Of a stretch of 37,351 nucleotides of DNA, positions 1 to 37,351 are shown piece by piece. Each line of letters starts with the position of its first letter. The first letter of the stretch is position 1. Position numbers and translations under genes: made by a program. Origin of the DNA: Thauera linaloolentis 47Lol = DSM 12138 (GTDB lineage: Bacteria; Pseudomonadota; Gammaproteobacteria; Burkholderiales; Rhodocyclaceae); NCBI RefSeq assembly GCF_000310205.1, contig NZ_AMXE01000034.1, positions 1-37,351 of the forward strand. The letters run 5' to 3'. The notes under the pieces are model-generated. The model searched no databases, was not told the origin of the DNA, and saw only the letters and a program-made list of their open reading frames with translations.

Positions 1-32
1 GCTGGTGGCCGCCAGTGGAGAGTGGTCAGGCA

Positions 33-1025
33 TCAAGGCGTGATGGTGCCGCTGACTTTGCTGCCGCCGAAGGCTGCGTCAGGCAGCGTGCCATTGGTAT
101 ACATGCCGGCCAAAGCTTCAGCGCCATTGTAGAACCGGCCCTCAATCGTGCTGCCGTTGCTGAAGAAACCTGTGTTATCGATGGTCGTGCTAGCGAAGCT
201 GATGGTATGAGTTACACCGCCCACGACACGACTGATGCTGTTGTTGGTGGAACCTGCACCGATAGTGCCTGAGCCACTTACGTAAGAAACATCCAGTTTG
301 CCTTTGTACAGGTTCAGATTGTCCGGCAGACCGCCGGGCAACGTATTGCCATTGGCATTGGTACCGGTCTGGCTGATACCGATCACACCATAGGTGGCAT
401 TGATTGCCGTTGGCATGTTGGAAACCGCATTATCACCCACGTACCAAACGGTCCGGTCGTTGCTGGCCATGTTCAGGTTGGTGCCCACCGGGTCGCTGTT
501 TACCTTGGGCGCCCATTCTCCGAAGTACACACCGCTGCCCACGGCCAGCAAGGTGGGATTGGCAGCAGGAGCGCCAGAAGTGTTGGCCGCCACCTGCCCA
601 ATGACCAGGCCGCCGAACGCAGGCGCGGGTATCAGCGGCGGGAAGGACTGGATCTGGCGGATGCTGTTGACGGCGAAATTGGCGTATTGGTTATTGGAGG
701 TGCCATTCACCGAAGCGGTATCCTTCCAAACTTGGGCAATGTTCGGCCAACTGATGATGCCGCCGATGACATGCTTCGGCCGAAGGAAACCGCCATTTCC
801 CTGTTCGGCGATCGCGGCATTCGAACCACGAATCGGGCCGTCGGCGATATCGATATAGCCATAGATATCGTTGTTCAGCCGCAGGCCGGAGTTGCCCGTG
901 TTAAAAAGAAAGTGATTTGAGGTACCCACCTGTACGCCGGGGCCAGAGCTGTCGCCCGCAGCAGCTTGTGCAACATTGGTCCCCATTGCGGCTATTACGG
1001 CCAAAGCCAGAATCGACTTTTTCAT
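33..1025 (-). CDS. Secreted hemophilin-like (Slam-dependent type) heme-binding protein
   Basis: This is a 330-residue exported protein. It starts with a clean signal peptide (MKKSILALAVIAAMG, cleavage after AQA near residue 21) and has no cysteine, so it is neither a lipoprotein nor disulfide-bonded. The C-terminal part is Gly/Asn/Thr-rich and ends with FYNGAEALAGMY...DAAFGGSKV, which resembles the last strands of the 8-stranded barrel shared by TbpB-like and hemophilin (HphA) proteins. YFGEW and VWYVGDN in the middle also fit that family. Hemophilins are exported by Slam (DUF560) outer-membrane proteins and deliver heme to a TonB receptor; the receptor gene lies 60 bp upstream on the same strand. 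His38 and His85 are possible heme ligands (inference). The start has a GAGGA ribosome site 7 nt upstream. The gene is clearly less GC-rich (about 55% in a sampled line) than the housekeeping genes, which suggests transfer. No Slam gene is in the window; it could lie left of position 1. Confidence 0.62.
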   Translation of the reverse strand: MKKSILALAVIAAMGTNVAQAAAGDSSGPGVQVGTSNHFLFNTGNSGLRLNNDIYGYIDIADGPIRGSNAAIAEQGNGGFLRPKHVIGGIISWPNIAQVWKDTASVNGTSNNQYANFAVNSIRQIQSFPPLIPAPAFGGLVIGQVAANTSGAPAANPTLLAVGSGVYFGEWAPKVNSDPVGTNLNMASNDRTVWYVGDNAVSNMPTAINATYGVIGISQTGTNANGNTLPGGLPDNLNLYKGKLDVSYVSGSGTIGAGSTNNSISRVVGGVTHTISFASTTIDNTGFFSNGSTIEGRFYNGAEALAGMYTNGTLPDAAFGGSKVSGTITP

Positions 1026-1056
1026 TTCTGCTTCCTCATATCGAGATTGATGAAAT

Positions 1057-1078
1057 CTGGTTTTTTACAAAAAACCAG
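1057..1078 (-). repeat. Perfect inverted repeat between receptor and hemophilin-like genes
   Basis: CTGGTTTTTT and AAAAAACCAG form two perfect 10-base arms separated by two bases. The repeat lies in the 60-bp gap between the receptor stop codon (1086) and the hemophilin-like start (1025). In the minus-strand transcript it would form a hairpin upstream of the hemophilin ribosome site. It could be an mRNA processing or stability element, or a partial terminator that sets the receptor-to-hemophore ratio. Its function is inferred only. Confidence 0.55.
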
Positions 1079-1085
1079 CAAAAAA

Positions 1086-4000
1086 CTAGAAATTGATCGT
1101 CAGGCCCGCACTCAGCGTACGCCCTGGCGCAGGCAGCAATACTTTCGACATGGGGTCGAGATAGTATTCGTCCGTCAGGTTGGTGACGCTCAGATTCAGG
1201 GACATCTGCTTGTTCAGGTTGAAGTTGGCATACAAGTCATGCAGCAGAACCGATTTCCAATAGAAAGAACTCATGCCCTGGCTCCTGTACCACACGTCCT
1301 TGGGCAGCCAGGTCGTGAAGCCTGCGCCGGCTTGCGAGGCCAGCAGTTTGTCCAGTTCCTTGTTTTCCGCCCCGGCGTGATAGACGCTGCGCCAGCCCAG
1401 TTCCAGCTTGTTGCTGAGCAGGCGGGCGCCGAGCAGCAGGTCGATACTGTATTTGGGTTGCAGGCTGTTGCCGCTGTATGTGCCGTTGAAGCCGCCGGTC
1501 ATGCAAGTGGGGATGCGGTTGTAGTAGGGGTCCATGGCGGAGGCGTAATCCTTGTCGCAGGTTTCCTGCTTCAAGCGCCAGGTCGCGCCCAGGCTGCCGA
1601 AATAACGTCCGCTGTCGAAGCGGGATTGCAGTTCGAGGCCGCGGGTTTTCTTCCTGTCGAACTGGATGGTTTCCAGGTCCCAGGTTCTGTCGATGAAATC
1701 CTTGATCTCGGTGTTGAAATAGCTGAAGCGCACATCTGCAAGGTGCATCTCGGGGAAGAACTGGCGCAGATCATGGGCATAGCCCAGTTCCCAGTTGGTA
1801 TTGCGCTCCGGCTTGCTGGCGCCATTGATGGCGAAGTTGGCCTCGGTGCCGGCCCAACTGGAGGTGGAGGTCAGTTCGTGCAGGCTGGGGAAGCGGGTGG
1901 TCTGGGCGTAGCGCACGAAGGCGGTGCCGAAGGGGGTGATCCTGGCGGTGGCGCTCAGCACCGGGCTGAAAGCTTCGCCGGACTGATCTTCCGGTATTTC
2001 CCAAGCCTTGCCGGCATCCAGCCTTTCGTAAGCCACCTCGCCGAACACATTGTGCTTGTATTTGGCGACGAGGGTACCGGGGTTGTTGGGGTCATCCACC
2101 ATTTCGGTGGCATCCAGTTCGCCGTTGGCAAAGGGGTTCTGCGATGAATCGAACTTGCCGTCCTTGCTGGGCACGAGCACATTGCTTACCAGGTGGGTGT
2201 TTGATGCATAGGCGGCGCAGTCTGGTCTCGGCTGACTATTGAGGCAGCCACCACTAGGAAAAGCCAGAACACCGCCACTTATCACAGATGCCAATGCCAC
2301 TTCCTGTGCTTGTGCGCCGGAGAAGTGAATATTGGCTATGCGCAAGAAAGGGTTTGAATTATGCTCGCTGAGAAAATCGAGGAAGCGCTGCGCACTTGCC
2401 CTGAGCTGGGGGTCTGTAGGCACATATCGATTCGTGGAAGGCACCCATCCACCGCCCGTTGTATAGGAATACGTATCCACGCTCGTGAAAATGCCTGGGG
2501 CGCTCCAGTCGATGGCATTGCTCGTAGCAATCACTTCTTGGCGCAGACGGTCGTACTCGGCCTTGACCTCTGACGTCATCAGCGTCTGATATTGCAATTC
2601 CAGACCCGCAATACGCTGGTTTGCCGCATTGAACGCATTTTTCTGGCGGCGCAGTTTTGCCAGCCCGGTATCCTTGCCTTTGTAACGCATGTAGCGGGTG
2701 CCGGCGGTCAGCGTCAGCCAGCCCGTGGGCTGCCAGGCGAGATTCATCATGGCCGACCATTCCTTGCGTTCGCCGGTGCGCGGCCCGAGCAAGTCCGTCG
2801 TTTTATGCACGCCGGCCAGGCCGCCGAACATTGGCATCTCCTTGACGCTTGCTTCTACCTTGTCGTCGAGTTTTTCTTTCTGCCAACTGCCGCCGAAGGT
2901 CATTTGCAGCTTGTCCGTCAGGCGCATCAGGTTGCTGAACTCGAAGCCTGTGCGGTCATGCTTGGTCCATTGCCTGCCGGCCCCGACGATCGTGCCGTCG
3001 TGCACACCCAAGGGTTCAAACATCGGCCCCATGACTGGGTCGTCGAAAATCCACGCCATGTCTCTCTTCAAGGTGTCGTAGGTTTCCAGGTTCCGGTATT
3101 CCTGAGTGCCTTCCAGAATGGCGAGGCCGTAGGGATGCGCGCCGGTCTGGTAGCGCAGGCCGGTGGTCTTGGTATGCCAGAGGCTGGTTTCCAGATTCAG
3201 CCATCTGGAGTCCTCAGGTTTGAGGTCGTAACTCAGTTTGTAACTGTCGATCTTCATTTCCGACCGGGGCCGTTCGCTCACCATGCGCGGATACTGCGAC
3301 CAGTCGTAGTCGGGGTTGGCTTGTTCGAACCCTTCTCTCAGCGCCCAGTTCAGCAAGGTGTTACCGGGTGTGGTTTCGCCGAAGGCCATGTCGGTGCGCA
3401 TGAACTGAAAGCCGATTTTCTGTTGATTGGGCAGATACCAGTTGTTTTTCAACAGCGTGGTTTCGATCTCGCTGTCGGTGTTGAATACCTCGTCACCACC
3501 ATGGTAGAGCTTGGTCAGGTTCGGGAAATGTATGTCGGTGCTGCTCTTGTCATAGGGGTCGTGCCCCGAGTACCGGCTGGCATTGCTTTTCCCTGAGTAG
3601 TAGTTGCCTTGTTCGCGCCGGCTGTATGAAGCCAGGAAATCGGTGTATTCATTACGCCCCGCGATTGCGATCATGCCGGAATGATCATCAAAATTGAGAA
3701 GCTCTCCGTTGCCTTTGTTGCGGGGATCCTGGTCGGAGAAATACACTTCATTCACGTTCGTTCTGACTGCGCCGGGTATGTCCTTGTAATCCTTGCCATA
3801 GAACGAACCGGGGTCGTTTCGTGGCTTCTTGGTATTGCTCGCGGCTTTCAGATTGACCTCGATGCCCCAGTTTTCACCTTCGGGGATGAGGTCCTCTGGC
3901 TCGATGGTGCGGATGCTCACTGCTCCGCCGACACCGCTTTTGACTCCCCGGCTCAGCGACGGGCCTTTTTCCACTTCGACGCTTCTGAACAGTGCCGGGT

Positions 4001-4691
4001 CGACATAGCTGCGGTTACCGGCGCCAAACTGATGCAGCCACACATTGGTGGATTGTTCGGTGCCATCGATGGTCAGCGGCGTGCGTCCTTCGCCACTGAT
4101 GCCGCGGATGTTGGGCGTGATCGCCTGGCTGCTGCGGGTGTCCATGCTGTAGACGCCGTTCATGCCCTTGAATACGTCGCCGGGGTTGGTGGTCTGGAAG
4201 CGCTGCAACTGCTCACGGTCCTGATAAACGCTGATGACGTTCTCCAGGTAGACCTTGTCATGCCCCACCTCGTCCTTGGTGCGTTCGCCGGTGACGGTTA
4301 TCTGTGTCAGTTGCGTGGCCGGGTCCGCGGTTGCAGCGGTCCGCGACAGCGTGACGTTGGTGCCCGTGCGGCGGAAGCTCACGCCGGTGCCGGACAGAAG
4401 ACGGCGCAGGGCTTCGTCGGGCGAAAGGGAGCCGCTGACCGCGGGAGCCTCGTAGCCCGCCACGGTTTCCTGCGAGAAGAACAGTTGCAGTCCGGCTTGC
4501 TTGCCCAGTTGCAGCAGCGCCTGCCCTAGTGGCTGTGGGGAGATGCTGATGGAGACCGGCGCCTCCTGTGCCCATGCGGTTTGCGGCAGCGCGCCGATGG
4601 CGGCGGCGACCGAAAGCGCCAGGGAGGTCATGCACAGCCGGAGGGCGGGTGCTGGTCTGGGTGTGGTGGGTGCGTTCTTTCTTCTGCTCAT
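1086..4691 (-). CDS. TonB-dependent heme/hemoprotein receptor with STN signalling domain
   Basis: This is a 1201-residue outer-membrane transporter. After a signal peptide (cleavage near AWA-QE, residue 41) comes an STN domain (about 43-115), which contacts a FecR-type protein and transmits ligand binding. A TonB-box-like ITVTGE and a plug follow (about 130-270, with PNIRGISGEGRTPLTIDG and VEVEKGPS), then a long barrel ending in NLTDEYY...GLTINF with a terminal Phe. The style is that of hemoglobin/transferrin/lactoferrin-type receptors. It is longer than most (700-1000 residues), because of an extra stretch around residues 675-865, encoded at about 2090-2660, where local GC drops. The start at 4691 (MSRRKN) was chosen because it precedes the signal peptide directly; an in-frame ATG at 4805 would add an unlikely Arg/Pro-rich tail. 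The order sigma-FecR-receptor-hemophilin suggests that the hemophilin-like protein is its ligand carrier. Confidence 0.88.
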   Translation of the reverse strand: MSRRKNAPTTPRPAPALRLCMTSLALSVAAAIGALPQTAWAQEAPVSISISPQPLGQALLQLGKQAGLQLFFSQETVAGYEAPAVSGSLSPDEALRRLLSGTGVSFRRTGTNVTLSRTAATADPATQLTQITVTGERTKDEVGHDKVYLENVISVYQDREQLQRFQTTNPGDVFKGMNGVYSMDTRSSQAITPNIRGISGEGRTPLTIDGTEQSTNVWLHQFGAGNRSYVDPALFRSVEVEKGPSLSRGVKSGVGGAVSIRTIEPEDLIPEGENWGIEVNLKAASNTKKPRNDPGSFYGKDYKDIPGAVRTNVNEVYFSDQDPRNKGNGELLNFDDHSGMIAIAGRNEYTDFLASYSRREQGNYYSGKSNASRYSGHDPYDKSSTDIHFPNLTKLYHGGDEVFNTDSEIETTLLKNNWYLPNQQKIGFQFMRTDMAFGETTPGNTLLNWALREGFEQANPDYDWSQYPRMVSERPRSEMKIDSYKLSYDLKPEDSRWLNLETSLWHTKTTGLRYQTGAHPYGLAILEGTQEYRNLETYDTLKRDMAWIFDDPVMGPMFEPLGVHDGTIVGAGRQWTKHDRTGFEFSNLMRLTDKLQMTFGGSWQKEKLDDKVEASVKEMPMFGGLAGVHKTTDLLGPRTGERKEWSAMMNLAWQPTGWLTLTAGTRYMRYKGKDTGLAKLRRQKNAFNAANQRIAGLELQYQTLMTSEVKAEYDRLRQEVIATSNAIDWSAPGIFTSVDTYSYTTGGGWVPSTNRYVPTDPQLRASAQRFLDFLSEHNSNPFLRIANIHFSGAQAQEVALASVISGGVLAFPSGGCLNSQPRPDCAAYASNTHLVSNVLVPSKDGKFDSSQNPFANGELDATEMVDDPNNPGTLVAKYKHNVFGEVAYERLDAGKAWEIPEDQSGEAFSPVLSATARITPFGTAFVRYAQTTRFPSLHELTSTSSWAGTEANFAINGASKPERNTNWELGYAHDLRQFFPEMHLADVRFSYFNTEIKDFIDRTWDLETIQFDRKKTRGLELQSRFDSGRYFGSLGATWRLKQETCDKDYASAMDPYYNRIPTCMTGGFNGTYSGNSLQPKYSIDLLLGARLLSNKLELGWRSVYHAGAENKELDKLLASQAGAGFTTWLPKDVWYRSQGMSSFYWKSVLLHDLYANFNLNKQMSLNLSVTNLTDEYYLDPMSKVLLPAPGRTLSAGLTINF

Positions 4692-4806
4692 GTCTTCGTG
4701 ATGTCGTGTCTGGCGGTGGTGGGGGGCGCGTCCGCGCGGCCTGCTTCGGCGCGGAATCGTAGCCTGGCGTGCGGGGGATGGCCCCGTAAAGAGAACTGCC
4801 CCCAAC

Positions 4807-4834
4807 CTATAGACGTATGAGCGGCAGGATTTCC
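4807..4834 (-). promoter_or_regulatory. Possible ECF-sigma promoter of the receptor gene
   Basis: On the minus strand GGAAAT (4834-4829) is followed after 13 bases by CGTCTATAG (4815-4807), a pattern like ECF-type -35 (GGAA) and -10 (CGTC/TATA) elements. The spacing is one or two bases short of the usual value. It lies in the 238-bp gap between fecR and the receptor gene, where a FecI-type sigma factor is expected to act. Confidence 0.35.
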
Positions 4835-4838
4835 GGAA

Positions 4839-4853
4839 TGAAAATACGAATCA
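4839..4853. promoter_or_regulatory. Fur-box-like dyad upstream of the receptor gene
   Basis: Read on the minus strand, TGATTCG-T-ATTTTCA matches the 7-1-7 Fur consensus TGATAAT-n-ATTATCA at 10 or 11 of 14 positions. It sits just upstream of the candidate -35 element in an AT-rich patch (4838-4866). Iron repression through Fur would suit the receptor and hemophilin-like genes. Confidence 0.45.
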
Positions 4854-4929
4854 TTTATGAAAATCGTTGCGGATCAGGGGCTTGCATTGCCCGCCCGAGC
4901 CTGCGCTGTGGCAGCGGAGGCGGGGGGCG

Positions 4930-6003
4930 CTATCGCGGCAGAATGCGTATCTGCCCGTCTGCCTGCCGATGCACACTGACCGGGGCGAAGTCGGGCAGCA
5001 TCTCGAGCATGGCTTCCGGCTTGCCGCTGCGAACGATGCCCGAGATGCGGTGGCTGCGCAGCGCCGTGTCGTCGAGGTGGACGGGGTGCGGCAGGTAGCG
5101 GTTGAGTTCTTCCAGCGCCAGGGCCAGGGGCGTGTCATCGAATATGATGTCGCCGCGCTGCCAGGCGGCGATGTTCGTCACGTCGACCGTGCGGATGCCT
5201 TCGGGCGCCGCGTCATGGTAGGCCGTCACCGCTTGCCCCGCGGCCAGGCGGCGGGTGCGCCGGTTCCACCAGCGGCCGCCGGAGACTTCCACCGAGCCGG
5301 ATTCCACGGCAACCTGGACCGCTGAATCGGTGCGTGACACGTTGAAGCGTGTTCCGGTCACGGTGATCTCGGTGGAGCCTGCATCGATGATGAAGGGGCT
5401 CCGCGTACTGCGTGCGACCGAAAAGAAGACCTCGCCGCGCCGCAGTTCGACGGTCCGCCTGCCTTCGTAAAGGCGGGCGATGGCCAGGGTGTCGGTATTG
5501 GCGCGCAGGATGGAGCCGTCCGGCAGCGCCAGCTCTTGATGCTCTCCGCGCCTGGTCTGCAGGTGGTAGGTTTCGAGCGGCTCATCGAACAGCCCCTGGC
5601 GGTGCAGCACGCCCATGACCAGCACGCTGGAACAGGCGCCTACCAGCCCGAGGCCGAAGGCGCGCCGCGACAGCCGCCGGTGCTGCTGCGGCGTGGCGGG
5701 GTGTGCGTCCTGTTTGAGGATGGCCCGCAGCGCCTGCGCCGACAGGTGCTGCGCCGCGCCGGAGATTCGACAGACGTTGCGGTATTGCCGGTCGTGCTCC
5801 GGGTCGGCTTGCCGCCATTGTTCGAACAGGCGGAGATCGGCTTTGCTTACCGTGCCGGAATGCAGGCGAACGAACCAGTCTGCGGCGGCATCACAGGGGC
5901 TGGCGTGTTCGGATGGTCTGGGGTCTGTGTTCATTGCAGGGGAGAAGAACGGTTGCTTGGTGTGGGAGGCCCGGTTTGCGCATCCAGCATGCGCTGGCGC
6001 CAT
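4930..6003 (-). CDS. FecR-type anti-sigma factor / signal transducer
   Basis: This inner-membrane regulator would pass the receptor signal to the ECF sigma factor. The N-terminal cytoplasmic part has the DUF4880 signature AADWFVRLHSG and FEQWRQADPEHDRQY. A single membrane segment follows, preceded by SRRAFGLGLVG, which resembles a twin-arginine motif. Next come the FecR domain (LALPDGSILRANTDT, VELRRGEVFFSV) and a C-terminal STN-like domain (ALEELNRYL, ISGIVRSG) that would meet the receptor STN domain. Start choice is uncertain: the ATG at 6003 has AGG at good spacing, while the family normally begins near MNTDPRPSEH (5934), which lacks a Shine-Dalgarno. It lies 47 bp downstream of the sigma gene. 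Confidence 0.86.
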   Translation of the reverse strand: MAPAHAGCANRASHTKQPFFSPAMNTDPRPSEHASPCDAAADWFVRLHSGTVSKADLRLFEQWRQADPEHDRQYRNVCRISGAAQHLSAQALRAILKQDAHPATPQQHRRLSRRAFGLGLVGACSSVLVMGVLHRQGLFDEPLETYHLQTRRGEHQELALPDGSILRANTDTLAIARLYEGRRTVELRRGEVFFSVARSTRSPFIIDAGSTEITVTGTRFNVSRTDSAVQVAVESGSVEVSGGRWWNRRTRRLAAGQAVTAYHDAAPEGIRTVDVTNIAAWQRGDIIFDDTPLALALEELNRYLPHPVHLDDTALRSHRISGIVRSGKPEAMLEMLPDFAPVSVHRQADGQIRILPR

Positions 6004-6050
6004 CCCCATACCTGTTAGACGAATGGCGACGGGAAATGCCGGAACGCGTG

Positions 6051-6551
6051 CTAGGCATAGTGCTGCAACCGGTTGTTGAGGTGGCGGACGGCCCGCGTCA
6101 TGTGTTTTTCCACCATGTCGGTGGAAATGCCCAGCGCCCGCGCGATTTCGGCATGCGTGCAGCCTTCGATCCGATGGTGGATGTAGACTTGCCGGCAGAC
6201 CAGCGGGAGTTCTTCGAGCGCGCTTTGGAGGTCGGCGAGCAGCTTGCTCGAATGCGCTTCGGCCTCGGGGCCGGGCAGCTCGGAGACGGCGTGGTCGTCG
6301 AGCTCATCCAGCGGAATGCTGGGAAACGCCGTCTGGTGCCGGTGCTTGTCGATCTTGTGGTTTTGTATGCTGCGCTTCAGGTATGCGGCCGGGTTGGCCA
6401 CTTTGCCGACGCCGGCTTCGAGCATGCGCAGCACCGCGTCCTGAAGGGCGTCCAGCGCGTCGTCGTCGGCGTCCGGCTTGCGCCGCCAGCCGCCAATGAG
6501 CTCACTGTAGTTCGCGAGCCAGCCTTTCTTCGACAGGGGGCGATGAGTCAT
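6051..6551 (-). CDS. ECF sigma factor, FecI-like
   Basis: This 166-residue extracytoplasmic-function sigma factor has a region 2 (ALQDAVLRMLEA...NPAAYLKRSIQNHKID) and a region 4 helix-turn-helix (CTHAEIARALGISTDMVEKHMTRAVRHL is the span; key residues are H-AEIA-ALG-S-DMVEKH). The size and the KHMTRA helix are typical of FecI-type iron-starvation sigma factors. It is the first gene of the minus-strand block sigma-fecR-receptor-hemophilin, and is expected to be held by the adjacent FecR protein and released when the receptor binds its ligand. Upstream (6552-6789) is a less GC-rich patch around 6595-6650 that probably holds its promoter; I could not define a convincing -35/-10 pair. Confidence 0.9.
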   Translation of the reverse strand: MTHRPLSKKGWLANYSELIGGWRRKPDADDDALDALQDAVLRMLEAGVGKVANPAAYLKRSIQNHKIDKHRHQTAFPSIPLDELDDHAVSELPGPEAEAHSSKLLADLQSALEELPLVCRQVYIHHRIEGCTHAEIARALGISTDMVEKHMTRAVRHLNNRLQHYA

Positions 6552-6789
6552 GGCGGGGGTATTGCCGCAGGCGGCGCCTGGCTGGGTGAATGAGACCTAT
6601 TACTATTCCGTAGGAACCCGATTCTACACTTGATGGTAGTCAAGTCCCGAAACGCGCAGGCCCGCTCCTGACCACACGCCACCCTCACGCAACTGCAATG
6701 GCGGGGCAGCCCTGCGGGGGCGCTTCAGGCGGGCGCGTACCAAGGCCGCGCTGCGGATCGGTGGCGGCACCCGCCCGGTCGGCATCGCG

Positions 6790-8187
6790 TCAGAATGGCA
6801 GCGTCAGCCCCGGCCACACGCTTTCGATGGCGCGGCGGAAATCGGCCTGGATGCGTGCCAGTGCTTCGGCGTCGTCGGCCTCGAAGCGCAGCACGACCAC
6901 CGGCGTGGTGTTTGACGGCCGTGCCAGGCCGAAGCCGTCGGCGTATTCGACGCGCACGCCGTCGAGGGTGATGACTTCCTGGGCGTCGTCGAAACGGGCT
7001 GTCTGCTTCAGGCGCCCGACCAGTTCGAAGGGTTCGCCTTCGTTCATCTTCAGGTTCAGTTCCGGGGTGCTGACGGAGTCCGGCAGGTCTTTCAGCGCGG
7101 CATTGGCATCGGTGCGCGCGGACAGGATCTCGAGCAGGCGGGCGCCGGCGTAGAGGCCGTCGTCGAAGCCGAACCAGCGTTCCTTGAAGAACATGTGCCC
7201 GCTCATCTCGCCGGCCAGCGGCGCGCCGGTTTCCTTGAGCTTGGCCTTCACCAGCGCATGGCCGGTGTTCCACATCGTCGGCTTGCCGCCGCGCTCGCGG
7301 ATCCACGGCGCGAGCTTGCGGGTGCATTTGACGTCGAAGATGATTTCGCCGCCCGGCACGCGGCTCAGCACGTCCTCGGCGAACAGCATCAACTGGCGGT
7401 CGGGGTAGATGATCTCGCCGTCCTTGGTCACCACGCCCAGGCGGTCGCCGTCGCCGTCGAAGGCGAGGCCGAGTTCGGCGTCGGTGTCGCGCAGGGCACG
7501 GATCACGTCCTGCAGGTTTTCGGGCTTGGACGGGTCGGGATGATGGTTGGGGAAGGTGCCATCGACTTCGCAGAACAGTTCCACCAGTTCGCAGCCCAGG
7601 CGGCGGAACAGTGCAGGCGCGATGCCGCCGGCGACGCCGTTGCCGCAGTCGATGACGATCTTCATCGGCCGCGCCAGCTTCACGTCGCCGGCGACGCGGT
7701 CGAGGTAGGCGCCGGCCACGTCGGCGCTGCGCAGCGCGCCGGGCGCGGCGGCACGCACGAGATCGTCGTCGGCAATGCGGTGGCGCAGGTCCTGGATCAT
7801 GGCGCCGTACAGCGTCTGGCCGCCGAGCACCATCTTCAGGCCGTTGTAGTCGGGCGGATTGTGGCTGCCGGTGACCGACACGCAGGAGTCGCAGCCCAGG
7901 TGGTGGGCGGCGAAATAGGTGAGCGGGGTGGGCACGCAGCCGATGTCGATGACGTCCACGCCCGCCGCGCGGATGCCGTCGGCCAGGGCGCCGGCCAGCG
8001 CCGGGCCGGACAGGCGGCCGTCGCGGCCCACGGCGATGGCCGCCTGTCCGCGGGCGACGGCTTCCGAGCCGAGCGCATGGCCGATGGCGCGTACCGCATC
8101 CGGCGTCAGTACGGTGTCGACGATGCCGCGGATGTCATAGGCTTTGAAGATTTCCGGGGCGGGCAGGGCGTGGCGGGGCGAGGTCAT
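6790..8187 (-). CDS. Phosphomannomutase/phosphoglucomutase (AlgC/ManB family)
   Basis: This 465-residue cytoplasmic enzyme interconverts hexose 6- and 1-phosphates (mannose and/or glucose) and feeds sugar-nucleotide synthesis for LPS or exopolysaccharide. Visible landmarks are the N-terminal FKAYDIRG, the phosphoserine loop TGSHNPPDYNG with Ser108, the Mg-binding DGDGDR, the sugar-recognition loop GEMSGHMFF, and a C-terminal phosphate-binding domain with DGVRVEY and RPSNTTP. These match the AlgC-type enzymes of Pseudomonas closely, including length. The start at 8187 directly precedes the conserved N-terminus; an upstream ATG at 8271 would add 28 unrelated residues and abuts a terminator-like hairpin. 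Confidence 0.93.
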   Translation of the reverse strand: MTSPRHALPAPEIFKAYDIRGIVDTVLTPDAVRAIGHALGSEAVARGQAAIAVGRDGRLSGPALAGALADGIRAAGVDVIDIGCVPTPLTYFAAHHLGCDSCVSVTGSHNPPDYNGLKMVLGGQTLYGAMIQDLRHRIADDDLVRAAAPGALRSADVAGAYLDRVAGDVKLARPMKIVIDCGNGVAGGIAPALFRRLGCELVELFCEVDGTFPNHHPDPSKPENLQDVIRALRDTDAELGLAFDGDGDRLGVVTKDGEIIYPDRQLMLFAEDVLSRVPGGEIIFDVKCTRKLAPWIRERGGKPTMWNTGHALVKAKLKETGAPLAGEMSGHMFFKERWFGFDDGLYAGARLLEILSARTDANAALKDLPDSVSTPELNLKMNEGEPFELVGRLKQTARFDDAQEVITLDGVRVEYADGFGLARPSNTTPVVVLRFEADDAEALARIQADFRRAIESVWPGLTLPF

Positions 8188-8271
8188 GAGTCGGCTGGCA
8201 TGGAGTGGATGGAAGCCGACATTGTATGCCGGCCGGGCTGCGGCTGTTCCGGTGTCGCGGTAAATGTGCAA

Positions 8272-8301
8272 GGGGCCGGATACCGCGTGGTATCCGGCCC
8301 C
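8272..8301 (-). terminator. Terminator-like hairpin after ilvE-zinc-finger genes
   Basis: GGGGCCGGATACC and GGTATCCGGCCCC form a perfect 13-bp stem with a 4-base loop (8285-8288). It lies 29 bp beyond the stop of the minus-strand zinc-finger gene and before the mutase start. The minus-strand tail is only weakly T-rich (CCTTGCACATTT). Confidence 0.6.
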
Positions 8302-8330
8302 TGTGCCGTCATCTGGGATGCAGCCGGCGG

Positions 8331-8531
8331 TCAGTGATGGCCCTTGGGGTGCTCGCCGGTGAAGACGTAGTGCGCGCTACAGTAGGGGCACACGACTTCG
8401 CCGGTCTTGAGCACGTCGAGGAAGACGCGCGGGTGGCGCGCCCACAGCGGCGCGCCCGGCGGCGGGCAGTGCAGCGGCAGGTCCTTGGCCGTGACGGCGA
8501 CGGCCTGGGTCTTGTCGGTGTTCTCAACCAT
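8331..8531 (-). CDS. Zinc-finger (CHCC) domain protein
   Basis: This 66-residue protein has Cys22, His33, Cys48 and Cys51 in the arrangement C-x10-H-x14-C-x2-C (HCPPPG, ARHPRVFLDV, VVCPYCSAHYVF). That is the zf-CHCC motif, also found in the NDUFS6 subunit of mitochondrial complex I. The bacterial proteins are small, presumably zinc-binding, and of unknown exact role. The gene begins 25 bp after the ilvE stop on the same strand, so the two are probably co-transcribed; this pairing is common in betaproteobacteria. Confidence 0.85.
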   Translation of the reverse strand: MVENTDKTQAVAVTAKDLPLHCPPPGAPLWARHPRVFLDVLKTGEVVCPYCSAHYVFTGEHPKGHH

Positions 8532-8556
8532 GGATGAAGTCCTCTGTGCGTGGATG

Positions 8557-9477
8557 TCAGACGTAGGCGAGCCAGCGCTCGTATTCCGGCGCGCGGCCGT
8601 TGACGATGTCGAAGAAGCGGGCCTGCAGCCGGGTCGTGACCGGGCCGCGCTTGCCTTCGCCGATGATGCGGTCGTCGAGTTCGCGGATGGGGGTGACTTC
8701 GGCCGCGGTGCCGGTGAAGAAGGCTTCGTCGGCGAGATAGACGTCGTCGCGGGTCAGGCGCTTGGAGCCGAATTCGTAGCCGAATTCGCGCGCGACGGTG
8801 ATGATCGAGTCGCGGGTGATGCCGGTCAGCGCCGAGGCGATCTCGGGTTCGTAGATCTTGCCGTCCTTGACGATGAACAGGTTCTCGCCCGCGCCTTCGG
8901 CGACGAAGCCCTGGTTGTCGAGCAGCAGCGCCTCGTCGTAGCCCATCTTGGTCACTTCGAGGTTGGCGAGGATGGAGTTGGGATAGGTGGCGGCGAGCTT
9001 GGCGCGCGGCATCGTCGAGTTGACGTGGTGGCGGGTGTAGGACGAGGTCTTGACGCGGATGCCCTTTTCCAGCCCGTCCTCGCCCAGATAGGCGCCCCAG
9101 GGCCAGGCGGCGATCGCCACGTGCACGGTGGCGCCGCGGGTGGAGATGCCCATCTTCTCGGAGCCGTAGAAGGCCAGCGGGCGCAGGTAGCAGGATTCGA
9201 GCTTGTTGGCGCGCACGACTTCCTTCTGCGCTTCCATGAGTTCATCCTTCGAATAGGGGATGTCCATCATGTAGATCTTGGCGGAGTTGATCAGGCGCTG
9301 GGTATGCTCGGCGAGGCGGAAGATGGCCGTACCCTTGACCGTGTTGTACGCGCGGACACCTTCGAAGACGGCCAGACCGTAGTGCAGGGAATGGGTCAGC
9401 ACGTGCGTGGTCGCGTCGCGCCACGGAACGAGCTTGCCGTCTTGCCAGATGAAACCGTCGCGGTCAGCCATGGACAT
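8557..9477 (-). CDS. ilvE: Branched-chain amino acid aminotransferase
   Basis: This 306-residue PLP-dependent class IV aminotransferase catalyses the last step of valine, leucine and isoleucine synthesis (and the first of their breakdown) with 2-oxoglutarate/glutamate as partner. Landmarks are HSLHYGLAVFEGVRAY near residues 29-44, the PLP lysine Lys160 in TMPRAKLAATYPNS, the EGAGENLFIV loop, and FFTGTAAEVTPI near the C-terminus. The start at 9477 (MSMADRDGF) has GGAG 9 nt upstream; the GTG at 9492 overlaps that ribosome site and is less likely. It is first in a short minus-strand unit with the zinc-finger gene. Confidence 0.95.
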   Translation of the reverse strand: MSMADRDGFIWQDGKLVPWRDATTHVLTHSLHYGLAVFEGVRAYNTVKGTAIFRLAEHTQRLINSAKIYMMDIPYSKDELMEAQKEVVRANKLESCYLRPLAFYGSEKMGISTRGATVHVAIAAWPWGAYLGEDGLEKGIRVKTSSYTRHHVNSTMPRAKLAATYPNSILANLEVTKMGYDEALLLDNQGFVAEGAGENLFIVKDGKIYEPEIASALTGITRDSIITVAREFGYEFGSKRLTRDDVYLADEAFFTGTAAEVTPIRELDDRIIGEGKRGPVTTRLQARFFDIVNGRAPEYERWLAYV

Positions 9478-9658
9478 GATTTGGTTCTCCACCTCAGGAA
9501 AGTTGATTCGGCAGCCCGCGTCCGGCGGGCGGAACCCTGGGATTCTAGCGCAAAGGCAGGGCCTGCGAGCGCCGTGTTGCGCGGGTGAAAGCCTTGCGGC
9601 GGTGGGGAAAGACGCTGCCGCGCGCTAGAATGCCGGCCTGTCGTCGAAGGAGCGCGTC

Positions 9659-10111
9659 TTGATCGATCGCGAGTGGAAACCCAATGTCACCGTCGCCGCC
9701 GTCATCGAGCGCGACGGCCGCTTCTTGCTGGTCGAGGAACATACGCCGGACGGGCTGCGCTTCAATCAGCCGGCCGGCCACCTGGAGCGGGGCGAGTCGC
9801 TGTCCGACGCGGTCGCGCGCGAGGCGCTGGAAGAAACCGCGCACCGCTTCGTGCCGGAGTGCCTGGTCGGCGTCTACCAGTGGACGCGGCCGCAGGGCGA
9901 CATCACCTACCTGCGCTTCGCCTATGGCGGCCGGCTCGAGGGTGAGGAGGCCGGGCGCCGGCTTGACGACGGCATCGTGCGCGCGGTGTGGATGACTGTC
10001 GACGAGGTGCGCGCCACCGCCGGGCGGCACCGCAGCCCGCTGATCCTGCAGTGCATCGAGGACTGGCTGGCGGGGCAGCGCCATCCCCTGTCGCTGGTAC
10101 GTCATTACTGA
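9659..10111 (+). CDS. nudJ: Nudix hydrolase, NudJ-like
   Basis: This 150-residue hydrolase has the Nudix box GHLERGESLSDAVAREALEE (residues about 41-60), followed by ETAH where most members have ETG. The opening NVTVAAVIERDGRFLLVEE, the NQPAGHLE lead-in and ITYLRFAYGG resemble E. coli NudJ (thiamine-pyrimidine/nucleoside pyrophosphate phosphatase). Location supports this: nudJ lies just upstream of mnmA in E. coli and here one gene intervenes. The start is TTG, chosen because AAGGAG lies 8 nt upstream and no ATG/GTG suits. The substrate cannot be fixed from sequence. Confidence 0.85.
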   Translation: MIDREWKPNVTVAAVIERDGRFLLVEEHTPDGLRFNQPAGHLERGESLSDAVAREALEETAHRFVPECLVGVYQWTRPQGDITYLRFAYGGRLEGEEAGRRLDDGIVRAVWMTVDEVRATAGRHRSPLILQCIEDWLAGQRHPLSLVRHY

Positions 10112-10122
10112 TCCGGCGGGGC

Positions 10123-10791
10123 ATGTACGGTATCCGCGTGATCGTGCTGCTGGCCGCCGCCGGCCTGGCTCAGGCGGCGGAGCCGGCGGGCGGGGCGAAG
10201 GTCGGCATCTGCTACAACTATGGCTGCGCGCGCGAGGGCGTGGTGCGCTACGCCGCTGCCGAGCTGGACGGGCTGGCGGCGCGGCTGGATACGGCGAGGA
10301 CGGCGGCCGAAGAGCGCGCCCTGCTCGGCGAGGCGGTGGGCCGGCTGTATCGCCTGGCCGGCGGCCAGATACCGGTCGGCGCGGACCGCAGCGGCAATTA
10401 TCTCGACGGCGGCGCGGACGGCCGCATGGATTGCATCGACCATTCGACCTCGACCACGCGCTTGCTGAAGCTGCTGGAGTCGCGCGGCGCGCTGCGTTTC
10501 CACCGGGTGGGCGAGCCCGAGCGGCGCACGTGGTTCATCCTCCAGCACTTCAGCGCGGTGATCGAGGAACTGACGCTCGCCGAGCGCCTCGAGCGCCTGC
10601 CGCCGGGTTCGGCGCTGGCACGCTGCAACTGCACGGAAGACGGATTGATGGTCGAAGGGCCGGAGGGGGAGGAGGCGCCCGGGGCCGGTGAACGTTATGC
10701 GGTCGACAGCTGGTTCGTCGACAATGGCGAGGCGGCGGTCGTGCTGCCGCTTGCCGAATGGCTCAATGGAGGTGGACCGAATGTCCAGTAA
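10123..10791 (+). CDS. Exported protein of unknown family, possible cysteine-peptidase/transglutaminase-like triad
   Basis: This 222-residue protein has an apparent signal peptide ([18 protein letters not shown], cleavage near 18). I do not recognise a named family. Visible landmarks are a Cys pair (Cys30 and Cys35 in CYNYGC), [14 protein letters not shown] with Cys104, [12 protein letters not shown] with His142, [12 protein letters not shown] with Asp195, and CNC (Cys168, Cys170) in a loop. The order and spacing of Cys104, His142 and Asp195 recall transglutaminase-like or papain-like folds, which is an inference. The start at 10123 has GGCGGGG just upstream and precedes the hydrophobic core. 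The gene sits between nudJ (12-bp gap) and mnmA (11-bp overlap), probably in one operon; no functional link to tRNA thiolation is apparent. Confidence 0.75.
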
Positions 10792-11905
10792 GCAGGATGG
10801 AAACGGCATGAAGGTGGTCGTCGGCATGTCTGGCGGCGTGGATTCGTCGGTGACGGCGTTGTTGCTGAAGCAGCAGGGCTATGAGGTGACCGGCCTGTTC
10901 ATGAAGAACTGGGAGGACGACGACGATTCGGACTACTGTTCGACGCGCCAGGATCTCGTCGACGTGGCATCGGTCTGCGACGTGATCGGCATCGACCTCG
11001 AGGTGGTCAACTTCAGCGCCGAGTACAAGGAGCGCGTGTTCGCCGATTTCCTGCGCGAGTACGAGGCCGGGCGCACGCCGAACCCGGACATCCTGTGCAA
11101 TTCCGAGATCAAGTTCCGCTGCTTCCTCGACCATGCCATGCAGCTGGGCGCGGAGCGCATTGCCACCGGCCATTACGCGCAGGTGCGCGAATGGACCAGC
11201 GATGGCCGCAGCGAATACCAGTTGCTGAAGGCAGAGGACGGCACCAAGGACCAGAGCTACTTCTTGTATCGCCTCAACCAGGCGCAACTGGCGAAGACCC
11301 TGTTTCCGCTCGGCGCGCTGTACAAGCGCGAGGTGCGCCGCATCGCCGAGCAGGCGGGGCTGCACGTCGCGGCCAAGAAGGACTCGACCGGCATCTGCTT
11401 CATCGGCGAGCGCCCCTTCCGCGAATTCCTGATGCGCTACCTGCCGACCCGGCCGGGCGAGATCCGTGCGCTCGACGACGAGCGCGTGCTGGGCGAGCAC
11501 CAGGGGCTGACCTACCACACCATCGGCCAGCGCAAGGGTTTGCACATCGGCGGCATCAAGGGCAACCAGGACGAGGCCGGCGAGCACGATGCCTGGTACG
11601 TGGCGAAGAAGGACATGCAGGCCAACGTGCTGTACGTGGTGCAGGGGCACGACCATCCCGCGCTGCTGCGCGACCGCCTGGTGGCGACCGACCTCAACTG
11701 GATCGCCGGGCGCGACCCGCACACCAACTGGGTGTATACCGCCAAGCCGCGCTACCGCACGCCCGACATGCCGTGCGAGATCGACCGCATCGCCGATGGG
11801 TGTGCCGAGATCGCCTTCGCGCAGCCGCAGTGGGCGCTGACGCCGGGGCAGAGCGTGGTGGTCTACGAATCGACGGTCTGTCTGGGCGGCGGCATCATCG
11901 TCTGA
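10781..11905 (+). CDS. mnmA: tRNA-specific 2-thiouridylase MnmA
   Basis: This 374-residue cytoplasmic enzyme inserts sulfur at position 2 of the wobble uridine (U34) in Lys, Glu and Gln tRNAs, using ATP and sulfur relayed from a cysteine desulfurase. Landmarks are the PP-loop [10 protein letters not shown] (residues 15-24), [12 protein letters not shown], catalytic Cys106 in [18 protein letters not shown] near 128, and the persulfide-carrying Cys206 in [11 protein letters not shown]. The length matches the family. The start at 10781 has GGAGG 8 nt upstream and overlaps the previous gene by 11 bp; the internal ATG at 10808 is an alternative. The unknown gene on the opposite strand ends 16 bp downstream. 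Confidence 0.96.
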
Positions 11906-11920
11906 CGCCGCCGTCCGGCC

Positions 11921-12859
11921 TCAACAGGACAGGGGGCCGGCCAGCGCCGGCCGGTCCTGCATGCGCGCCCTGGCCGAAAAGGTCTCGCAGCGTTCGATGA
12001 ATTCGCGCGTGCTCTTGGGCATCGGCACGCGCGCGCGGGTGATGTAGGTGACGAGGTCGCGGCCCTGCTGCAGCAGGTTGTGCCCGTCCGTGGCCTGCTG
12101 CTGCTCGGCGGCCGTCGCGCAGTGCGGCAGGCGCGGCGAGAAGGCTGCGAGCTCTTCCGAAGCGACGACGAAGTCCGACCAGACGTCGAAGATGTCCGGA
12201 TCGGTGCGCAGGGTCTCACACTTGACCTTGGCCGCGTCCGCAAAGCGGGTGATCGAGGGCTGGATGCCTTCGTACATCGGAACGGCGGCGAAGGTGGCCG
12301 ACATCACCTCGCTCAGGCGGTCGATGTCGCGCAGGGTCTGCGCGATCTTGATGATGCGGCTGTCGTAGAAGGCCTCGACCGGAATCGAGAAGGCGCGGAA
12401 GGGTTCGCCCCATAGTTCGTCGATGCCTTCTTCGCCGCTGCGGTGCAGCACCAGCTTGCCCAGGCTCAGCGCCTCCTGCAGGCAGAAGCCGCATTCGCGC
12501 ATCAGCGCATTGTCGGTCTCGATTTCGATGCCGAGTTCCTGCAGTTCGACGAGCTTGGTGAAGATGTCGGTGGCGCGGTTGAACAGCGCGCCCGCGAGCA
12601 TCGCCCCCTTGACGCGCTTGCGCGCCGGGTCCTGCTCGGCCTCATACGCCTTGCGCGCATCCTCCAGGCGCTTGCCGGGGATGTTGATGCCGTGCTCGAC
12701 GTGGTTGAACAGCCGGCGCGTCAGGGCCTGGATGAGCTGCTTCTTGGCCCGGAGTGAATTGGCCGGCGGATCGTAGACCTTGATCCAGTAGCCGTCGCAA
12801 AAAATGCGGCGCACTCCGCCGATGAGGGCGATCGTGCCGTTTTCGATGGGAGCGTTCAT
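11921..12859 (-). CDS. Conserved hypothetical cytoplasmic protein
   Basis: This 312-residue protein has no signal peptide or membrane segment and I do not recognise its family. It opens with MNAPIENGTIALIGG and contains FCDGYWIKVYDPP, then appears mostly alpha-helical (LIQALTRRLFNHVEHGINIPGKRL, DARKAYEAEQD, RIIKIAQTLRDIDRLSEV). Six or so cysteines are scattered without a clear metal motif (RECGFC at about 133-138 is the closest pair). Codon use is like the neighbours, which supports a real resident gene. The start at 12859 was chosen for GGAA upstream; 12865 is also possible. It converges on mnmA with only 15 bp between stops. Confidence 0.72.
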   Translation of the reverse strand: MNAPIENGTIALIGGVRRIFCDGYWIKVYDPPANSLRAKKQLIQALTRRLFNHVEHGINIPGKRLEDARKAYEAEQDPARKRVKGAMLAGALFNRATDIFTKLVELQELGIEIETDNALMRECGFCLQEALSLGKLVLHRSGEEGIDELWGEPFRAFSIPVEAFYDSRIIKIAQTLRDIDRLSEVMSATFAAVPMYEGIQPSITRFADAAKVKCETLRTDPDIFDVWSDFVVASEELAAFSPRLPHCATAAEQQQATDGHNLLQQGRDLVTYITRARVPMPKSTREFIERCETFSARARMQDRPALAGPLSC

Positions 12860-13109
12860 GACCATTCCGACCTTCGTGGCTTGCGGATGGAGCAGCACAT
12901 GCCGCCCGGCCGAGGGCTCGTCCGGGCAGGAGGCGGAATCTTACGCAATGCGCTGGAAAGCACAAGCCTTGCATGCCGCGGTGCGCCTGCTTCGCTGGGC
13001 CTGGCACGTTGGCGCGTATCGCCGCCGATGCCGCCTGCCGATGTTGACCATGGACACGGCGGGGAATTCGCGCGCACCCCGCGCCGCGTGGGCGGCGCGA
13101 TGCCCGGGT

Positions 13110-13562
13110 TCAGATGAGGTCGGACGGAATGACTGCGCGCAGTACGGTCTGGGTTTCGTGTTCGCGCACGCGGTTGGTGAACCACCACAGCGCGCCCTTC
13201 TTGATCGTCCAGTCCGCTTCCTGGCCCGACAGCAGCAGGGCGGCAAGGCGCCCGAGCGCGGGTTGGTGGCCGACGACCAGGGCGGCGCCGCTGGCGTCGG
13301 GCCAGCCGGTGGCGGCGAGGATGTCGGCGACGTTGCCGTCCGGCCCGAGGCTGCTGACGATCTCGAAGTCGTCGGCGAAGGCGCTGGCGGTCTGGCGCGT
13401 GCGCATGGTCGGGCTCACCAGCACGCGCAGGCGCTTGGGATGGTTTTCCGTCAGCCATGCCGCCATGCGCTTGGCCTGCTTGTGGCCGCGTTGTGTCAGT
13501 TCGCGCGTGTGGTCGGGGGTGCCGTCGACCGCTTCGGCGTGGCGCCAGAGCAGGAGGTCCAT
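13110..13562 (-). CDS. sixA: Histidine phosphatase SixA
   Basis: This 150-residue histidine-phosphatase-family protein has the catalytic LLWRHAEA motif with His8, SPTMRTRQTA with the conserved Arg residues, and VVGHQPALG with the second catalytic His. E. coli SixA dephosphorylates phosphohistidine proteins of the PTS-Ntr relay (originally described for ArcB). The gene follows the CYTH-CHAD gene on the same strand with an 86-bp gap. SixA/CHAD pairing is common and has been linked to phosphate or polyphosphate handling. The start at 13562 has GGAG 6-7 nt upstream; an ATG at 13595 could add 11 residues. Confidence 0.88.
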   Translation of the reverse strand: MDLLLWRHAEAVDGTPDHTRELTQRGHKQAKRMAAWLTENHPKRLRVLVSPTMRTRQTASAFADDFEIVSSLGPDGNVADILAATGWPDASGAALVVGHQPALGRLAALLLSGQEADWTIKKGALWWFTNRVREHETQTVLRAVIPSDLI

Positions 13563-13648
13563 TCGTGTCTCCGTCGAATCAGGGGCCTGCATCATGCGTT
13601 CGCCCTGTTGCAGGCTGATGACGCCGGGTTCGTCCGGCCGTGCCGTGC

Positions 13649-15202
13649 TCACCATGGCGTCTTGCCCCACAGCAGCGGGTCGCAGTCCTGCAGGATGCGG
13701 CGGCGCAGGCGGGCATAGTGCGGCGCGTGCCAGCCGAGGACGAATGCGGCGGCCGGCTGCAGCGCCGCGTCTTCGTCGGCCCAGGCCAGCATGCGGCCGC
13801 GCGCGATGTCGACGTCCTGCAGAAATCCCAGCGACGCCAGGGCCTTCACCAGGCCCTCCTGGTAGCGCGCGACGGTTCTCGCCGGGAACAGCGGGGCGAA
13901 GAACTCGATGCCGTAGCGCAATTGCTTGAAGGCGATGCGCAGCATGTGCAGCCGGGGCGCCTCGAGCGTTGCGGCCGCTTCGAAGCGGCGCCGCGCGCGC
14001 TTGCGCAGGCGCGCCAGGCGCAGGCGCGCGAAGGTGCGCAGGTCGGCGGCGGCGACGAGGCTGTTGCTCGGCAATTGCAGCAGGGCCGAACCGAGTTCGA
14101 GCAGCAGGCGCCCCTGCGTGGCCATGTCGAGCGCCTGCACGGCGGCATGGCGGGCGGCCTCCCTGGCCTGGGTCGTCACCTGCAGCAGGCGGGCCATGGA
14201 GGCCTCGTCGGCGAGGCCTTCGGGGGCCACAGGAGCAAGCAGTTCGGCGTGGAAGACGTCGAGGTCGCGCGCATCGCCGAAGCGCTTGGCGTTGTCGCGC
14301 AGGCGGGCGTTCCACTGGCCGGCGAATTCGGCCGGCAGGGCGGGGGCGAAGAGCTTGAGCAGTGCGCGCAGGCGGCGCTGGGCCACGCGCAACTGGTGGA
14401 TGAAGTCGGGATGGACCGCATCCGCGCGTTCGGCCGGGGTGGCGGCCGATTCGGCTGCGGCCAGGGCTGCGGCCGCGTTGGCCTGCCACTGGCGCGCACA
14501 GGCGAAGGCGAGGCTGCGGAAGGCGTCGACCACGTTGTCGCCGGGGTGGAGGTCCGACGCCTCGGCCCGTGCCGCGCCGGACGGCGTTCCCAGGAACAGG
14601 CGGTAGCCGCGTTCGGCCTTGGACAGGTCGGCCGGCATCAGCGGCAGGGTCTGCGCCAGTTCGCAGGCCAGGGCGAACAAGTCCTCGGCCCGGCCCTGTT
14701 CGAGTTCGAGCTCCAGTTCGCAGATTGGCGCCTTGCGTTCGATGCCTTCCGGCGTCGTGACCTGCACCTCGCCGGAATCGATCATGAGCAGGATGCTCAC
14801 CCCTTCGCGCGGGCACAGGCGGCGCGTCTCGCGGCGGAAGCGGGTGGTGAACACCGGCACCAGCGCAGCGGCATGGCGGTTGAGCAGCTTCGCCGCCTCG
14901 GGGGCGTCGACCTGCGAGAAATCGAAGCTGCCCGTATATGGCTGTTCCCATTCGGGGCGCTGGGACAGGCCGCCGTTCGATACGGCGGCGCACTTCACCG
15001 TCTGCAGCCAGTTGCGGCCCTGGCGGCGGGTGCGCACGGCCACCTTGCGCGCCTTGAGCTGTAGCTCGGGAGTGTCGTAGTAAGTGTTGTCCAGCGTGGC
15101 TGCGTTGCCGAGCTTTTCCGCGCCGGCGACCAATGGGTGACGGCGTACCGCCGCCAGTGCGCGCCGGGGAAGGGCAAGCTTCAGCTCGATTTCCTGGTTC
15201 AT
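13649..15202 (-). CDS. CYTH and CHAD domain protein, probable inorganic triphosphatase
   Basis: This 517-residue protein begins with the CYTH signature ExExK (Glu4, Glu6, Lys8), followed by the Lys/Arg- and Glu-rich strands of the triphosphate tunnel (KVAVRTRRQG, LELELEQG) up to about residue 200. A CHAD domain fills the rest (about 225-500), with HQLRVAQRRLRALLKLF, RDARDLDVF and HMLRIAFKQLRYGIEFF. CYTH domains such as E. coli YgiF hydrolyse inorganic triphosphate; CHAD helices bind polyphosphate through basic residues. A cytoplasmic polyphosphate/triphosphate role is therefore inferred. Upstream is glnE, downstream sixA, all on the minus strand. Confidence 0.9.
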   Translation of the reverse strand: MNQEIELKLALPRRALAAVRRHPLVAGAEKLGNAATLDNTYYDTPELQLKARKVAVRTRRQGRNWLQTVKCAAVSNGGLSQRPEWEQPYTGSFDFSQVDAPEAAKLLNRHAAALVPVFTTRFRRETRRLCPREGVSILLMIDSGEVQVTTPEGIERKAPICELELELEQGRAEDLFALACELAQTLPLMPADLSKAERGYRLFLGTPSGAARAEASDLHPGDNVVDAFRSLAFACARQWQANAAAALAAAESAATPAERADAVHPDFIHQLRVAQRRLRALLKLFAPALPAEFAGQWNARLRDNAKRFGDARDLDVFHAELLAPVAPEGLADEASMARLLQVTTQAREAARHAAVQALDMATQGRLLLELGSALLQLPSNSLVAAADLRTFARLRLARLRKRARRRFEAAATLEAPRLHMLRIAFKQLRYGIEFFAPLFPARTVARYQEGLVKALASLGFLQDVDIARGRMLAWADEDAALQPAAAFVLGWHAPHYARLRRRILQDCDPLLWGKTPW

Positions 15203-15353
15203 GAGGCTTTGCCCCGCCGAGGGGCGTCAAATTGAAAACTCCCGGATTCTAGCCACCCGCCTCCGCGGCGTCATGCATGGTTTCGTGACAGCGAATATTT
15301 CATCGTCCGCCGGGTTCGGGTGCCCATCCTTGCCGCGCTTGCGTTTGCGCCGT

Positions 15354-18059
15354 TCATTCGTCGAACACGTGGCGCCACAGGGCGATGACCGGTGCGCGCG
15401 CCGCCTCGGCTTCGTCGGGCGGAATGCGCGACGGCAGGTCATTGAGCCGCTGGCGGTGCTGCAGGCGGCGCAGTTCGCGGTAGCTGTCGGCGCAGGCCGC
15501 GGCGAGCTCGGCCGGGATGAGGCCGAGTTCGCCGGCGATGCGCAGCAGCGCGATGTTGCCGAGGTTGCCGGTGAGCCGGGGGTGGGCGTGTGAATGGCCC
15601 AGCACCAGGTACTGGATCAGGAACTCGACGTCGATCAGGCCGCCGCGGTCGTGCTTGAGGTCGAAGCGTTCGGCGTCCTTGCCGGCGTGGGCGTCGCGCA
15701 TCTTGCGGCGCATCGCCAGCACTTCGGTGCGCAGCGCATCGAGCTCGCGCGGCAGGCGCAGGACTTCGTCGCGGATGCGTTCGAAGGCTTCGCCGATGGC
15801 GCGGTCGCCGGCGGAAAAGCGGGCGCGGGTCAGCGCCTGGTGCTCCCATACCCAGGCCGATTCGAGCTGGTACTTGCGGAAGGCTTCGAGCGATACCGCG
15901 ATCATGCCCGACTCGCCGTTGGGGCGCAGGCGCAGGTCGGTCTCGAAGAGCTGGCCGGCTGCGGTCTGGCTCGACAGCCAGGTGTTGGTGCGCTGCGCCA
16001 GCCGGGCGTAGACCTCGGCGGCCTCGGGGGCGTCGTCGTCGTACAGGAAGACGATGTCGAGGTCCGAGGCGTAGCCCAGTTCCTTGCCGCCCAGCTTGCC
16101 GTAGCTGATGACGGCGAATGCGGGTTCGTCGCGGTGGCGGATTCTGATCCGGCTCCAGCAGCGCGGCAGCGTGAGGTCGAGCATGATGTCGGCCAGCTCG
16201 GACAGGTGGTCGGCGAGCTTCTCCACCGTCAGCAGGCCGGCGATGTCCTGCGTCAGCAGGCGGAAGACCTGGGCGTGGTGCTGTTCGCGCATCACGTCCA
16301 TCTGCCGTTCCATGTCGGGTTCGCAGCCCGCCAGTTCCGCTTCGAGGCTGGCGCGGAAGGCTGTCCAGTCCGGCGCGGTTTCGAGGTTGCGTGCGTCGAG
16401 CATCTCGTCGAGCAGCAAGGGGTGGCGGGTCAGGAACTGCGCGCCCCAGCGCGACGCGCTCATCAGGTCGGCGACGCGGCGCAGGGCCTGCGGATACTGC
16501 TGCAGCAGCGCGAAGTAGGCGCCGCGGCGGCCGATGGCTTCCATCAGGTCGAGGCAGCGGGCCAGCGTGTCGTCCGGGCCCGGAGTGGCGATCGCCGCTT
16601 CGACGATGCGCGGGATCAGCGCGTCGAAGCGGCTCTTGATGTTGTTCGGCAACTGGCGGTAGCGCGCGCTGGCGTGGATCGAGGCCAGGCGTTCGGCGCC
16701 GTTGCGCGGATGGCGGTAGCCGAGCTCGCCCAGCGCGGTGACGACGCTGTCCACGTCCTCGGCGCCGGCCCAGGTGGCGTCGAGGCTGTGGTCCTCGTCC
16801 GACGGGTCGCCGAACACGGCGTCGAAATGCCGGCTGACCACGGCGCGATGGGCGTCCAGCGCCGCGCTCAGCGCCGCATGGCCTGCAAAGCCCATGGCCT
16901 GCGCGATCAGCGCCTGGTCGGCCTCGCTCGCCGGCAGCTCGTGGGTCTGGGCATCGTCGAGGTATTGCAGGCGATGTTCCAGCCGGCGCAGGAAGTCGTA
17001 CGCGGCCGACAATTCCCGTACCGCGTCGGCCGACAGGATGCCGCGCTCGGGCAGCAGCGCCAGCGCACCCAGCGTCGGGCGGATCTGCAGCGCGGTGTCG
17101 CGTCCGCCGCGGATGAGCTGGAACACCTGGGCGATGAACTCGATCTCGCGGATGCCGCCGGGGCCTAGCTTGACGTTGTTGGCGCGGTCGCGCCGGGCGA
17201 CCTCGCGGCGGATCTGGGCGTGCAGGTCGCGCATCGCATTGATGGCGCCGAAGTCGAGATACTTGCGGAACACGAAGGGGCGGGCGATGTTGCGCAGCTC
17301 GGACCAGCGCTCGCCCAGCATCACGCGCGCCTTGATCCAGGCGTAGCGCTCCCATTCGCGGCCCTGGGTGACGAAGTAGTTTTCCAGCATGTCGAAGCTG
17401 CACACCAGCGGGCCCGACTCGCCGTTGGGGCGCAGCCGCATGTCGACGCGGAACACCTGGCCGTGCTCGGTGACCTCGGCCAGGGCCTGGATGAGCTGCT
17501 TGCCCAGGCGCTCGAAGAACTCGTAATTGCTGATGACCTTGTTGCCGCCGGTGTCGCCGTCTTCCGGATAGATGAAGATCAGGTCGATGTCCGAAGAGAC
17601 GTTCAATTCGCGCCCGCCGAGCTTGCCCATGCCGATCACCAGCAGTTCCTGCTCCCAGCCGGTGGGCGACAGCGGCAGGCCGTAGCGTTCGACGAGCGCG
17701 GCGCGCAGCACGTCGTGGGCGTGGCGCACGGCGACCTCGGCCAGCACCGTCATGGTTTCGGTGACTTCGGCCAGCGGTGCGCTGCGGCACAGGTCGCGCA
17801 CGATCAGATGGCACAGTACCCAGATGCGCAACTGGCGCAGGGCGGGGCGCAGCGCCGCGTCCGGGCCGCCGAGCGCGGCTTCGCGCGCGGCGATGAAGGC
17901 TTCCATGCGGCGCGCGTCGACCGGGCCGTCGATGCTGGCCGCGAGCGCCTCGTCCAGCCACGGCTGGCTGTCGAGCATGCGGCAGAGGTAGCGCGAGAAG
18001 CGGCGCGCATCGTGCACTGCCTGCAGGTGTGCCGGCAGTGTGTCGTGGGTGGCGGACAT
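15354..18059 (-). CDS. glnE: Bifunctional glutamine synthetase adenylyltransferase/deadenylase
   Basis: This 901-residue enzyme adenylylates and deadenylylates glutamine synthetase under control of PII (GlnB), switching ammonium assimilation down or up. It has the two expected nucleotidyltransferase domains: the N-terminal one with GMGKLGGRELNVSSDIDLIF (residues about 143-162, deadenylase) and the C-terminal one with GKLGGKELGYASDLDIVFLY (about 650, adenylyltransferase). RLRPNGESG appears in both halves, as usual. E. coli GlnE is slightly longer (about 945 residues). The start at 18059 (MSATHDTLP) has GGAG 7 nt upstream; the open frame continues far upstream but only as the shadow of yhdP. 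It is divergent from yhdP with a 243-bp gap. Confidence 0.97.
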   Translation of the reverse strand: MSATHDTLPAHLQAVHDARRFSRYLCRMLDSQPWLDEALAASIDGPVDARRMEAFIAAREAALGGPDAALRPALRQLRIWVLCHLIVRDLCRSAPLAEVTETMTVLAEVAVRHAHDVLRAALVERYGLPLSPTGWEQELLVIGMGKLGGRELNVSSDIDLIFIYPEDGDTGGNKVISNYEFFERLGKQLIQALAEVTEHGQVFRVDMRLRPNGESGPLVCSFDMLENYFVTQGREWERYAWIKARVMLGERWSELRNIARPFVFRKYLDFGAINAMRDLHAQIRREVARRDRANNVKLGPGGIREIEFIAQVFQLIRGGRDTALQIRPTLGALALLPERGILSADAVRELSAAYDFLRRLEHRLQYLDDAQTHELPASEADQALIAQAMGFAGHAALSAALDAHRAVVSRHFDAVFGDPSDEDHSLDATWAGAEDVDSVVTALGELGYRHPRNGAERLASIHASARYRQLPNNIKSRFDALIPRIVEAAIATPGPDDTLARCLDLMEAIGRRGAYFALLQQYPQALRRVADLMSASRWGAQFLTRHPLLLDEMLDARNLETAPDWTAFRASLEAELAGCEPDMERQMDVMREQHHAQVFRLLTQDIAGLLTVEKLADHLSELADIMLDLTLPRCWSRIRIRHRDEPAFAVISYGKLGGKELGYASDLDIVFLYDDDAPEAAEVYARLAQRTNTWLSSQTAAGQLFETDLRLRPNGESGMIAVSLEAFRKYQLESAWVWEHQALTRARFSAGDRAIGEAFERIRDEVLRLPRELDALRTEVLAMRRKMRDAHAGKDAERFDLKHDRGGLIDVEFLIQYLVLGHSHAHPRLTGNLGNIALLRIAGELGLIPAELAAACADSYRELRRLQHRQRLNDLPSRIPPDEAEAARAPVIALWRHVFDE

Positions 18060-18302
18060 GGTACGGCTCCGGTGCCTTCGATCTGATCGTTGGTAGAATG
18101 TCGGCCCTCGCGGCGAATGCTGCCGGCGGGCGCCGAGTGCGCAGGCACTGCGCAAGCGTTGCGCAGGAATGTGTAGTTTATCCGGGCGCCGCCGTCTCCG
18201 TACGCGCCAGCGGGTGCCCGGGAGCGGGGCTGCGCGCGATCCTGCGCCGCGCGGCCGTCCGCCCGTCCCGAATTTTGGCCCGGCAAGCCGCTGCGACCCT
18301 GG

Positions 18303-21300
18303 ATGAATCCGCTTCCCGAGCCCAACTCCGAATCCTCCCCATCCGCGTTTCCGGCGCCCGTTCCGCCGCCGACGCGGACGGCGCGCGTGCGCGCGGCGCT
18401 GGGCTGGATCGGCAACGCGCTGGTGCTGGGCTGGATCGTCGCGGCCAGCGCGATGCTGCTGCTGCGCTATGCCGCGCTGCCCGCGGTCGGCGAATTCCGT
18501 GCCGAGATCGCCGAGGTGGCGGGGCAGGCGCTCGGCTTGCCGGTGACGATCGATGCCATCGACGGCGACTGGGCCGGCTGGCGCCCGCGCCTGATCCTGC
18601 GGCGCGTCACCGTGTCCGATGCCGAAGGCCAGCCGGCCCTGCATCTGCCCAGGGTCGATGCCACGCTGGCCTGGTCTTCCCTGCTGCGCTGGCAGGCGCA
18701 TTTCCACCGGCTCGAGATCGCCGCGCCCGAGCTGAGGCTGAGGCGCGATGCCGATGGGCGCCTGTTCGTCGCCGGCCTGCCGGTGTCCGCGGACGAAGGC
18801 CGGGGCGGGGGGCTGGACTGGCTGCTCGCGCAGCGCCAGATCGTCATCCACGATGCCGTCCTGCGCTGGGACGACCGCCTGCGGGGCGCGCCGGAGCTGG
18901 TGCTCGATAAAGTGGAGCTGCGCCTGGACCAGCGTTTCGGCCTGCGGCGCTTTGCCTTGCGCGCCCGGCCGCCGCAGGCACTGGCTTCGACGCTGGATGT
19001 GCGTGGAGAGCTGCACCGCCTCGACGCCGATGCCCCGCTTTCGCTCGCCTCGGCCGGGCGCCTTTACGTCTCGCTCGATCGTGCCGACCTCGGCGGCTGG
19101 CGGCCGTGGCTCGATTATCCGCTGCCGCTGCAGGGCGCCGGCGGCGTGCGCGCCTGGCTGGAGTCGCACGCAGGGGGGCGCTTCGACCTCGCGCGCGGGC
19201 TGGGTTTCGGCCGCGTGCCGGAGCGCGGCTGGGGCGTGACCGCCGACCTTTCGCTCGACGGCGTGCACACGCGGCTGGGCGAAGGCCTGCCCGAGCTTGC
19301 CCTGGGCCGCCTGGATGGGCGCCTGAGCATCGACCGCGGTGCCGCCGGCCTCCGCGTGCGCACGCAGGGCCTGGCATTGCGCACCGCCGACGGACTTGCG
19401 CTGGAGCCGACCGATCTCGATCTGCTGGTCCGGGACGGCGAGCCGGCGGAAGCCGGCGGAAGCCTTGCCGCCAGCCGGGTCGACGTCGATGCGCTGGCAC
19501 GCCTTTCCGCCTTCTTGCCGATCGACGAGGCGCTGCGCGCCCGGCTTTCCGCTCTTGCGCCGCAGGGCCGGCTGGATGCCTTGCGCCTGAGCTGGGAGGG
19601 GGCGCCGGCGGCGCCGCTGGGGTGGAGCGTGTCCGTGCGTTTCGCGGAGCTGGGCCTGCAAGCGCGCGAGGGCATGCCCGGGTTCGGGGGCCTGAGCGGC
19701 ACCCTCGAGGGCGACGAGGGGGGCGGCCGCTACAGGCTCGAGGGCCGCGATGCGAACCTCGATTTGCCCGAGGTCTTCGAATCCGGCGGCCTGCAGTTCG
19801 ATCTGCTGCGCGCGGAGGGCGGCTGGCAACGGCGCGACGGACGGATCGAGGTCACGCTCGACGGCGCACAATTCGGCAATCCGGACGCGGCGGGCACGGC
19901 ATCCGGGGTTTATCGGCCGCAGGCGGGCGGCGCGGGCGAGATCGACCTGCAGGCCAGGCTGACGCGCGCCGAAGGCAGCGCGGTGTGGCGCTACCTGCCG
20001 CGCGTCGTCGGCCCCGATACCCATGACTGGGTGCGCAAGGCGATCCGCCGCGCCGACGTGCCCGAGGCGAGCCTGCGCCTGCGCGGCGCGCTGGACGACT
20101 TCCCGTTCCGCGACGGCAACGGCGAATTCCGCGTCGTGATCCGCGTCGCCGATGCCGTACTCGACTATGCCGAGGGCTGGCCATCGATCGAGGGCATCTT
20201 CGGGGAGGTGCGCTTCGAGGGGCCGGGGATGCGCATCGAAGCGCCGCGAGGACGCATCTTCGGCGTGGCCTTGTCCGGCGTCGTCGCCGATGTGCCCGAC
20301 CTCGACATGCATCCGCTGTCCGAGGTGATGACCATCACCGGCAAGGCCTCGGGGACGACCGCCGATTTCCTGCGCTTCGTGTCCGAAAGCCCGGTGTCCA
20401 GGCGCATCGGCGGTTTTACCGATGGCATGCGGGCGGAGGGGACGGGCACGCTCGATCTGCGTCTGGTGATGCCGCTGCGGCATGTGGCCGACAGCACAGT
20501 CGCGGGCGAGTACCGCTTCGGCGCCAACCGCCTGTGGCTGCTCGAAGGCCTGCCGGTGCTGGAGGCGGCGGCGGGCAGGCTGCGCTTCACCGAGGACAGC
20601 TTGTCGATGCCCGAGGCGCGCGCGCAGTTCCTCGGTGCGCCGGCCCGGATCACGGCGCGGACATCGGACGACGGTACGGTCCGCTTCGATGCCAGCGGCG
20701 TGGCGAGCGCATCGGCCCTGTCGGCGGCCTGGGACCTGCCGCTGCTGGAACATCTGTCGGGAACTGCGGCGTGGAAGGCGCAGGTCGGCATCGCCCGCGG
20801 GGCGACGAGCGTGAGCGTGGAGTCCGGACTGGCGGAACTGGTATCGAGCCTGCCTGCCCCCTTCAACAAGAACGCGGGCGAGCCCTGGCCCCTGCGTGTC
20901 CGCTTCGATGCCCCGGAGGGCGCGGCGCCCCGGGTGCTGGGGCTGAGCCTGGGCCTGGGGCCGGACGAGGCGCTGCGCGCCGAGCTGGCATGGCCGGGTG
21001 GCGGGCGGCCGATGCATGGCGGCGTGGTGCTGAATGGCGGGGAGGGAGAGCCCGTACGCCAGGCCGAGCGCGGCCTCAGGCTGGCGGGGCGCTTGGATGC
21101 GCTCGATGCGGATGCCTGGCGCAAGCTGTTCGATTCCGGGGATGCCGACGCCGTTGCGCTGCCGATTGCCGATGTGTCCGTCGAAGTCGGGCGCTTGCAG
21201 GTTTTTGGCCAGACGCTGAACGATTTCAGCCTGCACAGCGTGGCCGACGAGGGGGGCTGGAAGGCGCGGGTGAGGAGCGATCGTGCCGTTGGCGAACTCG

Positions 21301-22256
21301 ACTGGCGCGATACGGGGGCCGGCGCGCTGCGCGCGCGTTTCGAGCGGCTCAGCGTCGGCGAGGCGAGGTCCGCGGAGGCGAGCGCCCGGGCCGACGATGC
21401 GGCCGATGCCGATGAAACACCACCGCGCCGGCTGCCGGCGCTGGACGTGATGGCCGAGCATTTCGTGCTGCGCGGCCGGGAACTGGGCCGGCTCGAAGTG
21501 TTCGCGCGCAACCGCTCCGGCGTGTGGCTGCTCGAACACCTCGGTCTTCGCAATGCCGACGGCTACCTCGAGGGCAGCGGCGAATGGCGCACCACGGGCC
21601 ATCAATCCACGCGCCTCGATTTCGATCTGCAGGTGGCCGACATCGGCCGTTTCTCGCAGCGGCTCGGTTACGACGACGTGGTGCGCGGCGGCAAGGCCAC
21701 GCTGGGTGGGCAACTGCGCTGGCAGGGGGCGCCGACCGGCATCGACTCCCCGACGCTGGCGGGCCGGATGACGCTGGCGGCGGAGGCGGGCCAGTTCAAC
21801 AAACTCGAGCCAGGGGTGGGGCGACTGCTGGGCATTCTCAGCCTGCAGGCCTTGCCGCGCCGGATCACGCTGGATTTCCGCGATGTGTTCTCCGCGGGAT
21901 TCGCCTTCGATGGCATTTCCGGTAGCATCGACGTGGCCGACGGCGTGATGCGCACCGAGGACCTTGACATCCGCGGGCCGGCGGCGCGTGTCCGTATGCG
22001 CGGTTCGGCCGACGTCAAGGCCGAAACCCAGGATCTGCGCGTGGCGGTGCAGCCGACGCTGTCGGAGTCGGTCGCGATCGGCGCGGCGGCAGGGCTGCTG
22101 AACCCTGTCGCGGGCGTGGTGACCTATCTTGCGCAGAAGGCGCTCAGCGATCCGATCGAGAAGTTCTTTGCCTATGAATACGAAATCACCGGCACCTGGG
22201 ACGATCCAGCGGTCCGGCGTCTCGGCGCCGCGGCGCAAGGGGCGCCGGCCCAGTGA
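18303..22256 (+). CDS. yhdP: YhdP family envelope protein (AsmA-like lipid-transport bridge)
   Basis: This 1317-residue protein has one N-terminal membrane anchor (about residues 33-58) and a very long beta-rich periplasmic region. DUF3971-type sequence is followed by an AsmA-like C-terminus (AGRMTLAAEAGQFNKLEPGVGRLLGILSLQALP is the span, with key residues NKLEPG-GRLLG-LSLQ-LPRR). E. coli YhdP (about 1266 residues) is one of the AsmA-like proteins, with TamB and YdbH, thought to carry phospholipids from inner to outer membrane. Low-complexity Pro/Ser at the N-terminus precedes the anchor. The gene heads a plus-strand series yhdP-nitrilase-tldD that recurs in betaproteobacteria. Confidence 0.92.
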   Translation: MNPLPEPNSESSPSAFPAPVPPPTRTARVRAALGWIGNALVLGWIVAASAMLLLRYAALPAVGEFRAEIAEVAGQALGLPVTIDAIDGDWAGWRPRLILRRVTVSDAEGQPALHLPRVDATLAWSSLLRWQAHFHRLEIAAPELRLRRDADGRLFVAGLPVSADEGRGGGLDWLLAQRQIVIHDAVLRWDDRLRGAPELVLDKVELRLDQRFGLRRFALRARPPQALASTLDVRGELHRLDADAPLSLASAGRLYVSLDRADLGGWRPWLDYPLPLQGAGGVRAWLESHAGGRFDLARGLGFGRVPERGWGVTADLSLDGVHTRLGEGLPELALGRLDGRLSIDRGAAGLRVRTQGLALRTADGLALEPTDLDLLVRDGEPAEAGGSLAASRVDVDALARLSAFLPIDEALRARLSALAPQGRLDALRLSWEGAPAAPLGWSVSVRFAELGLQAREGMPGFGGLSGTLEGDEGGGRYRLEGRDANLDLPEVFESGGLQFDLLRAEGGWQRRDGRIEVTLDGAQFGNPDAAGTASGVYRPQAGGAGEIDLQARLTRAEGSAVWRYLPRVVGPDTHDWVRKAIRRADVPEASLRLRGALDDFPFRDGNGEFRVVIRVADAVLDYAEGWPSIEGIFGEVRFEGPGMRIEAPRGRIFGVALSGVVADVPDLDMHPLSEVMTITGKASGTTADFLRFVSESPVSRRIGGFTDGMRAEGTGTLDLRLVMPLRHVADSTVAGEYRFGANRLWLLEGLPVLEAAAGRLRFTEDSLSMPEARAQFLGAPARITARTSDDGTVRFDASGVASASALSAAWDLPLLEHLSGTAAWKAQVGIARGATSVSVESGLAELVSSLPAPFNKNAGEPWPLRVRFDAPEGAAPRVLGLSLGLGPDEALRAELAWPGGGRPMHGGVVLNGGEGEPVRQAERGLRLAGRLDALDADAWRKLFDSGDADAVALPIADVSVEVGRLQVFGQTLNDFSLHSVADEGGWKARVRSDRAVGELDWRDTGAGALRARFERLSVGEARSAEASARADDAADADETPPRRLPALDVMAEHFVLRGRELGRLEVFARNRSGVWLLEHLGLRNADGYLEGSGEWRTTGHQSTRLDFDLQVADIGRFSQRLGYDDVVRGGKATLGGQLRWQGAPTGIDSPTLAGRMTLAAEAGQFNKLEPGVGRLLGILSLQALPRRITLDFRDVFSAGFAFDGISGSIDVADGVMRTEDLDIRGPAARVRMRGSADVKAETQDLRVAVQPTLSESVAIGAAAGLLNPVAGVVTYLAQKALSDPIEKFFAYEYEITGTWDDPAVRRLGAAAQGAPAQ

Positions 22257-22333
22257 TCCGGTCCGATGGGTGGCCGGGTTCCCGCCGCCCTGATTGTTCA
22301 CCCAACGCCATCACGATCTCTCCGAAGCCCTGC

Positions 22334-23185
22334 ATGAGCACATCGCAAGCCACATCCCCCGCTTCTTCCCCATCCGCGCCCGGCAGCACGCGCGTCGCCG
22401 CCATCCAGACCGTGTCCGGTCCCGATGTCGGGCACAACCTCGAAGTCGCCGCCGGCCTGGTGGCCGAGGCCGCCGCCGCGGGGGCACGCCTGGTGGCGCT
22501 GCCGGAGTACTTCCCGCTGATCACGGCCGACGAGCAGGCCAAGGTGCGCATCCGCGAGGCCGATGGCGCCGGGCCGCTGCAGGACTTCCTCGCCGGGCTG
22601 GCGAGCCGGCACGGGGTCTGGCTGGTGGGGGGCACCGTTCCGCTGGCGGCCGAGGCCGACGACAAGGTGCGCAACAGCACCCTGGTCTATGACGATGCCG
22701 GCAGGCGTGTGGCGCGCTACGACAAGATCCACCTGTTCGGCTTCCAGCGCGGCGGCGAGCGCTACGACGAGGCGGCGACGATCGAGCCGGGTGCTGCCGT
22801 GTGCGCTTTCGATTCGCCGCTCGGGCGCGTCGGACTGTCGGTGTGCTACGACCTGCGCTTTCCCGAGCTTTTCCGCGCGATGGGCGAGGTCGACCTGATC
22901 GTGCTGCCGGCGGCCTTCACCCATACGACCGGCCGCGCGCACTGGGAAGTGCTGCTGCGCGCGCGCGCGATCGAGAACCAGTGCTACGTGATGGCGCCGG
23001 CCCAGGGCGGCCGCCATCCGAGCGGGCGCGTCACCTGGGGCCACACCATGGTCATCGACCCCTGGGGCGAAGTGCTCGCCTGCCGCGAGGAAGGCCCCGG
23101 CGTGGTGTTGGCGGATATCGACCCGGCGCGTATCGCCGGTGTGCGCGAAAGCTTGCCGGCGATGCGCCACCGCTGCCTCGACTGA
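22334..23185 (+). CDS. Carbon-nitrogen hydrolase, Nit1/deaminated-glutathione-amidase-like
   Basis: This 283-residue member of the nitrilase superfamily carries the Glu-Lys-Cys triad: Glu58 in LPEYFP, Lys131 in RYDKIHLFGF and Cys171 in SVCYDLRFPELFR. IEPGAAVCAFDSPLGRVGLSVCYD and the ARAIENQCYVMAPAQGG segment match Nit1-type enzymes, which hydrolyse deaminated glutathione as metabolite repair; the substrate is inferred from family only. The start at 22334 (MSTSQAT, with GAAG 6 nt upstream) was preferred. A GTG at 22253 overlaps the yhdP stop and would add 27 residues without family support. The gene is probably translated from the yhdP transcript. Confidence 0.9.
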   Translation: MSTSQATSPASSPSAPGSTRVAAIQTVSGPDVGHNLEVAAGLVAEAAAAGARLVALPEYFPLITADEQAKVRIREADGAGPLQDFLAGLASRHGVWLVGGTVPLAAEADDKVRNSTLVYDDAGRRVARYDKIHLFGFQRGGERYDEAATIEPGAAVCAFDSPLGRVGLSVCYDLRFPELFRAMGEVDLIVLPAAFTHTTGRAHWEVLLRARAIENQCYVMAPAQGGRHPSGRVTWGHTMVIDPWGEVLACREEGPGVVLADIDPARIAGVRESLPAMRHRCLD

Positions 23186-23272
23186 GCCCCGCTGAATACC
23201 CCGAACCGAACGGGGCGCCGATCGTTTCGGCGCCCGGCCGGTCCAACCCGGCACTGCACCCAAGGATCAAGC

Positions 23273-24718
23273 ATGAGCAAGAGCCAGAACCCGCTGAAAA
23301 CCGCCGACCGCTACCTGTTGTCACCCCACGGCCTGGGCGAGGCGGAAATCGAGAAGACCTTCCGCAAGCTGATGCGGCACGACATCGACTTTGCCGACCT
23401 GTATTTCCAGTACCAGCGTTCTGAAGCCTGGAGCCTGGAGGAAGGCATCGTCAAGTCGGGCAGTTTCGACATCGAGCAGGGCGTGGGCGTGCGCGCGATC
23501 AGCGGCGAGAAGACGGCCTTCGCCTATTCGGACGACATCTCGCTCGACGCGCTGCTGGATGCGGCCACCGCCACTCGCGCGATCGCCGCCGCGGGCGAGC
23601 GCCGGCGCGTGGACATCGTGCCGCACAAGCTCAAGATGCGCCTGTACCGCGCCGACGATCCGCTCGACTCGCTCGACGATACGGCCAAGGTCAGGCTGCT
23701 GGAGCGGCTGGAAAGCTTCGCCCGCGCCGAAGACCCGCGCGTCACCCAGGTCATGGCGCACATCGCCGGCACCTGGGAAGTGGTGATGGTGGCACGCAGC
23801 GACGGCCATCTCGCAGCCGACGTGCGTCCGCTGGTGCGGGTGTCGATCACCGTGATCATGGAAGAGGACGGGCGCCGCGAGCAGGGTAGCGGCGGCGGCG
23901 GCGGACGCTACGATTATGGTTATTTCTGCGATGATCGCCTGCACGATTATGCCCATGCGGCCGTGCACCAGGCGCGCGTCAACCTCGGCGCCGATCCGGC
24001 GCCGGCGGGGTCGATGCCGGTCGTGCTGGGGCCGGGCTGGCCGGGCATCCTGCTGCACGAGGCGATCGGCCACGGGCTGGAAGGGGATTTCAACCGCAAG
24101 GGCAGTTCGGCCTTTTCCGGCCGCATCGGCCAGCAGGTGGCGGCCCGGGGCGTCACCGTGGTCGATGACGGCACGCTGCCCGACCGCCGCGGCTCGCTGT
24201 CGATCGACGACGAGGGCAACCCGACCCAGCGCACGGTGCTGATCGAGGACGGCATCCTCACCGGCTACATGCAGGACATGATGAACGCCCGCCTGATGGG
24301 CATGGCGCCGACCGGCAACGGCCGGCGCGAGTCCTTCGCCCATCTGCCGCTGCCGCGCATGACGAACACCTACATGCTGAACGGCGACAAGGACCCGGAA
24401 GAGATCATCAAGTCGGTGAAGAAGGGTTTGTACGCGGCGAACTTCGGCGGTGGGCAGGTGGACATCACGTCGGGTAAGTTCGTGTTTTCCACCGCCGAGG
24501 CCTACTTGATCGAGGACGGCAAGGTGACGCGCCCGGTTAAGGGCGCGACGCTGATCGGCAACGGCCCGGACGCGCTGACCAAGGTGAAGCTGATCGGCAA
24601 CGACATGCGGCTCGACCCCGGCGTCGGCACCTGCGGCAAGGACGGCCAGAGCGTGCCGGTGGGCGTCGGCCAACCGACGCTGCGCATCGACGGGCTGACG
24701 GTGGGCGGCACCGCCTGA
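23273..24718 (+). CDS. tldD: Metalloprotease TldD
   Basis: This 481-residue cytoplasmic zinc protease has the TldD metal motif HEAIGHGLEGD (His262, Glu263, His267), a glycine-rich run (GSGGGGGRYDYG, about 204-215), LIEDGILTGYMQDMMNARLMG and the ending GVGTCGKDGQSVPVGVGQPTLRIDGLTVGG-type tail characteristic of the family. TldD works with TldE (PmbA), which is not in this window, to trim unfolded or modified peptides such as microcin B17 precursor, CcdA, or RiPPs. The ATG has AAGGA 6 nt upstream. The gene follows the nitrilase gene by 87 bp and ends facing the convergent small-peptide gene. Confidence 0.96.
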   Translation: MSKSQNPLKTADRYLLSPHGLGEAEIEKTFRKLMRHDIDFADLYFQYQRSEAWSLEEGIVKSGSFDIEQGVGVRAISGEKTAFAYSDDISLDALLDAATATRAIAAAGERRRVDIVPHKLKMRLYRADDPLDSLDDTAKVRLLERLESFARAEDPRVTQVMAHIAGTWEVVMVARSDGHLAADVRPLVRVSITVIMEEDGRREQGSGGGGGRYDYGYFCDDRLHDYAHAAVHQARVNLGADPAPAGSMPVVLGPGWPGILLHEAIGHGLEGDFNRKGSSAFSGRIGQQVAARGVTVVDDGTLPDRRGSLSIDDEGNPTQRTVLIEDGILTGYMQDMMNARLMGMAPTGNGRRESFAHLPLPRMTNTYMLNGDKDPEEIIKSVKKGLYAANFGGGQVDITSGKFVFSTAEAYLIEDGKVTRPVKGATLIGNGPDALTKVKLIGNDMRLDPGVGTCGKDGQSVPVGVGQPTLRIDGLTVGGTA

Positions 24719-24735
24719 TCGTCAGGCAGGCGGGG

Positions 24736-24759
24736 CGGGGGCGCGTGTCCTCGCCCCCG
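24736..24759. terminator. GC hairpin between convergent tldD and small-peptide genes
   Basis: CGGGGGCG and CGCCCCCG form a perfect 8-bp stem with an 8-base loop. It lies 17 bp after tldD and 6 bp beyond the stop of the minus-strand peptide gene. There is no T-run on either side, so it may only weakly terminate or protect 3' ends. Confidence 0.4.
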
Positions 24760-24765
24760 TCCGAA

Positions 24766-24951
24766 TCAGCTCTGGACCGGCTTGCTGCCCTTGTCCCCGG
24801 TGCCGCTGGTGTCGTGCTTGTCGCCGCTGCAGTTGCTCGGCACGTCGATCTCCACGATCGGTAGCAGGCTGGCGGCCTGGGCCGGGGTGCAGATGGCGTA
24901 GGCCAGGGCGGTGGTGGTGATGAGGGTGGCGATGGTCTGGCGTGTGATCAT
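24766..24951 (-). CDS. Small secreted hypothetical peptide
   Basis: This 61-residue open frame has a convincing signal peptide (MITRQTIATLITTTALAYA..., cleavage after AQA near residue 26). It leaves a mature peptide of about 35 residues that starts ASLLPIVEID, holds a single Cys (CSGDK) and ends in a Gly/Asp/Lys/Ser-rich tail. A perfect AAGGAG lies 7 nt before the ATG, which is why I believe it is translated. It begins 20 bp after glrR on the same strand, so it is probably the last gene of the glrK-qseG-glrR operon. I recognise no family; the function is unknown. Confidence 0.68.
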   Translation of the reverse strand: MITRQTIATLITTTALAYAICTPAQAASLLPIVEIDVPSNCSGDKHDTSGTGDKGSKPVQS

Positions 24952-24971
24952 GTCCGGCTCCTTGGGGGGCT

Positions 24972-26375
24972 TCAGCGTTCGACATCCGGGCTGCCGCCGC
25001 GGAACAGGTCGGGCGTCAGGCCGTGGCGCTGCAGCAGGCGGTAGAACTCGGTGCGGTTGCGTTCGGCCAGCCGTGCAGCGTCCGAAACATTACCCGCTGT
25101 CAGTTTCAGGAGCTGTATCAGGTAGTTTCGCTCGAAGCGGCGTTTGGCCTCGGCGTAGCCGAGCGCTTCGATGGGCTGCACGCGCAGCGCGCGCTCGACC
25201 AGGGTGCGCGGGATCAGCGGCGTCGTGGCCAGCGCACAGACCTGTTCGACCACGTTCTGCAGCTGGCGCACGTTGCCGGGCCATTTCGCGGTGGCCAGGG
25301 CTTCGAGCGCGTCGGGGGCGAAACCGCCCAGTTCCTTTCCGTACTTGCGCGCGAGCCGGCGCAGGAAGTGTTCTGCCAGCAGCGGGATGTCTTCGCGGCG
25401 TTCGCCGAGCGTGGGCAGTTCCAGGCTGACGACGTTGATGCGGTAGTACAGGTCTTCGCGGAACTGGCCATTGGCCAGGGCCGCGTCGAGGTCGCGATGG
25501 GTAGCGGACAGGATGCGCAGGTCGACCGGCTCGGCGCGGGTGGCGCCCACCGGGCGTACCGCGCGTTCCTGCAGCACGCGCAGCAGCTTGACCTGCAGCG
25601 AAGGCGGCATGTCGCCGATTTCGTCGAGGAGCAGCGTGCCGCCGTGCGCGGCCTGTACCAGGCCGGTGTGGTGGCTGGTGGCGCCGGTGAAGGCGCCGCG
25701 CACATGGCCGAACAGTTCCGATTCGAGCAGGGGTTCCGGTATCGCGCCGCAGTTGATCGCGACGAAGGGCGCCGCGGCGCGCGGGCTGGCGCGGTGGATG
25801 GCGCGTGCGAGCAGTTCCTTGCCGGTGCCGCTGTCGCCGCGGATCAGCACGCTGGCGTCCGACGCGGCGACGAGCCTGGCTTCGTCGAGCAGCGTGTGCA
25901 TGCGCGTGCTGTGGCTGATGAGGTCCGCGCGCCAGCTCTCGTCGGTGGCGTGGCTAGCGGCGGGCGCGGGCTTGCCGAGTTGCAGGGTATGGGCGATGCG
26001 GGCCAGCAGCGCCTGGCTGTCGAAAGGTTTGGTCAGGTAGCCGGCGACGCCGCGCGAGGTGGCTTCGACGGCATCCGGAATCGTGCCGTGGGCGGTAAAC
26101 AGGATGACGGGCAGCGCCGGGTGCTGCTGGCGGATTTCGTCGAACAGCGCGAGGCCGTCGCCGTCGGGCAGGCGCACGTCGCTGAGCACGAGATCGAAGC
26201 GTTCGACGCCGAGCCGTGTGCGCGCGGCTTCGGCAGACGCCGCCGTCGTGACACGGTAGCCGCTCGCCTTCAGGCGCATCGACAGGAGCCGCAGCAGATC
26301 GGCATCATCATCGATGACCAGCAGGTGTTGTGCGGCGGTGCCTGCCTCCGTGGCCGGATATGGGCGCCGGCTCAC
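24972..26375 (-). CDS. glrR: Sigma-54-dependent response regulator GlrR (QseF/YfhA)
   Basis: This 467-residue NtrC-family activator has a receiver domain with acidic residues IDDDADLL and phosphoacceptor Asp66 (FDLVLSDVRLPDG). Its AAA+ domain carries Walker A GDSGTGKE, the sigma-54-contacting GAFTGA loop and Walker B GGTLLLDEIGD, and it ends in a Fis-type helix-turn-helix (NVSDAARLAERNRTEFYRLL). In E. coli GlrR, phosphorylated by GlrK, activates sigma-54 promoters of glmY and rpoE by binding TGTC-N10-GACA. The start is GTG at 26375, overlapping the qseG stop as GTGA; no Shine-Dalgarno is visible, so translation is probably coupled. Two perfect GlrR-type sites occur upstream of the nearby bactofilin gene. 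Confidence 0.93.
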   Translation of the reverse strand: MSRRPYPATEAGTAAQHLLVIDDDADLLRLLSMRLKASGYRVTTAASAEAARTRLGVERFDLVLSDVRLPDGDGLALFDEIRQQHPALPVILFTAHGTIPDAVEATSRGVAGYLTKPFDSQALLARIAHTLQLGKPAPAASHATDESWRADLISHSTRMHTLLDEARLVAASDASVLIRGDSGTGKELLARAIHRASPRAAAPFVAINCGAIPEPLLESELFGHVRGAFTGATSHHTGLVQAAHGGTLLLDEIGDMPPSLQVKLLRVLQERAVRPVGATRAEPVDLRILSATHRDLDAALANGQFREDLYYRINVVSLELPTLGERREDIPLLAEHFLRRLARKYGKELGGFAPDALEALATAKWPGNVRQLQNVVEQVCALATTPLIPRTLVERALRVQPIEALGYAEAKRRFERNYLIQLLKLTAGNVSDAARLAERNRTEFYRLLQRHGLTPDLFRGGSPDVER

Positions 26376-26875
26376 TGCGGCAGCGTGCGCGGCGCCGACG
26401 GCTGGAGCGCGGGGGGGGCCAGGCTGCGTTCTATCTCGACCAGGGCGTCGAGTTTGCGCTGCAGCGATTCGTTGCGCTGCTCGCTGTCCTTCAGGGCTGC
26501 CGCGCTGCGTTCGAGTTGCTGGCCGAGACGGTCGTTGAGCCCGGCGAGCCGCTGGCGTTCCTGGATCTGCTCGAGCAGCGCGCGTGCATAGGGTTGCAGG
26601 GCGAGCGAATCGGGGTCTTCGGCCGAAAGCAGGCCCTGGAGCAGGTTGCGCGCGCGCGGCAGGTTGGACTGGCGGGGCCTGGCGGCGCCGATTGCGGCTT
26701 GCAGCGTTTCGGCGGCAGCGTTGCGTGCCGGCGGGCCTGCATCGGCATGGGGGGCTGCTCCGCTTTCGCCGGCATCGGTGTCCGGCAGGGAGGCGCAACC
26801 CGTTGCTACTGTTGCGCAAAGCAATGCGAGTACGAGGGCGAGAGGCTTGGAGCTGCGGTGAGGTTCAGGTCGCAT
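26372..26875 (-). CDS. qseG: QseG/YfhG-like lipoprotein
   Basis: This 167-residue lipoprotein has a hydrophobic N-terminus ending in the lipobox ATGC (Cys27). The mature part is helical and probably coiled coil (ALLEQIQERQRLAGLNDRL, ALKDSEQRNESLQRKLDAL). Position between the kinase and regulator genes identifies it with E. coli QseG (YfhG), an outer-membrane lipoprotein reported to interact with and stimulate the kinase GlrK. Sequence alone would give only a generic lipoprotein, so the name rests on context. It overlaps glrK by 11 bp upstream and glrR by 4 bp downstream. Confidence 0.82.
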   Translation of the reverse strand: MRPEPHRSSKPLALVLALLCATVATGCASLPDTDAGESGAAPHADAGPPARNAAAETLQAAIGAARPRQSNLPRARNLLQGLLSAEDPDSLALQPYARALLEQIQERQRLAGLNDRLGQQLERSAAALKDSEQRNESLQRKLDALVEIERSLAPPALQPSAPRTLPQ

Positions 26876-28286
26876 GGGGGAGTTCGACTCGAAAATGGGC
26901 GCCACGTTCGGTCGGGAGCGCGGAGACCTTGCCATGATGGGCGGCAATGAATTCCCGCACGATGGCCAGGCCGAGGCCCGTGCCCTTGGCCGCGCGCTGG
27001 TCGGGGTGGCTGCCCTGGAAGAAGGGTTCGAAGATGCGTTCGGACTCTTCCGGCCGGATGCCGGGGCCGTCGTCGATACAGTCGATGACCACCTTCTCGT
27101 CCTGTGTCGACAGTTCGATGCGCACGCAACTGCCGGCCGGGCTGAAGCCGATCGCGTTGGCGATGAGATTCGAAAGCGCGATGCGGAGCTTGCCGGTGTC
27201 AGCGCGCACGAGCGGGGCGTCGCCTGCGATATCGACGGTGACGTCGCGTGCCTGGGCCTGCAACTGCAGTTCGCCGGCGACTTCGCGCACCATCGGCAGC
27301 AGCGCGCTCGGATGCAGGTCGAGGCGGCGGGCATCGAACTGGATCGCGTTGTAGTGCAGCAACTGCTCGATGCGTTCCTGCAGCGCCCGCGTGTTGTGTT
27401 CGAGGATGGCCGCGACCTCCTGCTGCTCGGGGGTGAGCCGCCCGAGCACGCCGTCTGCCAGCAGGGACACACCTTCGCGCAGGGAGGCGAGCGGTGTCTT
27501 CAGTTCGTGGGAGACATGGCGCAGTACCCGATTGCGGTTGGCTTCCAGCTCGCCGAGGCGCAGGCGCAGCCAGTCGAGCTGCTTGCCGACGCGGCGCAGG
27601 TCTGCGGGGCCGTCGATGCCGATGGGCTGGCCGAGGCGGCTCTCGCCGATGTCGGCGATGCTTTGCTCGATGCGGCGCAGGGGGCGCAGCAGCCACCAGC
27701 CGGTGAGCCCGGCGAGGGTGATGGCGAGCGCGAGCGCAGCGAGGATATGGCCCGTCAGCCGTTCGCGGCGCTGGTCCAGGGCGTCGAGCAGTTCGTGATT
27801 GCGGGTCATGATGTGTCCACGGACTTCCTGCGCCAGGCTGTCATTGATCCGGGCGAGCGCGGCAAGTGCCGCGGCTGCGGCCTCGTTGCGCTGTGAGGCG
27901 TCCGCCGCGGCGGCATGTCCGGCCACGGCCGCCTCGGCCGCCTCGGCCTGCTGGCGCCATTGCGCGGCAAGGGGGGCGATGCCGGGCAGCCGGTTCTCGA
28001 TCTCGGCCAGGGCGGAAAGGGTTTCGGCCCTGGCGCCGTGGAAGCGTTCAAGGAAGGAGCTTTCCTCGTACACCAGGTACTGGCGCGCGCCGCGCTCGAG
28101 GTCGACGGTGCGTTCGGCGAGCCGCTGCATGCCGCTGCTGAGTGCGAGCGAGGCCGTTGCGCTATTGCGGCTGTCGCGGGCGAAGCTCTCGAGCCCCAGC
28201 CAGCCGCTGATGGCGGCTGCCCCCAGGATGGCGACGATCAGCAGGAAGCTTGCGAGCAGGGTTGAACTGAATGACGGACGCGACAT
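26865..28286 (-). CDS. glrK: Sensor histidine kinase GlrK (QseE/YfhK)
   Basis: This 473-residue inner-membrane kinase has a first membrane helix at about residues 9-31, a periplasmic helical domain (about 35-175), a second helix near 180-200 and then HAMP (RPLRRIEQSIADIGESRLGQPI is the span, with key RRIEQSI). The phosphoacceptor His260 lies in VSHELKTPLASLREG. The ATPase domain shows SNLIANAIGFSP, DDGPGI and GTGLGLAIVREF. It is the partner of GlrR. The start at 28286 (MSRPSFS) lacks a clear Shine-Dalgarno and is preceded by a hairpin at 28301-28317. An in-frame TTG at 28310 is less likely. Confidence 0.93.
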   Translation of the reverse strand: MSRPSFSSTLLASFLLIVAILGAAAISGWLGLESFARDSRNSATASLALSSGMQRLAERTVDLERGARQYLVYEESSFLERFHGARAETLSALAEIENRLPGIAPLAAQWRQQAEAAEAAVAGHAAAADASQRNEAAAAALAALARINDSLAQEVRGHIMTRNHELLDALDQRRERLTGHILAALALAITLAGLTGWWLLRPLRRIEQSIADIGESRLGQPIGIDGPADLRRVGKQLDWLRLRLGELEANRNRVLRHVSHELKTPLASLREGVSLLADGVLGRLTPEQQEVAAILEHNTRALQERIEQLLHYNAIQFDARRLDLHPSALLPMVREVAGELQLQAQARDVTVDIAGDAPLVRADTGKLRIALSNLIANAIGFSPAGSCVRIELSTQDEKVVIDCIDDGPGIRPEESERIFEPFFQGSHPDQRAAKGTGLGLAIVREFIAAHHGKVSALPTERGAHFRVELPHAT

Positions 28287-28300
28287 GAAGGCACACGGCG

Positions 28301-28317
28301 ACGGGGGCAACCCCCGT
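28301..28317 (-). repeat. Hairpin in the glrK leader
   Basis: ACGGGGG and CCCCCGT form a perfect 7-bp stem with a 3-base loop, 14 bp before the glrK ATG. If transcribed, it would sit at the 5' edge of the ribosome-binding region, which itself lacks a good Shine-Dalgarno, and could lower translation. The promoter position is not known. Confidence 0.4.
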
Positions 28318-28384
28318 GATTCTAGGTGAGCGGCAGAGCCGACGGCATATGCAAGTGCAAGCCCAGGTTACGGCTGCCGTGGAC

Positions 28385-28402
28385 TGTCGTGCTGTCGCGA
28401 CA
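28385..28402. promoter_or_regulatory. GlrR-type binding site 1, TGTC-N10-GACA
   Basis: TGTC (28385-28388) and GACA (28399-28402) are separated by exactly 10 bases, a perfect match to the motif described for E. coli GlrR. It lies about 180-197 bp upstream of the predicted sigma-54 transcription start for the bactofilin gene, a normal activator distance. The same gap holds the divergent glrK start. Confidence 0.62.
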
Positions 28403-28450
28403 CGGAAAAAAGCAGCGATAACAACCGGTTCGGGAAATCTACCGGATATC

Positions 28451-28468
28451 TGTCGGGCCTTGGCGACA
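28451..28468. promoter_or_regulatory. GlrR-type binding site 2, TGTC-N10-GACA
   Basis: This is a second perfect TGTC-N10-GACA (TGTC 28451-28454, GACA 28465-28468), 66 bp downstream of the first (about six helical turns). It lies about 115-130 bp upstream of the predicted bactofilin transcription start. Two perfect copies in a 320-bp gap next to glrK-qseG-glrR make chance unlikely. Confidence 0.65.
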
Positions 28469-28555
28469 TTTCCGGCTGCCGCTTGCTGCCATGCCGTCGG
28501 TCCGGATGCGGGGAGGTGTATGCAAGTCTATGATATTGCGTAGGAAAGTAATTTA

Positions 28556-28571
28556 AGGCATGGCTCTTGCG
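28556..28571 (+). promoter_or_regulatory. Sigma-54 (-24/-12) promoter of the bactofilin gene
   Basis: AGGCATGGCTCTTGCG has GG (28557-28558) and GC (28569-28570) separated by exactly 10 bases. It preserves GGCA and TTGC of the consensus TGGCAcgN4TTGCa. Transcription should begin near 28582, leaving a leader of about 55 nt before the bactofilin ATG. Confidence 0.62.
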
Positions 28572-28636
28572 AGTGGTCTTTGCGAAATGTCCTCGCGACC
28601 GTGCCGGACGGTCGGAGTCAAGCCCAAGGAGAATCC

Positions 28637-29245
28637 ATGTTCAACAAGCCGAGTCTGTTCCCGAAATCCGCCGAACCCGTCAGCCAGCGTACCGTGCCCG
28701 CGCGGCCTGCAACGGGCGTTGGCGGCAGCGTCTCATCCGCGGCGGGCCTGTCCGCCGAATCGTCGCTCGTGCGGGATGCCAGGGATTCCGTGCAAGCCGC
28801 CGCGGAGGTGGCGAAGCAGCCCGTGCCGGCGGATGCCGGGGCCAGTGGCGGCAGCCGGCTGATTGTCGGGCCCGACGTCAAGCTGAAGGGGGCGGAGATA
28901 CTCGATTGCGACACGCTGGTCGTGGAAGGCCGCGTCGAGGCGACGATGGATAGCCGCGTCATCCGCATCGCCGAGAACGGCGCCTATGAAGGCACGGTCG
29001 GCATCGATGTCGCCGAGATCCATGGCCGTTTCGAAGGCGAACTGACGGCGCGCCAGCAACTGATCATCCATGCCACTGGCCGGGTGAGCGGCAAGATCCG
29101 CTATGGCAAGATCCTGATCGAGGAAGGGGGCGAGGTATCGGGGGACGTGCAATCGCTCGCCAGGGCGGGGGGCAAGGAGAGCATGCGCACGGCGGAGAGC
29201 CGCGCGGCCGACAGCAAACCCCCGCTTGCTGCCGTAGCCGGCTGA
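28637..29245 (+). CDS. Bactofilin family cytoskeletal protein
   Basis: This 202-residue protein has the bactofilin (DUF583) beta-helix core at about residues 70-165: GPDVKLKGAEILDCDTLVVEGRVEA, then repeated G-x-ET/D-V strands such as YEGTVGIDVAEIHGRFEGELT and ATGRVSGKIRYGKILIEEGGEVSGD are the spans, with key residues VEGRVEA, IHGRFEG and VSGKIRYG. The flanks are low-complexity, Pro/Ala/Ser-rich, as usual. Bactofilins polymerise without nucleotide and position cell-wall or polar proteins. The ATG has AAGGAG 5 nt upstream. The upstream region holds a sigma-54 promoter and two GlrR-type sites; a lytic transglycosylase gene converges downstream, suggesting a peptidoglycan context. Confidence 0.92.
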   Translation: MFNKPSLFPKSAEPVSQRTVPARPATGVGGSVSSAAGLSAESSLVRDARDSVQAAAEVAKQPVPADAGASGGSRLIVGPDVKLKGAEILDCDTLVVEGRVEATMDSRVIRIAENGAYEGTVGIDVAEIHGRFEGELTARQQLIIHATGRVSGKIRYGKILIEEGGEVSGDVQSLARAGGKESMRTAESRAADSKPPLAAVAG

Positions 29246-29250
29246 GCGCA

Positions 29251-29281
29251 GGACGGCAGCCCCGCCGCGGGCTCGCTGTCC
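29251..29281. terminator. Hairpin between convergent bactofilin and transglycosylase genes
   Basis: GGACGGCAGCCC pairs with GGGCTCGCTGTCC (one G-T pair and one bulged C) around a 6-base loop. It fills the 44-bp gap between the two stop codons. The plus-strand tail GGTCTCCTTC is only mildly T-rich, so this may serve both genes weakly. Confidence 0.4.
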
Positions 29282-29289
29282 GGTCTCCT

Positions 29290-29937
29290 TCAATCCGGCG
29301 GCGGGGTGGTGGTGGCGCCGGCCGCCAGTTGCTGCGGCCGCCAGTTCCAGTGCTTCTCCCACGCCGCGCGCACCAGGTTCGGATACTCCGCTTTGCCCAG
29401 GCTGCCGTTGTAGCGTCCGAGCGCGCGGAAGAGGTTGCCTTTCTCGATGTCGAGGTAATGGCGCAGGATCGTGCAGCCGTAGCGCAGGTTGGTGCGCAGG
29501 TGGAAGAGGTTGTCGTCCGGGCGCTCCATGACCTTGAGCCAGAACGGCATCACCTGCATGTAGCCGCGCGCGCCGGCCGACGAGATCGCATATTTGCGGA
29601 AGTTGCTTTCGACCTGGATCAGGCCGAGCACCAGTTGCGGGTCCAGTCCGGCGCGGGTGGCTTCGTAGTGGATGCTGGTGAGCAGCTCGTTGCGGTAGCT
29701 GGCGTCGGGGATGCGCTTCTGCAGCCGGCGCGACATCTCCGCCAGCCACTGCGCGCGTTCGCCCGCATCGGGGATGGGCAGCATCGGCGCTGCGGCATCG
29801 CTCACCGCTTCGTGCAGTGCCGCGCGCACGCTCGCCGCCAGGGGCTCGTATTGTTGTGCGCCCGCCAGCGCCGCGTCGCCCGCCAGCGCGAACAGCAGCG
29901 CGGCGGTGCAGCGGAGCAGTGCCGGAGGGCGGCGCAT
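29290..29937 (-). CDS. Lytic transglycosylase, SLT domain
   Basis: This 215-residue exported enzyme cleaves the MurNAc-GlcNAc bond of peptidoglycan with formation of anhydro ends. It has a signal peptide (cleavage near residue 25-28), a short helical stretch, and an SLT/goose-lysozyme-like domain with catalytic Glu110 in LIQVESNFRKYAISSAGARG, then YMQVMPFW and the AxGRYNGSLG motif (ALGRYNGSLGKAEYPNLV is the span). A Pro/Thr-rich tail ends the protein. No lipobox is seen, so it is probably soluble periplasmic. It starts 5 bp after the proS stop on the same strand, so the two are co-transcribed. Confidence 0.93.
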   Translation of the reverse strand: MRRPPALLRCTAALLFALAGDAALAGAQQYEPLAASVRAALHEAVSDAAAPMLPIPDAGERAQWLAEMSRRLQKRIPDASYRNELLTSIHYEATRAGLDPQLVLGLIQVESNFRKYAISSAGARGYMQVMPFWLKVMERPDDNLFHLRTNLRYGCTILRHYLDIEKGNLFRALGRYNGSLGKAEYPNLVRAAWEKHWNWRPQQLAAGATTTPPPD

Positions 29938-29942
29938 GGCCG

Positions 29943-31691
29943 TCAGGCCTTGCCGAGCATGCCCAGCACGTGGGCGGCGATGTCGGCGACGGCGAGCTTG
30001 CCGGCTTCTGCATCGCGGCGGCCTTGGTGTTCGACCAGGCCTTCCTTGAGCCCGCGGTCGCCGATGGTGACGCGGTGCGGCACCCCGATCAGTTCCCAGT
30101 CGGCGAACATCACGCCGGGACGTTCGTCGCGGTCGTCGAGGATGACGTCGACGCCCTGCGCGAGCAGCGCGCCGTAGAGTTTCTGCGCTTCGTCGCGCAC
30201 CGCCTCCGACTTGCCCCAGCCCACCGGGCAGATCACCACCTCGAAGGGGGCGATCGCCGTCGGCCAGATGATGCCGCGGGCGTCGTGGTTCTGCTCGATG
30301 GCCGCGCCCAGGATGCGGGTCACGCCGATGCCGTAGCAGCCCATCTCGAAGTGCTTGGGTTTGCCGTCCTCGTCGAGGAAGGTGGCGTTCATCGCCTTGG
30401 AGTAGCGGGTGCCGAGGTAGAACACGTGGCCGACCTCGATGCCGCGCTGGATGGCGAGCACGCCCTTGCCGTCGGGCGAGGGGTTGCCTTCGACGACATT
30501 GCGGATGTCGGCGACGAGGTCCGGTTCGGGCAGGTCGCGGCCCCAGTTGACGCCGGTGAAATGGAAATCGGCTTCGTTGGCGCCGCAGATGAAATCGGCC
30601 ATGTCGGCGACCGTGCGGTCGGCAATGATCTTGACCGGTTTTTTCAGCCCGATCGGGCCCAGATATCCCGGTCTGCAGCCGAAATGCTCGGCGATTTCCG
30701 CCTCGGTGGCGAAGCGGAAGCCGGCCTTCAGGCCTTCCAGCTTGCCGGCCTTGACCTCGTTCAGGGCGTGGTCGCCGCGGACCAGCAGCAGCCAGATGGT
30801 GGCGCCGGCCGGTTGGCCCCGTTCGTCGACGTCGTCGGTGGCCAGCACCAGCGATTTCACGGTGGTGTCGAGCGGTACGCCGAGCAGGGCGGCGACGTCC
30901 TCGCAGGTGGCCTTGCCGGGGGTCGGGGTTTTCTCCAGCGCCTGCCTCGCCTTGCCACGGCCTGCCAGCAGCGACACGGCTTCGGCCAGTTCGATGTTGG
31001 CTGCGTAGCCGGAGCCGGGGCAGTAGACGATGGCGTCCTCGCCCGTGTCGGCGATGACCTGGAACTCGTGCGAACGGTCGCCGCCGATGGCGCCCGTGTC
31101 GGCCGCCACGGCCCGGTACTCGAGGCCGAGGCGGTCGAAGATGCGGGTGTAGGCGGCGAACATGAGCTCATAGCTGCGGCCGGCGGCTTCTTCGCTGCGG
31201 TCGAAGGAGTAGGCGTCCTTCATCGTGAATTCGCGTCCGCGCATGACGCCGAAGCGGGGGCGGCGCTCGTCGCGGAACTTGGTCTGGATCTGGTAGAAGT
31301 TGCGCGGTAGCTGGCGGTAGCTCTTCAGTTCCTGGCGCGCGATGTCGGTGACGACTTCTTCCGAGGTCGGTTGCAGTGCGAAGTCGCGTTCGTGGCGGTC
31401 CTTCAGGCGCAGCATCTCCGGCCCCATCTTGTCCCAACGACCGGTTTCCTGCCACAACTCGGCGGGCTGCACCAGCGGCATGACCAGCTCCATGGCGCCG
31501 GCGCGGTTCATTTCCTCGCGGATGATCGTTTCGACCTTGCGGATCGAACGCAGGCCCATCGGCATGTAGCTGTAGATGCCGGCCGCGGCCTTGCGGATCA
31601 TGCCTGCGCGCAGCATCAGTTGCTGGCTGACGACTTCGGCGTCGGACGGGGCTTCCTTGAGGGTGGAGAGATGGAACTGGCTGGCGCGCAT
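29943..31691 (-). CDS. proS: Prolyl-tRNA synthetase
   Basis: This 582-residue class II aminoacyl-tRNA synthetase is of the bacterial type, with the editing (INS) domain between motifs 2 and 3. Landmarks are the N-terminal [13 protein letters not shown], motif 1 around [12 protein letters not shown], motif 2 with [23 protein letters not shown] (spanning; key residues [15 protein letters not shown]), the editing domain at about residues 225-400, motif 3 [10 protein letters not shown], and a C-terminal anticodon-binding domain ([21 protein letters not shown]-type). It charges tRNA-Pro and hydrolyses misacylated Ala-tRNA-Pro. The gene is divergent from rppH with a 171-bp gap that must contain both promoters. 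Confidence 0.97.
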
Positions 31692-31862
31692 GAGAGTCTT
31701 CTGCGTAGAAAGGCGTTGTCGAGCGCGGGATTCTAGCGCAAGGCATGGCCTCCGCAGGGCCGGATCGGGGTCGGGGGAAAGGATGCACAGCGGTGGTGCG
31801 CTTTCAAACGGCCCCCAAGTGTGAAAAAATCGGCGCCAATAAACCGAATTTGAAGGTTAGTC

Positions 31863-32420
31863 ATGCTTGATCGTGAAGGCTTTCGCCCGAACGTCGGCAT
31901 CATTCTGGTAAACGCGCGCAACGAGGTTTTCTGGGGCAAGCGCATCCGCGAACATTCCTGGCAGTTTCCGCAAGGCGGCATCAAGCACGGCGAATCGCCG
32001 GAGCAGGCCATGTACCGGGAGTTGTTCGAGGAAGTCGGATTGCGTCCAGAGCATGTCAAGATCCTCGGCCGCACGCGGGGCTGGCTGCGCTACGAGGTGC
32101 CACGGCACTGGATACGGCGCGAATGGCGCAACACCTATCGCGGACAGAAGCAGATCTGGTTTCTGTTGCGCTTGGTGGGGCGTGATTCGGACGTCTGCCT
32201 GCGCGCGAGCTCGCACCCGGAATTCGATGCCTGGCGATGGAGCAATTATTGGGTGCCGCTGGACGCGGTGATCGAGTTCAAGCGGCAGGTGTACCAGATG
32301 GCGCTGGTCGAACTGGCCCGCGTCCTGTTTCGCTCGCGTGCGTTCGAGTTGCCCGACAGCTACCGCCTGCCCGAGCCCGAAACGCCCGTGACGGTGGCCC
32401 TTGGCGTTTCGCAGCGTTGA
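31863..32420 (+). CDS. rppH: RNA pyrophosphohydrolase RppH
   Basis: This 185-residue Nudix enzyme removes pyrophosphate from triphosphorylated mRNA 5' ends and so triggers RNase E decay. The start [17 protein letters not shown], the Nudix box [23 protein letters not shown] (residues 39-60; key GESPEQA-REL-EEVG), [12 protein letters not shown] and GQKQIWFLL are diagnostic. AAGG lies 7 nt upstream of the ATG. It opens a plus-strand run with the CNP1-like gene and coq7, and is divergent from proS, an arrangement frequent in betaproteobacteria. Confidence 0.95.
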
Positions 32421-32462
32421 TCGGCCGGCGATGAAACATCCATTCTCCTGGAGACCCCGCGA

Positions 32463-32993
32463 TTGAATCTCAGCGCACGACGCTTCATAGGCGGGGGGCT
32501 CGTCGCCCTCGCATTGGTTTCCGGCAGCGTGTCAGGTGGCCTGCTGTTGGAGGACGATCCCGACTGGAAGGAGGCCGAGGTGGTGATGCCGCCGGCGGTC
32601 GAGGAGTCGCGCCTGCGCGCTTTCTCCAGTGGCAGCGTATCGTCGAACAGCTTCTTCGTCGATGAGGGGAGCGTCAGCGTCAGCGAGGACCGTGTCGTCC
32701 GCTACACCTTGGTTGTGCGCACGCCTGGCGGTGCGGAGAACATCACCTTCGAAGGCCTGCGCTGTGCCACGGGCGAGCGGCGGATCTATGCCAGCGGGCG
32801 ACGGAACGGCGAATGGACGCCGATGAAGAACAGCACGTGGCAGCCGATCCGCGACAACGCCTACAATCGTCCGCGTGCAGCGCTGGCAAACGAGCATTTC
32901 TGCGATGGCCCGGCTGCGCCGCGCGACCGCGAGCATGCCTTGCGCCTGCTGCGCGCGCCACTCGATCCAGCGAAAACCTACGGAGTCCGATAA
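32463..32993 (+). CDS. CNP1-like family exported protein
   Basis: This 176-residue protein has a signal peptide ([21 protein letters not shown]...) and a mature part with [18 protein letters not shown], the beta-rich [33 protein letters not shown] span (key residues GGAENI-FEGLRC-T-ERR-YA), and Cys-containing NEHFCDG. These match the CNP1-like family first noted in Neisseria; the function is unknown, probably envelope. The start is TTG at 32463, supported by GGAG 9 nt upstream and because no ATG/GTG precedes the signal peptide core. The stop overlaps the coq7 start (TAATG), implying coupled translation. Confidence 0.85.
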
Positions 32994-33613
32994 TGATCGA
33001 CAACGCCATCATCGAATTCGACAAGGCGCTGCGCACCGTTTTCGCACCGGCGCGAAGCATCCGCCAGATTCCGGGCGAGGAACTGCCCGAGGCTGAATTG
33101 GACGATGCCGAACGCCGCCATGCCGCCGCGTTGATGCGGATCAACCATGTCGGCGAAATCTGCGCGCAGGCCCTGTATCAAGGGCAGGCGATGATGTCGA
33201 GGGATCCGTCGATCCGCGATGCGCTGCGCCAGGCTTCGCAGGAGGAAACCGAACACCTCGCGTGGACAGAGCGCCGCATTGCAGAGCTCGGAGGGCGCAA
33301 GAGTCTGTTGAATCCACTGTGGTACGGCGGCGCGCTGGCTATCGGGTTGTTTGCCGGCCGCTTTGGCGATGGCTGGAATCTGGGCTTCCTGGCCGAAACC
33401 GAGCGCCAGGTCGAACGCCATCTGAAAGAGCATCTCGACATGCTTCCCGCGGACGACCTGAAATCGCGCGCGGTCGTCGAGCAGATGAAGACCGATGAGG
33501 CCGAGCATGCGGAGACCGCGGTCAAGCTGGGGGCGCATGAATTGCCGGTGCCGATCAAGGGCGCGATGAAGCTGGCGTCGAAGGTGATGACAACGCTGAC
33601 CTACCGTATCTGA
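32993..33613 (+). CDS. coq7: Coq7-type demethoxyubiquinone hydroxylase
   Basis: This 206-residue membrane-associated di-iron monooxygenase performs the C6 hydroxylation in ubiquinone synthesis, replacing the flavin enzyme UbiF of E. coli. Di-iron ligands are visible: Glu55 in [10 protein letters not shown], Glu85/His88 in EETEH, Glu135 or Glu137 in ETERQVE, and Glu169/His172 in DEAEHAE. A hydrophobic stretch ([12 protein letters not shown]) fits membrane contact. The ATG overlaps the TAA of the CNP1-like gene. The 3' end faces osmC with a GC hairpin between. Confidence 0.94.
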
Positions 33614-33634
33614 TCGGTTCTGCGGTGGAGGGCG

Positions 33635-33656
33635 GAGGGGGCCTGGAAGCCCCCTC
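33635..33656. terminator. Hairpin between convergent coq7 and osmC genes
   Basis: GAGGGGGC and GCCCCCTC form a perfect 8-bp stem with a 6-base loop in the 66-bp gap between stop codons. No T-run follows on either strand, so terminator strength is uncertain. Confidence 0.45.
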
Positions 33657-33679
33657 GTCCTGGCATCGCAGGAGGCGGC

Positions 33680-34099
33680 TCAGTCGGCCTCGGCGATCTC
33701 GCACTCGTGGATGATTTCGGCGGTCTTGCCGAGCATGATCGAGGCCGAGCAGTATTTTTCCGCCGACAGGTGGATCGCACGCTCCACCGCCTCGCGCTTC
33801 AAGTTGCGCCCCGTCACGGTGTAGATGAAGCGGATGCGGGTGAACACCTTCGGATCGGTATCCGCGCGTTCGGCTTCCAGGCGGACGCTGCAGCCGCGCA
33901 CGTCGTGGCGGCCGCGCTTGAGGATGAGCACCACGTCAAAGGCCGTGCAGCCGCCCGCGCCTGCCAGCATCAATTCCATTGGCCGTGGCGCGAGGTTGCG
34001 CCCGCCGGCGTCCGGGGCGCCATCCATCGCAACGAGGTGGCCGGAGCCGGTTTCGGCGATGAAGCTCATGCCGTCGGACCATCTGATGGTGCATTCCAT
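33680..34099 (-). CDS. OsmC family peroxiredoxin-like protein
   Basis: This 139-residue protein has the OsmC/YhfA fold signature with two redox cysteines, Cys51 in LAGAGGCTAFDVVLILK and Cys117 in EKYCSASIMLGKTAEI. OsmC/Ohr proteins reduce organic hydroperoxides, but this sequence is nearer the YhfA branch, whose substrate is not established. AGGAGA lies 8 nt before the ATG. It is transcribed on its own, toward coq7, with the long non-coding region behind it. Confidence 0.88.
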   Translation of the reverse strand: MECTIRWSDGMSFIAETGSGHLVAMDGAPDAGGRNLAPRPMELMLAGAGGCTAFDVVLILKRGRHDVRGCSVRLEAERADTDPKVFTRIRFIYTVTGRNLKREAVERAIHLSAEKYCSASIMLGKTAEIIHECEIAEAD

Positions 34100-34335
34100 G
34101 TGTCGTCTCTCCTGTTCTAGGGCGCTGGGGCTGCCCGGGGCATGCCGCGGATTCTACCGGAGAGCCCGCTGCCGCGATCGGGCGGTGTTTTCGGGATGAG
34201 GGTTTCGCGACTGAGCGGATGGTCAGTACGGCACCGTATTCATGCGGTGCACAAAAAACGCTCTGGGGCGGTGTGGCTGGCGGTCAGGCATGCCGTGCAT
34301 CCCGATCTTTAGAGGAAGAAATTCACATATATAAC

Positions 34336-34383
34336 AATGTTTTGAATGTCGATAAGCGAGGTTTATCGAAAAATCAAAACATT
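34336..34383. repeat. 48-bp AT-rich nested palindrome next to a -10 element
   Basis: The outer arms are AATGTTTTGA (34336-34345) and TCAAAACATT (34374-34383), perfect over 10 bp. The inner arms are TCGATAA (34349-34355) and TTATCGA (34363-34369), perfect over 7 bp. They are joined by 3- and 4-base internal loops and a 7-base centre. It is strikingly AT-rich in a GC-rich chromosome and ends exactly where the TATAGT -10 element (34384-34389) begins, so it covers the -35 region. It may be an operator or a cruciform/attachment-like element. Confidence 0.6.
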
Positions 34384-34389
34384 TATAGT
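34384..34389 (+). promoter_or_regulatory. Candidate -10 element of the small RNA
   Basis: TATAGT is close to the TATAAT consensus, with transcription expected near 34396. A good -35 is missing at 16-18 bp upstream (GTTTAT/TTTATC), where the palindrome lies, so an activator may be needed. Nearest downstream signals are the folded RNA and its terminator. Confidence 0.4.
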
Positions 34390-34395
34390 GCGATG

Positions 34396-34552
34396 CACAA
34401 ATTGTTCTTGCGCGAGGATGGCTGGCTCTGGATAATGCAACCCAGTCGGATCGCTGACGCGGCAACAACGACGCGCCGATCCAAATGGTGTCTCCTCCAC
34501 CCTCCTCCTTTGGTGTGGATTTAACGCAGTCCTAGCGGACTGCGTTTTTTTT
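34396..34552 (+). ncRNA. Candidate small RNA with CU-rich anti-Shine-Dalgarno loop
   Basis: This is about 157 nt of non-coding DNA between osmC and rplM. By eye it folds into successive stems. The first is GGCTGG (34420-34425) with CCAGTC (34442-34447). The second is GGATCG (34448-34453) with CGATCC (34477-34482). The third is CCAAA (34481-34485) with TTTGG (34509-34513), whose loop carries TCTCCTCCACC and CTCCTCC, complementary to Shine-Dalgarno sequences. A strong intrinsic terminator closes it. GGTG at 34487 and at 34512 can each pair with the CACC at 34498, so alternative folds exist. Such loops are typical of trans-acting riboregulators (for example alphaproteobacterial cuckoo RNAs), but I cannot assign a known family. 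No credible ORF fits. Confidence 0.55.
34523..34552 (+). terminator. Strong intrinsic terminator upstream of rplM
   Basis: AACGCAGTCC and GGACTGCGTT form a perfect 10-bp stem with loop TAGC, followed by eight T residues (34545-34552). It ends the candidate small RNA and separates it from the rplM promoter 30 bp downstream. Confidence 0.9.
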
Positions 34553-34581
34553 GCTTGTTCTACTTGTGTGCGTCTTAATGA

Positions 34582-34611
34582 TTGACACGCAAGTGGTGAT
34601 CTCAGTAAGAT
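34582..34611 (+). promoter_or_regulatory. Sigma-70 promoter of rplM-rpsI
   Basis: A perfect TTGACA (34582-34587) is followed after 18 bases by TAAGAT (34606-34611), giving a transcript start near 34618 and a leader of about 50 nt before rplM. It is the best housekeeping promoter in the window and follows the terminator at once. Confidence 0.65.
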
Positions 34612-34668
34612 TGCGAGCTTTCCGTTTGACGGCCTGCATATCCGGCCTGACAAAAATCGAGGTTTTAC

Positions 34669-35097
34669 ATGAAGACGTTTTCTGCCAAGCCGCACGAGGT
34701 CAAGCGCGACTGGTTCGTTGTCGACGGCACGGACAAGGTGCTTGGCCGTCTTGCCGCCGAAGTCGCTCGCCGTCTGCGCGGCAAGCACAAGGCCATTTAC
34801 ACCCCCCACGTTGATACGGGCGACTTCATCGTCGTCGTCAACGTCGAAAAGCTGCGCGTGACCGGCAACAAGGCGCAGGACAAGAAGTACTACCGCCACT
34901 CGGGCTATCCGGGCGGTATCTACGAAACCAACTTCACCAAGCTCCAGCAGCGCTTCCCCGAGCGCGTGCTCGAAAAGGCGGTGAAGGGCATGCTGCCGAA
35001 GGGCCCGCTGGGCTACGCCATGCTGAAGAAGCTGAAGTGCTACGCGGGTCCGTCGCATCCGCATACCGCTCAGCAGCCGCAACTTCTCGAGATCTGA
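34669..35097 (+). CDS. rplM: 50S ribosomal protein L13
   Basis: This 142-residue protein matches the length and sequence of bacterial L13: [48 protein letters not shown] and [23 protein letters not shown] are the recognisable blocks (each read as short motifs). It is an early-assembly protein of the large subunit that binds 23S rRNA. It is co-transcribed with rpsI, 14 bp downstream, the universal bacterial pairing. In E. coli L13 represses its own operon; the short leader here (GGCC...GGCC pairing near 34633-34648) could serve that, but this is not shown. Confidence 0.98.
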
Positions 35098-35111
35098 CAG
35101 GAGCCGATTAA

Positions 35112-35504
35112 ATGGCTGTGACTTACAACTACGGAACCGGCCGCCGCAAGACTGCGGTTGCCCGTGTGTTCATCAAGCCGGGTACCGGCAGCATCATTGT
35201 CAACGGCAAGCCGGTGGATGAGTTCTTCTCGCGCGAGACCGGCCGCATGGTCGTGCGCCAGCCGCTGGTGCTGACCGGCAACGAAGGCAAGTTCGACATC
35301 CTGGTGAACGTGACGGGCGGTGGCGAGTCCGGCCAGGCGGGTGCTGTGCGTCATGGCATTACCCGCGCGCTGGTCGACTACAATGCCGAACTGAAGGGTG
35401 AATTGCGCGCTGCTGGATTCGTTACGCGCGATGCCCGCGAAGTCGAGCGCAAGAAGGTCGGTCTACGCAAGGCCCGTCGCGCCAAGCAGTTCTCGAAGCG
35501 CTGA
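35112..35504 (+). CDS. rpsI: 30S ribosomal protein S9
   Basis: This 130-residue S9 has [19 protein letters not shown] at the N-terminus, [19 protein letters not shown] in the middle and the basic C-terminal tail ending [17 protein letters not shown], whose last residues reach the ribosomal P site and contact tRNA. The length is standard. AGGAG lies 8 nt upstream of the ATG. The gene ends the L13-S9 operon at an intrinsic terminator 19 bp downstream. Confidence 0.98.
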
Positions 35505-35523
35505 TCGCTTCCGGTTGCGTACG

Positions 35524-35549
35524 AAAGCCGTCCCGCGGGGCGGCTTTTT
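35524..35549 (+). terminator. Intrinsic terminator of rplM-rpsI
   Basis: AAAGCCG and CGGCTTT form the stem, with an inner CCC/GGG pairing, followed by a T-run (35545-35549). It lies 19 bp after the rpsI stop. Confidence 0.85.
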
Positions 35550-35728
35550 GCTTTGCGCTGGCGCCGCGCCTCCTCGAGAGCCGTGGCGGAGGGTGGTGGG
35601 CTCTGCGAGAGGTGTCCTGGGCGCCGCGGCGGTCGAGTGATGTTGCATCGTCATCACTTCTTCACTGTGGCCGGCGCGTTCGGGGTGCGATAATCGCGGT
35701 CAGGTCCTGATTGCAAAGAGGAAACGAG

Positions 35729-36766
35729 ATGATCAAGGTTGGTGTTGTCGGCGGTACCGGTTACACGGGCGTGGAGTTGTTGCGTCTGCTTTCGCGCCAT
35801 CCGCAGGTCGAATTGACCGCGATCACGTCGCGCGGCGAGGCTGGCATGCCAGTGGCCGAGATGTTTCCGAGCCTGCGCCGTCGTGTCGATCTGAAGTTCG
35901 TTACTCCTCAGGATGCCCAACTCGAGAAGTGTGACGCGGTGTTCTTCGCTACGCCGAACGGGATTGCGATGAAGCAGGCGGCCGAACTCGTTGCGGCCGG
36001 CGTGCGAGTGATCGATCTGGCTGCCGATTTCCGTATCCGCGATGTGGCTGAGTGGCAGAAGTGGTACGGCATGGAGCATGCGGCGCCCGCACTTGTCGCC
36101 GAGGCGGTGTATGGCTTGCCTGAGGTGAATCGCGAGCAGATCCGCAACGCGCGTGTTCTGGCCAATCCCGGGTGCTATCCGACAGCTGTTCAGCTCGGTT
36201 TCCTGCCCTTGGTCGAAGCGGGCGTGATCGACGCCGATCATCTGATCGCCGATGCCAAGTCCGGCGTGTCCGGCGCGGGGCGCAAGGCGGAGGTGCATAC
36301 GCTGCTGCCGGAGGCGGCCGATAGTTTCAAGGCCTATGGCGTGGCGGGACACCGCCACTTGCCGGAGATTCGCCAGGGCTTGTCGCTTGCGGCGGGCCGG
36401 ACCGTGGGGCTGACTTTCGTGCCGCATCTGACGCCGATGATCCGCGGCATTCATGCCACGCTGTATGGCCGAATCAAGCCGGGAATCGAGCTGCCGGACC
36501 TGCAGGCCTTGTTCGAGAAGCGCTATGCCGGAGAGGCCTTCGTCGATGTGATGCCTGCGGGCAGTCATCCCGAAACGCGTTCGGTGCGCGCCTCGAACCT
36601 GTGTCGCATTGCCGTTCATCGCCCGCAGGGCGGCGATACGGTCGTCGTGTTGTCGGTCATCGATAATCTGGTCAAGGGGGCTGCCGGGCAGGCCGTGCAG
36701 AACCTCAACATCATGTTCGGTTTCGACGAAGAGGCCGGACTGGACATCGTCCCGGTCAGTCCCTGA
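35729..36766 (+). CDS. argC: N-acetyl-gamma-glutamyl-phosphate reductase
   Basis: This 345-residue enzyme catalyses the third step of arginine synthesis, NADPH-dependent reduction of N-acetylglutamyl phosphate to the semialdehyde. It has the Rossmann start [20 protein letters not shown], the catalytic Cys149 in [24 protein letters not shown], the His-containing [10 protein letters not shown], and [12 protein letters not shown]. The length fits the type 1 family. The start at 35729 has GAGG about 6-9 nt upstream. It stands between rpsI and erpA as in many betaproteobacteria. Confidence 0.97.
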
Positions 36767-36858
36767 GGGGAACCTCGGGCATGCAACACGATCCGAGACT
36801 TTGACGATTGCAGAGCGGATGAAGCATCATCCGCCGCATACCCTACAGAGGAGAAATC

Positions 36859-37209
36859 ATGAGCGCAGAAGTCGCAACCCCCGACATCCTTGTCTTTACC
36901 GACAGCGCAGCCGACAAGGTGCGCGAACTGATCGAGGAGGAGGGCAATCCCGAACTGAAGTTGCGCGTGTTCGTCAGTGGCGGCGGTTGTTCGGGTTTCC
37001 AGTACGGTTTCACCTTTGACGAGGAGGTGAACGAGGACGATACGACCTACGAGAAGAATGGTGTGATGCTCTTGATCGATTCGATGAGCTATCAGTACCT
37101 CGTTGGTGCGGAGATCGACTACACCGAGGGGCTCGAGGGGTCACAGTTCGTGATTCGCAACCCGAACGCTACCAGCACCTGCGGCTGCGGCTCGTCGTTC
37201 TCGGCCTGA
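36859..37209 (+). CDS. erpA: Iron-sulfur cluster insertion protein ErpA
   Basis: This 116-residue A-type carrier has the three cluster-binding cysteines Cys44 ([12 protein letters not shown]), Cys108 and Cys110 (STCGCGSSF). It passes Fe-S clusters to target enzymes; in E. coli it serves IspG/IspH and respiratory enzymes. The acidic motif [10 protein letters not shown] and [13 protein letters not shown] is typical of ErpA rather than IscA. AGAGGAG lies 7 nt before the ATG. The gene follows argC by 92 bp and is followed by two hairpins, the second a strong plus-strand terminator. Confidence 0.96.
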
Positions 37210-37232
37210 GTATTTCCCGAACCGGGGACCAG

Positions 37233-37255
37233 AAAAAAGGGGCGCTTTGCGCCCC
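37233..37255 (-). terminator. Minus-strand intrinsic terminator near the right edge
   Basis: GGGGCGC (37239-37245) and GCGCCCC (37249-37255) form a 7-bp stem with loop TTT. On the minus strand it is followed by six T residues (A-run at 37233-37238), the arrangement of a terminator for a gene entering from beyond the right edge. Confidence 0.6.
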
Positions 37256-37269
37256 TCAGACTGCTGACG

Positions 37270-37299
37270 AACCCCCGTTTTTCGGGGGTTTTGTTTTTT
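37270..37299 (+). terminator. Intrinsic terminator of erpA
   Basis: AACCCCCG (37270-37277) and CGGGGGTT (37283-37290) form a perfect 8-bp stem with a T5 loop, followed by TTGTTTTTT. It is the likely end of the erpA transcript, 60 bp after the stop codon. Confidence 0.88.
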
Positions 37300-37351
37300 C
37301 AGAGGTTGTTGCTGGTCTGCGAGAGGCTTTCGGCCGTAAATGGGCCCGATG

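Follow-up and report, generated by a model that had tools for sequence, protein, structure and literature searches.

Introduction

Hemophilins have been studied, in the papers cited here, as uptake proteins of host-associated bacteria. A section of one such report lists the hemO cluster of Acinetobacter baumannii as an ECF sigma factor, an anti-sigma factor, hphR, hphA, hsmA (a Slam gene), a TonB-like gene and a heme oxygenase (PMC10483418). In Serratia marcescens, the has operon is given, in part of a second source, in the order hasI-hasS-hasR-hasA-hasDE-hasB (PMC9249621), and the Xenorhabdus hrp locus, of the T11SS/TXISS-1B hemophilins, is described in a portion of a third as comprising a receptor, a soluble single-barrel cargo and a DUF560 exporter (PMC8406197).

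Here we analyzed a window of 37,351 nucleotides of Thauera linaloolentis 47Lol, comprising contig C34 from its base 1. Thauera is a genus of betaproteobacteria, and the host, a soil and water bacterium of the same genus as Thauera sp. Sel9, is therefore the betaproteobacterium anticipated by the original prediction, which had been made from the DNA letters. That prediction also regarded the pairing of a sigma/FecR circuit with a Slam-type hemophore as uncharacterized. The gene order turned out to be already listed for A. baumannii (PMC10483418), which weakens that claim, although we found no study of signaling by the hemO cluster in the open-licence PMC literature.

Results

Gene order of the locus

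The open reading frames of the locus lie on the minus strand in the order ECF sigma, FecR, STN-bearing TonB receptor and cysteine-free secreted protein, accompanied by three shorter elements:

6589..6607, minus strand: Fur-like box preceding the sigma gene, matching a Fur consensus at 15/19 positions
6051..6551, minus strand: ECF (FecI-type) sigma factor, 166 aa; Pfam Sigma70_r4_2 1.8e-15
4930..6009, minus strand: FecR-type anti-sigma regulator, 359 aa; Pfam FecR 1.7e-20 and DUF4880 1.4e-15
4806..4844, minus strand: block upstream of the receptor, largely common to the Sel9 orthologue in a by-eye comparison
1086..4691, minus strand: TonB-dependent heme-type receptor with an N-terminal STN domain, 1201 aa from ATG
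33..1025, minus strand: hemophilin-like secreted protein (hemophore), 330 aa, no Cys by sequence count, with a probable signal-peptidase-I signal sequence (by eye)
1..34, minus strand: beginning of a conserved RNA element from the gap between hemophore and Slam, truncated where the contig stops

The Pfam and NCBIfam domain matches are far beyond chance, and together with the reading frames they bear out the predicted one-strand arrangement, in which the ECF sigma, FecR and STN receptor genes share one gene run, as in cell-surface signaling of the FecIR/Has type. Among the NCBIfam models, PRK12527 matched the sigma factor at 1.7e-31, under its cut-off, with FecI models scoring weaker, and PRK09774 FecR matched the FecR protein at 2.4e-24, likewise under its cut-off. 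The receptor frame (1086-4805) encodes 1239 aa if read from a TTG codon, the predicted length of 1201 residues corresponding to a start at the ATG at 4691.

The secreted protein has a predicted hemophilin fold

A Pfam search with the 33-1025 protein returned no family up to E 1, and the NCBIfam model NF041636 ('Slam-dependent surface lipoprotein') matched its residues 165-323 with an E-value of 7.8e-17 and a score of 62 bits, short of the curated cut-off (80 bits). A Foldseek search of its AF2 model (pLDDT 89.6, pTM 0.88) against the PDB gave six hemophilin chains as the sole matches at E <= 0.001, as expected from the original prediction and consistent with the hemophilin fold of an N-terminal clamp/handle plus a C-terminal eight-stranded barrel. 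By E-value the match of the modeled fold is sure; the superposition is loose, with TM-scores of 0.33-0.50 (by query length) and rmsd values of 6.4-12.1. Hemophilins were also recovered when a profile of the hemophore was compared with PDB sequences (8glo, 6.4e-20; 7re4, 8e-18; 6om5, 2.5e-15).

Heme as the probable cargo

The receptor contains STN (3.7e-11), Plug (3.7e-13) and TonB-dependent barrel (5e-25) domains, according to Pfam. Its top NCBIfam match is a heme family, TIGR01785 TonB-hemin (5.8e-71, below cut-off), and its best solved relative is HasR (E 1.2e-35), to whose N-terminus its own is homologous, in line with the predicted Has-type likeness. The heme ligand residues of HasR are H189 and H603; H258 of the window receptor (1239-aa numbering) aligns with the former, and the alignment offered no residue matching the latter.

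We tabulated this His together with H38 of the hemophore in 43 hemophore-receptor pairs, leaving out 20 loci without a strong pair as well as L040 and L030 (distance rule or no receptor). Both residues were invariant in the clade of the window (15/15 pairs) and missing from all 28 pairs outside it, a number that includes L054, whose receptor is missing at that column; as the 15 pairs form one clade, they count as one evolutionary event. The heme-coordinating His pair of HphA (H43 and H106) was not found: H38 may correspond to H43, and for H106 no equivalent exists, a Phe occupying the 'PxH' site when the protein is aligned with hemophilins, as we read it. Hpl is described as using a single His (PMC8560813).

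These substitutions bear on whether the same export, uptake and signaling machine might carry something other than heme, such as a metal chelate, a tetrapyrrole or a corrinoid. The failure of the family to keep H106, the absence of both clade-specific His from 28 of the 43 pairs and the paralogous hemophore on contig C46, which has the same fold though no His at all, would all fit such a cargo, as would the inclusion of CrpC, a cobalt receptor protein, in the T11SS cargo named by PMC12282271. We nevertheless consider it unlikely, given that the window's clade retains H38 along with the receptor His aligned to H189, and that both HasR, as nearest solved relative, and the best NCBIfam match connect the receptor with heme. 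We therefore infer that the window hemophore binds heme. A genome-wide Pfam search of the assembled contigs found two heme oxygenase genes, on contigs C134 and C151, and none on C34, C46, C9 or C32, where a hemO-type cluster would have held one; a HemS homologue was absent from the genome.

STN domain and sigma/FecR genes are gained and lost jointly

Across the related loci, an STN domain was present in 10/10 receptors with adjacent sigma/FecR genes and in 2/44 without (Fisher p 2.8e-9, kinship ignored). The two latter receptors, which lacked sigma/FecR within the examined stretch, were kept as counter-examples (L043 and one receptor of L031). On the tree, supported branches provided 7 independent contrasts, of which 6.5 on average ran in the same direction and 0 in the opposite one (median p 0.031, range 0.016-0.063), and the sigma/FecR label was no more clustered than shuffled labels (86/500 as low). 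The comparison omits L054, whose receptor is broken, L032 and L050, in which a contig end interrupts the receptor, the second of the tandem receptors at L044, L023 and L077 (sigma/FecR present, with no hemophore match or a divergent receptor 2.3 kb off), the loci without a receptor match (L030, L069, L071-L073, L076 and L081) and the Sel9 duplicate records L024, L053 and L065. Only a looser scan revealed the sigma gene of L045. For the tree, L032 and L050, for which no upstream DNA is available, were labeled as lacking sigma/FecR, and the second L044 receptor as having it. These data demonstrate that the STN domain and the sigma/FecR genes were gained and lost jointly, as befits the sigma/FecR/STN-receptor circuit originally proposed.

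Such covariation across independent lineages indicates a shared task and is unexpected of genes that are mere neighbors of an operon under Fur control that senses no ligand. This simpler arrangement would agree with the absence of sigma/FecR from most of the mapped receptor-hemophore-Slam loci, and with the FecIR-like hemin locus of Stenotrophomonas maltophilia KJ, whose HemI operon is reported not to be autoregulated, the receptor of that strain being truncated (PMC12772443); with the covariation in view, we deem it improbable. Signaling by the receptor would also predict the lower amount of HphA made by an A. baumannii hphR mutant, according to a section of PMC8560813 in which the authors warn of polar effects. 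Expression of the operon is thus probably ligand-induced, sigma-dependent and autoregulated.

Upstream, the score of the Fur-like box, which includes two free positions, was reached by 0/300 mononucleotide shuffles, and the identical 19 bases occur upstream of the Sel9 orthologue, suggesting that the sigma gene is controlled by Fur. The 4806..4844 block is, on weak evidence, a candidate sigma-dependent promoter.

A Slam gene at the contig edge

The original prediction proposed looking for a Slam gene left of position 1, where the contig end falls inside a repeat: the first 74 bases of C34 recur exactly at the end of C46. In the syntenic locus of Sel9, a Slam gene (DUF560/SlipAM) lies directly downstream of the orthologous hemophore, and the window genome contains the 3' ends of two Slam genes, located at contig edges (C9 and C32). 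These ends agree with each other at 146/147 bases and share 92% identity with the Slam of Sel9. In both pairs of contig edges, exactly 74 bases are in common. Slam is present in the genome, and with the hemophilin-like fold described above, neither of the two examined conditions that would have refuted the original prediction was borne out. Since a Slam gene follows in Sel9 and two 3' ends lie at contig edges, a copy is very probably located immediately beyond position 1, its adjacency following from linkage. Though the assembly yielded a single full Slam gene, on contig C4, it is most improbable that this distant gene alone serves the hemophore, given that a receptor and a hemophore of its own accompany it and that its identity to the Slam of Sel9 is 39%, against 92% for the contig-edge ends.

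The hemophore cassette occurs in several paralogous copies per genome, in which near-identical Slam genes adjoin diverged hemophores with about half of their residues in common. Among 72,556 plasmid records, 2 gave matches, both of them gonococcal and, at 2.17 million bases, chromosome-sized.

A new RNA element between hemophore and Slam

In related loci, a three-hairpin RNA with compensatory changes is found between hemophore and Slam, constituting a new element. Bases 1..34 of the window match positions 1-34 of its model, R1 (E 3.3e-4, cut at 3'), and are identical to the end of C46. Of five measures in the count for this RNA, one (further pair types) was equaled in 10/500 shuffles, and deriving the structure from the same alignment favors it.

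We considered three other identities for this element. As a dispersed repeat it was rejected, as in 12/17 genomes searched, exact or one-mismatch copies occurred only at hemophore loci; six two-mismatch matches away from these loci, one each in 6/17 genomes, look like chance, since a reversed-pattern control gave matches in 4. A small coding gene was rejected because lengths of 126 to 139 bases keep no frame, and a known RNA because the two Rfam 15 matches obtained for each of two loci scored far under the gathering thresholds. R1 found no match in 369 genomes of the class, a weak search given that the window's own truncated copies went unmatched too and that hemophore relatives occurred in 2/369 genomes of a same-sized, apparently identical sample, one of them the window's own.

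Discussion

To summarize, we read the locus, with a probability of about 0.78, as a Fur-controlled surface-signaling hemophore operon in the order sigma, FecR, STN receptor, hemophilin and, off the contig, Slam. Its products are very probably a secreted protein that catches heme, a receptor that retrieves the heme and a surface-to-cytoplasm switch that raises the operon, with heme as the likely ligand. Under iron limitation, Fur would free the sigma gene, as the box suggests. The hemophilin, judging by homology and gene order, would leave the cytoplasm via Sec and cross the outer membrane via Slam, catch heme and pass it to the receptor. Heme at this receptor, whether or not the hemophore takes part, would then move the STN domain such that FecR lets sigma act, and active sigma would lead to receptor, hemophore and Slam being produced in quantity.

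More tentatively, and with the odds somewhat against it, the cassette may be built of interchangeable blocks, with the signaling unit being gained or lost, receptor and hemophore diverging, and gene conversion keeping Slam near-identical between the cassettes of one genome; a single exporter sequence would then serve several hemophores. The three-hairpin RNA might then set the amount of exporter per hemophore, or answer a cellular signal.

In Thauera and its relatives, hemophilins are wired to what looks like a ligand-sensing switch. As this switch was repeatedly gained and lost on the same core, receptors that have STN and sigma/FecR can be compared cleanly with related ones that lack them. 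The RNA between cargo and exporter raises a testable question, that of the balance between a mass-secreted protein and its outer-membrane exporter, and near-identical Slam genes paired with half-alike hemophores allow a natural experiment on the cargo region that Slam recognizes.

Among the systems described above, the Xenorhabdus hrp locus shares the receptor, the soluble cargo with a single barrel and the DUF560 exporter, whereas the Xenorhabdus stretches examined gave no sigma or FecR match, their receptors lack STN and, where found, lie downstream of Slam. The Serratia has operon agrees in order and logic (sigma, anti-sigma, STN heme receptor, hemophore, exporter), while in the window a hemophilin-fold hemophore replaces HasA, and Slam takes the place of the HasDE exporter. 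The A. baumannii hemO cluster has the same five genes in the same order and the same hemophore fold; the window differs from it in having no heme oxygenase on its contig, in not conserving H106, in the several paralogous copies per genome and perhaps in the conserved intergenic RNA. Judged from its sequence, the window operon is thus an addition to the already known five-gene hemO arrangement of A. baumannii.

Gene order, fold and distribution of the probable hemophore locus

The window starts at base 1 of contig C34 (assembly of 220 contigs), and its left end was found to carry, all on the minus strand and in the order originally noted, genes for a sigma factor, a FecR protein, an STN receptor and a cysteine-free secreted protein:

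6051-6551, minus strand: ECF sigma gene, first in gene order
4930-6009, minus strand: FecR gene, second
1086-4691 (longer frame to 4805), minus strand: STN receptor gene, third
33-1025, minus strand: secreted protein gene, fourth
1-34, minus strand: first 34 bases of a three-hairpin RNA, cut by the contig end

An AlphaFold2 model of the secreted protein (pLDDT 89.6, pTM 0.88), searched with Foldseek against the PDB, matched six chains at E ≤ 0.001, every one a hemophilin (A. baumannii, H. haemolyticus or H. parainfluenzae), with TM-scores of 0.42-0.62 by target length and 0.33-0.50 by query length. At the sequence level, a profile built from 30 relatives recovered five chains of the same protein kind (E 6e-20 to 3e-14). 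By its predicted fold the protein is thus a hemophilin, as had been proposed.

The hemophore family is sporadic: of 29 genomes in the genus 2 have it, the window genome counted, and of another 32 drawn from the family and order none does. Thauera sp. Sel9, the closest relative to have the locus, belongs to the same genus. We fetched 59 loci with hemophore relatives from named records and mapped their neighbour genes; their common core is receptor-hemophore-Slam (Slam being the SlipAM/DUF560 exporter), and sigma/FecR directly upstream is the exception.

The STN domain goes together with sigma/FecR

All 10 receptors with adjacent sigma/FecR (the window's and nine others) carry an STN domain, compared with 2 of 44 receptors lacking these neighbours (that of locus L043 and one of the other 43). 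A tree was made for 57 receptors with only their last 950 residues, so that the STN region was left out; on it sigma/FecR had to change nine times or more, and well-supported branches forced seven of these changes. In 7 independent contrasts across supported branches, STN changed in the same direction in 6.5 on average and never in the opposite one (median p 0.031). Of the evidence for a circuit of these genes, this joint pattern is the strongest, and it supports the signalling arrangement originally predicted.

A Fur-like box precedes the window's sigma gene, equalled by 0 of 300 shuffles. A scan of 18 upstream regions, with that of the window among them, gave a box equalled by at most 1 of 300 shuffles in 14; it was weaker at L048 (4 of 300), C32 (13), a contig of the window genome, and L044 (13), and no box was found upstream of cassette C2b of Thauera sp. 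Sel9 (294 of 300 shuffles as good).

Possible heme ligation

The best solved relative of the window receptor across STN and plug is Serratia HasR, in which H189 and H603 hold heme. The plug histidine H258 (1239-residue numbering) aligns with H189; H603 has no counterpart in the window receptor alignment, and the aligned hemophores of the window protein profile do not conserve H106, a ligand in HphA; both points count against heme as ligand. In 15 receptors H258 is invariant, and each of their partner hemophores has a histidine at position 38; the remaining 28 pairs have neither. As the 15 pairs form a single supported clade on the receptor tree, this co-occurrence is one event, not fifteen. 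The hemophore of contig C46, also of the window genome, contains no histidine, and its model (pLDDT 87.3) has the same fold, with 12 matches at E ≤ 0.001 of which the seven hemophilins rank first. Other clades may bind heme in another manner, or bind a different ligand.

The Slam gene and the contig edges

Only one SlipAM gene of the window genome is complete; it lies on C4 together with a receptor and a hemophore of its own. Two Slam 3' ends, of 48 residues each and with 92% identity to the Sel9 Slam, coincide exactly with edges of the contigs C9 and C32. The syntenic Sel9 locus (89.9% identity across 4.5 kb of flank) has its Slam gene, a SlipAM match, starting 157 bases past the hemophore. 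C34 and C46 have exactly 74 bases in common at their hemophore edges, and so do C9 and C32 at their Slam edges, from which we infer an identical repeat impassable to the assembler. Since C32 goes on to match the Sel9 locus (86% over 2.6 kb), the order C34-Slam-C32 is likely, judging from sequence likeness, and C46-Slam-C9 follows by elimination. Slam is present in the genome, and a copy very probably lies just left of position 1, where one was to be sought.

A three-hairpin RNA between hemophore and Slam

The gap that separates the hemophore gene from Slam holds, in 11 loci, a three-hairpin element of 126-139 bases, with compensatory changes:

L009:8753-8884 (Sel9 locus), minus strand: three-hairpin RNA; 10 further loci

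The hosts are Thauera, Thiopseudomonas, Pseudomonas, Halopseudomonas, Stutzerimonas, Marinobacter, Neptuniibacter and a metagenome bin. The first hairpin is almost invariant in sequence; overall, both partners changed in 12 of 42 pairs, a count that none of 500 shuffles reached (mean of the shuffles 4.2), and 97% of cells were able to pair, against 33-47% when the alignment was slid. In the 12 genomes with the element, exact or one-mismatch copies occur at hemophore loci only. Weaker matches lie at the same position in further loci, and in Sel9 C2b, which lacks the hemophore, one precedes the broken Slam. No Rfam family matched in the two loci searched. As a plain guess, the element might control dosage, or serve processing and stabilisation.

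Paralogous cassettes

The window genome has three hemophores, two with their own sigma/FecR, and C32 holds a further sigma/FecR/receptor set with no hemophore match. In the two Sel9 hemophore cassettes with sigma/FecR, C2a and C11, the Slam DNA is 93% identical, whereas sigma (48%), FecR (53%), receptor (57%) and hemophore (55%) are far less so; gene conversion of Slam is the simplest reading. Over the first ~285 residues (STN and plug), the C32 receptor (L022:2019-5696) shares 86% DNA identity with that of Sel9 C2b, with only short or weaker matches beyond, and the body of the C32 receptor clusters with Neisseria receptors on the tree; a barrel swapped behind a retained signalling end is probable.

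Four further arrangements were observed. A second Sel9 cassette (L009:429-1907; sigma, FecR, STN receptor) has no hemophore match, and its Slam gene is broken into two reading frames. In a Rhodocyclaceae MAG (L044:3637-19068), a single upstream sigma/FecR pair precedes two receptor-hemophore pairs in tandem and one Slam. Sel9 contig C33 (L023) carries sigma, FecR, a distant receptor and a distant Slam relative with no hemophilin match, possibly a signalling-coupled Slam serving a different cargo. Contig C134 of the window genome (L105:2-4949) encodes another heme-type receptor (TIGR01785, 3.3e-65, below the cut-off). Inspected by eye, its N-terminus is STN-like; behind the receptor gene come one for a heme oxygenase and one judged, again by eye, to be ExbB-like.

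Comparison with known systems

In A. baumannii, Slam has been shown to export HphA, and capture of heme has been demonstrated as well (PMC8560813); the same paper reports reduced HphA in an hphR mutant. Receptor signalling or a polar effect would fit this reduction. The words sigma and FecR are absent from the main text of two T11SS cargo surveys (PMC12282271, PMC8406197), and we found no study on signalling in a hemophilin system in the open-licence PMC literature. To that extent the pairing appears uncharacterised, as originally claimed, but its gene order is not new: a table in PMC10483418 lists for the hemO cluster of A. baumannii the five genes of the window locus (sigma, anti-sigma, receptor, hemophore, Slam) in the same order. 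The window locus therefore adds to a known kind of system, and its new parts are the RNA element and the block-wise evolution.
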